From positions 1 to 50,550 of the forward strand of contig MFJU01000022.1 of the NCBI GenBank assembly GCA_001779315.1: a stretch of DNA of 50,550 nucleotides, read 5' to 3'. The notes under the pieces were generated by a model. It had not been told where the DNA came from and did not search any database. It saw nothing but the letters and a program-made list of their open reading frames with translations. Within the stretch, counting starts at the first letter, position 1. Each line of letters starts with the position of its first letter. Positions 1-50,550 of the stretch are shown here, in pieces. The translations under genes and the position numbers were made by a program. This stretch comes from Candidatus Gottesmanbacteria bacterium RIFCSPLOWO2_01_FULL_42_22 (GTDB lineage Bacteria > Patescibacteriota > Microgenomatia > 2-02-FULL-39-11).

Positions 1-852
1 AGTAGCAATGGTATCAATCAGAACCGACACTTCGTCGCCTTCTCTTTCCTTAGAGATGCGGTCTTCGACTAATTTTTCAATTTCTTTATGATAGTCTTTT
101 TTGATGGTGTTTTTGATTTTTTCGATATTTTCGTTCGGGGACACAATAATTTTATCTTTACCGACTTCTGATTTTAATTCGTTAATTACTTTTATTATTT
201 TCTTGATTTCAGCCTGGGCAAAAGTAATGCCCTCAAACATATTTTCTTCACTGATTTCATTGGCTCCCGATTCAATCATGACAGTTTTATCAGGTGAGCC
301 GGAAACAACAAGATCCATTTCGGAAAATTCCATTTCTTTTTCACCGGGATTGACAAAAAAGCCTTTGTGGCCGTTTTCTGTCGGAACATAACCTATGCGG
401 ACTGCTGCAATCGGACCGTCCCAAGGAAGAGGGGAAATGGCCAGAGCAGCGCTTGTGGCTATAATTCCCAGCATGTCCGGTTCATTTTGGCCGTCCACAG
501 ACAGGACGGTAATAATCACCTGAACGTCATGATGGTAATTGGTATCGAAAAGAGGCCTGATGGATCTGTCTATCAGTCTGGCTCTTAAAATGGCATCATC
601 GGAAGGCCGGCCTTCACGTTTAACCCAACGGCTGCCTTTTATTCTGCCTCCGGCATATAATCTTTCTACGTATTCAACTGAAAGAGGGAAATAATCCAGA
701 TTGGATTCGCGGGCCGATGCAACCACTGTCGCTATAACCATGGTATCGCCGTAACGCGCCAAAACAGCTGCCGTTGCCTGTTGGGCGAAGCGACCGACTT
801 CCAAAGTTAGCGGACGGCCGCCGATTTCTATTGATTTTGAAGTGATTTTCAT
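1..852 (-). CDS. pnp: polyribonucleotide nucleotidyltransferase (PNPase), N-terminal part, runs off the window edge
   Basis: Manual translation of the minus strand from ATG at 852: MKITSKSIEIGGRPLTLEVGRFAQQATAAVLARYGDTMVIATVV...; RNase PH-like domain; next to rpsO. Not in the ORF track because it is open at the edge. Confidence 0.95.
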   Translation of the reverse strand, partial: MKITSKSIEIGGRPLTLEVGRFAQQATAAVLARYGDTMVIATVVASARESNLDYFPLSVEYVERLYAGGRIKGSRWVKREGRPSDDAILRARLIDRSIRPLFDTNYHHDVQVIITVLSVDGQNEPDMLGIIATSAALAISPLPWDGPIAAVRIGYVPTENGHKGFFVNPGEKEMEFSEMDLVVSGSPDKTVMIESGANEISEENMFEGITFAQAEIKKIIKVINELKSEVGKDKIIVSPNENIEKIKNTIKKDYHKEIEKLVEDRISKEREGDEVSVLIDTIAT

Positions 853-896
853 TATTTATTTTTTTTAAAGATTGACAAGGGGAGATAACGGATATT

Positions 897-1166
897 TTAT
901 TTTGATAATTCGAGTTTTTTAATGATCTCCTTGTACCTGTCGTTCGCTTTACCGGAAAGATAAGTCAATAGCCGTCTCCTTTTTGATATCATCCCTAATA
1001 AACCGCGTCTGGAATGGTTGTCTTTAGGATTGCCTTTCAGGTGGCCGACCAGTTTATCGATCTTATGTGACAATAATGCGATTTGCACTTCCGGACTGCC
1101 GGTATCACCCTGTTTAGTGGCGAATTCGCCGATAATTTTCTTTTTGTCGTCAAGAGGTAAGGCCAT
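897..1166 (-). CDS. rpsO: 30S ribosomal protein S15
   Basis: 89 aa, FATKQGDTGSPEVQIALLSHKIDKLVGHLKGNPKDNHSRRGLLGMISKRRRLLTYL. Confidence 0.98.
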   Translation of the reverse strand: MALPLDDKKKIIGEFATKQGDTGSPEVQIALLSHKIDKLVGHLKGNPKDNHSRRGLLGMISKRRRLLTYLSGKANDRYKEIIKKLELSK

Positions 1167-1231
1167 TAATAAAATTCATCCGCCCGAAATTATTTGGCGG
1201 AGAAATGAGATAAATCGTTGTTAGTTTGGGC

Positions 1232-1260
1232 ATTATACCTTGTATTTATAAAATTTTCAA
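1232..1260 (-). promoter_or_regulatory. predicted sigma70-type promoter for rpsO-pnp (TTGAAA-N17-TATAAT)
   Basis: Minus strand reads TTGAAA attttataaatacaagg TATAAT, upstream of rpsO. Confidence 0.7.
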
Positions 1261-1270
1261 TAAGAAGTTT

Positions 1271-2308
1271 TTAAAGAAGCGTTGAGCCTTTATATATTTT
1301 AGGCTTTAACCAATCAGGGGGTGTTTCCGGAGGGGAGCCGGATTCCCTGGTTGAGGGTGTCTGACCGGCAACCTGTTTTTGCTGGGTTTGCGGTCCCTTT
1401 GACAGGAAAGGTTGAGAAGGTTGTTGAGGATTGGATTGTGGCGGTTGTGGTGATTGCGGTTGTCTGACAAAAGGACGCGGACTCTTGGAGAAAGTGAAAG
1501 GTTTTTGAGAAGGTGTCTGCTGCGGGAATTGAGGCAGATTTTGAGCTATTTTTGTTCTGGGTTGCTTGTTTCTGGCCCCGTTTTTCAAGAGCAAAGCGGC
1601 TGTTTCAAAGGTGGAAGCAGATACCCGGGCAGATGAATAGTTGTCGGTTTTATCAGTAAGACCGGCCAGAAGATTGGTAGCAATATCCGGTTCCATAGAC
1701 AATCCCATATCACTAATGAGCGAAGCAGTCAGCTCCGAGATCGAAGAGGCTGATTCATCGATAAGATTTATTTTTCCGAAATTCTGATTGCTTGTTTCTA
1801 TGTCTATATTGATGAGCGGTTTTTCCTGAAACAAGTTTTGATTTGCATTAAAGAGGTTGGAAGCATCGTCCAATTTATTGACTCCGATGGTCATTATGGC
1901 ATCTGTTGAACCGCCGCTGTATTTGTATTGCATCATTTCAGGGGTAATGGCCGGATATCCTTCCCTGGGTTCGATGACTAAATTGAACGTATCGTTTTCA
2001 ATGTTATAACTGACTTTTTCGATTGATCCTTCCTGATAAGGAAAGGATATAATTAAATTCCTGCCGTTATCGCTGCCTATAGTTTTGCCGATTTTATCAA
2101 CAGCGATAAGTTCGTTATATCCGACAGTCATTTCTGTGGGTGAAACCACCGATATTTGTTTGCCGGCTGCTGACAGCGACAAGTAGAAAGACAAGGCCGA
2201 AGCTACCGCATCATATGATGGGTTTTGCCCAAGTACGATCAGGATGGATTTGGCATTTTCCAGAATGGTTCTGGTTTGATTGATGTTATCCCGGTTAAGA
2301 TTGGCCAT
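1271..2308 (-). CDS. NrnA/DHH phosphoesterase-like protein, apparently catalytically degenerate, with P/Q-rich C-terminal tail
   Basis: NrnA-like N-terminal fold (ILIVLGQNPSYDAVASALSFYLSL; INIDIETSNQNFGKINLIDESASSISEL); position between infB and rpsO. Start taken at MANLNRDN (2308). Confidence 0.7.
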   Translation of the reverse strand: MANLNRDNINQTRTILENAKSILIVLGQNPSYDAVASALSFYLSLSAAGKQISVVSPTEMTVGYNELIAVDKIGKTIGSDNGRNLIISFPYQEGSIEKVSYNIENDTFNLVIEPREGYPAITPEMMQYKYSGGSTDAIMTIGVNKLDDASNLFNANQNLFQEKPLINIDIETSNQNFGKINLIDESASSISELTASLISDMGLSMEPDIATNLLAGLTDKTDNYSSARVSASTFETAALLLKNGARNKQPRTKIAQNLPQFPQQTPSQKPFTFSKSPRPFVRQPQSPQPPQSNPQQPSQPFLSKGPQTQQKQVAGQTPSTRESGSPPETPPDWLKPKIYKGSTLL

Positions 2309-2351
2309 AATTTTTAGACTTTTAAAAAGACCCCTGATTATTGGGGTCAAA

Positions 2352-3845
2352 TTAGCCTATAGATATTATACTATCACCTGTCAAGACAGCCATGTTGCCG
2401 GAAAGTCCGATACCGATTTCTGTGCCTGTTTCTGCTTTAGTGATATCGGTTTTCTGCTGTTTCAGTGATTTAATTTTTATCCTGCCGATCTCTTCGTCAT
2501 TACGGGTAACCTTTATTTGATCCCCTTTAGCGATTCTTCCGGATGTTACTTTGGCTCCTAAAACCGTCTCTCCTTTAATATTAAAAACTGCTAGGACTTT
2601 AGCTGTACCGAAAACTTCAACCAAATCACCTTTTCTTAAAGCTTCAATGACTTCATCCAATTCATCTAAAAGCTCATAAATTATATTGTAAGTTTTGATA
2701 AGGACTTTTTCCGATTGGGCTAATTTAAGGACTCTGGTATCAACTTTCAGAGAAAAACCGATAATCAAGGCCTTTGTGGTTTTGGCCAGCAAAACATCCG
2801 ATTCGGAAATATTGCCAACAGCTGAGGAGATTGTTTCAACTTTGTTGCCGACTGCGGAAGTGATAGCTTCTAAAGTTCCGGCAGTATCAGCTCTCAAAAT
2901 GATCCTGATGTGTTGTTCTTCCAACGCATCCTCGCCTTCGGGGGGAATAATATTTCTCTTTTCGGGAAATGTAAGCACTTTGGCAGGAGAAGTCATGATT
3001 TCCGTTTCTGATTTGAGGTAAACTTTGCTACCGATTTTAGGCAATACTTTCCAGCCTAAGACTTCAGCCGGATCACCGCCGGTAACCGATGTTAAAGGAT
3101 GACCCTGCCAGTTGATTAGAGCCCGGATTCTGAAAACCTGATTTTCGTAAACTACATCATCAGCTACGCTTATAGATCCGCTTCTGACTATTATGGTGGC
3201 TGTAATTCCTTTATTTTTTGAGAGTAGAGATTCAATGACAACCGCTTCAAAATTATTTTCGGTTTGTTTGACCATGAATAGCTCGTTTAATAACAAAATC
3301 ATTTCCAAAAGCTTATCAATACCCGTGCCATCTTTGGCGGAAACCCCGACCATGGGTGTTTCTCCGCCGTATTCCTCTAAATTAACTCCTTTTTTTGACA
3401 GCTGTTTTTTAACTATTTCCTGATTAATATTGGGCAAATCAATTTTATTTAAAGCAACGATAAAAGGAATTTTAGCTTTTTTAATATGTTCTATTGATTC
3501 GATGGTTTGAGGTTTTACCCCGTCATTAGCAGCAACGACAAGAATGGCAATATCGGCAACTGTGGCTCCCCGGCTTCTCATTTCCGCAAAGGCCTGGTGA
3601 CCGGGAGTATCTATAAAAGTAATTTTATTAGGATAGTTTGGCTGTTTTAAAAGGGTTTTTGGAACATCTATTTGGTAAGCACCGATATGCTGGGTAATTC
3701 CTCCATGCTCCCGGTTTGCTATATTAGTTTTTCTGATAGTATCAAGGAGAGTCGTCTTTCCGTGGTCAACATGGCCTAAGACAGCTACAACAGGAGGCTT
3801 GGTTATCACAGAGTTTTGAACTTCGACTTTTTTGTTTTTGGCCAT
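2352..3845 (-). CDS. infB: translation initiation factor IF-2 (short form)
   Basis: [40 protein letters not shown]. Confidence 0.97.
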   Translation of the reverse strand: MAKNKKVEVQNSVITKPPVVAVLGHVDHGKTTLLDTIRKTNIANREHGGITQHIGAYQIDVPKTLLKQPNYPNKITFIDTPGHQAFAEMRSRGATVADIAILVVAANDGVKPQTIESIEHIKKAKIPFIVALNKIDLPNINQEIVKKQLSKKGVNLEEYGGETPMVGVSAKDGTGIDKLLEMILLLNELFMVKQTENNFEAVVIESLLSKNKGITATIIVRSGSISVADDVVYENQVFRIRALINWQGHPLTSVTGGDPAEVLGWKVLPKIGSKVYLKSETEIMTSPAKVLTFPEKRNIIPPEGEDALEEQHIRIILRADTAGTLEAITSAVGNKVETISSAVGNISESDVLLAKTTKALIIGFSLKVDTRVLKLAQSEKVLIKTYNIIYELLDELDEVIEALRKGDLVEVFGTAKVLAVFNIKGETVLGAKVTSGRIAKGDQIKVTRNDEEIGRIKIKSLKQQKTDITKAETGTEIGIGLSGNMAVLTGDSIISIG

Positions 3846-3872
3846 AATATTTGTACCGGAAAACTAACTTAT

Positions 3873-4943
3873 TCATGATCCGGAGGTTTTCTCAGTCTTC
3901 TCGGTATCTTCTTTTTTCTCGGTTGATTCAGCTTTTTCCTTTTTTTCCACAGTTTTTTTCACAGTTTTTTCTTCTGTCTTGACTGCAGATTTTCCGGACT
4001 TAGATTTAATATCAATTTTGTAATCGGTGAGTTTTGCGGCTAAGCGTACATTCTGACCGTCCTTACCGATAGCCAATGAAAGCTGGTCTTCTGGTACCAT
4101 CGCTTCGGCAGTTTTTTTCTTTTGGTTTAAGATGATATCGATATCTTTTGCCGGAGCTAAAGCTTGGGTTATAAATATTTTAGAATCATCACTCCACTGG
4201 ATAATATCAACCTTTTCCATCCCTCCCAGCTCATTAATGACAGCCTGGACCCTGACGCCTTTTTGTCCGACACAACTGCCTACGGGATCAACACCAGATT
4301 GTGTAGAGGCTACTGCGATTTTGGTACGATTACCGGCTTCCCTGGCAATAATTTTCAAAACAACTGCGCCGTTATTTACTTCGGGTACTTCGCGTTTAAA
4401 AAGCGCAGAAACTAATCCTTTCGAGGCGCGGGAAACGATTATTTCATTTCCACGCATGGTTTGTCTTATAGTTTCAATATAAAAGGTCAATCTTTGGTTA
4501 AGCCGGTATTTTTCGTTGGGTATTTGTTCTTGAGGTGGCATGACTCCTTCAGCCCTGCCGATATCGACAATGATATTAGGACCGTCAAATCTGAGAATCA
4601 TACCGTTTACAATCGTGCCTACTTTGGTTGTGTAATCTGCAATGATGGCCTTTTTTTCCGCTTCTCTGATCCTTTGGAGGATTACCTGTTTGGCTGTCTG
4701 AGCGGCAATTCTGCCGAAACCGGCAGGTGTTATATCCTTTTTATCTTTAAAAACTTTAGCCTCTCCAGATTGGGGGTCGATAGTTATTTCCAACTCTTCA
4801 ATTTCTTCTGTTCCATAATCCTTGCGGTAAGCTGCCAAAATAGCAGCTTTAATAGTATCAAGAACGATATCAGGATCAATGCCCCTTTCGGTGGCTACCT
4901 GATTTAAAGCTAATGCAAATTCACTTCTGACTATTGCCGGCAT
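3873..4943 (-). CDS. nusA: transcription termination/antitermination protein NusA
   Basis: S1/KH region: SCVGQKGVRVQAVINELGGMEKVDIIQW; K/E-rich C-terminal tail. Confidence 0.96.
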   Translation of the reverse strand: MPAIVRSEFALALNQVATERGIDPDIVLDTIKAAILAAYRKDYGTEEIEELEITIDPQSGEAKVFKDKKDITPAGFGRIAAQTAKQVILQRIREAEKKAIIADYTTKVGTIVNGMILRFDGPNIIVDIGRAEGVMPPQEQIPNEKYRLNQRLTFYIETIRQTMRGNEIIVSRASKGLVSALFKREVPEVNNGAVVLKIIAREAGNRTKIAVASTQSGVDPVGSCVGQKGVRVQAVINELGGMEKVDIIQWSDDSKIFITQALAPAKDIDIILNQKKKTAEAMVPEDQLSLAIGKDGQNVRLAAKLTDYKIDIKSKSGKSAVKTEEKTVKKTVEKKEKAESTEKKEDTEKTEKTSGS

Positions 4944-5077
4944 TATATAAACTCCCTCTATATAAAAATTGGTGGGTATTTCCCACCACTTGAAATTCTT
5001 ACCGATTTAGATGCTATCATAAATATAGGTACGATGCAACCCTACGACCCTACATTTATAATGTATATATTAGTCTC

Positions 5078-5105
5078 TTGACATCAGTAATTTCTCTGTT
5101 AAAAT
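5078..5105 (+). promoter_or_regulatory. predicted promoter for rpoBC (TTGACA-N16-TAAAAT)
   Basis: TTGACA at 5078-5083, TAAAAT at 5100-5105; ATG of rpoB at 5186. Confidence 0.65.
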
Positions 5106-5185
5106 AAATATAAATTCGCGAGACAAGAGGCGTACAGCTGTCAAAGTACGCTTATTTTGTTGTTTTTGCATCTTCCAAATTCCCG

Positions 5186-8100
5186 ATGCCAAAATCTAAA
5201 ACTGAATCCCGGAAACATGAATTGCCCAAACGACTTTATTGGGGACAAGAAACCACTAATCTACCTGAACTGGATTTAACTAGAGTCCAAAAAGAATCAT
5301 ATAATTGGTTTATTGAAAGAGGATTGTCAGAACTTCTGCAGGAGATTTCACCAGTTGAGGATTTTACCGGAAAAAATTGGAGTTTGACTTTTGGCAAGTA
5401 TTATTTTGATAAACCTCGTTATTCTCCGGATGAATGTCTTCAAAAAGGATTAACTTATGATTCTCCCTTAAAAGCGGAAACCACTCTATTAAATAAGCAA
5501 ACCGGCAAAGAAATCAGACAGGGTGTTTTTTTGGGTGATATTCCGTCAATGACTGATAACGGAACTTTCATCATTAATGGTGTTGAGCGTTGTATTGTCA
5601 GTCAAATTGTCAGATCTCCAGGTGTATATTTTACCGGAGATACTGATCCTAATACGGGTAAAATGCTGTATTTAGCCGAAGTACGACCATTGTTTGGTTC
5701 ATGGTTGGATTTTTCCATTTCCAGAAATGATGTCATGCTGGTTAGGATTGACCGCCGAAGAAAATATGCTGCTACCACTCTTCTTCGAGCTATTGGCATT
5801 TCATCAGATGAAGAGTTATTAAGGCTTTTTGCAGATGTTGATCCTGAAAACACATATATTTCCAATACACTTCTTAAAGATCCCACCAAAACCCAGGAGG
5901 AAGCAGTCATCGAGATTTACCGGAAAATGAGACCGGGAGAACCAACTGTTTTGGATAATGCCCAAGAACTTTTTAAAAACCTCTTTTTCAATACCCGCCG
6001 ATACAGTTTAGGATCAGTTGGTAGATATAAAATCAATAAAAAACTTAAACTAAACATAGAAAACAAATCTGATAATTGGATATTAACCAAAGACGATATT
6101 ATTGGCATAATTAAATATTTAATTGGATTGACTAAAGGCAAAGGTGATGTTGATGACATTGACCATTTAGGTAATAGAAGGATAAGAAGAGTAGGAGAAC
6201 TAGTTGCTAATAGTGCTTTTAAAATAGGTTTGATGAGACTGGAAAGGTCAATTAAAGAAAGGATGAGTTTGGCTCAAACCCAAATGGAAATTACCCCAAG
6301 CCAAATAGTCAATGCCAGACCTATAATTGCTACAATCAATGATTTTTTCAGGACCAGCCAGCTGTCAACCATTCTTGATCAGACAAATCCATTATCCGAA
6401 ATAGATAATCTAAGAAGACTTACTGTTATGGGAGTCGGAGGTATCTCTCGGGAAAGAGCCTCTTTCTCTATCCGTGATATCAATTCTAGTCAATATTCCC
6501 GAATTTGTCCTGTTCGCAGTCCCGAGGGTCCCAATATCGGTTTAGTTACCTATATATCATTATATGCCAAAGTAAATGAATATGGTTTCTTGGAAGCTCC
6601 ATATCGTGAAGTAGAATTTGATAATAAATACAATAAACCTAGAGTTACGGAGAAAATTGTTTATTTGACAGCTGATGACGAGCAGGAATTTTATATCACC
6701 CATGCTAGTGTTCAAATGGATAGCAAAAAATATATTTCTGAAGAGAGAGTGGCGGCACGTTATAAAGGTGACTTTCTAGAAACAGATGCTAAGAATATCC
6801 GTTATATTGATGTGGTACCAAGGCAAGTGGTAGGAATTGCTGCCTCGTTAGTGCCATTCATCGCCCATGATGAAGCTAATAGAGCATTGATGGGCACCCA
6901 TATGCAGTGTCAGGCTGTGCCACTTGTTAAACCAGATTCGCCGGTTGTCGGAACTGGTATGGAATCAGTTGTCCCAAAAGCATTGGGTAGAACTTTAACA
7001 GCCCCTGAAAATGCGAAAGTTACTTATGTCGATGCGCAGAGGTTGACTCTTAAGGGTGTATCTGGCAAAGAATATAATTTTGAAATTGAGAAATTCAAGA
7101 GAACCAGTCAGAATACCTGTTTTTCCCAGAATCCACTCGTGTCTCTAGGAAATACCGTTGTTAAAAACCAGCCTATTATTGACGGTCCAGCTTGTGAAGG
7201 CGGGGAATTAGCCTTAGGGCAGAATTTAGTTATAGCTTATGCTTCTTTTGATGGAATGGGTTACGAGGATGCTATTGTCATTTCAGATCGCTTAGTCAGG
7301 GAAGATATTTTTACGTCGATTTCGATAGAAGAATATGAGACTGAAGTAGTTGATACTAAACTCGGTCCGGAGGAAACAACCCGGGATATTCCTAATGTGG
7401 GTGAAGAAGCACTTGCCAATCTTGACGAAAAAGGTATTGTAATTATTGGTGCCGAAGTAGGCCCGAATGATATATTAGTTGGCAAAATCGCCCCTAAAGG
7501 TGAAACTGAACTTACAGCTGAAGAGAGGTTATTAAGAGCTATTTTCGGTGAAAAAGCCCGGGAAGTCAGAGATACATCATTGAGGATGCCCCATGGGGAA
7601 AAAGGTGTGGTAATTGATGTTAAAATTCTTGATCGGGAAAAAGGTGACGAACTCCATCCCGGAACTATAAGGAAAATTATTGTCAAAGTCGCTCAAGTCA
7701 GAAAAGTAGTTGTCGGAGATAAGTTAGCCGGAAGACATGGTAATAAAGGAGTCATTTCGAAAATCGTGCCTGCTTCCGATATGCCATATTTGCCAGATGG
7801 TGCTCCTGTTGACGTCATTATTTCTCCGTTGTCTGTTTTATCAAGGATGAATTTAGGTCAACTTTTAGAAGCGCATTTAGGATGGGCAGCCCAAAAAGGA
7901 AGATATAAAGTGGCTGTACCTGTTTTTGAACCAATAAAGGAAGAGAGAATTGTATCAGAGCTGAAGAAAAACAATCTTCCTGTTGATGGAAAATCAATTC
8001 TTTTTGACGGGAGGACCGGAGAAGCTTACAAAGAACCTGTTGTTGTCGGTATTGGTTACATTATGAAACTGATTCATATGGTGGAAGACAAAACCCATGC

Positions 8101-8572
8101 CCGCTCTACGGGTCCATATTCTTTAGTTACACAGCAGCCATTGGGAGGTAAAGCTCAAATGGGTGGACAGCGTTTGGGTGAAATGGAAGTTTGGGCATTG
8201 GAAGCTCATCGCGCTGCTTATTCGCTTCAGGAAATGCTGACAATTAAATCAGATGATGTTGTTGGGAGAGCTCGTGCCTTCGAAGCGATTGTCAAAGGAA
8301 CCGATATTCCCGCTTCGACTATCCCTGAATCATTTAAAGTTTTAGTTAAAGAATTACAAGCGTTAGGTTTAAATGTTATACCAACAGGTATTGTGACTTA
8401 TGCCAAAAAAACTACCGGAATTCAAACAATAGATGAAAATCAGGAACAGGTGGAAAAGCAGGCAGGGGAATTAGCAAAAGCATCCGGAGAAGAAATAGCC
8501 TCTAAAGAAGAGAAAGGCATGACGGTGGTAAATGAAGGCAATGGAAAAGTTAGTAAGGAGGAAAACGCATAA
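5186..8572 (+). CDS. rpoB: DNA-directed RNA polymerase subunit beta
   Basis: 1128 aa; SRICPVRSPEGPNIGL, GRHGNKGVISKI, TGPYSLVTQQPLGGKAQMGGQRLGEMEVWALEA. Confidence 0.99.
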   Translation: MPKSKTESRKHELPKRLYWGQETTNLPELDLTRVQKESYNWFIERGLSELLQEISPVEDFTGKNWSLTFGKYYFDKPRYSPDECLQKGLTYDSPLKAETTLLNKQTGKEIRQGVFLGDIPSMTDNGTFIINGVERCIVSQIVRSPGVYFTGDTDPNTGKMLYLAEVRPLFGSWLDFSISRNDVMLVRIDRRRKYAATTLLRAIGISSDEELLRLFADVDPENTYISNTLLKDPTKTQEEAVIEIYRKMRPGEPTVLDNAQELFKNLFFNTRRYSLGSVGRYKINKKLKLNIENKSDNWILTKDDIIGIIKYLIGLTKGKGDVDDIDHLGNRRIRRVGELVANSAFKIGLMRLERSIKERMSLAQTQMEITPSQIVNARPIIATINDFFRTSQLSTILDQTNPLSEIDNLRRLTVMGVGGISRERASFSIRDINSSQYSRICPVRSPEGPNIGLVTYISLYAKVNEYGFLEAPYREVEFDNKYNKPRVTEKIVYLTADDEQEFYITHASVQMDSKKYISEERVAARYKGDFLETDAKNIRYIDVVPRQVVGIAASLVPFIAHDEANRALMGTHMQCQAVPLVKPDSPVVGTGMESVVPKALGRTLTAPENAKVTYVDAQRLTLKGVSGKEYNFEIEKFKRTSQNTCFSQNPLVSLGNTVVKNQPIIDGPACEGGELALGQNLVIAYASFDGMGYEDAIVISDRLVREDIFTSISIEEYETEVVDTKLGPEETTRDIPNVGEEALANLDEKGIVIIGAEVGPNDILVGKIAPKGETELTAEERLLRAIFGEKAREVRDTSLRMPHGEKGVVIDVKILDREKGDELHPGTIRKIIVKVAQVRKVVVGDKLAGRHGNKGVISKIVPASDMPYLPDGAPVDVIISPLSVLSRMNLGQLLEAHLGWAAQKGRYKVAVPVFEPIKEERIVSELKKNNLPVDGKSILFDGRTGEAYKEPVVVGIGYIMKLIHMVEDKTHARSTGPYSLVTQQPLGGKAQMGGQRLGEMEVWALEAHRAAYSLQEMLTIKSDDVVGRARAFEAIVKGTDIPASTIPESFKVLVKELQALGLNVIPTGIVTYAKKTTGIQTIDENQEQVEKQAGELAKASGEEIASKEEKGMTVVNEGNGKVSKEENA

Positions 8573-11500
8573 TGGATAAAAAAGGCAATTTTGGAAATAT
8601 TGTCGATTTTGAGGGTTTAAAAATTATACTGGCTTCTCCCCAGGATGTTTTAAATTGGTCATATGGTGAAATATCCAAACCGGAAACAATTAATTACCGG
8701 ACTCTAAAACCGGAAAAAGACGGTTTGTTTGACGAAAGAATTTTCGGTCCGACCAAAGATTGGGAATGTTATTGCGGTAAATACAAAAGGATCCGATATC
8801 GGGGGATAATCTGCGATAAGTGCGGTGTCGAAGTTACCCAAAGTAAAGTCAGAAGGGAAAGAATGGGCCATATTAAATTAGCAGCCCCGGTTTCTCATGT
8901 CTGGTTTTTCAAAGGCACTCCTTCAAAATTATCACTTATTATGGATATCACTCCTAAAGCTTTGGAAAATATTATTTATTTTGCTTCATATTTAGTTATC
9001 GACGTAGATAAGGAAGGTCATAAAAAAGCGCAGGAAACTTTAAAGTCAGCTTTTGAAAAAAGAAAAGAAGAAAGAGATGAAATTTATGAGGATAAGATTA
9101 AAGCCATAGAAAAAGAATATTTTCAGGAAAAAGATAATCTTAAAGATAAAATAAAAAATAAAGAAACCAGAGATTTGACATTACAGGAACTGGATTTCAG
9201 AAAAAAACAGCAACTGACTATGCTTTCCGAGGAGAATGCTTCCGAGGAATCAACAGCCAAGGAAATATTTAATACCATTCTTGATTTAGTAAACCGTATA
9301 AAACCCCTGTCAGTTATTTCTGAAGATGAATATCTGAAACTGCGGGAATACAATGTCGGTTCCTATATAAAAGTCGGCATGGGGGCAGAATGTTTATTGG
9401 AAATTTTGCGCAAAATGGATTTGGGAAAACTCATAATTGATATGCGTAAAGAAGCCCAGGATTCAACCGGTCAAAGAAAAATAAAAGCCACAAAAAGATT
9501 GAGGGTAATCGAGAGCCTTAAAAAAGCAGAAATTGATCCTTCCTGGATGGTAATGACGGTTTTACCGGTCATTCCTCCCGATTTAAGACCGATGGTTCAG
9601 CTGACAGGCGGTAAATTTGCCACTTCAGATTTAAATGATTTATACCGCCGGGTGATTAACCGCAATAACCGGCTTAAGCATTTAATCGAACTGGGTGCTC
9701 CCGAAATCATCCTCAGAAATGAAAAAAGAATGCTTCAGGAAGCAGTTGATTCACTAATTGATGCCAGTCAAAGGCCGTCAGGCAGAACATCAGCCGGACA
9801 GGCTTTAAGATCCCTTTCGGATATGTTGAGGGGTAAACAGGGAAGATTCAGGCAGAATCTTTTAGGTAAAAGAGTTGATTATTCCGGAAGAAGCGTGATT
9901 GTTGTCGGTCCGGAACTGGGACTTACCCAATGCGGTTTGCCGAAAGAAATGGCATTGGAATTATTCAAACCTTTTGTTCTTAGAGAGCTTATTTTAAGAG
10001 GTTTGGCCCCGAATGTTAAAAGTGCAAAAAATATTCTTGACGGTCGGGAAGCAGAAGTTTTTGATATCTTGGAAGAAATTACCAAAAATCATCCGGTACT
10101 TTTAAACCGCGCGCCGACACTTCATAAATTAGGTATCCAGGCTTTTTTCCCGATTTTAATCGAAGGCTCAGCCATCCGCATACACCCCTGTGTTTGTGCC
10201 GGTTATAATGCTGATTTTGACGGGGATCAGATGGCTGTTCACGTCCCATTATCACAAGCCGCCCAGGATGAAGCGAAAAGTTTGATGCTGCCTTCTCATA
10301 ATTTATTGAAACCGGCTGACGGAACACCCATTACCATTCCCAATAAAGAAATGGCTTTGGGATGTTATTACATAACCAGTTTTTCCAAAGCCTCTTCTCA
10401 AATTCCTGATAGTGAATTACCCGTCTTTTCCGAAGGAGACGAAGCAGTTTTAGCCTATCAGAATAGTAAAATCGAAATCAGACAACCGATCAGGGTAAGA
10501 ATTGAAGGGAAAATTATCAGAACTAGTGTCGGCAGAGTTTTATTTAATGAAATGCTCCCGGCTGATCTGAGATATTATAATGAAGAGGTCAAAATCGGTA
10601 CGATCAAGTCGCTGATAACACGGGCATTCGACCTTTATTCCAAAGAAGAAGTTTCCCAACTGATTGATAAATTCAAAGATTTAGGTTTTTACGGAGCGAC
10701 TATAGCCGGAGGAGTTTCCGTCTCTGTTTTCGACAATATCATTATCCCGGAAAAGCCAAAAATGATTCATGAAGCCGAATCAAAAGTGACGGAAGTAGAA
10801 CAGAATTATCAACAGGGGTTGATTACCAATGAAGAGAGAAAAAGATTGGGAAATGAAATTTGGATTGATATTACAGAAAGACTGGCTGATGCTACCTGGG
10901 ATTCAATGACCGTTGATAACCCGGTAAAAATTATCATCAACTCTGGCGGCGCAAGGGCTTCTAAAGACCAGTTAAAACAGCTTTCAGCAGTAAAAGGATT
11001 AGTCGTCGATCCATTGGGAAAAATTGTGGAATTACCGACGAAATCCAATTATCGTGAAGGGCTTTCAATATTTGAATATGTGACCTCAACAAGAGGTTCT
11101 CGTAAAGGATTGACTGATTCAGCTTTGAAAACAGCTGATGCCGGATACTTAACCAGAAGATTGATTGATGTTGCTCATGATGCCATTATCAGACGCGAGG
11201 ATTGCGGGACCGAAAAAGGCCTGAAACTTAATCGTACTGATAAAAGACAGGCAACTTTGGAATTAAGAGTTATGGGCAGAGTGGCAGCGTCCGATATCCA
11301 CGTTTCTAAACAGAAAAAAGTTTTAATTAAAAAAGGAGATTTGATTACCGAAGAGAAATTACCGTTGTTAAAAGATGTTGAGAGTATTTTCGTCAGATCA
11401 CCTTTAACATGTGAATTGAAATACGGTATTTGTGCGCAATGTTACGGGATGGATTTGTCCAGTAAGAAATATGTTGAACTGGGTACTCCGGTCGGTATCC

Positions 11501-12291
11501 TGGCCGCCCAATCAATAGGGGAGCCCGGAACTCAACTAACCATGAGAGTCAGGCATGCCGGAGGTATCGTCGGTCTGGATGTGACTCAAGGGTTACCCAG
11601 GGTAGAAGAATTATTCGAAGCCAGAACACCCAAAGTTTCATCCCCGTTGGCTGAAATTTCAGGAAAAGTCACTGTTGAGGATAGTGATGAGGGTTATCAA
11701 ATCACCATTAAAAGCGTCGGAATTAAACCGGTGGAACTGAGGACTTATACGGTTCTTAAAGCCAGTGAATTAAAGGTTAAAAGCGGAGATTTAATTTCTG
11801 CCGGAGAAGCTTTAACAACCGGATCGCTTGATATTAAACAGGTACTCCAGGTGAGGGATCTTTTGGAAACACAGAATTATTTATTAAGCGAAGTGCAGAA
11901 AGTTTATGAATCCCAAGGTATCCCGATTCACGATAAACATTTCGAAGTGATCATCCGCAAAATGAGTGATAAAGTCAGATTGGAAACATCCGGAGACACC
12001 ATACTTTTGCCGGGGGAAATGGTGGATAAATCTGTCTTTGAAGAAGAAAATGCCCGGATTTTGGCTTCGGGCGGAGAACCGGCCACAGCTCAAGTAATTA
12101 TTTTAGGCATTACCAGGGCATCCCTTTATACTGAGTCATGGTTATCAAGTGCCTCCTTCCAGGAAACGACCTCTGTTTTGACTGATGCAGCTTTAGGCGG
12201 CAAGGTAGATCGGTTGTTAGGGTTAAAGGAAAATGTTATAATCGGCCGATTAATTCCGGTATCGGCAGACCGTGCCAAGATTGGAGACTGA
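8572..12291 (+). CDS. rpoC: DNA-directed RNA polymerase subunit beta'
   Basis: 1239 aa; [34 protein letters not shown]. Confidence 0.99.
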
Positions 12292-12295
12292 AATT

Positions 12296-12742
12296 ATGCC
12301 GACAATAAATCAACTGGTTAAAAAAGGCAGAAGAAAAGTAATAAAAAAAGTTAAAGCAACGGCTTTGCGTAAATATTTTAACGCCAAAGACAGGCAAATG
12401 AAACAAATGGCCGCACCATTCAAACGCGGGGTTGTCACTTTGGTAAAAACCATGACACCGAAAAAGCCTAATTCGGCTTTAAGAAAAGTAGCCAGGGTCA
12501 GGCTTTCCAATAAACAGGAAGTGACAGCTTATATTCCCGGAATCGGACATGAACTGTCAGAGCATGCCATAGTCATGGTCAGAGGAGGCCGTGTTAAGGA
12601 TTTGCCGGGTGTCAAATATCATATTGTCCGCGGAAAATTTGATATGACCGGGGTTGTCAATAGAAAACAGGGCAGATCTAAATACGGTACGAAAAAAGGT
12701 GAAAGTGTTGTTTCAGCCGTAGCTGCAGCTCCCGCTGCTTAA
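12296..12742 (+). CDS. rpsL: 30S ribosomal protein S12
   Basis: [14 protein letters not shown]...[19 protein letters not shown]...[16 protein letters not shown]; start at 12296, after the rpoC stop. Confidence 0.98.
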
Positions 12743-12759
12743 TTATTCAATTCAAATAT

Positions 12760-13236
12760 ATGTCAAGAACAGGCAAAATAAAAAGAAGATCAATTGAGAA
12801 TGATCCTCAGTTTAACAATAAACTTTTGGCCCGTTTTATCAACAGGGTTATGAAGAGCGGTAAAAAAAGTGTGGCCCAAAAAATGGTTTACAATGCTTTT
12901 GAGATTATCCAGAAAAAAAATATGGAACCGCTGAACGTTTTTCAAACTGCGCTTTCCAATGTCGGTCCTCGGATGGAGGTCAGACCCAGAAGAGTCGGCG
13001 GTGCTTCTTATCAGGTACCGACCGAAGTTCGCGGTGAAAGAAAAGTGGCTTTATCCATCCGTTGGTTGATTGAGGCAGCCAGAAAAAGGTCGAGTAAAGA
13101 ATATCATACTTTTGCGGATAAATTGGCCGCTGAGCTTATTGATGCATACAATAATACTGGAGAAGCCATCCGTAAACGTGATATGATGCTTAGGAATGCA
13201 GAGGCTAACAAAGCCTTTGCCCATTTCCGTTGGTAG
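12760..13236 (+). CDS. rpsG: 30S ribosomal protein S7
   Basis: [36 protein letters not shown]. Confidence 0.98.
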
Positions 13237-13243
13237 GATTAAA

Positions 13244-13296
13244 AACCCAATAATCCTTATCCCCAGGGCTAAATGGAAGTATTGGGTTCTTTTTTA
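13244..13296 (+). terminator. terminator-like hairpin plus T-tract between rpsG and fusA
   Basis: AACCCAATA (13244-13252) / TATTGGGTT (13280-13288), perfect 9 bp, 27-nt loop, then cTTTTTT. Confidence 0.65.
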
Positions 13297-13300
13297 TTAT

Positions 13301-15421
13301 ATGGCACAAAACGTAACCGTCAGCAAAAACAGGAATGTCCCTCTGGACATGATCAGGAATATCGGCATTATTGCCCACATCGATGCCGGCAAAACAACCA
13401 CGACAGAAAGAATCCTTTATTATACCGGTAAGTCTTACAAAATCGGCGATATCGATGAAGGCACCACTCAAATGGATTGGATGCCCCAGGAAAAAGAAAG
13501 AGGCATAACCATTATGTCAGCTGCCACCACCACTTTTTGGAAAGAAGTCAGGGTCAACATTATAGATACTCCCGGACACGTCGATTTTACAGCTGAAGTT
13601 GAAAGATCTTTACGGGTTCTGGACGGAGGAGTGACTGTTTTGGATGCCGAGGAGGGCGTACAGTCCCAATCAGAGACAGTTTGGCATCAGGCGGATAAAT
13701 ATAAAGTCCCCAGAGTTTGTTTTATCAACAAAATGGATAAACTAGGGGCAGATTATATGAGAACAATCCAAATGATCAGAGACAGACTCGGAGCAAACAC
13801 CGCCATCATGAATTTACCTATAGGCAAGGAGCAAACCTTCAAGGGTGTGGTCGATCTTCTGACTAAAAAAAGTCTAGTCTGGGGCAGTGATGTATTGGGG
13901 GCTAAATATGATATTTCCGATGAAATTCCCTCCGAGATGAAAGAAGATGTGAAAAAATACCGCCATAAACTTATTGAGCAGATTTGCGAGCAGGATGATT
14001 CTCTTCTGGAAAGATATCTGAACGGAGATGAACCTTCGGTTGATGATTTAAAAAAAGCACTGAGATCTGCCACTATTGCCTATAAACTGGTTCCGATATA
14101 TGCCGGTTCTTCCTTGAGAAATAAAGGTGTTCAACCGCTTCTTGATGCCATTGTTGATTATTTGCCTTCGCCTGTGGATGTGGGGGGTATCAGAGGCATC
14201 AATCCTAAAACAAACCAGGAGGAGTTTAGAAAGACCAATAATGAAGAGCCTTTTTCCGCATTGGCTTTTAAAATCCAGCTGGATCCGCATGTCGGAAAAT
14301 TAACTTATATCAGGATTTATTCAGGCAAATTAAAATCCGGCTCATATGCCTGGAATTCAATCAAAGACAAGCAGGAACGGGTGGGAAGACTTCTTCTGAT
14401 GCATGCCAATAACCGCGAGGAGATTGAAGAGGCTTATGCCGGAGAAATAGTAGCCGCAGTCGGTCTTAAAGAAACCGGTACCGGTGATACTTTGAGTGAT
14501 CATGCTCATCCGATTGTCTTGGAAAAAATTACCTTTCCTGAGCCGGTTATTTCTTTGGCTATTGAACCCAGGACTAAAGCAGATCAGGAAAAAATGGGTA
14601 CTGCTTTACAGAAATTAGCCGAAGAAGATCCGACTTTTCTGGTTAAATCCAATTTGGAAACAGGCCAGACGATTATTTGGGGCATGGGAGAATTGCATTT
14701 GGAAGTTTTGGTCGACAGGATGAAAAGGGAATTTAAGGTCGATGCCAATGTTGGTGCTCCTCAAGTTGCCTATAAGGAAACGGTTAAAAGTAAGGCGGAA
14801 GGGGAAGGTAAATACATCCGTCAGACAGGCGGCCGGGGACAATACGGTCATTGTTTCTTGCGTGTAGAGCCAAAAGCCCGCGGAGAAGGCTATGAATTTG
14901 TCGATGCTATCAGGGGTGGCGCTATCCCTAACGAATTTATCCCCTCAGTGCAAAAGGGTGTAAAGGAAGCCTTGGATAAGGGTATTCTGGCCGGTTATCC
15001 GGTCGTTGACATGAAAGTTACCCTCTATGACGGTACTTTTCATGAGGTTGATTCATCGGATATCGCCTTCAAAATTGCCGGCAGCATGGCACTTCAAAAT
15101 GCAGCCAAATTGGCAGGTTTAATTCTTCTGGAGCCTATTATGAAAGTGGAAGTGACGACTCCGGATGAATTTATGGGTACAGTCATCGGTGATATTTCCA
15201 GTAAAAGAGCGCAAATTTTAGGTACGGAAAAAAGGGGCAAAGTTTCCATTATTGTCGCCATGGTGCCGTTGGCAGAACTCTCCGGTTATGCCACAACCTT
15301 AAGATCAGTTTCCCAAGGCCGGGCTACCTACTACATGGAGCCGTCACATTACGAAGAAGTCCCCAAAAACATCACCGAAAAAATCGTCGCCTCCGTCTCC
15401 CCGACATCCACTAGGGGTTAA
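13301..15421 (+). CDS. fusA: translation elongation factor G
   Basis: [43 protein letters not shown]; start MAQNVTV at 13301. Confidence 0.98.
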
Positions 15422-15869
15422 TTAGTGGCGCCTTTTCCGCTAAAAATTCAATCAGCTCTTTTGGAGAACATATTTTAAACTTTCTGATTTTATTTTTAAG
15501 ACTTAAAATGTGTTTTTTATCAAGACTCACTAAATAATTAGATTTTGCTTCTCTAGCGGAAGCTAGTACATGCTGATCACCCTGATCGCTTACAATATTT
15601 GAGAATTTTTCTACTGCTTCTAAACTTGGAGGAGATAATATAAATTTAAATATTTTTAGAGTTTCTTTTTGGGCAAATTCCTCAGTTTTACCGATTTTTT
15701 CAGCTCTTCTTTCTACTTCATCAAGAATAATGTCACTGATAATTCCCTTAATTCTATTTTCACGGACAAAATTTAAGAGTTTTGCCGATCCGCCCTTCGC
15801 TGAAGATAATCCTGCCAGAATGACAGAAGCATTGAAAAAAACAACGGGGATCCTCGGAGTTTTTTTCAC
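15411..15869 (-). CDS. PIN-domain toxin (VapC-like, COG1569-type)
   Basis: [24 protein letters not shown]...[29 protein letters not shown]; 4-nt overlap with upstream AbrB-like gene. Confidence 0.8.
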
Positions 15870-16126
15870 TTTAATAATTTTTGTTTTTTGAGGGATAATG
15901 TTTCGGCTTTGTCTAATTCCAGAAACTCCCTGATTTCCTCATCGGTATATGATCTTACCGGATAAGGTAGTGTCCGTACCGGTTCAATGGTAATCTTGCC
16001 CTTCTCCCTTTTCATCCTGATGATGTTATTATCGGATATCCTCAAAGCTTCCCGGAATTTTTTGGGTATGGTAATAACTCCCTTAGGCTGAATTTTGATT
16101 AATTCGTCATCAACTGACTGTTGCAT
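15866..16126 (-). CDS. AbrB/MazE/SpoVT-type antitoxin
   Basis: IQPKGVITIPKKFREALRISDNNIIRMKREKGKITIEPV swapped-hairpin motif. Confidence 0.85.
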   Translation of the reverse strand: MQQSVDDELIKIQPKGVITIPKKFREALRISDNNIIRMKREKGKITIEPVRTLPYPVRSYTDEEIREFLELDKAETLSLKKQKLLK

Positions 16127-16143
16127 ATTTATTCCTTATTTCC

Positions 16144-16172
16144 ATAATACAGAATTTCCGTATTTCTGTCAA
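16144..16172 (-). promoter_or_regulatory. predicted TA-operon promoter (TTGACA-N17-TATTAT) with inverted repeat
   Basis: Minus strand TTGACA gaaatacggaaattctg TATTAT; ACAGAA (16149-16154)/TTCTGT (16164-16169) inverted repeat across the spacer. Confidence 0.75.
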
Positions 16173-16184
16173 TATTGCCTAGCC

Positions 16185-16235
16185 ATTATAAAAAAAATCG
16201 TCACCCTCGTTTCTCCAACATCTACAAGAGGATAA
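16185..16235 (+). pseudogene. remnant of a second fusA 3' end
   Basis: Reads ATT ATA AAA AAA ATC GTC ACC CTC GTT TCT CCA ACA TCT ACA AGA GGA TAA = [16 protein letters not shown], versus the fusA end [16 protein letters not shown]. Confidence 0.75.
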
Positions 16236-16259
16236 AAGCCGGGAAAAATAAAATAGATC

Positions 16260-17180
16260 TTACTTCTTGAGTTCTTTTTTGCGCAGAAGGTAACGTAGGA
16301 CCAGGACAGATGGAATGATAACGACCGAATAGACAGTCAGCCAGATGACGGCTGTAGCTAAATTCCTTAAAAGACCGACGAGTGATCTGACGGCTTGTTT
16401 GAAGATAACTTCCGGTCTCCAGGTTTCAGATGGCGCATAAGGCAAGGAAAATTCATCAGTTGATAAATTGATGGAGATTCTGGCCAATTGGGCATTTTTT
16501 TCCAGGTAATTTTGCCGACCCTTTTGAGAATCAATCTGGCTTTCAATATTTATTATTTCCTGCTGTATTCCCAATAGATCTGATACCTCGACAGCCTGGT
16601 CAAATAAAGCTTCAATTCTTGCTTTGGTTTTATTTAAAGTGGCTAATTTGGCATTAATATCTTCATATTGGTCGGTTACATCTTCACCATAGACATTTTC
16701 CCAGACGACTTTAATTGATAAACCTCTTAAAAAATTTAAAGTGGTATCCAATTTGGAAGCAGGAATGCGTACCGTTATATTGGCATTCGGAACGTCTTCG
16801 GGAGCTGACAAGCTGCTGTTGACCATGTAACCGCCCGCAGATTTGACCTGATTTAATATCTCATCCGCAACTTGCCGGACGTTTTTGACCTGCAAAGAAA
16901 TATCGGCATTGCGGATTACCAACCGGTCCTGAACATTGGTTGTCGGAGGATAGTCCGGTGACGGAGGGATGATACTTTTACTGAAACCCCGCGAGCCAAT
17001 TCCCATTTCCGGTGCAGCCATATCGAAGCTTTCGGTCATACCCAAATTCGGTATTGGGGAATAATTTCTAAATTTAAGAGGTGATACTCCGAAGTAATTT
17101 TTCAGGAGGAAATAGGCAACCATTACAGCCAGAAGTGCCGTTATTTTATTGTTTTTTATCCAAGACAAAATAACCCTCAT
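16260..17180 (-). CDS. DUF4349 domain-containing membrane protein
   Basis: RLVIRNADISLQVKNVRQVADEILNQVKSAGGYMVNSS...VRIPASKLD; N- and C-terminal hydrophobic segments. Confidence 0.8.
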   Translation of the reverse strand: MRVILSWIKNNKITALLAVMVAYFLLKNYFGVSPLKFRNYSPIPNLGMTESFDMAAPEMGIGSRGFSKSIIPPSPDYPPTTNVQDRLVIRNADISLQVKNVRQVADEILNQVKSAGGYMVNSSLSAPEDVPNANITVRIPASKLDTTLNFLRGLSIKVVWENVYGEDVTDQYEDINAKLATLNKTKARIEALFDQAVEVSDLLGIQQEIINIESQIDSQKGRQNYLEKNAQLARISINLSTDEFSLPYAPSETWRPEVIFKQAVRSLVGLLRNLATAVIWLTVYSVVIIPSVLVLRYLLRKKELKK

Positions 17181-17222
17181 GACTCCATGTTAGATAAAGG
17201 AAAGTTCCCTGTCAACCTCCTC

Positions 17223-17252
17223 TTGCGCCTGGCTGGGGAGATGTTGTATAAT
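17223..17252 (+). promoter_or_regulatory. predicted tuf promoter (TTGCGC-N18-TATAAT, TG-extended -10)
   Basis: TATAAT at 17247-17252 preceded by TG. Confidence 0.6.
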
Positions 17253-17310
17253 CTTTTTTACCCAAATTTAATTGGGAGTCTTTTTTATTAATTATTGGAA
17301 AGGAGTGCTT

Positions 17311-18495
17311 ATGGCACAAGGCGTATTTCAAAGAAATAAACCTCATTTAAACATCGGTACAATCGGTCACGTCGATCACGGTAAAACTACCCTGACTTCG
17401 GCCATTACTCATGTTTTGGCAGCTAAAGGACTTGCCAAAGCTTTAAAATACGAAGAAATTGATAACGCCCCGGAAGAAAAAGCCCGAGGCGTTACCATAA
17501 ATATTCACCATTCAGAATATGAAACCGAAAAACGGCATTATGCCCATATTGATGCTCCGGGACATGCCGACTACATCAAAAATATGATTACAGGCGCCGC
17601 CCAGATGGACGGAGCCATTCTGGTGGTTTCAGCTCCTGACGGACCGATGCCGCAAACCCGGGAACACATTCTTTTGGCCAACCAGGTAAACGTTCCGGCT
17701 ATTATCGTTTTCATGAACAAAACCGATATGGTCCAGGACAAGGAACTTTTGGATCTTGTCGAAATGGAAGTCAGGGAACTTCTGACCAAATATAAATTCC
17801 CCGGAGATAAAGTGCCGGTTATCCGCGGCAGCGCTCTTAAAGCGCTTCAGGGAGATGCGGAAGCCATTAAATCAATTGAAGAATTGATGAAGACCGTCGA
17901 TGAATACATTCCGGAACCGAAACGCGACTTGGATAAACCATTCCTGATGCCGGTTGAGGATGTCTTTTCGATCAAAGGCCGCGGGACGGTCGTCACCGGC
18001 AGGGTCGAAAGAGGCAAAATAAATGTAAATGAAGAAATCGAGATTGTCGGTATAAAGGCCACCCAAAAGACTGTCATTACCGGAGTTGAGATGTTCAGAA
18101 AAACCCTCAATGAAGCACAGGCCGGCGACAATGTCGGTCTTTTACTTCGCGGTGTGGAAAAGCACCAGGTGGAGCGCGGCCAGGTGATAGCTAAATCCGG
18201 TTCAGTTACTCCCCATACCGAATTTGAGGCGGAAATATACATTCTGACCAAAGAAGAAGGTGGTCGACACACACCCTTCTTCACCGGTTACCGACCACAA
18301 TTCTATATCAGAACGACAGACGTGACCGGAGAGGTCACTTTGCCTAAAGGGGTAGAGATGGTGATGCCGGGCGATTCCACCAAAATGACAGCCAAACTGA
18401 TTGTACCGGTTGCTCTGGAAGAAGGCCAGAGATTTGCCATCCGTGAAGGCGGCCATACGGTTGGCGCCGGAGTGATCACCAAGATCATAAAGTAA
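17311..18495 (+). CDS. tuf: translation elongation factor Tu
   Basis: [28 protein letters not shown]; start MAQGVFQ at 17311 with AAGGAG upstream. Confidence 0.99.
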
Positions 18496-18510
18496 CTTGA
18501 AAATCTAATA

Positions 18511-18819
18511 ATGCCGAAAGGAAGAATACGAGTCCGACTGAAAGCTTATGACGGCAGGATCATAGATGATTCCTGTCAGAAAATACTGGATACGGCAATC
18601 AGAACGGGTGCCAGGGTTGTCGGGCCGATTCCGTTGCCTACAGATAAAGGTCATTACTCTGTGCAGCGTTCTCCTTTTACCGATAAAGACTCACGTGAGG
18701 ATTTTATGATTAAAATTCATAAAAGGCTGATCGATATTATTGAGCCCACGGATAAAACAATTGACTCTTTAATGCATTTGGATCTTCCGGCCGGGGTGGA
18801 TATTGCTATTAAAATGTAA
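18511..18819 (+). CDS. rpsJ: 30S ribosomal protein S10
   Basis: [40 protein letters not shown]. Confidence 0.98.
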
Positions 18820-18912
18820 GGGTAAGACAATTTAATTTCATACTTGTGTTAAAAACAAAGTATAAAATGAGAGCCATATTTTGACGGATTTTGGGAATCT
18901 GCTTTTTAAAAA

Positions 18913-18940
18913 AGCCCCGAGATTCGGGGCTAATTTTTTT
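18913..18940 (+). terminator. terminator-like hairpin abutting the rplC start codon
   Basis: AGCCCCGA gat TCGGGGCT (8 bp, perfect) + aaTTTTTTT, followed directly by ATG at 18941. Confidence 0.75.
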
Positions 18941-19585
18941 ATGTTTAACGCAATTGTAGGATCAAAAATAAACCAGACTCAAACATTTGATGAGAGCGGC
19001 AACAGGATTCCGGTGACACGTATTAATGCCGGTCCCTGTCATATTATTTCAGTGAAAACTGCCGATCGGGACGGTTATGCTGCTTTAGTAATCGGTTTTG
19101 GAATTAAAAGAACTAAACTCGTTAACAAAGCGCAACAGGGCAACTTCAAAAAAGCGGGGCTGGCAGAAAACAAAGCACCCCGCTTTTTAAAAGAGATTGA
19201 AGTCGGGAGTGGAGATGAAAACGGGGAAATCAAACCCGGATCCAGTTTTAGCGTTTCGGACGTATTCAAGGAAGGAGACAGGATTGAGGTTAGCGGTATT
19301 TCAAAAGGCAAAGGTTTTGCCGGAGTTGTCAAACGGCATGGATTTGCCGGTGGACCCAGAACGCATGGCCAGTCAGACCGCGAGCGGGCTCCGGGATCGA
19401 TAGGACAAACCACAACCCCGGGTAGAGTCTATAAAGGCAAACGCATGGCCGGCAGGATGGGCCAGGACAGAGTTACCGTCAAGAATCTGAAAGTCGTGGC
19501 AATCGATGCGGAAAAGAATATCCTGACCATAAAAGGCTTAGTGGCCGGCGGCCGGAATTCATTGCTCTTAATCAGGAAATATTAA
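18941..19585 (+). CDS. rplC: 50S ribosomal protein L3
   Basis: MFNAIVGSKINQTQTFDESG...GKGFAGVVKRHGFAGGPRTHGQSDRERAPGSIG; start moved from 18881 to 18941. Confidence 0.95.
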   Translation: MFNAIVGSKINQTQTFDESGNRIPVTRINAGPCHIISVKTADRDGYAALVIGFGIKRTKLVNKAQQGNFKKAGLAENKAPRFLKEIEVGSGDENGEIKPGSSFSVSDVFKEGDRIEVSGISKGKGFAGVVKRHGFAGGPRTHGQSDRERAPGSIGQTTTPGRVYKGKRMAGRMGQDRVTVKNLKVVAIDAEKNILTIKGLVAGGRNSLLLIRKY

Positions 19586-19597
19586 GGAAAAATTTTT

Positions 19598-20317
19598 ATG
19601 CCGAAGAAAAAAACAGCCAAAAAAGAGATTAAAAATAAATTGGAAACAGCCGTTTATAATCCGGATGGCAAAGTTGTAAAGAAAATTTCATTGCCTAGTG
19701 ATGTTTTTGATGTCGAGGTGAAAGCGGAGCTTCTCAATATGGCTGTCAGGATTTATCAGGCTAACCAGCGTGTGGGTACGCATAAAGCCAAGACACGGGG
19801 ACAGGTGACCGGTTCAACCAGAAAAATATACCGGCAGAAAGGTACAGGCCGCGCCCGTCATGGGGATATTAAAGCTCCGATTTTTATAGGCGGCGGTGTC
19901 TCCCATGGACCGCTCCCCCGGGATTACCGGCTAGCCTTTCCCAAAAAAATGAAAAAGCTGGCACTTTTCGGAGCATTAACCGCCAGATTCCGCGGAAATA
20001 GTTTGAAAATATTAGCGAAAACTGAAGAGCTTAAACCTAAAACAAAAGATTTATTCCGGGTTTTAAAAAATTTGAATTTAGAACCTGATAAAAAAAATGA
20101 TAAAATGACGACTCTCTTAATTACAGACGGCAAATCAGATAATCTTGTACAGGCAGGCCGCAATTTGCCCAATTTTAAAATTTCGGCAGTTAATCAATTG
20201 TCAGCTTATGAAGTTTTAGCGAATAAAAATTTGCTAATGATGCAAAAAGCCATAAATATTTTATCGGGAGAGAAAGATGAAGAAGTAAAACCGCTGAAAG
20301 GGACGGCAAAATCATGA
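19598..20317 (+). CDS. rplD: 50S ribosomal protein L4
   Basis: YRQKGTGRARHGDIKAPIFIGGGVSHGP. Confidence 0.97.
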   Translation: MPKKKTAKKEIKNKLETAVYNPDGKVVKKISLPSDVFDVEVKAELLNMAVRIYQANQRVGTHKAKTRGQVTGSTRKIYRQKGTGRARHGDIKAPIFIGGGVSHGPLPRDYRLAFPKKMKKLALFGALTARFRGNSLKILAKTEELKPKTKDLFRVLKNLNLEPDKKNDKMTTLLITDGKSDNLVQAGRNLPNFKISAVNQLSAYEVLANKNLLMMQKAINILSGEKDEEVKPLKGTAKS

Positions 20318-20613
20318 AAAAAAATATTATTGTTGTCAGGCCGATTATCAGCGAACGGTCATTAAGTGATGCCAGGCGCGGTGTCTTTACTTTCGAAGTG
20401 GTTAAAAATGCCAATAAAGATTTGGCGGCTTCGGAAATAAGCAAGCTTTTCAATGTTAAAGTGGTCAGCATTACATCAGAAATAATTAAAGGCAAAATAA
20501 AATCAACAGGACGAAAAAAGCTCAGAGTTAAACGGCCTGATATGAAAAAAGTCCGCGTGCGTCTTTCAACTGGTCAAACCATACCCTTATTTGAAGTCGG
20601 ACAAACATCATGA
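20314..20613 (+). CDS. rplW: 50S ribosomal protein L23
   Basis: VVRPIISERSLSDARRGVFTFEVVKNANK; position. Confidence 0.95.
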   Translation: MKKNIIVVRPIISERSLSDARRGVFTFEVVKNANKDLAASEISKLFNVKVVSITSEIIKGKIKSTGRKKLRVKRPDMKKVRVRLSTGQTIPLFEVGQTS

Positions 20614-21395
20614 ACATATTAAACCAAAAAAGACCGGAAAAAAATTTAAGCCGGATTTTGTCGAAGAATTCCGGCCGGAATTCAACCGGCAAAATTACCA
20701 TCAGGCATCAGGGAGGCAGGCAAAAGAGGTATTACCGGCAAATAGATTTCAGGAGGGATAAAACCGGAGTTGCAGGCAGAGTCGTCGCTTTTGAATATGA
20801 TCCTAACCGCAATGTTCATCTGGCTTTGGTCCATTATTCAGACGGTGAAAAAAGATATATTCTTTCTCCAATCGGTTTGGAATTGGGAAAAATAGTGGTT
20901 GCCGGGCTGGAGGTTGAATCAAATATCGGCAACGCTCTCCCCATGTCCAAAATTCCCATCGGTATGCCCATTCACAATGTGGAATTGCACCCCGGCCGTG
21001 GCGGTCAGATTGTCCGGGGAGCCGGAACCATGGCTACCATTCTGGCCCGCGAAGGCGGTTTCGTTCATTTGAAACTGCCATCAGGCGAGATCCGGAAAGT
21101 CCGGGAAAACGGCATGGCTACTGTCGGCCAGCTCGGCAATCAGGCATGGAAAGATACGCCCATCGGTAAAGCCGGCAGGGCCCGACTTTTAGGCAGACGT
21201 CCGAGTGTGCGCGGTACCGCCATGCATCCTGGTTCGCATCCTCACGGAGGCGGAGAAGGAAGAAGCGGAGAGGGACTAAAAAGTTCCAAAACTCCCTGGG
21301 GTAAAATAGCCCGCGGATTAATAACCAGGAAAAGGGGTAAATACTCCGACAGATACATAATTTCCCGCAGGAAGAAAAAAGGAAGGATTAAATAA
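20610..21395 (+). CDS. rplB: 50S ribosomal protein L2
   Basis: GRNSTGKITIRHQGGRQKRYYR; GRRPSVRGTAMHPGSHPHGGGEGR. Confidence 0.98.
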   Translation: MNILNQKRPEKNLSRILSKNSGRNSTGKITIRHQGGRQKRYYRQIDFRRDKTGVAGRVVAFEYDPNRNVHLALVHYSDGEKRYILSPIGLELGKIVVAGLEVESNIGNALPMSKIPIGMPIHNVELHPGRGGQIVRGAGTMATILAREGGFVHLKLPSGEIRKVRENGMATVGQLGNQAWKDTPIGKAGRARLLGRRPSVRGTAMHPGSHPHGGGEGRSGEGLKSSKTPWGKIARGLITRKRGKYSDRYIISRRKKKGRIK

Positions 21396-21401
21396 ATTTT
21401 T

Positions 21402-21686
21402 ATGTCCAGATCAAGTAAAAAAGGACCTTATATTGACGCTAATCTTTTAAAGAAGGTTCTGTTACAGAAAAAGGGGGATGACCGTTCAGCCATCAAAACC
21501 TGGGCTCGGGCCTGCCAGATTTCCCCGGATTTTGTCGGCCATAAATTTGCTGTTTACAACGGCCAGAAATTCATAGAATTTTATGTTTCGGAAACCATGG
21601 TTGGACACCGCTTGGGAGAATTTTCACCGACCAGGACTTTCCGCGGCCACGGTCAGGTTACTAAGAGAGTGTTGGAGAAAACCTAA
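21402..21686 (+). CDS. rpsS: 30S ribosomal protein S19
   Basis: [37 protein letters not shown]. Confidence 0.98.
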
Positions 21687-21691
21687 AAAAT

Positions 21692-22132
21692 ATGGAAGCG
21701 ACAGCCTATATCAAATACGTCAAAATTTCGCCTAAAAAAGTCAAATCATTAGCCAAGCTGACGGTTGGTTTGCCGGTTACTTCTGCTTTGGAAAGACTTA
21801 AATTTACCCCCGGTAAATCAAGCATCCTTCTTCTCAAAGCAATACTTTCAGCCCGCGCCAACGCCGTCAATAATTTAAAACTTGATGAAAAAAATCTAAT
21901 AGTCAGTGCGATTTCTATTGAAAAAGGACCTTTTTTGAAAAGATGGCAGCCGGTGGCGCGCGGAACCGCCCATGCTTACAAAAAAAGAAGCAGCCATTTA
22001 AAGATCAAAGTAGCAGAGAAAACAGCGAAGATCACGGAGAAAAAAGCTGAATTGTCCGCTGAAAACAAAACTGCAGAATCAAAACCGGCTGCAAAAATTA
22101 AGGAGAAGGGAAGGGATAAAAAAAATGGGTAG
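21692..22132 (+). CDS. rplV: 50S ribosomal protein L22 with Lys/Glu-rich tail
   Basis: KYVKISPKKVKSLAKLTVGLPVTSALERLKFTP; RGTAHAYKKRSSHLKIKV. Confidence 0.96.
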   Translation: MEATAYIKYVKISPKKVKSLAKLTVGLPVTSALERLKFTPGKSSILLLKAILSARANAVNNLKLDEKNLIVSAISIEKGPFLKRWQPVARGTAHAYKKRSSHLKIKVAEKTAKITEKKAELSAENKTAESKPAAKIKEKGRDKKNG

Positions 22133-22784
22133 AAAAGTTAATCCGATAGGTTTCCGCATGGGTATTGTCAATACTTGGGATTCCCGCTGGTTTGCGGACA
22201 ACAAGCAATACAAAGTATTTGTTATGGAAGATAATTTCCTGCGAGATTTATTTTTCAACCGGATAAAAGGTGCCGGTTTAACCAAGGTAGAAATCGAAAG
22301 ATCAATAAACACCATTAATGTTATTTTGCATGTTGTGCGTCCGGGTTTGGTAATCGGACGGGGTGGCCAGGGTATGGAAGATCTGAAAAAATATGTGCAA
22401 AAAAGCCTTTTGGCGTTCCGCCAAAAAAAGAGCGGTCTTTTGGATAAAAAAAATGTTTTGAAAATAGATTTGAAAGTGGAACCGGTGAAAGAACCCAATC
22501 TCAATGCCCGCTTTATGGCAACTCAAATAGCCGAACAGTTGCAAAAGAGACTGCCTCACAAAAGAGTCGTCAATTTTGCTTTGGAGAAAATGATGAACAG
22601 CGGAGCGCGCGGAGCCAAAATAATCATAGCCGGCAGAATTGCCGGAGCGGAAATTGCCAGGCGGGAAACTTATAAAAAAGGCACATTACCATTATCAACC
22701 ATCAGGGAAGATATTGATTTTGCTTCCGTACCGTCTTTAACAAAATCAGGTTATATCGGCATTAAAGTTTGGATTTGCAGATAA
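22125..22784 (+). CDS. rpsC: 30S ribosomal protein S3
   Basis: MGRKVNPIGFRMGIVNTWDSRWFADNKQY; KH motif VIGRGGQGMEDL. Confidence 0.98.
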   Translation: MGRKVNPIGFRMGIVNTWDSRWFADNKQYKVFVMEDNFLRDLFFNRIKGAGLTKVEIERSINTINVILHVVRPGLVIGRGGQGMEDLKKYVQKSLLAFRQKKSGLLDKKNVLKIDLKVEPVKEPNLNARFMATQIAEQLQKRLPHKRVVNFALEKMMNSGARGAKIIIAGRIAGAEIARRETYKKGTLPLSTIREDIDFASVPSLTKSGYIGIKVWICR

Positions 22785-22788
22785 AAAT

Positions 22789-23196
22789 ATGTTAACACCA
22801 AAAAGAACAAAACACCGCAAACATTTCAGAGGTAAAATGCGTGGTATGGACAGCCGCGGTTCGGAAGTTATTTTCGGGCAATTCGGATTGAAAGCCATGA
22901 GTGCGGGCTGGGTCTCGTCCAAGCAAATCGAAGCCGGCCGCCGTGTTCTGACCCGCTATACCCAAAAAGGCGGACGGGTCTGGATCAGAATTTTTCCTGA
23001 TCATGCCATTAGCGACAAACCGCCGGAAGTCAGGATGGGTGGCGGTAAGGGCGATGTCGTTGAGTACGTTTTCACCGTCAAACCCGGACGTATTATTTTC
23101 GAAATGGGCGGTATTACAGCCGAATCGGCAAAGGAAGCCATAACTACAGCCGGAGGTAAACTCCCGGTTAAAACAAAATTTATCGTTAAAACATAA
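22789..23196 (+). CDS. rplP: 50S ribosomal protein L16
   Basis: MLTPKRTKHRKHFRGKMRG...FGLKAMSAGWVSSKQIEAGRR. Confidence 0.98.
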   Translation: MLTPKRTKHRKHFRGKMRGMDSRGSEVIFGQFGLKAMSAGWVSSKQIEAGRRVLTRYTQKGGRVWIRIFPDHAISDKPPEVRMGGGKGDVVEYVFTVKPGRIIFEMGGITAESAKEAITTAGGKLPVKTKFIVKT

Positions 23197-23197
23197 G

Positions 23198-23404
23198 ATG
23201 AAAAAAAGCCAAGCCAAAGAATTACCAAATAAGACCGTAAAAGCGCTGAATAAAGATTTGTTGGATCTTTATACGGAACTTAAAAAAAAGTCGGTTGATG
23301 ATGCCAGCGGTAAAATTAAAAATGTCAGCTGGAAGCGCAGTGTAAAAAAAGACATAGCCCGCATATTAACCGTTATCAGAATAAAGGAGTTGACGACAAA
23401 ATGA
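23198..23404 (+). CDS. rpmC: 50S ribosomal protein L29
   Basis: DLLDLYTELKKKSVDDASGKIKNVSWKRSVKKDIARILTVI; position. Confidence 0.9.
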   Translation: MKKSQAKELPNKTVKALNKDLLDLYTELKKKSVDDASGKIKNVSWKRSVKKDIARILTVIRIKELTTK

Positions 23405-23628
23405 AAATGTTAACAGGCAAAGTCGTTTCGGACAAAATGTTAAACACCTTGGTGGTAGAAGTAGTCAGACAATCGATTCATCCTTTATATAAAAAAATCT
23501 TAAGACGAAGCAAAAGATACAAAGTACACAATACGGATTCCGGTATAAAAACTGGGGATACCGTCAAAATTGCCGAAACGAAACCAATGTCAAAAGAAAA
23601 GTATTTCAAAGTCGTTGAAAAGATATGA
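23401..23628 (+). CDS. rpsQ: 30S ribosomal protein S17
   Basis: [41 protein letters not shown]. Confidence 0.95.
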
Positions 23629-23999
23629 TCCAGTTAAGATCCATACTGAATGTGGCCGATAATACCGGTGCCCAAAGGCTTTCGGTTATCCAAGTCCACG
23701 GCCGCGGCAACCGGATGATAGCTTATGCCGGTGATGTTGTTACTTGTGTGGTAAAAAAAGCCGCAGCGGAAGGTATGGTAAAAAACCATGAAATAGTCAA
23801 AGCGGTTATTGTCAGGACCCGTAAGGAAACCAGACGGACCGACGGCTCCTATATCCGTTTTGATGAAAATGCCGCTGTGATTATAGATAATCCCAAGGAT
23901 AAAAATCCCAAAGGCACCAGAATTTTCGGACCGGTTATCAGGGAGCTTAAAGATTTAGGGTTTAACAAAATTGTTTCCATGGCTACGGAGGTTTACTAA
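23625..23999 (+). CDS. rplN: 50S ribosomal protein L14
   Basis: [24 protein letters not shown]. Confidence 0.98.
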
Positions 24000-24002
24000 A
24001 AA

Positions 24003-24311
24003 ATGATGAAATTAAAAAAAGGTGATGAAGTTATCGTCACCATGGGCAAAGATAAAGGCAAGAAGGGCAAGGTCGAAAAAATTTATGCTCAGAGAGAAAC
24101 TGCGCTTATTCCCGGTTTAAACCTTTATAAAAGGCATTTGAAAAAAAGGGATGAAAAAAATCCGGGGGGCATTGTCGATTTCCCCAGGCCACTGGCATTC
24201 GCCAAAGTGGCTCTTATCTGTTCCAAATGCGGCAAGCCGACCCGGATTGGCTTTAAATTTGATAATAAAATTAAAAAAAGAATCTGCCGTAAATGTCAGG
24301 CGGTAATCTAA
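24003..24311 (+). CDS. rplX: 50S ribosomal protein L24
   Basis: LKKGDEVIVTMGKDKGKKGKVEKI; C-terminal CxxC pairs. Confidence 0.96.
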   Translation: MMKLKKGDEVIVTMGKDKGKKGKVEKIYAQRETALIPGLNLYKRHLKKRDEKNPGGIVDFPRPLAFAKVALICSKCGKPTRIGFKFDNKIKKRICRKCQAVI

Positions 24312-24320
24312 ATTAAGCAT

Positions 24321-24866
24321 ATGTCATCTTTTCGTGATCAATATCTAAAGACAGGCAGGCAAACAATAGCCAGGGATTTAAAAATCAGCAATATCATGGC
24401 GGTCCCGCAACTTATAAAAGTGGTTATTAATGTAAGTTTGGGAGAAGCTCTCAGTAATAAAAAAGCGGTTGAAACCGTTATGAATCAGATAAGCCTCATT
24501 ACCGGACAAAAGCCCGTGGCTACCCGTGCCAGAAAAGATATCTCCACTTTCAAATTAAGAAAAGGTGAAATAGTCGGAGTAAAAGTCACTTTAAGAGCCG
24601 GCAAAATGTACGATTTCGTAGAAAAACTGATCAAGATTGTCCTTCCCCGTATCAGGGATTTCCGCGGTATTTCCCTTGGCGGATTTGATGGGCAAGGGAA
24701 TTACACTTTGGGTCTTTCCGAACAGATTGTTTTTCCGGAAATCGATATGTCAAAAATCGATAAAGCCAGAGGCCTGGAGATAACAATGGTGACCAATGCA
24801 GGAAAAGAAGGGACAAAAAAACTGATGGAAAACCTGGGATTTCCCTTTATGAAAGTCAGGAAATAA
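24321..24866 (+). CDS. rplE: 50S ribosomal protein L5
   Basis: TGQKPVATRARKDISTFKLRKGEIVGVKVTLRAGKMYDF. Confidence 0.98.
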   Translation: MSSFRDQYLKTGRQTIARDLKISNIMAVPQLIKVVINVSLGEALSNKKAVETVMNQISLITGQKPVATRARKDISTFKLRKGEIVGVKVTLRAGKMYDFVEKLIKIVLPRIRDFRGISLGGFDGQGNYTLGLSEQIVFPEIDMSKIDKARGLEITMVTNAGKEGTKKLMENLGFPFMKVRK

Positions 24867-24900
24867 TTTAATCGTGATATAATCAGACACTTAAAAAAAT

Positions 24901-25086
24901 ATGGCTAAACAATCAGATATCATTAAATTTCAGAAAAAGCAGAAATTTGAAGTAAGACAGAGAAACCGCTGCCAGTTCTGCGGTAGGGCTCGTGGGTATA
25001 TGAGACGGTTCGGACTATGCCGTTTATGTTTCCGGGAAAAAGCTAATTTAGGCCAATTGCCCGGAGTAATTAAAGCCAGTTGGTAA
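24901..25086 (+). CDS. rpsN: 30S ribosomal protein S14, zinc-binding type
   Basis: 61 aa; [39 protein letters not shown]. Confidence 0.97.
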
Positions 25087-25092
25087 AAAATT

Positions 25093-25482
25093 ATGACGCA
25101 TGATCCTATTTCAGATTTTTTCGCCAGAATTAAAAATGCCTATATGGCTGGTAAAAATGAAACAGATGTTCCTTATTCCAAAATGAAATTAGCCTTGGCC
25201 GAAATTCTGAAAAACCAGGGATATTTGGGGAAAGTGGAAATAAAGGGTTCGACGCATAAAGATTTGATTATGAGTTTGCTGTACCAGAACAAGGAACCAA
25301 AAATAACAGACATTATCATGGTCAGCAAACCGGGTAAAAGGGTCTATGTTAAAAGGGATGAATTGCCCAGGGTCAGGCAGGGTATGGGTATGGCGATTGT
25401 TTCTACCCAGGAAGGAATAATGACCGACCGGCAGGCCAGAAAAAAAGGCTTAGGCGGCGAATTGATTTGTAAAATGTGGTAA
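25093..25482 (+). CDS. rpsH: 30S ribosomal protein S8
   Basis: DPISDFFARIKNAYMAGK; TDRQARKKGLGGELICKMW. Confidence 0.97.
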   Translation: MTHDPISDFFARIKNAYMAGKNETDVPYSKMKLALAEILKNQGYLGKVEIKGSTHKDLIMSLLYQNKEPKITDIIMVSKPGKRVYVKRDELPRVRQGMGMAIVSTQEGIMTDRQARKKGLGGELICKMW

Positions 25483-25488
25483 AAATAT

Positions 25489-26043
25489 ATGGGAAAATTA
25501 AGACAAAAACCGATAATTTTTCAGGCACCTACCAATGTTTCGCTGGAAAACGGCAGAATTAAAATGGCAGGCCCCAAAGGCGATCTGCAAATTGACATAC
25601 CGGCAAAAATAGACGCCCAACTTGAGCCTACGAAAGTCAAACTCACTGTAGCCGACGAGAAGGATAATCCTCTCTTAGGACTTTATAATTCCCTCATCAG
25701 AAATGCCATCAGCGGAGTTTCCAGCGGTTGGCAAAAAACTTTGGAATTGGTAGGCGTGGGATTCCGCGCTCAAGGAACGGGTAGTGAACTTATTTTAAAT
25801 GTTGGATTTTCCCATCCGGTTAAAATAACAGCGCCTCCCGGCGTGACTTTCCAAGTCAGTGAGAACAAAATTATCGTCTCAGGAGCGGATAAATATTTGG
25901 TCGGCGAGACAGCTGCAAGCGTGCGCAGAGTCAAGCCGCCCGAACCGTATAAAGGCAAGGGCATCCGCTATTTAAATGAAGTCATCCGCAAAAAACTGGG
26001 TAAAGCAGCCAAAGCAGTCGGTGCAGCTTCGGCAGCTAAGTAA
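25489..26043 (+). CDS. rplF: 50S ribosomal protein L6
   Basis: LELVGVGFRAQ; RRVKPPEPYKGKGIRYLNEVIRKKLGKA. Confidence 0.97.
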   Translation: MGKLRQKPIIFQAPTNVSLENGRIKMAGPKGDLQIDIPAKIDAQLEPTKVKLTVADEKDNPLLGLYNSLIRNAISGVSSGWQKTLELVGVGFRAQGTGSELILNVGFSHPVKITAPPGVTFQVSENKIIVSGADKYLVGETAASVRRVKPPEPYKGKGIRYLNEVIRKKLGKAAKAVGAASAAK

Positions 26044-26047
26044 ACTT

Positions 26048-26413
26048 ATGAACAGAAAAATACTATTAGCACGCAAAAATAAATCCAAATCCATAATACT
26101 AGCCGGGCATAAGGGGACGGCTAAGCGTCCGCGGTTATCGGTTTTCAGGTCAAACCGTTATATTTATGCCCAGCTTGTCGATGATGAGAGCGGTAAGACT
26201 CTGGTTTCGGCCAGCGAGAAGGAGATAGTCAGGGACAAAAAACCAGAATCTACCAAAAAAAGCGCAACAGCCAGACTCGTCGGGGGACTTTTGGCAGAAA
26301 AATCAATAAAGAAAAATATAAAAAAAGCCATTTTTGACAGAAGGGATTACCACTACCACGGCAGGGTAAAACAGTTAGCTGAAGGAGCCAGGGAGAAAGG
26401 CCTGCAAATTTAA
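26048..26413 (+). CDS. rplR: 50S ribosomal protein L18
   Basis: RPRLSVFRSNRYIYAQLVDDESGKTL; start MNRKILL at 26048. Confidence 0.96.
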   Translation: MNRKILLARKNKSKSIILAGHKGTAKRPRLSVFRSNRYIYAQLVDDESGKTLVSASEKEIVRDKKPESTKKSATARLVGGLLAEKSIKKNIKKAIFDRRDYHYHGRVKQLAEGAREKGLQI

Positions 26414-26415
26414 TT

Positions 26416-26856
26416 ATGGATGAAGAATTTTCAGAAAAAGTTGTTCAGGTAAACAGGGTTTCCAAAAAAACCACCGGCGGCAACAAGATCGGTTTTTCTA
26501 TACTGGTTGTTGTTGGTGACAAAAAAGGCAAAGTCGGTGTGGGATTGGGCAAAGCAGCTGATGTTGCTTCTGCAATCAGAAAAGCCTCATCCTATGCCAA
26601 AAAGCATATGGTCAAAATTCCTTTGGTCAGGACGACCATTCCTCATGAAATCAGAATTAAATTGGGTGCGGCCAAAATTCTTCTTAAACCGGCTCCACCC
26701 GGTACAGGCATCAGGGCAGGAGGCAGTGTCAGGGCTGTTGTCGAGGCAGCCGGCATTAAAGATATTGTTTCTAAAATCTTAGGCACGGACAATAAAGCCT
26801 CCAATGTCTATGCGACTTTTGCTGCATTACAAAAACTTAAAGAAAGGCGCATATGA
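26416..26856 (+). CDS. rpsE: 30S ribosomal protein S5
   Basis: VVQVNRVSKKTTGGNKIGFSILVVVGDKKGKVGVGLGKA. Confidence 0.98.
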   Translation: MDEEFSEKVVQVNRVSKKTTGGNKIGFSILVVVGDKKGKVGVGLGKAADVASAIRKASSYAKKHMVKIPLVRTTIPHEIRIKLGAAKILLKPAPPGTGIRAGGSVRAVVEAAGIKDIVSKILGTDNKASNVYATFAALQKLKERRI

Positions 26857-27293
26857 TCGATTTAAAGAATCTTCCCAAACAAACAGACAGACGCGGCAAA
26901 CGCTTGGGCCGCGGGCATGGCAGCGGCCGCGGTAAGACAGCCGGCCGGGGAACCAAAGGACAAAAAGCCAGAGGGAATATTCCCGTCAGGATAAAAGAAG
27001 GGGGAATATCCTTTGTCAAGAGACTACCTCTTTTCAGAGGCCGCGGCAGGAATAAAAGCATAAGTACCAAGCCTTTTATCATTAATCTTAAAGATCTGCC
27101 GGATTTAGCCAAAAATACGGTCGTTGATTTGGCCTTTTTGGTAAAATCAAAATTAGTCAAACAGGAAATTGCTGAAAGTTACGGTCTTAAATTATTGGGA
27201 GACGGTGAAATTAAAATGCCGGTAACTGTTAAAATAGCCTGTTCCAAACGCGCGAAACATAAAATCGAAAAAGCCGGCGGCAAAGTTGAATGA
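26853..27293 (+). CDS. rplO: 50S ribosomal protein L15
   Basis: [28 protein letters not shown]; overlaps rpsE by 4 nt (no rpmD between). Confidence 0.98.
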
Positions 27294-28576
27294 ATAAATA
27301 TCTCAGATCCATTAGTCTGGCATTTAAAACACCGGAACTTCGCCGCAAAATAATTTTTACGGCAGTAATTTTTCTGGTTTTTAGGATTTTTGCCCATGTA
27401 CCTGTGCCGGGGGTGAATCTGGTGAAATTGAGAGCCCTCTTTTCCCAAAGCGAATTCCTGGGACTGTTGGATATCTTCTCAGGAGGGACTTTGGCTAACT
27501 TCTCGGTCATGGCTATCGGTCTTAATCCTTACATCAATGCTTCCATCATCCTGCAGCTTTTGACGATTGTTTTTCCCAAACTCGAGGAACTTCAAAAAGA
27601 GGGAGAGGCAGGCAGGGAAAAAATCAACCAGTATACCCGTTTTCTGTCTGTGCCTTTAGCCACGTTGCAGTCTCTGGGTATGTATGCCCTTTTGAGAAAC
27701 CAGGGGATTATCGAAAATTTGAACCCTGTGACTTTGATGTCACTGGTGGCGACAATGACAGCAGGGACAGTTGTTTTAATGTGGTTGGGGGAACTTATCT
27801 CCGAGTTCGGCATCGGCAACGGTATTTCCCTTTTAATTTTTGCCGGAATCGTCGGGCGTATGCCGGTCTTTCTGGGCCAGACTTTTTCTCTGGTTTCCCA
27901 GGAAATGCTGGTTAATCTGCTTATTTTTGTTATCTTGGGATTTGCGGTAGTGGCCGGAATCGTCTTTATCAATGAAGCTGTCAGGCAAGTGCCGGTCAAC
28001 TACGCCAAAAGGATCAGGGGCAACCGTCTTTATGGCGGACAAACGACCTATTTACCTTTGAGATTGAATCAGGCCGGAGTTATTCCCATCATCTTTGCCG
28101 TTTCCCTCGTTTTAATCCCCCAGCTTCTGGGCAAATTTCTGTCGCAAATTCCCAATCAGGCTTTAGCCTCCGTGGCCTCCCGGGTGGCCGCTATTTTTTC
28201 AGCTCAAGGCATAGTTTACAATGTTTTCTATTTTCTTCTGGTTATCGGCTTTACTTATTTTTATACGGCGATTACCTTTAACCCCCAGAAAATATCAGGA
28301 GAAATCCAGAAGTACGGCGGATTTATACCGGGTATAAGGCCGGGCACTCCTACCGCCAATTACCTTAATTATATTCTGACCAGGATTACTTTAGCCGGAG
28401 CCCTGTTTTTAGGTTTGATTGCCATCCTGCCTTCTTTGGCACGTCTGGCGACCGGTATTTCCTATTTGACCATCGGCGGTACCAGTATTCTAATTGTTGT
28501 TTCGGTTGTTTTGGAGACAGTCAAACAGATAGAAGCCCAACTGGTTATGCGTAATTATGAAGGGTTTCTGAAGTAA
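27290..28576 (+). CDS. secY: protein translocase subunit SecY
   Basis: 10-TM-type protein; [57 protein letters not shown]. Confidence 0.98.
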
Positions 28577-28578
28577 TT

Positions 28579-29148
28579 ATGCACCTTATTATCTACGGTC
28601 CGGAAGGCTCAGGCAAAGGCACGCAAGCCAATGTTCTAAGTAAATATTACCATTTGCCCATAATAACTTCCGGCGATTTGGTCAGAGCAATGGCTGAAGC
28701 TGATAAAGGATCAATCGGGCAAGCCTGCCGTCAGGCATTAGAATCAGGCACTTATGTTTCGGATGACGTCATGTTTGAAATCTGGCGGCAGAAATTGGCC
28801 ACAAGGGAAGCGAAAAAAGGTTTTATCCTAGACGGTTTTCCCAGAAATAAACATCAGGCGGAATTTTTGCTCGATCAGGTTAAGAAAAACGGTTATAAAA
28901 TTGACAGGGTAATTTATATTACTCTGGGTGATGAGGAAGCTCACCGCCGGCTGAAAAAGAGGAACCGCAAACTTTTTGAAGGGAGTACGGAGTTTCATGA
29001 CAGTCCGGAAAGGATTACCCAGCGTTTAGCCACCTACCGGGCGCGGGAAAAGGAAACATTGGCATATTTCAAGGAGATGAAACTGCTTACGGAAATCAAC
29101 GGAGAGCAAGCGGTAGAAGAGGTTTTCCATGAGATTGTTTCAGGGTAG
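28579..29148 (+). CDS. adk: adenylate kinase, short form
   Basis: LIIYGPEGSGKGTQANVLSKYYHLPIITSGDLVR; GFILDGFPRN. Confidence 0.93.
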   Translation: MHLIIYGPEGSGKGTQANVLSKYYHLPIITSGDLVRAMAEADKGSIGQACRQALESGTYVSDDVMFEIWRQKLATREAKKGFILDGFPRNKHQAEFLLDQVKKNGYKIDRVIYITLGDEEAHRRLKKRNRKLFEGSTEFHDSPERITQRLATYRAREKETLAYFKEMKLLTEINGEQAVEEVFHEIVSG

Positions 29149-29695
29149 AAAAATACTTCTTTTAGCCGGACTGGCCGGAACCGGTAAAACAACAGCCTCC
29201 GGCTTTTTTCGTTCATTTAATATCCCTGTAGTCAGAATGGGAGATGTGACCGACCGTTATCTAAGGAGAGAAAAATTAGTGTTGGATGAGACCAATGAAA
29301 GCAAGGTGAGACGCAATTTAAGACTGAAGTACGGCAGCGATTATTATGCCAGGGAGACGTTGCCCAAAGTCGCAAATAAACTAAACAGCAGCCGTTTGGT
29401 GATAGTTGAAGGCCTTCGTTCAGAAGAAGAGAGGCAGACGTTTTTAAAGGAATTTGGTAATTGCCGGCTACTCTATTTGGAAGTTCCCTCCGGATTACGG
29501 AAAGAAAGGCTCTTAAAAAGGAAAAACCGTCCCTTAAAATTAAGACAAATAGAATTAAGGGAAAATTACGAAAAAATAAATTTAGGGACTGATAGGCTTA
29601 AAAAAGAGGCGGATTATTTTATTAAAAATTCAGGTACGCTTTCCGATTTAAAAGAAGAAATTAAAGAGCTTGTCAAAAAAATAAGCAATGATTGA
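29129..29695 (+). CDS. P-loop kinase, resembling archaeal UPF0200/dephospho-CoA kinase-like proteins
   Basis: ILLLAGLAGTGKTTASGFFRSFNIPVVRMGDVTDRYLRREKLVLDETNESKVRRNLRLKYG. Confidence 0.6.
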   Translation: MRLFQGRKILLLAGLAGTGKTTASGFFRSFNIPVVRMGDVTDRYLRREKLVLDETNESKVRRNLRLKYGSDYYARETLPKVANKLNSSRLVIVEGLRSEEERQTFLKEFGNCRLLYLEVPSGLRKERLLKRKNRPLKLRQIELRENYEKINLGTDRLKKEADYFIKNSGTLSDLKEEIKELVKKISND

Positions 29696-30491
29696 TTATA
29701 AAACAGACGAAGAAATAGAAATCATGCGAAAAGGAGGCATCATCCTTTCGGAAGTTATGGATCTGCTGTTAAGAACTGCGAAAGTAGGTGTCAGTATGGC
29801 AGAATTGGACCGGTTGGCAGAGTCGGAAATTGAAAAAAGAGGAGCAGAACCGTCATTTAAAAAAGTACCGGGATATAAATGGAGTATCTGCGCCTGTATT
29901 AATGAAATCGTCGTCCACGGCATACCGGGAAACTATAAAATCAGACCGGGTGACGCGGTCGGTATTGATTGCGGAGTTTATTATGAGGGTTTTCATACAG
30001 ATGCTTCCTGGACTATAAGAGTCGGGCACGGTTCAAACGACAAGGCGATTGACCGCTTTTTAGAAGTCGGAGAGAAAGCTTTAAGAAATGCCCTAAGGCA
30101 GGTTAGAACAGGCAATTATATATTTGATGTCTCCCGCGCCATCCAAACGGAAGTCGAAGGGGCAAATTTCAGTGTCGTTAAGAGTTTAATCGGCCATGGG
30201 GTAGGCCGCTCCCTTCACGAGGAACCGGAAATTCCCGGTGTGGCCCGGGGGAAACGGAGTGAGAGTATTCCCATTAAACAGGGAATGGTCTTAGCTATCG
30301 AAGTAATTTATAATATGGGTGGCAGTGACGTCATTTATAAAGGAAATGACGGATGGACAATCAAAACTAAAGATGATAAAATATCAGGACTTTTCGAAGC
30401 CACCGTGGGGGTATCGAACCACGGTGTTCTTCTTTTGACAAAAATAAATGGCACATCAGGGGACAATCGAAAAGACAGGTCAGGTGATTGA
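29688..30491 (+). CDS. map: methionine aminopeptidase, type I
   Basis: [38 protein letters not shown]. Confidence 0.96.
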
Positions 30492-30666
30492 GGCATTGCC
30501 CAATACCCTGTTTCGGGTCAAAATGGATGACCAAAAAGTTATACTTTGTCATCTGTCAGGTAAAATGAGGATTCATTACATCAAAATCCTGCCGGGTGAC
30601 ATGGTTAAAGTAGAAATGACGCCCTATGATCTGACAAAAGGCAGGATTACCTATAGAATGAAGTAG
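30448..30666 (+). CDS. infA: translation initiation factor IF-1
   Basis: [57 protein letters not shown]; start lies inside map (44-nt overlap). Confidence 0.96.
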
Positions 30667-30670
30667 TTGG

Positions 30671-30697
30671 TAGTTTATAGCTAAGAACTATGAACTA
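30671..30697 (+). repeat. intergenic inverted repeat between infA and rpmJ
   Basis: TAGTTTATAG ctaagaa CTATGAACTA, 10-bp stem with one U-G wobble. Confidence 0.6.
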
Positions 30698-30715
30698 ATA
30701 ACCTTAAACTAAATT

Positions 30716-30829
30716 ATGAAAGTCCAATCATCAGTTCAAAAAAGATGTAAAAAATGCAAAGTGGTAGTGAGACGGGGCCACGTTTATATAGTTTGTGAGA
30801 ACCCGAAGCATAAACAGAGACAAGGATAA
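30716..30829 (+). CDS. rpmJ: 50S ribosomal protein L36
   Basis: 37 aa found manually: [37 protein letters not shown]; too short for the ORF track. Confidence 0.97.
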
Positions 30830-30831
30830 TT

Positions 30832-31242
30832 ATGGCACGTATAGCAGGAGTTGATTTACCGAATCATAAAAGAATAGATATTGCCCTGACCTATATTTAT
30901 GGGATTGGCAGGAGAAATGTCCAAACTCTTTTGACCACAGCCAAAATTGAGGCCGGGAAAAAGGTGGGCACTTTAACCGAAGAAGACGTCGGCCGCATTA
31001 TGAAAGTTTTGGATAAAGATTTTAAGATAGAGGGTGATCTGAGGATCGAAGTTACGGAGAATATTAAAAGATTGAAGGAAATAGGCTGTTACCGCGGTAT
31101 CAGGCACGTTAAGAATTTGCCGGTACACGGTCAGAGGACCAGGGTCAATGCCAGGACCAAAAGAGGCAAAAGACAGACTGTCGGAGCTTTAAGAAAGGAT
31201 ATGCGGGCAAAAGTAACCACCCCGGAACCGGCCGCCAAGTAA
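30832..31242 (+). CDS. rpsM: 30S ribosomal protein S13
   Basis: MARIAGVDLPNHKRIDIALTYIYGIGRRN. Confidence 0.98.
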   Translation: MARIAGVDLPNHKRIDIALTYIYGIGRRNVQTLLTTAKIEAGKKVGTLTEEDVGRIMKVLDKDFKIEGDLRIEVTENIKRLKEIGCYRGIRHVKNLPVHGQRTRVNARTKRGKRQTVGALRKDMRAKVTTPEPAAK

Positions 31243-31248
31243 AATATT

Positions 31249-31617
31249 ATGAAAAAAACAGCTAAAATTGCCGAAAAAGGCAAAGTCTTTATTACTTCAA
31301 CCTTCAATAATACCATCGTGACTTTAACCGATGAAAAAGGCAATGCCCTGGGTTGGGGATCTTCAGGCAGTGTGGGATTCAAAGGTACCCGCAAATCCAC
31401 TCCGTTTGCCGCCACATCAGCCGTTGACCAGGTAGTTAAAAAAGTGATGATGAAAAATAGGCTAAGGACTGTCGAAGTCTTTATCAAAGGTCCGGGCTCC
31501 GGCAGGGATGCGGCTTTGAGAGCTTTAAAAAGCGCGGGTTTATTCATTACCATGATTGCCGATGTTACGCCGATGCCTCACAATGGAGTAAGACCTAAAA
31601 AGAAAAGGAGAGTCTGA
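31249..31617 (+). CDS. rpsK: 30S ribosomal protein S11
   Basis: [41 protein letters not shown]. Confidence 0.98.
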
Positions 31618-32237
31618 TGGCTAGATACAGAGGACCGAAAAACAGGATTGCCAGAAGAGAAGGTATTGATCTGGGGCTTAAAACACCCGGATCAGCCGCC
31701 CATGCCAATCTTATGAAACGGTTGAAAATCACACCTGGCATGCACGGCCAAAAGAGAAAAAGAAAACCTTCCGATTATGGAATACAATTGAGGGAAAAAC
31801 AGAAAGTGAAAAGGCTGTACGGACTTCTGGAGAAACAATTCAAGAATTATTTTGCCAAAGCCTCAAGCCACACGCAAAACACGGGAGAGGTGCTTTTATC
31901 GCTTTTGGAAAGGCGCCTGGACAATGTTATCTACCGGCTTAATCTGGCGCCGACCAGGACCAGCGCCCGTCAATTTGTAACCCATGGCCACGTTTTAGTT
32001 GATAATAAAAAAGTGAATATCCCTTCATATTCAGTTAGGGCAGGGGAGGTTATTTCCATGAAGCCGAAATTTCTGGAGACCCCTGTTGTCAGGCAAATGC
32101 TGGAAATCAAAGATGCCTCACTGGCAGCCTGGTTATCCAAAAAAGGGCCGGTCGGCAAAATTACCAGACTGCCGAAAAGGGAAGATATTGCCGAAGCTAT
32201 TAATGAACAGCTTATTATTGAGTTTTATTCCAGATAA
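31617..32237 (+). CDS. rpsD: 30S ribosomal protein S4
   Basis: ERRLDNVIYRLNLAPTRTSARQFVTHGHVLVDNKKVNIPSY. Confidence 0.98.
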   Translation: MARYRGPKNRIARREGIDLGLKTPGSAAHANLMKRLKITPGMHGQKRKRKPSDYGIQLREKQKVKRLYGLLEKQFKNYFAKASSHTQNTGEVLLSLLERRLDNVIYRLNLAPTRTSARQFVTHGHVLVDNKKVNIPSYSVRAGEVISMKPKFLETPVVRQMLEIKDASLAAWLSKKGPVGKITRLPKREDIAEAINEQLIIEFYSR

Positions 32238-32254
32238 TATTTAAGGAGGTTTAT

Positions 32255-33172
32255 ATGGTTGAACCAAGATTTACAGTCAAAGAGGAGACCGTAAGCGAAA
32301 ATTACGGTAAGTTTTCTTTTGAACCTTTGGAGCAGGGTTACGGTCATACATTAGGAGTTTCTTTAAGGCGCGTACTTTTGACATCCCTCAAGGGGGCAGC
32401 CGTCACCAAAGTCAGAATAGACGGAGTTAAACATCAATTTTCCACCTTGCCGGGATTGAAAGAGGATGTCATTCAGCTCATTTTAAATATCAAAAAACTT
32501 AGGGTTCAGCTCCCATCAGACAAGCCGGTTACGGCCAAATTGAATGTCAAAGGTCCGGGCAAGTTTTATGCCAAGGATATTGCTGTACCAGATGCGGAAA
32601 TCATCAATAAGGACTTATATCTGGGTGAATTGACTTCCAATAAAGCCAAGATGAATATGGAGATTTATATCGAGCCCGGATACGGATACCTGACGACCGA
32701 AGAGTACAGAGGATCGAAGGAAATGAACATGATTATTCTTGACGCTTTATACAGCCCGGTGACCCGTGTTAATTACAAAGTCGAAGCCACCCGGGTTGGC
32801 CGTGTGACCGATCTGGATAAGCTGATCATGGAAATCTGGACGGATGGTACAGTTTCTCCAATTGAGGCTGTCAAAGAAGCTTCAAAAATCCTGGTTGCCT
32901 ATTTCCTGCAGATTTATGAACCCAAAGCCAAAAGTACTGACAGTGTTGCCGTGACACCGGCAGTATCTGAGGAGGTACTCAAAATGACTTTGGAGGAGCT
33001 TGATCTTCAGACCAGGATTGTCAATGCACTGCATAACGGCGGTATTGATACGGTCGGCCAGCTTTTGGGCACACCGAAAAAAGAGCTTTATAAAATCAAA
33101 AATTTGGGAGCCAAATCAATTACCCATATTGAAGGGATTTTACGGGAGAAAGGCATAGCTCTGACCGTTTAA
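32255..33172 (+). CDS. rpoA: DNA-directed RNA polymerase subunit alpha
   Basis: FEPLEQGYGHTLGVSLRRVLLTSLKGAAVT; C-terminal domain LDLQTRIVNALHNGGIDTVGQLL; GGAGG upstream. Confidence 0.98.
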   Translation: MVEPRFTVKEETVSENYGKFSFEPLEQGYGHTLGVSLRRVLLTSLKGAAVTKVRIDGVKHQFSTLPGLKEDVIQLILNIKKLRVQLPSDKPVTAKLNVKGPGKFYAKDIAVPDAEIINKDLYLGELTSNKAKMNMEIYIEPGYGYLTTEEYRGSKEMNMIILDALYSPVTRVNYKVEATRVGRVTDLDKLIMEIWTDGTVSPIEAVKEASKILVAYFLQIYEPKAKSTDSVAVTPAVSEEVLKMTLEELDLQTRIVNALHNGGIDTVGQLLGTPKKELYKIKNLGAKSITHIEGILREKGIALTV

Positions 33173-33176
33173 AAAT

Positions 33177-33611
33177 ATGAGACATAATGTTTTCGGCCGG
33201 AAACTGAATCGTGACGTCAAAGAGCGCAAAGCGCTTTTCCGCAGTCTGGTAAAGGCATTTATCGACAAAGGCAGAATAAAGACGACTTATGCCAAAGCGC
33301 GCGCCGTCGGCTCTTTGATCGAAAAACTGGTTACCAAAGCCAAAGACGGATCCCGCGCCTCGATGACTCAATTGATGTCATTTTTTAACCACAAGGAACC
33401 GGTTAAAAAACTGACCGATGAGATTGCCCCCCGTTTCAAGGACAAAATCGGCGGTTATATCAGAATGATCCGTTTAGGCAGAAGAAGCGGTGACAATGCC
33501 CAGGAAGTTTTACTGGAATGGACGGTACCGGAGCCGAAAATTGAAAAAGCCGGCAAAGTCAAAACAGCCGTTAAAAAAGAAATTTCCGGGAAAAAGAAAA
33601 ACAAAAAATGA
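33177..33611 (+). CDS. rplQ: 50S ribosomal protein L17
   Basis: MRHNVFGRKLNRDVKERKALFRSLVKAFIDKGRIKTTYAKA. Confidence 0.97.
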   Translation: MRHNVFGRKLNRDVKERKALFRSLVKAFIDKGRIKTTYAKARAVGSLIEKLVTKAKDGSRASMTQLMSFFNHKEPVKKLTDEIAPRFKDKIGGYIRMIRLGRRSGDNAQEVLLEWTVPEPKIEKAGKVKTAVKKEISGKKKNKK

Positions 33612-34045
33612 TAAAACAGTACACAAAACCCACCAGAGCAAAGGATATTGTCAGAAAATGGCACATTGTTGATCTTAAAGGCAAAATATTAGGAAGAGCT
33701 GCCACCGATATTGCCGCTAAGTTAATCGGCAAAAACAAAGTTTATTATGTTCCGAATCTGGACTGCGGTGATCATGTAGTCGTCGTCAATGCCACCAAAG
33801 TTGAAGTCACGGGAAAGAAACCCTCCCAAAAAGAATACATGCATTTTTCCGGTTACCCGGGGGGCCTTAAAAGAAAACTGTATAAACAGATCATGCTGGA
33901 GAAGCCGGAAAGAATTATTCAGCAGGCGGTTTCCGGGATGCTGCCGAAAAATAAACTGCGCGATTCCATGCTCAAACGGCTTTATGTTTATCATGATGAT
34001 AAACATCCCTATGAGGCAAAATTATCACATGGCGAAAAAAACTGA
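33608..34045 (+). CDS. rplM: 50S ribosomal protein L13
   Basis: WHIVDLKGKILGRAATDIAAKLIGKNK; HFSGYPGGLK. Confidence 0.97.
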   Translation: MIKQYTKPTRAKDIVRKWHIVDLKGKILGRAATDIAAKLIGKNKVYYVPNLDCGDHVVVVNATKVEVTGKKPSQKEYMHFSGYPGGLKRKLYKQIMLEKPERIIQQAVSGMLPKNKLRDSMLKRLYVYHDDKHPYEAKLSHGEKN

Positions 34046-34487
34046 AAATAAAAAACAGCAATATTATGAAGCAGTCGGGCGCCGGAAAGAAGCGACTGCC
34101 CGTGCCAGGCTTTATGTTCTGACCCAGGACACCATTGATATCGGTGGTGTTTCCATAAAAAAAGGCGATATTATGGTAAATAAAAAGCCCGTGGAGCAAT
34201 TTTTCCCCGGCGAAACTGCCAAAAGTATTTATCTGGAACCGTTCCGCACCACCAATACTGTCGGCAGGTTTACCGTCTCGGCCCTGGTTACCGGAGGAGG
34301 CACATACGGCCAGATGGGTGCTTTCATCCATGCCGTCTCCAGAGCACTTCTGGAAATTGACAAGGACAAATTTCGCCCGATTCTCAAAAAAAGAGGTTTC
34401 TTAAAAAGAGACCCCCGTATGAAAGAGCGCCGCAAAGCCGGTTTAGCCCAAAAAGCCCGGGCCAAAAAACAATCCCCGAAGCGTTAA
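34029..34487 (+). CDS. rpsI: 30S ribosomal protein S9
   Basis: YYEAVGRRKEATARARLYV; C-terminal LKRDPRMKERRKAGLAQKARAKKQSPKR; start at 34029, overlapping rplM. Confidence 0.97.
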   Translation: MAKKTENKKQQYYEAVGRRKEATARARLYVLTQDTIDIGGVSIKKGDIMVNKKPVEQFFPGETAKSIYLEPFRTTNTVGRFTVSALVTGGGTYGQMGAFIHAVSRALLEIDKDKFRPILKKRGFLKRDPRMKERRKAGLAQKARAKKQSPKR

Positions 34488-34530
34488 TTACCTCCACCCG
34501 TCGGGTATTCCGAATCTACACCTGTTCTTT

Positions 34531-34600
34531 GAGATCTTTTTATATCTTCTAGTATCTTCTAATATCTTGTAAGTTCTACTAATATTTGTTAAAAATATAT
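34531..34600 (+). repeat. degenerate 10-nt-period tandem repeat in the intergenic region
   Basis: gagatctttt/tatatcttct/agtatcttct/aatatcttgt/aagttctact/aatatttgtt/aaaaatatat. Confidence 0.75.
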
Positions 34601-34615
34601 GGAAGCATCTTTTTT

Positions 34616-35611
34616 ATGCAGCTTGATTACACTTATTCCATAACCGAGTCCATCAAAAATCATCTTTATCAGCTTGACGTTTTGAAAAAAGCTTTAACTT
34701 TGATGCCGCCTCTTCCCCATATCGAAGAGAATCTGAGGCGAAAATCGCTTCTTAAAAGTTCCGTTTATTCTGCCCGCATTGAGGGCAACCGTTTGAGAAT
34801 GGAAGATGTGGAAAATTCCGCCTTTGGCCTTCGCTCTGAAACCAAGGAAAAAATGGAGATCGCCAATATATTAAAAGCCATTCATTGGCTGGATTCCGAA
34901 AAAACTCCAGCGGTGTTATCAGCAGTCCTTTTAAAAAATTTGCACGGCTATATCATGTCCGGTCTGACGGAAGAATTGGGGAAATTCAGGCAAGGGCAAT
35001 CTGCCATTTTCAATCAAGCCGGAGTCGCCATCTACATGCCTCCGCCTGCCGGAGAATTGGAAGCATCAGTAGATAGATTGATAAACAGAGTCAACCTTTC
35101 AAAGGATTCCGGTCCTCTAAAATCAGCCTATTTTCATTTTGTATTTGAGAAAATCCATCCTTTTCTGGACGGCAACGGCCGCGTAGGCAGACTGGTTTCC
35201 GCTTTTATCCTGAAACAGACAGGTTATGACTTCAGAAGTTTAGTTTCCCTGGAAGAGTATTTGGAAAATGAACGTGAAAGGTATTATTATTTTTTAAACA
35301 TAAGTTCCCAGGATATCACCCCATTTGTGGAATTTTTTGTGGAAGGACTGCTTATCCAGGCGGAAAAAGCGGTGGGGAATCTGGGAAAAACAGAAAAGGA
35401 GCGGCCGGAAGACAGTCTCTTGCCCAGACGCCGGGAAATACTGGAGATTATCAGAGACCAGAAAATGGTTTCATTCGATGCCATCAAAAGGAGATTTTAT
35501 AAGGTGCCTGTAAGTTCCATACACTATGATTTAAAGCAATTAATTAAACACGGCTTTATCAAAAAACTGGGCATCACCCGCGGTTCCCTTTATACCCCTG
35601 CTACTATATAA
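34616..35611 (+). CDS. Fic-domain protein (class II-like) with C-terminal winged helix
   Basis: HPFLDGNGRVGR active-site motif; N-terminal SARIEGN inhibitory-helix motif; C-terminal HTH-like region. Confidence 0.9.
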   Translation: MQLDYTYSITESIKNHLYQLDVLKKALTLMPPLPHIEENLRRKSLLKSSVYSARIEGNRLRMEDVENSAFGLRSETKEKMEIANILKAIHWLDSEKTPAVLSAVLLKNLHGYIMSGLTEELGKFRQGQSAIFNQAGVAIYMPPPAGELEASVDRLINRVNLSKDSGPLKSAYFHFVFEKIHPFLDGNGRVGRLVSAFILKQTGYDFRSLVSLEEYLENERERYYYFLNISSQDITPFVEFFVEGLLIQAEKAVGNLGKTEKERPEDSLLPRRREILEIIRDQKMVSFDAIKRRFYKVPVSSIHYDLKQLIKHGFIKKLGITRGSLYTPATI

Positions 35612-35616
35612 ACAGG

Positions 35617-36474
35617 ATGAATATCGCTTTTGTCACCTATGCCAAATCACCCCGGTTTACCCCCAGCGATAAATTACTGGTCAAACCATTAGAGTCGTTT
35701 GGACACAAACTATTTCCGGCTCCCTGGGACAATCCGGAAATTGACTGGCAGAAGTTTGATGTTTTGATTCTCCGCTCCTGCTGGAATTACCATCTACATA
35801 TTGACGGATTTCTGTCCTGGTTAAAAAAGATAAAAAAGTTAGGTATCAGACTCTGGAATCCTTATCAAATCGTCCTTTGGAATATCGATAAAAGATATTT
35901 ATTTGATTTGGAGAAAAAAGGCATTGGAATCATTCCGACAAAACTCATTAAAAAAAATGCAGTTTCTACCCTCAAGAAGTATTTTTCAGATTTCAATTGT
36001 CAGGAACTTATTGTCAAACCGACTATCGGTGCTTCGGCTTATAAAATAAACCGTTTTCTTGTATCCGAAGCTGAAATAAGACTAAAAGATTTTCAGCAGA
36101 TGTTAACTCAAACCGATTGTCTAATCCAACCATTGATGAAAGAAATATTTGAGGGGGAAATATCGATGATTTTTTTGGGAAAAAAATTCAGTCATGCAAT
36201 CTTAAAACAACCCCGGCAAGATGAATTTAGAGTGCAGATAGAATTAGGAGGGACGGAAGAATTAACTAATTTATCTCCGGAGTTGATAAAACAAGGCCAA
36301 AAAATTATTGATAGCATAAAAGGAAATTTGTTATATGCCAGGGTGGACGGTATTATTCATGATGGAAAGTTTATGCTGATGGAACTGGAATTGGTTGAAC
36401 CGCACCTCTTTCTCGATTTATATCCGCCTTCAGCCCTCCAATTTGCCTCAAAATTTGAAAATTTCAGTAAATGA
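35617..36474 (+). CDS. ATP-grasp family protein
   Basis: VLILRSCWNYH; ELIVKPTIGASAYKINRF; LLYARVDGIIHDGKFMLMELELVEPHLFL. Confidence 0.75.
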   Translation: MNIAFVTYAKSPRFTPSDKLLVKPLESFGHKLFPAPWDNPEIDWQKFDVLILRSCWNYHLHIDGFLSWLKKIKKLGIRLWNPYQIVLWNIDKRYLFDLEKKGIGIIPTKLIKKNAVSTLKKYFSDFNCQELIVKPTIGASAYKINRFLVSEAEIRLKDFQQMLTQTDCLIQPLMKEIFEGEISMIFLGKKFSHAILKQPRQDEFRVQIELGGTEELTNLSPELIKQGQKIIDSIKGNLLYARVDGIIHDGKFMLMELELVEPHLFLDLYPPSALQFASKFENFSK

Positions 36475-37093
36475 TGACCGGAGTGCCGATTGGGGCCCAG
36501 TTAAAGAGTTGTTCAGCCTCGGGTGTTTTCATATTGACGCAGCCGTGGGACATCGGCTGGCCGAAATTGTTATGCCAATATGTGCCGTGGAAGGAGAAGC
36601 CCCGGTACCAGGGAATCTGGCTGTTGCCGAAAAACATGACCCAGGGCACATTGGGCAGATAATAATAGGTGTTCCTTTCGCGGCTGCCGCCGGACATTTT
36701 TTGCGCCCTGATTTTGCGTTCGATGGTGAAAGTACCTTTGGGAGTCGGCGCCCATTTGCCGGTGGAGACGACAAAGTCGAATAATTTTGTATTACCGTCA
36801 AAACCGTAGACGTGTTGGGCAGCCAAATTGACTTCTATCCTTTTAACCCCGACCGATTCTCCTAAGACGTAAGCAAAAGAATCAAAAAGCGCAGGCACGG
36901 TCACTTTATAGCCTAAATATTCTCCGGAAGTTTCTGAAGGATCATATTGTTCGGATAGTTCCTGCCGGCTGTTGACAGGTATGCAGCCTAAAGTTGCAGA
37001 GGATTTTTGCGCATTAAGAGGTTGATTCAGCATCCAGACGACCGCAGACTCGATCAGTGTCAGAATAACCAGCAGATAAGTAGTTTTTTTCAC
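36464..37093 (-). CDS. L,D-transpeptidase (YkuD), secreted or anchored
   Basis: HGTYWHNNFGQPMSHGCVNMKTPEAEQLFNW; N-terminal hydrophobic segment. Confidence 0.9.
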   Translation of the reverse strand: MKKTTYLLVILTLIESAVVWMLNQPLNAQKSSATLGCIPVNSRQELSEQYDPSETSGEYLGYKVTVPALFDSFAYVLGESVGVKRIEVNLAAQHVYGFDGNTKLFDFVVSTGKWAPTPKGTFTIERKIRAQKMSGGSRERNTYYYLPNVPWVMFFGNSQIPWYRGFSFHGTYWHNNFGQPMSHGCVNMKTPEAEQLFNWAPIGTPVIIY

Positions 37094-37135
37094 TGATTCC
37101 AGTATAAGCTATGGAAAATAAATTTGACAATGTCT

Positions 37136-37516
37136 TTATGACAAAGGTTTCATGGTTTTGATATCCTTCATGGGGAAATGCTTAAGATTAAGGGAAACGA
37201 GAATGAGATTATTGACGTTGGCGCAACCTGCGATCAAACAATCAATCAGACTGAGATTTTTATATTGTTTACTGAATTGCTGAAAATACAGTCCTGCCTG
37301 TTTGGCAGCCAGCGGGGTTATATCCCAAGTCTGAAATTCATTTAAGATGTTTTCTGTTCTCATGAGTTCAGAGGGAAAAATGTTTTTATAAATTTCGGCA
37401 ATGGAAATAGTTGAGATGGAAAGAGGGTCTTTGTCTTTAAGTCTAAGTAATAAATCAGTATATTTCTTATTTCCCCGTAAGACCCAAATAAGGACATCAG
37501 TATCGATTAAATACAT
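37136..37516 (-). CDS. PIN-domain toxin (VapC)
   Basis: MYLIDTDVLIWVLRGNKKY; SLIDCLIAGCANVNNLILVSLNLKHFPM. Confidence 0.85.
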   Translation of the reverse strand: MYLIDTDVLIWVLRGNKKYTDLLLRLKDKDPLSISTISIAEIYKNIFPSELMRTENILNEFQTWDITPLAAKQAGLYFQQFSKQYKNLSLIDCLIAGCANVNNLILVSLNLKHFPMKDIKTMKPLS

Positions 37517-37518
37517 GA

Positions 37519-37797
37519 TTAGAAGGTTCTGTTGGCGGCTTTTCTTTCCTGTTCAACCCATTTAACAACATCTTTTTTTGTCCGCCATTCGGGATGATTT
37601 TTATCGGAGAATATTCCGCTGGCTGCCATTAATGCTTTTTCAAATGTCCCGGGATTGAATTTTTTCTTACCGGTGAGCATAGCTATCTGTTCGTCTTTCT
37701 TTTCATCCCTTAAGATGACGGTATATCCATCTTTGGCTTTGGCGATGTAATCTGCAATATTCTGACGAAACTGGCTGATAGACACGTTTATAGTCAT
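37519..37797 (-). CDS. Phd/YefM-like antitoxin
   Basis: MTINVSISQFRQNIADYIAKAKDGYTVILRDEKKDEQIAML; adjacent to PIN gene. Confidence 0.8.
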   Translation of the reverse strand: MTINVSISQFRQNIADYIAKAKDGYTVILRDEKKDEQIAMLTGKKKFNPGTFEKALMAASGIFSDKNHPEWRTKKDVVKWVEQERKAANRTF

Positions 37798-37803
37798 ATT
37801 TTG

Positions 37804-37832
37804 ATATTAGTACATATTGTACTTTTCGTCAA
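37804..37832 (-). promoter_or_regulatory. predicted TA promoter (TTGACG-N17-TAATAT) with palindromic operator AGTACAtatTGTACT
   Basis: Palindrome 37809-37823 lies in the spacer and touches the -10. Confidence 0.75.
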
Positions 37833-37892
37833 GAATAGGCAAGAAGAATCGATGAAAGCAGAATGATAAGTTTTTTTATACGCTTCTCCTTG

Positions 37893-37965
37893 TCGGGGCG
37901 ACACGATTTGAACGTGCGACCACACGACCCCCAGCCGTGTGCTCTACCAACTGAGCTACGCCCCG
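37893..37965 (-). tRNA. tRNA-Pro(GGG), CCA not encoded
   Basis: Minus strand CGGGGCG TA GCTC AGTTGGTA GAGC A CACGG CTGGGGG TCGTG TGGTC GCACG TTCAAAT CGTGT CGCCCCG A; C1-G72/A73 as in bacterial tRNA-Pro. Confidence 0.95.
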
Positions 37966-38028
37966 TTAATCCCTTGTATTTTACCATAGATTGTGACAGA
38001 ATAATCATGATTTTTATCCGCATTTCCT

Positions 38029-38047
38029 GCCCCGATTTAATCGGGGC
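38029..38047 (+). repeat. perfect hairpin in the recA leader, bracketed by CCTGCC direct repeats
   Basis: GCCCCGAT tta ATCGGGGC; CCTGCC at 38026-38031 and 38047-38052. Confidence 0.7.
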
Positions 38048-38069
38048 CTGCCGAAAATAAAGAGATTCA

Positions 38070-39104
38070 ATGACTGTTAACCAAAAATTGCAGGCAATCC
38101 GCGTTGCCATGGACCAGATTGAAAAGCAGTACGGCCGCGGTTCCATCATGCGTTTGGGAGATCAACAAGCCGGTAAATTTGCCATGGAGGTTATTCCTAC
38201 CGGATCGCTGGCTTTGGATATCGCTTTGGGAGTCGGCGGTGTGCCCCGGGGCAGGATTATCGAGATTTTCGGTCCGGAAGCTTCCGGCAAGACGACTGTT
38301 ACTCTGTCGATTATCGCCGAAACGCAAAAGCTGGGCGGAGTAGCGGCTTTTATCGATGCCGAGCATGCTCTTGATCCCATCTGGGCGGAAAAGCTGGGAG
38401 TCAAACTGGACGATCTTCTGGTTTCCCAACCGGATACCGGAGAGCAGGCTTTGGAAATTGCTGAAACTTTAATCAGGTCCGGCGGAATTGATTTGGTAGT
38501 CATCGATTCAGTGGCAGCCCTTGTTCCCAGAGCGGAAATTGAAGGGGAAATGGGTGATTCCATGATGGGTGTTCAGGCCCGGCTCATGTCCCAGGCCTTG
38601 AGAAAACTGACCGGCGTTATTTCCAAATCGAAGACGGTAGCCATGTTTACCAACCAGTTGAGGCAGAAAATCGGCGTTATGTTCGGCAATCCGGAGACAA
38701 CACCCGGAGGATTAGCTTTGAAATTCTATGCGACGATGCGTATGGATATCAGAAAAATTGAAACGCTGAAAGCCCAGGATAAAGCGATTGGTTCCCGGCA
38801 CAGGGTCAGGATTGTTAAAAATAAAGTAGCCGCTCCTTTCAGGATTGCCGAATTCGATATCCTGGAAAACGGCATTTCAAAGGAAGGGGCTATCATCGAT
38901 ATCGGCCTGGAATTCAGCGTTCTGAATAAAGCAGGTGCTTTTATCAAGTATCAGGATAAAGTTCTGGGTCAGGGACGGGAAGCCGTCAGGATCTATCTTT
39001 CAGAAAACCCCAAACTGGCCAAAGAAATTATGGAAGGCATTTGGAAAGCGTATAAAACAGGCCAGCAGAAAGATAAAATTGTCGGCAAAGAAGATACTAA
39101 TTAA
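38070..39104 (+). CDS. recA: recombinase RecA
   Basis: [47 protein letters not shown]. Confidence 0.98.
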
Positions 39105-39107
39105 TTC

Positions 39108-39584
39108 ATGCAGGATGAGGAATACGGTAAGATCAAAAATTACGCCCTGAAACTGCTGTCCATCCGTCCCAGATCGGTGGCGGAAATAAAAAAAAGACTG
39201 ACTTCTTATATAGCCAGGAAAAAATTCCCCGTCCAAATTTTAGACCGTCTAATTAAAGAATTGGCTGATTTAAATTTTCTGAATGATAAGGATTTTGCCC
39301 TTTGGTGGCTGGACCAGCGGGGGAGAGCTAATATCAAAGGAAAAACTTTTATTAGGGCGGAACTTCTGCAAAAGGGTATTGACCGGGAGGTGATTGCCGA
39401 AGTATTAACCGGTTTGGAACCGGAGCAGGAAATGGATAAAGCCCTTCAATTAACGGAAAAAAAATTCGCTTCAGTGAAAATCAGTCGGGATACGGAATTT
39501 AAAATAGGCCGCTATTTGACCGGGCGCGGTTTTTCTTACGATATCATCAAAAAAGTGATTGACTCTTTAAGGCAAAGAAGTTAA
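39108..39584 (+). CDS. recX: regulatory protein RecX
   Basis: ALKLLSIRPRSVAEIKKRL; LIKELADLNFLNDKDFALWWLDQRG; follows recA. Confidence 0.9.
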   Translation: MQDEEYGKIKNYALKLLSIRPRSVAEIKKRLTSYIARKKFPVQILDRLIKELADLNFLNDKDFALWWLDQRGRANIKGKTFIRAELLQKGIDREVIAEVLTGLEPEQEMDKALQLTEKKFASVKISRDTEFKIGRYLTGRGFSYDIIKKVIDSLRQRS

Positions 39585-39587
39585 AAT
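39559..39587 (+). promoter_or_regulatory. predicted promoter (TTGACT-N17-TAAAAT) at the end of recX
   Basis: TTGACT 39559-39564, TAAAAT 39582-39587. Confidence 0.7.
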
Positions 39588-39593
39588 AGAACC

Positions 39594-39727
39594 ATAATTT
39601 CGGGATTTTAAGGGAAATTAGAAAAGGTTAGATATGCATTTTCAGTTATATTTAGAAAAATACATATTTCCAGCCGCAATACGCGGATTTTCTTCCGCGG
39701 ATTCTTCAATTTCTTAAAAAATCCCGT
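39594..39727 (+). ncRNA. candidate structured RNA / 5' leader upstream of rny
   Basis: Closing stem CGGGATTTTAAG(39601-)/CTTAAAAAATCCCG(-39726), inner stem GAAATT/AATTTC, hairpins 39632-39667 and 39682-39699; promoter immediately upstream. Confidence 0.55.
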
Positions 39728-39772
39728 AAGCAACACTGTTATCAAGCCGTTATCCTAAGGAGGGTATATTTT

Positions 39773-41296
39773 ATGTTGTCAGTTCTAAAGACCATTTTAT
39801 CCAGATTAGAAAAGATCGAAAAACAGTTGGATACGGAAAAAGTTACTCCGCCGGTTGCAGAGGTTAAACAGCAGGTACAACCGCCCCAAAAAGCTGATCT
39901 GGGGCAGATACAGCAGGAAGCCAGGGCTATCCTGATTGAAGCCAAGGATGAAGCTTTCCGTCTTAAAAGAGAGGCTGAGGATAAAGCACAAAAGATACGA
40001 CAGGAAATCCTCTCGATTGAAAACAGGGTTTTAGCCAAGGAGGAATCAATTGATAAAAAAATCAGCCAGATGGAGGCTTTGGAGCGGGAATTAAAAAAGA
40101 AAGAGGATTCCATCGAAAGCCGGACTGGGGAAGCCGATAAATTAAGAAGCGATCTTATTAATAAACTGGAAAGTGTGGCCCATTTGACCCGGGATGAAGC
40201 CAAAAAGCTGATACTATCGGCTGTGGAGGAGAAATTGAAAGAGGAAATTGCCAAGAGGATCAGGGAAGCTGAATCGCAAGCCAAACAGGAAGCCGATACC
40301 AAAGTCAGGGAAATCCTGATTGATGCCATGAAGCATGGCGCTACCGATTATGTGCCTGAATATACTGTTTCCACCATCAAAATCAGCGATGAGGATTTCA
40401 AGGGCAGGATAATCGGCAAAGAGGGCAGGAATATCCGGGCATTTGAAATGGCCACCGGAGTTGATGTTGATCTGGATGAGGAAGGGGTTATCAGACTGTC
40501 TTCTTTTGATTCGGTCAGACGGGAAATTGCCAGAGTCACTCTGGAGAAGCTTTTAAAGGACGGACGTATCCAGCCGGTCAGGATAGAAGAGCTGGTCAGG
40601 CAGACAAAGCAGGAAGTGGAAAGGGTGATGTTTAAGGAAGGGGAAAAGCTCTGTCATACTGTGGGCGTCTACAATCTTCCCAGCGATAAAATTGCTCTAT
40701 TAGGCCGTTTTAAATACCGTTTTTCCTATGGCCAGAATATGATTGCCCATACTTTGGAGGAAACCAAAATCGGTATAGCTTTAGCCCATGAATTGGGAGC
40801 AGATGTCAACATTGTCCGTTTGGGTTGCCTGCTTCATGATATCGGCAAGGTTATCACAGACAAAGAAGGCAGCCACGTCCAGCTGGGTGTGGAGCTTCTC
40901 AAGAAAAACGGTATGCCGCAGGCGGTTATCGACTGTGTCGCCTCGCATCATGAAGATATCCCGTTTCCATCATTGGAAGCAGTTATTATTTATGTTGCTG
41001 ACGCCATATCAGGTTCCCGGCCCGGAGCCCGTTATGAGAATATCGATGAGTATGTTAAAAGATTGAAAACTTTAGAGGAAACAGCCACTGCTTTTCCCGG
41101 TATTGATAAAGCCTATGCATTGCAGGCGGGCAGGGAACTTCGGGTCATCATTGATCCGGGTAAACTGGATGATGCGGCAGTGACGGTAGTTACCAGAAAA
41201 ATCCGTGATGAAATTGAGAAAAAATTCCCGACCTTCCCGGGCCAGATAAAGATAACTTCCATCAGGGAACTGCGGGTGACGGAAACAGTACATTAG
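39773..41296 (+). CDS. rny: ribonuclease Y
   Basis: KH GRIIGKEGRNIRAFEMATGVDVDLDE; HD domain RLGCLLHDIGKV; AAGGAGGG upstream; no N-terminal TM segment. Confidence 0.95.
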   Translation: MLSVLKTILSRLEKIEKQLDTEKVTPPVAEVKQQVQPPQKADLGQIQQEARAILIEAKDEAFRLKREAEDKAQKIRQEILSIENRVLAKEESIDKKISQMEALERELKKKEDSIESRTGEADKLRSDLINKLESVAHLTRDEAKKLILSAVEEKLKEEIAKRIREAESQAKQEADTKVREILIDAMKHGATDYVPEYTVSTIKISDEDFKGRIIGKEGRNIRAFEMATGVDVDLDEEGVIRLSSFDSVRREIARVTLEKLLKDGRIQPVRIEELVRQTKQEVERVMFKEGEKLCHTVGVYNLPSDKIALLGRFKYRFSYGQNMIAHTLEETKIGIALAHELGADVNIVRLGCLLHDIGKVITDKEGSHVQLGVELLKKNGMPQAVIDCVASHHEDIPFPSLEAVIIYVADAISGSRPGARYENIDEYVKRLKTLEETATAFPGIDKAYALQAGRELRVIIDPGKLDDAAVTVVTRKIRDEIEKKFPTFPGQIKITSIRELRVTETVH

Positions 41297-41340
41297 GCCT
41301 TTCCAACGGTCTAAATAATCACAGGTACTTAAATTGGGGC

Positions 41341-41369
41341 TTGACAACAACCAAAAAAAATTCTACATT
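41341..41369 (+). promoter_or_regulatory. predicted HU-gene promoter (TTGACA-N17-TACATT)
   Basis: TTGACA 41341-41346, TACATT 41364-41369; leader hairpin CGACTA aata TAGTCG at 41418-41433; AAGGAGGTG at 41442-41450. Confidence 0.7.
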
Positions 41370-41462
41370 GGATTTTGGATTTTCACAGCAATCTGAAAAA
41401 TTATTCGCCTGCCCCTGCGACTAAATATAGTCGTGGAAAAAAAGGAGGTGAATTTAAGATAA

Positions 41463-41735
41463 ATGACCAAATCTGATTTGGTTGATTACGTCGCCAAGAA
41501 AGCCAATCTGACCGCTAAAGCCGCCAAAGATGCCGTCAATTCCGTCTTCAACGCCGTCACAGAAACTCTAAAAAAAGGTGATAAAGTTGTCGTGACAGGA
41601 TTCGGTACTTTTATGGTCCGCTCCAGAGCAGCCAGAAAAGGCCGGAACCCGCAGACAGGAGCTCCGATTAATATTCCTGCCAGAAAAACTCCCGGCTTTA
41701 CTGCAGGCAAAGCGCTTAAAAAGTCAATTAGATAA
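41463..41735 (+). CDS. HU-family DNA-binding protein
   Basis: MTKSDLVDYVAKKANLTAKAAKDAVNSVFNAVTETLKKGDKVVVTGFGTFMVRSRAARKGRNPQTG. Confidence 0.97.
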   Translation: MTKSDLVDYVAKKANLTAKAAKDAVNSVFNAVTETLKKGDKVVVTGFGTFMVRSRAARKGRNPQTGAPINIPARKTPGFTAGKALKKSIR

Positions 41736-41756
41736 TTCCGATTCTATCGGGATTTT
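41734..41756 (+). terminator. intrinsic terminator-like hairpin after the HU gene
   Basis: ATTCCGAT tct ATCGGGAT TTT. Confidence 0.65.
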
Positions 41757-41798
41757 ATATAGAAGAACCCCGACCCATAAGTCGGGATTCTTCTATAT
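41757..41798. terminator. long hairpin after the HU gene (likely terminator)
   Basis: ATATAGAAGAACCCCGAC ccataa GTCGGGATTCTTCTATAT, 17 of 18 pairs. Confidence 0.75.
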
Positions 41799-41837
41799 CC
41801 GAAAATAAGCCTGGCAAGTGATATACTATATCTTCAA

Positions 41838-42818
41838 ATGTCGGTAATCAGTGTTTCCCGTTTAAAAAAATATTTCCGTGTCTTTAAAAGAAAAGAGGGG
41901 CTTTTGCCGACTCTGAAATCTTTGGTAAAAAGGCCCTTTGAAACCGTCAAAGCCGTAGATGATATTTCCTTTAATATAGAAGAAGGGGAACTGGTAGGTT
42001 TTATCGGTCCAAACGGTGCCGGCAAGACGACCACTCTTAAATGCCTGTCAGGCCTTCTCTATCCGTCAGAAGGCAAAGTCCGGGTATTAAATTACGAACC
42101 ATTTAAAAGAGACAGCCGGTATTTGAAGCAGATAAGTCTGGTCATGGGTCAGAAAAACCAGCTCTGGTGGGATCTTCCCTCTGTCGAGTCTTTCAGATTG
42201 AACAAGGAAATATATGATTTGAGCGAAAACGAATATCAAAAAAATCTGAAAGAGCTGTCTGAACTTTTGGATGTCGGCGATTTGGGTAAAGTACCGGTCA
42301 GGCAGCTGTCTTTGGGACAAAGAATGAAAATGGAACTGATAGCTGCCCTCATCCATCATCCCAAAGTTCTCTTTCTGGACGAGCCGACCATTGGTCTTGA
42401 TATCGTCATGCAGAAAAAAATGCGGGACTTTATCGCCAATTACAACCGTATCCACAAAGCCACCATTATTCTCACGAGCCATTATATGGCCGATGTAAAG
42501 GAACTGGCCAAAAGGGTTATCATCATTGACAGGGGGAGACTTATCTATGACGGCAATCTGGTCAATTTAGGCCGTAAATATGCTGATCACAAAGTCATTA
42601 CCGCCCATTTTGAAAAAGCGGTCAATGGAGAAAATTTTAAGCATTTGGGCAAAATAAAAACTGTCAATGAGAAATCACTGGTTCTGACCGTGCCCAAATC
42701 AAAAGCCATTTCGATAGCTACCGATCTTCTCAATAACTACCGCATCAGGGATTTCGATATAGAAGAACCAGAACTCGAAGATATCATTTCCATTATATTC
42801 AGTCACAAAACCTCATGA
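41838..42818 (+). CDS. ABC transporter ATP-binding protein (ABC-2/NatA type)
   Basis: GFIGPNGAGKTTTLKCLSGLL; LSLGQRMKMELIAALIHHPKVLFLDEPTIGLD. Confidence 0.95.
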   Translation: MSVISVSRLKKYFRVFKRKEGLLPTLKSLVKRPFETVKAVDDISFNIEEGELVGFIGPNGAGKTTTLKCLSGLLYPSEGKVRVLNYEPFKRDSRYLKQISLVMGQKNQLWWDLPSVESFRLNKEIYDLSENEYQKNLKELSELLDVGDLGKVPVRQLSLGQRMKMELIAALIHHPKVLFLDEPTIGLDIVMQKKMRDFIANYNRIHKATIILTSHYMADVKELAKRVIIIDRGRLIYDGNLVNLGRKYADHKVITAHFEKAVNGENFKHLGKIKTVNEKSLVLTVPKSKAISIATDLLNNYRIRDFDIEEPELEDIISIIFSHKTS

Positions 42819-43609
42819 AAAAATACCTGTTTGTGACCAAAAACTCCCTGGCGGAATATTTTACTTACCGGCTTAATTTTGTCTTATGGCGGGTGCGCGT
42901 GGTGATTTCCGTTTTGATTACTTTTTTTCTCTGGCAGACAATTTATTCGGGACGCCGGGAAATTTTTAACTACAACCAAAGCCAAATGATGACCTATGTC
43001 ATTCTTTTGTCGTTTATCAGCGCGGTAGTTATGTCCACCCAGACATTCCGGGTGGCCGAAGAAATCAATTCAGGCTCTTTGTCCAATTTTCTCATCCGTC
43101 CTTTAAGCTATTTCCGTTTTAATCTTTCCCGGGATTTGGCGGATAAAATTATCAACATTATTTTTGCTACAATCGAAGTGCCATTAATCATCTTAATTTT
43201 CCGTCCGCCCTTTTTTTGGCAAACCAACCCTCTCAACTTGATTTTATTCTTCTTCTCCCTGGTACTGTCAACTTTGCTTTTTTTTGAAATCAGCATGCTT
43301 TTGTCATTAATCGGTTTCTGGTCCAGGGAAGTTTGGGCCCCCAGATTTATTTTTTTCATTCTCATTGCTTTTCTGGCCGGTACTTATTTTCCCCTGGATA
43401 TTGTGCCTGCTCCCCTTTATTCTTTTTTGAAACTTTTGCCTTTTACCTATCTGGTTTTTTTCCCTTTGAGAATTTATTTAGGAGGAGTAAGTGTGTCTTT
43501 TATGGCTACCGGTTTAGCTGTTTCCTCAAGCTGGATTTTTGTGCTTTATTTTATCATGAGAAAAGTTTGGCGAAACGGCCTGAAAATTTATACTGCAGAG
43601 GGCAAATGA
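42815..43609 (+). CDS. ABC-2 type permease subunit
   Basis: Polytopic membrane protein following the ATPase with 4-nt overlap. Confidence 0.8.
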   Translation: MKKYLFVTKNSLAEYFTYRLNFVLWRVRVVISVLITFFLWQTIYSGRREIFNYNQSQMMTYVILLSFISAVVMSTQTFRVAEEINSGSLSNFLIRPLSYFRFNLSRDLADKIINIIFATIEVPLIILIFRPPFFWQTNPLNLILFFFSLVLSTLLFFEISMLLSLIGFWSREVWAPRFIFFILIAFLAGTYFPLDIVPAPLYSFLKLLPFTYLVFFPLRIYLGGVSVSFMATGLAVSSSWIFVLYFIMRKVWRNGLKIYTAEGK

Positions 43610-44397
43610 CAATTTTGCTTAAATATTTCAGAGTCTGGTGGCTGATGACCAGCCATTCCATACAGATGTTTTTTGTGTCGCGTTTGGGAGCGCTTCTTTT
43701 CCTGTCGGGAAAAATAATGCGTTTTATTTTCTTCTTCGGCTTTCTGCTGCTTCTTTTTACCAAGACCAAAACTTTTGCAGGCTATAATCTAAACCAGGTG
43801 CTTTTATTTTACTTTACTTTCAATCTGATTGATTCGGCCACCCAGATGCTTTTTCGGGAGGTCTACCGCTTCCGCTACTACATAGTCAGCGGCAATTTCG
43901 ACATGCTTCTGGTCAAACCGGTCAATCCGCTTTTCAGATCGCTTTTCGGCTGGACTGATATCCTGGATCTGATTACTTTAGGCCCCTTTATTCTGATGAT
44001 AATTTTCGTTTTGACAAAAATACCTGCCATTAGTTTTGGACACCTCTTTGTTTATTTCGCTCTGATTATAAACAGCATGTTGCTCGCGACCTCTTTCCAT
44101 ATTATGGTTCTTTCCCTGGCTGTCATGACGACTGAGATTGATCATGCCATTATGATTTACCGGGATGTGGTCGGTATGGGCAAACTTCCGATAGATATTT
44201 ACAAAGAGCCGTTAAGGTCTTTAATAACTTTTGTCATTCCGGTGGGACTGATGATGACATTTCCGGTTAAAGCTCTTTTGGGTGTTCTGAATTTCCGGCT
44301 GGTTTTATACACTTTTATCTTCACCCTGACACTTCTTTTTTTGAGCATCAACTTCTGGAATTATTCTTTAAAAAAATACACTTCCGCCTCCAGCTAA
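43606..44397 (+). CDS. ABC-2 type permease subunit (PF06182-like)
   Basis: Polytopic; start MTILLKYFRVWW at 43606 (ATGA overlap); upstream part of the ORF is out-of-frame readthrough. Confidence 0.8.
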   Translation: MTILLKYFRVWWLMTSHSIQMFFVSRLGALLFLSGKIMRFIFFFGFLLLLFTKTKTFAGYNLNQVLLFYFTFNLIDSATQMLFREVYRFRYYIVSGNFDMLLVKPVNPLFRSLFGWTDILDLITLGPFILMIIFVLTKIPAISFGHLFVYFALIINSMLLATSFHIMVLSLAVMTTEIDHAIMIYRDVVGMGKLPIDIYKEPLRSLITFVIPVGLMMTFPVKALLGVLNFRLVLYTFIFTLTLLFLSINFWNYSLKKYTSASS

Positions 44398-44426
44398 GTT
44401 TATTACACCTCGGGAGTGTTATAGGT

Positions 44427-45659
44427 ATGACACCTAGGGAATATATGATGAAAAATAAAAATAAAACAATAGTTATCGGCATCACCGGCGGTATTGCCGG
44501 GTATAAGATCAGCGGTTTGATAAAGCTATTAAAGCAAAAAGATTATCACGTCGAGGTAGTCATGACGGAAACTGCTGTCAAAATGTTCGGGACAGAGATA
44601 TTCCAAAAAGAAACAGGCAAACCTGTTTTCTATCAGCTTTTGGGAAAGGATTTTGATTATCGGGAGATAGTTGAGCGACGGGAAGTTGATCACATCAAAC
44701 TGGCTGACTCAGCTGACCTACTTTTGATTGCTCCCTCAACAGCCAATACCATTGCCAAACTGGCGGCAGGTTTTGCCGATAATTTTCTGACGACATTAAG
44801 TTTGGCCGTTGCCTGCCCAATTGTTATATGTCCATCAATGAACGTCCATATGTGGGAAAATCCTCAGACCCGGGAAAATCTGGATAAACTTCAAAAAAGG
44901 GGAGTTATTGTCATTCCGCCTGATAGCGGTGATCTGGCCTGCGGTTATACCGGAGTCGGCCGACTCAGGGATATTAAAGAGATCGCCGGAATTTTGGAAA
45001 ACCTGCTTAAAAAATCAAAACAGTTAAGCGGCCGGAAAATACTGGTCACAGCCGGAGCGACAATGGAGGCGATAGACAGCGTCCGTTATATTACCAATCG
45101 GGGAAGCGGCAAAATGGGTTTGGCCATTGCCAGGGAGGCAAAAAGACAGGGGGCGGAAGTTTTACTTTTGAGAAGCCAAAAAGCAGTATCAGACCCGTCG
45201 ATTCCCGAAAAAACATTTTCGACTGCCGCTGATCTTAAAAAACTGCTGGAAGAACACACGCCAGTCTATGATATAATCTTTCATTCAGCAGCGGTCAGCG
45301 ATTATATACCTGAAAAAAAATATAAGGGCAAAATCGAAAGCAAACGCTCATTGGATTTGAAATTGATACAAACCGCAAAACTGATCGGGAGGATAAAAAA
45401 AATAAATCAGGGCATAAAATTAATAGGTTTCAAAGCTGTTTTTGGAAAAAACAGGGAAGAAATGAAAAAAATAGCGGGAGATCTATTCAGAAGTAGCCGG
45501 GCTGATTTTATTGCCGTTAACGATGTCAGCCGGAAAGACAGCGGATTTGAAGCAGATGATAATGAAATCTTCCTGGTGACAAAGAAAGGAACAGTGGTAA
45601 AATTAGAAAAAGCTGCCAAGGATAAAATTGCCGCCCAGCTTCTGGAAATGACAGTATGA
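44427..45659 (+). CDS. coaBC: bifunctional phosphopantothenoylcysteine decarboxylase / phosphopantothenate-cysteine ligase
   Basis: VIGITGGIAGYKISGLIKLL; PSMNVHMWENPQTRENLDKL; TAGATMEAIDSVRYITNRGSGKMG. Exact start uncertain (44427, 44445 or 44448). Confidence 0.93.
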   Translation: MTPREYMMKNKNKTIVIGITGGIAGYKISGLIKLLKQKDYHVEVVMTETAVKMFGTEIFQKETGKPVFYQLLGKDFDYREIVERREVDHIKLADSADLLLIAPSTANTIAKLAAGFADNFLTTLSLAVACPIVICPSMNVHMWENPQTRENLDKLQKRGVIVIPPDSGDLACGYTGVGRLRDIKEIAGILENLLKKSKQLSGRKILVTAGATMEAIDSVRYITNRGSGKMGLAIAREAKRQGAEVLLLRSQKAVSDPSIPEKTFSTAADLKKLLEEHTPVYDIIFHSAAVSDYIPEKKYKGKIESKRSLDLKLIQTAKLIGRIKKINQGIKLIGFKAVFGKNREEMKKIAGDLFRSSRADFIAVNDVSRKDSGFEADDNEIFLVTKKGTVVKLEKAAKDKIAAQLLEMTV

Positions 45660-45874
45660 TTAAAAAAAGAAAACTGTTTAATAAAGAAAAAAGAATTAGT
45701 GATCTCGAGGCAAAATTGTCTTTCTACGAGGGACGCCTGTTGGATCAAATGTCTTCTTACAATGGCATTGTCTCGGAAAGTGTCGCATCATCGATCAAAC
45801 ACCAGGATTTGATTATGCTCTTTACCCGGGTCGATGACCTCAAAAAAGAAATCGAAGAACTTGAAGCTGATTAA
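45656..45874 (+). CDS. small predicted coiled-coil protein of unknown function
   Basis: 72 aa, ATGA overlap with coaBC stop, co-directional; no family recognised. Confidence 0.55.
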   Translation: MIKKRKLFNKEKRISDLEAKLSFYEGRLLDQMSSYNGIVSESVASSIKHQDLIMLFTRVDDLKKEIEELEAD

Positions 45875-45878
45875 GCGG

Positions 45879-47141
45879 ATGTCACCGACTTACTTCATCA
45901 AAACCTTCGGTTGCCAGCAGAACGAGGCTGATTCTGAAAGGATCGGCTCCTATTTCCAAAATCGCGGATTCCAAAGAGCGAAGGCTATATATCAGGCTGA
46001 CACGGTGGTCATCAATACCTGCATGATCCGGGAAATGGCCGAAAACCGCGTCTACGGCAGAGTCAACAATCTGGTCAAAAACAAGCTGAAAAAGGGCAAA
46101 CCGGACAAAATTATTGTTACCGGCTGCATGGTCGGCATGGCTGTCAGGGATAAGTCAGGGCTTTTCATGAAGCTTATTAAAAAGCGTATGCCTTATGTTG
46201 ACGAGTTTTTAGCAATTGAAGAAGTCGGCTTTGACCTTCCGCCATTGCGCAGCGATATCGTCAACGCCTGGGTGCCGGTATCCAACGGCTGCAACAATTT
46301 CTGCACTTTTTGCGTTGTCCCCTTTACCCGCGGCCGCGAGATATCGCGGCCTTACGCCGATATTTTAGCAGAGTGCCGAAAGCTAGCCGGGGAAGGTTTC
46401 AAAAAAATCACCCTCTTAGGTATGAACGTCAATTCCTACGGGGCTGATCTGATTGTCGGAGCGGATAATATCCAGGTCATGAGGGATATCGATAAAAAAT
46501 ACTTTCGTCCAAAGGACGATCGGCCTATGACTGATAAAGGCTACACTTTGCCCGGCGGCCGCAAAGTAAAACCGGTTTTGGTTAAACACCTCAACCGTTT
46601 GCGCATTCCCACACTTTTCCCTTATCTTTTGGAGGATATAGCGGCAATTGAGGGGATTGAATCAATTGATTTCATGTCTTCAAACCCCTGGGATTTTTCC
46701 GATCGGTTGATTGAGACGATTGCTAAAAATCCTAAAATTACAAGGAAGCTTCATCTGGCTGTCCAGTCGGGAAGCGATACTGTTTTAAAAAGGATGAACC
46801 GCTGGTACACCCGCGCTGATTTTCTCCAACTGCTTCAGAAAATGAGGGATAAAATTCCCGGTGTTGAGTTTTCGACAGATATCATCGTCGGTTTTTGCGG
46901 CGAGACTGATGATGAATTCAGGGAAACAATAGATTTGGTTAAAAAAGCCAAGTTTTACAAAGCCTATCTTGCCATGTACTCGGACCGCCCGGGTACAGCT
47001 GCGCACAGAGTCTTCAAAGACGACGTGCCTCATCCGCTGAAAAAGAAACGCTGGCAGATTTTGGAGGAAATGATCAACAGGCCATACTTAAAAAAAATTC
47101 AAAATTCCAATAACAAATTACAAATTAAATCCAAAATCTAA
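45879..47141 (+). CDS. miaB: MiaB-like tRNA methylthiotransferase, no recognisable TRAM domain
   Basis: TFGCQQNEADSER; NTCMIREMAENRVYGRV; NGCNNFCTFCVVPFTRGREISRP; adjacent to miaA; start at 45879. Confidence 0.85.
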   Translation: MSPTYFIKTFGCQQNEADSERIGSYFQNRGFQRAKAIYQADTVVINTCMIREMAENRVYGRVNNLVKNKLKKGKPDKIIVTGCMVGMAVRDKSGLFMKLIKKRMPYVDEFLAIEEVGFDLPPLRSDIVNAWVPVSNGCNNFCTFCVVPFTRGREISRPYADILAECRKLAGEGFKKITLLGMNVNSYGADLIVGADNIQVMRDIDKKYFRPKDDRPMTDKGYTLPGGRKVKPVLVKHLNRLRIPTLFPYLLEDIAAIEGIESIDFMSSNPWDFSDRLIETIAKNPKITRKLHLAVQSGSDTVLKRMNRWYTRADFLQLLQKMRDKIPGVEFSTDIIVGFCGETDDEFRETIDLVKKAKFYKAYLAMYSDRPGTAAHRVFKDDVPHPLKKKRWQILEEMINRPYLKKIQNSNNKLQIKSKI

Positions 47142-47219
47142 AATTTAAATAATTTTTTTATCATTTGAACTTTGAGTTTGATTTGATATTTGAATTTTGT
47201 CATTTGAATTTAAACTTGT
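47094..47219. repeat. AT-rich phased, imperfectly palindromic intergenic repeat
   Basis: aaaattccaataacaaattacaaattaaatccaaaatctaaaatttaaat / tcatttgaactttgagtttgatttgatatttgaattttgtcatttgaattt. Confidence 0.7.
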
Positions 47220-48230
47220 ATGCAAAAACTCCTCATCATCGCCGGCCCCACAGCCACGGGCAAAACAGCTCTCGCTATCGGTTTGGCCCGGAAATATAAT
47301 GGGGAAATAATCTCAGCCGACAGCCGCCAGGTTTATAAGGGGATGGACATCGGCACCGGCAAAGACCTGTCCAAAGGTTCCGTTTATCAGACCTTCGAGG
47401 TGATGCAGATACAGGATCCTGGTACAGACATGGGATATTATTTAATAAAGAGAATTCCCGTTTGGCTGATTGATATCGTCAAGCCGGATTATCATTTCCA
47501 TCTCAGTCTGTACCGCAGATTGGCTTTAAAAGCCATAGATGACATTTCCAGCCGGGGGAAACTGCCTATCGTCGTCGGAGGTACCGGTCTATATATAAAA
47601 TCCCTGTTGATATCTATGCCTGAGGCAGATATTCTGCCTGACCAAAAATTAAGACAGCAATTGGAAGATAAAAACGCCATTGAACTTTCAGAAATTTTGA
47701 AAAAGAAAGATCCTGAAAAATGGCAGTCGATGAATCAGTCGGACAGGAAAAATCCCAGGCGTTTGATAAGAGCTATCGAAATTGCCGGGAGAAAATATAA
47801 AGAAGTGTTCCAACCTTCCCAATTCGATTTTTTGTTCGTGTATCTTACCGCCCCCAAATATTACCTGATGGAAAATATTGCAGAAAGGGTTAAAGCGAGA
47901 ATTGCGGCCGGGGTTTTTGAGGAAACGGAAAAATTGCTCAAAAAGGGTTACGATTTCAATCTTCCCTCGTTTTCAGCCTCTCCCTACAGGCAGTTTAAAG
48001 AATATTTCGAATCGGGTAAGTTGCCGGAAATGAAAACCAAAGCAGTCGGCAGGTGGCTTAAAGCGGAAGTGGATTATGCCGCCAGGCAGCTAGTCTGGTT
48101 TAACAAAATGGCCAAGGAATTAGCGGATAAAGGGAGAGTTATTACCGTTGATATCACTAAAAATTTTCAGTCCGGATTAGAGCAGGCAATAGATAAATGG
48201 TATACTGAAAGACATGCCGAAGAAAATTGA
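47220..48230 (+). CDS. miaA: tRNA dimethylallyltransferase
   Basis: LLIIAGPTATGKTALAIGLARKYNGEIISADSRQVYKGMDIGTGK; VVGGTGLYIKSLL. Confidence 0.95.
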   Translation: MQKLLIIAGPTATGKTALAIGLARKYNGEIISADSRQVYKGMDIGTGKDLSKGSVYQTFEVMQIQDPGTDMGYYLIKRIPVWLIDIVKPDYHFHLSLYRRLALKAIDDISSRGKLPIVVGGTGLYIKSLLISMPEADILPDQKLRQQLEDKNAIELSEILKKKDPEKWQSMNQSDRKNPRRLIRAIEIAGRKYKEVFQPSQFDFLFVYLTAPKYYLMENIAERVKARIAAGVFEETEKLLKKGYDFNLPSFSASPYRQFKEYFESGKLPEMKTKAVGRWLKAEVDYAARQLVWFNKMAKELADKGRVITVDITKNFQSGLEQAIDKWYTERHAEEN

Positions 48231-49188
48231 AATATCCCACAGGACGATCATCTTTACCGTCGTTTTTCTCCTCTCGCTGTGGTTTTTAGTCCAGATAGCC
48301 GATATTCTTTTTTGGCTGTTTGTCTCCTTTATCCTTATGGCAGCCTTCAAACCGACTGTTGATTATCTGGAGGGAAAAAAGTTTCCCAGGGTGTTAGCCA
48401 TTTTGCTGATTTATACCATTCTGCTTTTTGCAGTTTCTTTTGTTGTCTCAACCATCGTGCCGCCCTTGATTTCCCAGACTATCACCCTTATAGAGAGACT
48501 GCCCGGATATTTAAGATCTGTTTTGCCTTTTGTGACTATTAATCCTGCTGTTGTCAGCCAGCAAATCGCCCCCCTGGGTCAGAATCTGGTCAGGCTGTCT
48601 TTAGGAATATTCAGCAATGTTATTGCCCTATTCACCATCATAGTTATCACCTTTTACTTACTTTTGGAAAGGAAAAATCTCAATTCTTATCTGACCTTTT
48701 TATTAGGGGAGCGAGCCGGCAATAATGTGGTGACGGTAATTAACAAAGTTGAGGAGCGTCTCGGTGCCTGGGTCAGGGGACAACTCACTTTAATCTTTGC
48801 TATCGGTATTTTGACTTATATCGGTTTGGTTATTTTAGGCATTCCCTATGCTTTACCTTTGGCTATCCTGGCAGCCATGCTTGAGATCGTACCCAATATC
48901 GGGCCTGTCTTGTCAGCCATTCCGGCAGTGATCGTTGCATTTGCCGTTTCTTCCCTCCATCCGCTGTTTACCATCATTATGTATATCATCATCCAGCAAT
49001 TGGAAAATCAGGTCATCGTACCTATTGTTATGAGGAGAATGGTCGGTCTTCCTCCTTTGGTGACAATCGTGGCCATCCTGATCGGTGTAAAGCTGGCCGG
49101 AGTCAGAGGAGCCATCATGGCTGTGCCGGTCGTCGTCACCTTTGAAGCCATTTTCACAGAATACTTCAGACTGAAAGAAGTTTCGTAA
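48214..49188 (+). CDS. AI-2E family transporter
   Basis: Polytopic; GRAWVRGQL-like GAWVRGQLTLIFAIGILTYIGL; LEIVPNIGPVLSAIPAVIVAF; QQLENQVIVPIVMRRMVGLPPLVTIVAILIG. Confidence 0.9.
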   Translation: MPKKIEISHRTIIFTVVFLLSLWFLVQIADILFWLFVSFILMAAFKPTVDYLEGKKFPRVLAILLIYTILLFAVSFVVSTIVPPLISQTITLIERLPGYLRSVLPFVTINPAVVSQQIAPLGQNLVRLSLGIFSNVIALFTIIVITFYLLLERKNLNSYLTFLLGERAGNNVVTVINKVEERLGAWVRGQLTLIFAIGILTYIGLVILGIPYALPLAILAAMLEIVPNIGPVLSAIPAVIVAFAVSSLHPLFTIIMYIIIQQLENQVIVPIVMRRMVGLPPLVTIVAILIGVKLAGVRGAIMAVPVVVTFEAIFTEYFRLKEVS

Positions 49189-49192
49189 ACAG

Positions 49193-49221
49193 TTGTCCTC
49201 ATTGATCGTTTTTGGTATAAT
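49193..49221 (+). promoter_or_regulatory. predicted rnpB promoter (TTGTCC-N17-TATAAT)
   Basis: TTGTCC 49193-49198, TATAAT 49216-49221; 7 nt before rnpB P1. Confidence 0.75.
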
Positions 49222-49228
49222 TTCTCCT

Positions 49229-49667
49229 GCCTGCGGAAGGTAAGATGACTACTCCCGATAACAATCGGGGGAGGAAAGTCCAGACTGCAGAAAGCAGGGG
49301 ACGGAGCGTAAGCTCCGAGTCTCGGCGAATAGCCGGACCTGGTGTCCTTGAACCCGAAAGGGATCAGGAACGAATCCCGAATTGACGGGATGAGAGAGCC
49401 ACAGAGACGAGCGGAGGCCTAAATCGAAAGACAAGGCTGACGAGTGAAACGAAGCCCTCCGAATCGGAGGGCGAGGGCAATCCCACCTGCAGCAATCTCC
49501 GAACGGACCGATAAAGACGGACGCTTTCCCGAGGTCCGAAGATTGAGAGCACCCTCCGATTCGGAGGGCGGTTGAGACGACCAAAATCGTCAATCCCGAT
49601 GAAAGTCGGGGAAACCGAGACAAATTGTCATCTAGATACAGAATCTGGCTTATTAACTTCCGCAGGC
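49229..49667 (+). ncRNA. rnpB: RNase P RNA
   Basis: GAGGAAAGTCC core motif, CCACAGAGACGAGC, GAGTGAAACGA, CACCTGCAGCAA, ACAGAATCTGGCTTAT; P1 GCCTGCGGAAG/CTTCCGCAGGC (perfect 11 bp) followed by T-run. Confidence 0.95.
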
Positions 49668-49737
49668 CTTTTTTAAAAATCTTTCCGAATTTTCATCTTA
49701 ATTTAACTTTAATATCGGGTCGGATGCCCAAATCTTA

Positions 49738-49772
49738 TACGTATTGACAAACTAATTATCTACGTATATCAT
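49738..49772 (+). promoter_or_regulatory. predicted TA promoter (TTGACA-N17-TATCAT) with two TACGTA palindromes flanking and overlapping the spacer
   Basis: TACGTA 49738-49743 and 49761-49766; TTGACA 49744-49749; TATCAT 49767-49772. Confidence 0.75.
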
Positions 49773-49778
49773 AAGGCT

Positions 49779-50021
49779 ATGGATACAAAACTCACATTGA
49801 GTATCAATGCGAATATTATTGAAAAAGCCAAAAAAGCTATACAGTCCGGTAACCAAAGTCTGTCCGGTTTGGTCGAGGATTATTTTCGGGTATTAATTAA
49901 AACAAAAGATCAGAAGAAACCTTTCTCTCCTATCGTGAAAGAGTTAAGCGGTTTAGCCAAAAAAGTGAAAAAATCTGAAGAAGAAACAATTTATGATTAT
50001 CTCTTGGGAAAATATAAATGA
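49779..50021 (+). CDS. antitoxin, RHH-like (DUF6364-type)
   Basis: MDTKLTLSINANIIEKAKKAIQSGNQSLSGLVEDYFR; 4-nt overlap with downstream PIN gene. Confidence 0.75.
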   Translation: MDTKLTLSINANIIEKAKKAIQSGNQSLSGLVEDYFRVLIKTKDQKKPFSPIVKELSGLAKKVKKSEEETIYDYLLGKYK

Positions 50022-50431
50022 GGGTATTTATCGATAATGATGTAATTTTGGATATTTTACTCGAGAGGAAGGATTTTCCATATTCGGCCAAAATAATTCA
50101 ATATATTGAAGAGGGAAGAATAATAGGATTAACTTCACCAATCATTTTTACCAATACTTTCTTTCTGATCTCAAAAGCAAAAAATAAAGAAACCGCTTGG
50201 AATGCTTTACGCAAATTAAAACTTTTATTCAAGATTACCAGAATAAATGAAAGTATAGTGGATAAAGCACTGGCTTCGGGATTTAAGGATTTTGAAGATG
50301 CAATCCAATATTATTGTGCTATAGACAGTCAGGTAAAATATTTGGTCACCCGGAATAAGTCTGATTATAGCGGTGATGAAATTATTATAATATCTCCACA
50401 GGAATTCTTGGCTATTTTTGAGAAAAATTAG
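50018..50431 (+). CDS. PIN-domain toxin
   Basis: MRVFIDNDVILDILLERKDF; DFEDAIQYYCAIDSQVKYLVTRNKSDY. Confidence 0.85.
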   Translation: MRVFIDNDVILDILLERKDFPYSAKIIQYIEEGRIIGLTSPIIFTNTFFLISKAKNKETAWNALRKLKLLFKITRINESIVDKALASGFKDFEDAIQYYCAIDSQVKYLVTRNKSDYSGDEIIIISPQEFLAIFEKN

Positions 50432-50550
50432 TTCATCCTCATTCATTTCATAAGATTGATATGCCCAGGTCCAAACACATCCCGTAGACTTCATTAACTA
50501 TGAACGGCAGGTATAATGGTGCCTCTATGAAAGCTCATTTCATTCTTCCG

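Follow-up and report, generated by a model that had tools for sequence, protein, structure and literature searches.

A putative pseudoenzyme of the DHH family encoded between infB and rpsO across the class Microgenomatia

The window analysed here, a stretch of 50,550 nucleotides from Candidatus Gottesmanbacteria bacterium RIFCSPLOWO2_01_FULL_42_22 (contig MFJU01000022.1), starts with a cluster of genes on the minus strand, as are all features described below. The cluster comprises nusA (3873..4943), infB encoding translation initiation factor IF-2 (2352..3845), a gene for a protein of 345 amino acids (1271..2308), rpsO encoding ribosomal protein S15 (897..1166), and pnp encoding PNPase (1..852), which is cut by the contig end. 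Matches to Pfam and, for pnp, to TIGR03591 (at 34-825) confirm the neighbourhood that an earlier note on this DNA had proposed from the nucleotide sequence alone. The gene of interest, situated directly downstream of infB and directly upstream of rpsO, starts with an ATG at 2308 and ends with a stop codon at 1271-1273 (coding 1274-2308, from the list of open reading frames), and a genome search found it to be single copy. We refer to its product as the pseudo-DHH protein, for reasons given below.

The N-terminal part of the protein (residues 1-245; 1574..2308) is a DHH-type domain, as indicated by sequence profiles and structure prediction alike. The Pfam DHH profile (PF01368) matches it with an E-value of 1.3e-5 and 25.9 bits, slightly under the gathering cutoff of 28.1; phmmer links it to solved structures of NrnA and RecJ-like proteins with E-values of 9e-9 to 1e-6; and a profile built from 61 family members reaches E 5e-25 against PDB, the matches listed being NrnA-type chains aligned mainly from motif II onward. 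The AlphaFold model has pLDDT values mostly above 90 in this domain, except for an insert region discussed below, and a Foldseek search with the model, carrying out the comparison with NrnA that the earlier note had suggested, retrieves NrnA-type phosphodiesterases (E 5e-15) with TM1595 at rank 1. These results confirm that the kinship with DHH proteins exceeds chance, and the retained DHH scaffold noticed earlier is thus real. Both the domain sequence and the fold of the DHH superfamily are recognisable.

The catalytic centre is a different matter. The active site of Bacillus subtilis NrnA consists of H20, D24, D26, D80, H103, H104 and D156, with H103, D26, D80 and D156 holding metal 1 and D24 and H20 holding metal 2 (PMC5593865). 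Based on an alignment and listed in the same order, the equivalent residues in the pseudo-DHH protein are G27, S31, D33, G142, I170, E171 and K220, i.e. five of the six metal ligands are gone and D33 (equivalent to D26) is the sole survivor. Motif I is reduced to the remnant GQNPSYD (residues 27-33; 2210..2230), in which G27 and S31 stand in place of H20 and D24; the motif II position has changed from D80 to G142 (1883..1885), the DHH motif reads D169-I170-E171 (1796..1804), and the motif IV position has K220 instead of D156 (1649..1651). That the catalytic signature is erased had been recognised correctly in the earlier note, although its reading of the DHH motif as IET was shifted by one residue. 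When INIDIETSN is aligned to INIDHHxSN, DIE falls on DHH, and the Asp of the signature survives as D169. The DHH signature and the two-metal site expected of the superfamily are therefore both missing, with DIE in place of the former and only D33 left of the six ligands.

Aligning homologues from relatives, as the earlier note had advised, revealed loss of the DHH site in all members of the class that we read. The alignment brought 68 such sequences together with 40 intact relatives and seven canonical NrnA proteins; the 68 comprise 67 from Microgenomatia and one (L095) from a Microgenomatia-like contig in a genome assigned to another class. This genome (G204:C73 for the contig) harbours its own family member on a different contig in addition to the Microgenomatia-type dead copy, perhaps reflecting contamination. 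None of the 68 sequences retains more than two of the five core ligands (one in 42, two in 26). The Asp corresponding to D33 is conserved in 67/68, the motif II position is occupied by Gly in 48/68, and Asp is absent from the common residues at the motif IV position; the 68 members show no evident alternative set of conserved His, Cys, Asp or Glu residues. The replacement is, however, not the clean one that had been envisaged. In some members the His of motif I, the Asp of motif II or the last His of the DHH signature is retained, and some, such as L016 with THENPNQDSLGS and DYH, preserve more of the ancestral appearance, so the active site appears to have undergone graded erosion. The pocket residues vary widely, with Ser, Thr, Asn or Asp at the position of D24 and Asn, Thr, Arg, Lys or Ile at that of H103, and E192, N174 and N181 are common to the dead members and their active relatives.

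A Pfam search with the pseudo-DHH protein gives no match to DHHA1, and the GGGH motif occurs in none of the 68 aligned sequences. The earlier note had thus rightly reported that a Pro/Gln-rich tail replaces DHHA1, but the Pro/Gln-rich part is a variable linker, and the conserved element, which had been missed, is a motif at the very end of the protein. The linker (about residues 250-328; 1325..1561) is predicted to be disordered (pLDDT of about 40-52) and is rich in Pro and Gln (23% Pro and 22% Gln in residues 250-327); its length varies about tenfold, from 17 to 171 residues, among 61 members, and its Pro/Gln richness is restricted to the window's protein and some of its relatives. The 16 residues at the end, PPDWLKPKIYKGSTLL (residues 330-345; 1274..1321), constitute the best conserved C-terminal stretch across the class. 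The motif, P-P-D-W-L-x-P-K-I-[YF]-[KR]-[GS]-[ST], follows the linker and ends about 60 of the 68 members, with its PK almost always starting 9-14 residues from the C-terminus. In 66 tails anchored on the motif Pro (which is hence 66/66 by construction) the Trp is found in 58 and the Lys in 62. Four members (L071, L075, L076 and L137), possibly also L078, have no recognisable motif, which is thus not required everywhere. The own genome has a single match to the strict pattern, and matches to a looser pattern in 57 genomes fall mostly in the pseudo-DHH gene, so we rejected the idea that it is a tag common to other proteins; one extra match that we examined corresponds to an implausible reading frame. 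Docking peptides typically combine a variable tether with an invariant end, and the sequences suggest that this tail may be one.

Of 59 Microgenomatia genomes, 55 have a match to the pseudo-DHH protein. In three of the four exceptions (G017, G018 and G054) rpsO and an intact pnp are missing as well; the absence of rpsO indicates that the locus was not assembled there rather than that the gene was lost, and for the same reason co-loss of the gene with PNPase, which these three of the four misses might suggest, was rejected. The sole real absence is in G037, where other genes lie upstream of rpsO-pnp. Internal stops are absent from nearly all of the matches listed. Close pairs show dN values of about 0.07-0.29, and their dS, wherever an estimate was possible, is at least 1.5, so dN/dS is far below 1, a rough sign of purifying selection given the saturation of dS. 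In addition, seven positions (A36, N84, G132, N212, N223, F234 and E235) are newly fixed in the dead lineage, i.e. they are not fixed, or are different, in active relatives, which speaks for new constraint rather than decay. Catalytic residues have thus been lost in a conserved lineage under selection, as is expected of a pseudoenzyme. As judged from sequence comparison, the lineage is ancient, class-wide, under purifying selection and marked by newly fixed residues, and the loss in every class member read, the occurrence in 55/59 genomes and the low dN/dS all uphold the earlier notion of a pseudoenzyme retained on a DHH scaffold.

The origin of this lineage is illuminated by the insert between motifs I and II (about residues 84-131; 1916..2059), which appears from alignments and predicted secondary structure to consist mostly of strands. 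It is about 45 residues long and absent from canonical NrnA, whose matches split around it. By its insert and its phylogenetic position the window's protein belongs to an insert-bearing DHH family of Patescibacteria, which at E <= 1e-5 has matches in 215 of the 241 Patescibacteria genomes sampled, a count that includes cross-hits to NrnA; the family searches covered Patescibacteria and PDB. Among 96 sequences from other classes that we read, 40 have all five core ligands (38 of these with GGGH), seven have four of five, and the others have three or fewer. The seven with four ligands (L124, L128, L157, L161, L162, L176 and L209) all lack the motif I D24 and GGGH and keep DHH and motif IV; they may represent an intermediate stage of inactivation. 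Intact members often occur directly upstream of rpsO-pnp, the same slot as that of the dead gene in Microgenomatia, which supports their orthology. Canonical NrnA forms a separate clade in a quick-mode tree, where even canonical NrnA from the same class is split off by a starred branch (99), and of the 22 genomes that we checked 21 have it besides the family member; many of these place it no more than a few hundred bases from rbfA. In other Patescibacteria, then, NrnA is found beside rbfA and the insert-bearing protein upstream of rpsO-pnp or elsewhere. The window's protein does not group with canonical NrnA, carries the insert and has no DHHA1 with GGGH; on this sequence evidence it is a paralogue of NrnA, not NrnA itself, and the "NrnA-position" label initially given to it does not hold.

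Activity has apparently been lost more than once in the family. The quick-mode tree, which has long branches, places all Microgenomatia members together with neighbouring lineages in one dead clade (80 rows), assigns 35 rows to a second dead clade, and puts a dead pair (L175 and L193) among active rows. In an AU test, a tree uniting the two large dead groups was not rejected (p 0.093), so their origin by clearly separate losses was not upheld; with L175/L193 among active rows, two losses are the minimum. From these sequences, at least two losses can safely be assumed, and three are likely. About 20 loci of the second dead clade lie between tsaE (on the opposite strand) and a gene for a PilB-type T2SSE ATPase (e.g. 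L145:3936-6836 and L159:177-3125; further members are L123, L126, L143, L150, L167, L169-L171, L181, L182, L186, L188, L190 and L216). An MshEN domain is present in both of the ATPases checked (L145 and L159), and this second pseudo-DHH lineage may be tied to type IV pili.

Canonical NrnA occurs in only 10 of the 59 Microgenomatia genomes, and Orn-sized RNase_T open reading frames in about four, so most genomes of the class show neither of these candidates for the clearance of 2-5 nt RNAs. A search for another oligoribonuclease, which the earlier note had recommended, gave no NrnA match in the own genome, an absence to be read in the light of genome incompleteness (93%); its DHH matches are a RecJ-like protein (L088), a DHH protein of 287 amino acids (L089) and the pseudo-DHH protein. 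With canonical NrnA missing from 49/59 genomes, the pseudo-DHH protein is unlikely to be simply a regulator of an active NrnA twin.

What, then, might the protein do? The absence of a metal site and of a substrate domain, together with the docking-type tail, makes a structural adaptor the best-supported reading, and to the proposal that the protein is catalytically dead and was kept by Microgenomatia and adjacent lineages as an adaptor, here in the infB-rpsO-pnp operon, we lend about as much belief as doubt. A DHH fold kept without an intact two-metal centre or the substrate-binding DHHA1, and with selection on the rest, would point to a non-catalytic role. A conserved partner would serve as the dock for the terminal peptide, the DHH domain would hold a second partner or dimerise, and the flexible linker would let both ends act at a distance. 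The likeliest partners would be proteins encoded in the same operon (PNPase, S15, IF-2 or NusA) or the surrounding machinery of RNA decay and translation, the operon position being weak evidence of interaction. More tentatively, and with doubt outweighing confidence, we envisage a near-universal Microgenomatia adaptor, derived from a dead nuclease, that would attach by its C-terminal peptide to PNPase, the ribosome or some other central machine and organise translation or the decay of RNA, in cells mostly devoid of recognisable NrnA and Orn.

The main rival to the adaptor is a ligand sensor, in which the dead pocket would bind a mononucleotide, nanoRNA or cyclic dinucleotide uncleaved and binding would alter the contact between tail and partner. 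Sensing of a small ligand would likewise preserve the fold without catalysis, and the retention of the pocket-lining D33, along with E192, N174 and N181, which active relatives have too, is compatible with it; NrnA, however, holds its substrate by DHHA1 with its GGGH motif (PMC5593865), which all 68 members have lost, and pocket residues such as those at the D24 and H103 positions vary widely, so we consider a sensor unlikely. Persisting catalysis via a rearranged or single-metal site could draw on the retained motif I Asp and, often, that of DHH, yet among the NrnA ligands D33 alone is consistently conserved, conserved His or Cys residues are lacking, a new acidic cluster is not evident, and DHHA1 is lost, which renders an altered enzyme highly improbable. 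As for a decaying gene on its way out, the uneven erosion of motifs between members is what one would expect, but the occurrence in 55/59 genomes with hardly any internal stops in the matches listed, the low dN/dS (though with dS saturated in many pairs), the newly fixed residues and the near-invariant tail leave this explanation with scarcely any credibility.

A further idea starts from the position of the gene. In Escherichia coli rbfA follows infB, and the pseudo-DHH protein could conceivably be a stand-in factor for ribosome assembly or translation that took over the job of a missing RbfA. RbfA (PF02033) indeed gave no match in the sampled Microgenomatia listed, nor in any of the 12 genomes from outside Microgenomatia that belong to the same dead clade (L112, L117, L135, L136, L138, L139, L194, L199, L200, L203, L204 and L210), against its presence in 38/47 genomes with intact or 4-of-5 members. 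RbfA is, however, also missing from 11/35 genomes in the second dead clade and from the remaining 9/47 of the active group, and it is patchy across CPR anyway (969/2177; PMC6744442). Shared ancestry explains the pattern and the two folds are unrelated, so such a replacement seems to us quite improbable.

Our literature search, which extended to few subscription journals, encountered no description of the pseudo-DHH protein and nothing pairing Patescibacteria with oligoribonuclease or CPR protein families with the DHH family, and a paper on CPR protein families does not mention DHH (PMC6744442). A whole bacterial class retains a dead DHH protein in an operon for core information processing. Since sister classes have intact relatives, the change from enzyme to non-enzyme is traceable step by step, and the conserved tail peptide offers a direct bait for a search for partners. 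To our knowledge, Cdc45 is the main case described so far of a dead DHH phosphoesterase.

With NrnA (B. subtilis NrnA, Mycobacterium tuberculosis Rv2837c and Thermotoga maritima TM1595) the window's protein has the DHH fold and sequence kinship in common, and it differs in lacking five of six metal ligands and DHHA1, in having the insert, the disordered linker and the terminal motif, and in belonging to a separate clade. Closer to it are the intact family members (e.g. L114, L118, L125 and L146), with the same insert, a place in the same clade apart from canonical NrnA and, at many loci, a position upstream of rpsO-pnp; they keep 5/5 core ligands and nearly all of them GGGH/DHHA1, and they lack the PKIYK tail motif. 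The second dead clade (e.g. L145 and L159) shares the family, the insert and the loss of the active site, but it keeps a region of DHHA1 length, lacks the tail motif and often precedes the gene for a PilB-type ATPase. The known precedent for the fate of the protein is Cdc45, a subunit of the eukaryotic CMG helicase derived from RecJ/DHH proteins, which has inactivating mutations in three of the four DHH motifs and serves as a scaffold, a non-catalytic part of a complex (PMC4873980). Cdc45 stems from the RecJ branch rather than being NrnA-like, keeps DHHA1 and operates in a different system, and no sequence match between it and the window's protein was found; by analogy, the latter may be viewed as a bacterial, NrnA-like counterpart of Cdc45 in kind, not as a member of the Cdc45 family.

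Follow-up and report, generated by a model that had tools for sequence, protein, structure and literature searches.

Introduction

In many bacteria, the decay of mRNA is initiated by RNase Y, and it is an open question how this decay is kept in step with translation. The leader RNA described here, which precedes the RNase Y gene (rny) in Microgenomates, bears on that question; this largely uncultured class keeps one cis-acting design, consisting of a promoter, a junction RNA and a short upstream open reading frame (uORF) whose stop lies in a hairpin, while nearly all of its letters have changed.

Like this leader, the rny 5' UTR of Bacillus subtilis is AU-rich and long (about 160 nt), and the lifetime of its mRNA has been proposed to be tied to ribosome occupancy; this 5' UTR is itself cut by RNase Y, and ribosomes occupying the mRNA hold the decay back. 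There, occupancy acts at the rny start, and the work describes neither a uORF nor a conserved junction RNA (PMC10303841). The 5' UTR of E. coli rne (Rfam RF00040) is likewise the structured leader of the gene for a main decay-initiating endonuclease, but enzyme family and RNA are different, with no Rfam match here, and rne regulation has been described as relying on binding to a stem-loop of the leader rather than on a uORF (PMC10303841). E. coli toiL, upstream of topAI, is also a short uORF in a structured leader and is proposed to report the translation state at multiple positions (PMC12121999); but whereas toiL acts by opening up the ribosome site that follows it, no switch of this kind is predicted for the present leader, in which the stop usually lies in a hairpin loop. 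Bicistronic leaders that work by termination-reinitiation share the short first cistron that has a Shine-Dalgarno sequence of its own and, in some lineages, the downstream gene without one; they differ from the present case in that the cistrons here do not overlap but are 23-121 nt apart with folded RNA between them, and that the rny Shine-Dalgarno is strong in many lineages. In the open-access literature, we found no papers on RNase Y in these bacteria or on this leader.

Results and discussion

The window, i.e. the whole stretch of 50,550 nt that was analysed, comes from a Candidatus Gottesmanbacteria (Microgenomates) contig that is part of a 1.42-Mb genome; among named relatives, Candidatus Gottesmanbacteria GWA2_43_14 is the closest (88% RNase Y identity). 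The gene order around the leader is recA, recX, rny, and the recX-rny gap measures 188 nt (recX ends at 39584, rny starts at 39773). The features of the locus are as follows.

39108-39584, + strand: recX, the upstream neighbour, with the promoter at its 3' end
39559-39587, + strand: promoter TTGACT-N17-TAAAAT, overlapping the recX end (-35 at 39559-39564, -10 at 39582-39587)
39601-39726, + strand: three-way-junction leader RNA; stem P1 pairs 39601-39609 and 39612-39623 with 39705-39715 and 39718-39726
39622-39627, + strand: uORF Shine-Dalgarno AAAAGG, 6 nt ahead of the ATG (predicted dG -3.8 kcal/mol)
39626-39675, + strand: hairpin P2 of the minimum free energy (MFE) structure, whose 5' strand includes the uORF start codon and part of the uORF Shine-Dalgarno
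39634-39717, + strand: uORF of 27 codons, MHFQLYLEKYIFPAAIRGFSSADSSIS (ATG at 39634, TAA at 39715-39717)
39674-39686, + strand: alternative hairpin CCGC-AATACGCGG, compared with leaders L003, L018-L020, L037 and L041
39682-39699, + strand: hairpin P3 of the MFE structure, CGCGGA-TTTTCT-TCCGCG
39757-39764, + strand: rny Shine-Dalgarno AAGGAGGG (predicted dG -12.5 kcal/mol)
39773-41296, + strand: rny, RNase Y of 507 aa without an N-terminal membrane segment (Pfam RNase_Y_N, KH_1 and HD; hydropathy)

For comparison, we collected the rny upstream regions of about 115 non-redundant Microgenomates genomes, 110 of them with an anchor-less RNase Y, and those of 40 genomes from other classes of the same phylum. 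Most of these genomes were assembled from metagenomes; we set the rny starts by rule, with seven adjusted by hand, and counts over these leaders are not independent because the leaders share ancestry.

Conservation and promoter

The leader is conserved across Microgenomates by layout, not by letters. A blastn search with the recX-rny gap found nothing in 96 other genomes, and we therefore relied on layout and statistics. Rfam cmscan of the window and 14 related loci returned tRNAs only, and a permissive scan of the gap gave one chance match; a known Rfam family was thus rejected for the leader, as no family scored above its gathering threshold there. The leader is single copy in its source genome, which rules out a mobile element or repeat. 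MAFFT alignments of the leader were usable for close relatives only, and a covariance model (R1) built from four close leaders gave only weak matches beyond its own seeds (E 0.1-10) and missed the leader of the window itself. Among these matches were the rny leaders L026, L037, L023, L073 and L006, and the best match genome-wide was the rny leader in both G021 and G045; L048, L053, L062 and one site in G001, by contrast, were not rny leaders. R1 is too weak for class-wide alignment.

The promoter that the first-pass annotation had read as TTGACT-N17-TAAAAT is present; matches of this type occur at chance level within the window (2 vs 2.4 expected), but the element is conserved in relatives. 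Searching from -290 to -110 relative to the rny start, with expectations from mononucleotide shuffles, we found TTGAC-N16-18-TANNNT in 55 of the 110 anchor-less class leaders vs 0.8 expected. The site is kept 170-250 nt upstream of rny, giving a long predicted 5' UTR as in the B. subtilis type; in the window, the transcript is predicted to start at about 39594. Since the same pattern also precedes rny in other classes (8/40 vs 0.5 expected), it is not unique to Microgenomates.

Fold of the leader

The stems proposed by the first-pass annotation, CGGGATTTTAAG / CTTAAAAAATCCCG (39601-39726, beginning 13 nt past the -10), GAAATT/AATTTC, the ATATGCATTTT arm and CGCGGA-TTTTCT-TCCGCG, lie where it had placed them, and RNAfold returns the three-way junction it had suspected as the MFE structure of the window leader (-42.7 kcal/mol, z = -3.1, equalled by 2 of 200 dinucleotide shuffles), with the second stem slightly displaced, pairing 39626-39636 with 39663-39675. 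In a separate 175-nt fold test, the window leader again scored z = -3.1, with a closing helix of 20 pairs. Over the class, the 175 nt upstream of rny fold more stably than shuffles, with a mean z of -1.61 (n=110); coding controls average -0.32 and the other classes -0.77. Two-branch junctions with a closing helix of 7 or more pairs were found in 46 of the 110 class leaders vs 23.2 expected, while the two control sets matched expectation (10 vs 8.8 and 7 vs 11.2). As for covariance, the leader layout is conserved across the class, but covariation is thin: four close leaders contain 2 double changes, and 28 of 500 shuffles were as good.

Together, these results bear out the earlier suggestion of a promoter-linked structured 5' leader of rny, which class-wide conservation supports, while its alternatives found no support. 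A riboswitch is not supported, given the lack of a conserved aptamer-like core, of blastn matches in the 96 other genomes and of any Rfam match, and neither is a separate small RNA, given the lack of a + strand terminator between the structure and rny.

A putatively translated uORF within the fold

The uORF was overlooked in the first-pass annotation because the gap was treated there as untranslated. Leader L003, from the same genus, also carries a 27-codon ORF at this position; it differs in 32 of 81 bases and shows no indel. For the class, we defined a uORF by rule (ATG, 11-30 codons, start at -170 to -65 and stop at -125 to -20 from rny) and took the expectation from dinucleotide shuffles. 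Such a uORF is present in 93 of the 110 class leaders vs 40.3 expected; the other classes are at chance (13/40 vs 15.0 expected; Fisher p = 2.7e-9 vs the class), as are further long gaps from these genomes (25/98 vs 36.5 expected), and the five class members with a membrane-anchored RNase Y have none. A Shine-Dalgarno signal accompanies the uORF starts class-wide (p = 5e-6), TAA makes up 76 of the 93 uORF stops vs 54% of all leader stop triplets (p = 5e-8), and in-frame cysteine is depleted (p = 0.01). Start, Shine-Dalgarno, open frame and stop are thus kept above chance, which on sequence comparison points to a uORF that is translated. The architecture of leader and uORF is well supported by these comparisons, which likewise support a joint enrichment of promoter, fold and uORF upstream of anchor-less rny across Microgenomates.

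The uORF peptides, on the other hand, diverge almost completely, and base changes between the window and L003 are not biased to third codon positions (9/12/11), so that the codon-position test for a conserved peptide was negative. No residue is strongly enriched over the 93 uORFs, and there is no run of diagnostic codons. It is unlikely that the peptide is the product that matters; given its divergence, what counts is probably the passage of ribosomes. Some close groups (L050/L055, L018/L019/L020/L041 and L053/L056/L069) do share peptide motifs, e.g. TT..SPT and MNQYF, and in these the peptide could be of local importance. Readthrough into rny was rejected, since the frames of uORF and rny are random relative to each other (30/32/31 over 93 leaders), as was bypassing into rny, since the residue before the stop varies and there is no shared take-off codon.

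The uORF begins on the 5' strand of P2, and the third hairpin tends to hold its stop in the loop. In the mean of 93 leaders, the unpaired probability is 0.24-0.32 just before the stop, rises to about 0.62 at the stop and falls back to 0.28-0.34 just after it, while control stop triplets are flat near 0.4; the second paired stretch, past the stop, is taken to be the 3' strand of P1. An earlier shuffle test counted 41 leaders vs 14.3 expected in which an ORF of 10 or more codons has its stop in a hairpin loop. As a strict local stop-in-hairpin test succeeded in only 43 of 110 leaders, we consider the averaged profile and the earlier shuffle test the better evidence.

The genus of the window is a variant of this design. 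The competing CCGC/GCGG pairing noticed in the first-pass annotation does exist in the sequence, and the genus keeps this hairpin (39674-39686) without a stop in its loop; the frame continues to the next stop, in P1, just past the third hairpin. In sequence and position, CCGC-AATACGCGG resembles the stop-holding third hairpin of other lineages and would be its equivalent; the competition of two hairpins in the window looks like a local variant.

Spacing between the uORF and rny

A very strong rny Shine-Dalgarno characterises the autoregulatory leader of the B. subtilis type. In the window and in most Gottesmanbacteria, this site is among the strongest of the set, while it is weak in 28 of 75 leaders. 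The distance from uORF stop to rny is 55 nt in the window and 23-121 nt across leaders, and leaders with a weak rny Shine-Dalgarno have the shorter spacing (43 vs 61 nt, p = 1.4e-4 with rule-based uORFs; p = 4e-6 with hand-picked ones). A trade-off in Shine-Dalgarno strength between uORF and rny was significant only with hand-picked uORFs (p = 0.009) and not by rule (p = 0.14); hand-picked uORFs were used in the comparison of Shine-Dalgarno dG and in the prediction of ribosome-site access, and rule-based ones in the 93/110 test. In a Woesebacteria-like group (L063-L066, L084, L095, L118, L120 and L121), rny has no Shine-Dalgarno and that of the uORF is strong. The predicted access of the rny ribosome site is unchanged by uORF occupancy (0.45 vs 0.46), and a switch that masks the rny Shine-Dalgarno, as in an erm-type translation attenuator, was rejected on this basis.

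Possible mechanisms

We give about an even chance to the reading that the feature is an rny leader which couples ribosome occupancy to decay and/or translation of the rny mRNA, as a variant of the RNase Y autoregulation of Bacillus. Of the autoregulatory leader proposed in the first-pass annotation, the leader part has thus found class-wide support, while autoregulation is made plausible by precedent, as B. subtilis RNase Y autoregulates via its own 5' UTR (PMC10303841). With the peptide unconserved, the frame random and access to the rny site unchanged, what is left is occupancy of the leader by ribosomes, and we infer, by analogy with B. subtilis, that the Microgenomates uORF extends ribosome occupancy into the leader. 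Transcription of the leader would begin at the promoter at the recX end and yield a three-way-junction RNA that surrounds a short, putatively translated uORF. A ribosome on the uORF would melt P2 and P3, park at the stop and shield the leader; without uORF ribosomes, the AU-rich leader would be exposed to RNase Y, and the lifetime of the rny mRNA would be set by ribosome occupancy of the uORF. The uORF probably also hands ribosomes to rny via termination-reinitiation where the rny Shine-Dalgarno is little or absent. The outcome would be a homeostatic control of RNase Y that senses both translation state and free RNase Y activity. More tentatively, we speculate that the class-wide uORF, with its stop in a hairpin loop, is a peptide-independent gauge of ribosome load. 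It would fix the level of RNase Y, so that global mRNA decay matches translation capacity, and would have arisen with the loss of the anchor. The leader suggests that Microgenomates tie the amount of RNase Y to ribosome performance.

It is possible, though on balance doubtful, that the uORF serves mainly as a ribosome entry site, with rny translated by termination-reinitiation, the fold tuning the coupling and mRNA decay not being the target. About a third of the uORF leaders have little rny Shine-Dalgarno, with the uORF stop closer to the rny ATG and, for hand-picked uORFs, a stronger uORF Shine-Dalgarno; the short distance makes termination-reinitiation fit in those lineages. In the window and most Gottesmanbacteria, however, with their strong rny Shine-Dalgarno and, in the window, the distance of 55 nt, reinitiation is not needed, and the strength of this site favours decay control in the window. 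A classical leader-peptide attenuator or stress-sensing uORF of the trp or toiL type, in which a stalled ribosome alters a terminator or the rny ribosome site, appears improbable to us. Such systems usually place a uORF among competing hairpins, toiL responds to translation stress at many positions (PMC12121999), and a U-run follows the third hairpin in some lineages (L020, L037); yet the window leader has no intrinsic terminator on the + strand, and both the absence of a strongly enriched uORF residue and the unchanged predicted access of the rny ribosome site speak against it.

Another possibility is that RNase Y itself binds or cuts the folded RNA, much as RNase E acts on the 5' UTR of rne, in which case the uORF would be no more than a tolerated by-product. 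Structured leaders of RNase genes are known, and the preferred substrates of RNase Y are AU-rich single strands next to structured RNA (PMC10303841); a by-product would not be expected to occur far above chance only in these leaders, with a Shine-Dalgarno signal and a TAA bias, and we see little likelihood in this explanation. Least probable, and in our opinion very much so, is that the short peptide itself is functional, e.g. as an amphipathic helix that replaces the lost membrane anchor. The anchor is indeed missing in 110 of 115 class members, and some peptides look amphipathic (L031, L071, L082, L088, L106), but the near-complete divergence and the lack of a third-position preference in close pairs, such as the window and L003, argue against this.

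RNase Y without a membrane anchor

By a simple hydropathy rule, the N-terminal membrane segment is absent from those 110 class RNase Y proteins vs 7 of 40 in other classes, with one borderline; in the RNase Y of the window, the match to Pfam RNase_Y_N begins only at profile position 48. The leader and the loss of the anchor are associated, an association that shared ancestry alone could explain. In B. subtilis, the anchor is important for global gene expression (PMC11313650), and with its loss here, the amount of the then cytoplasmic enzyme may have to be controlled more tightly. Many RNase Y proteins of the class (the window, L002-L130) begin with a short, possibly amphipathic stretch, such as MLSVLKTILSRLEKIEKQL, MFDVLKTLSGLVK or MSFFGNLSNLF.

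Elsewhere in the window, on the - strand at 37136-37797, two adjacent ORFs of 126 and 92 aa resemble, by their translations alone, a toxin-antitoxin pair of the VapBC type.
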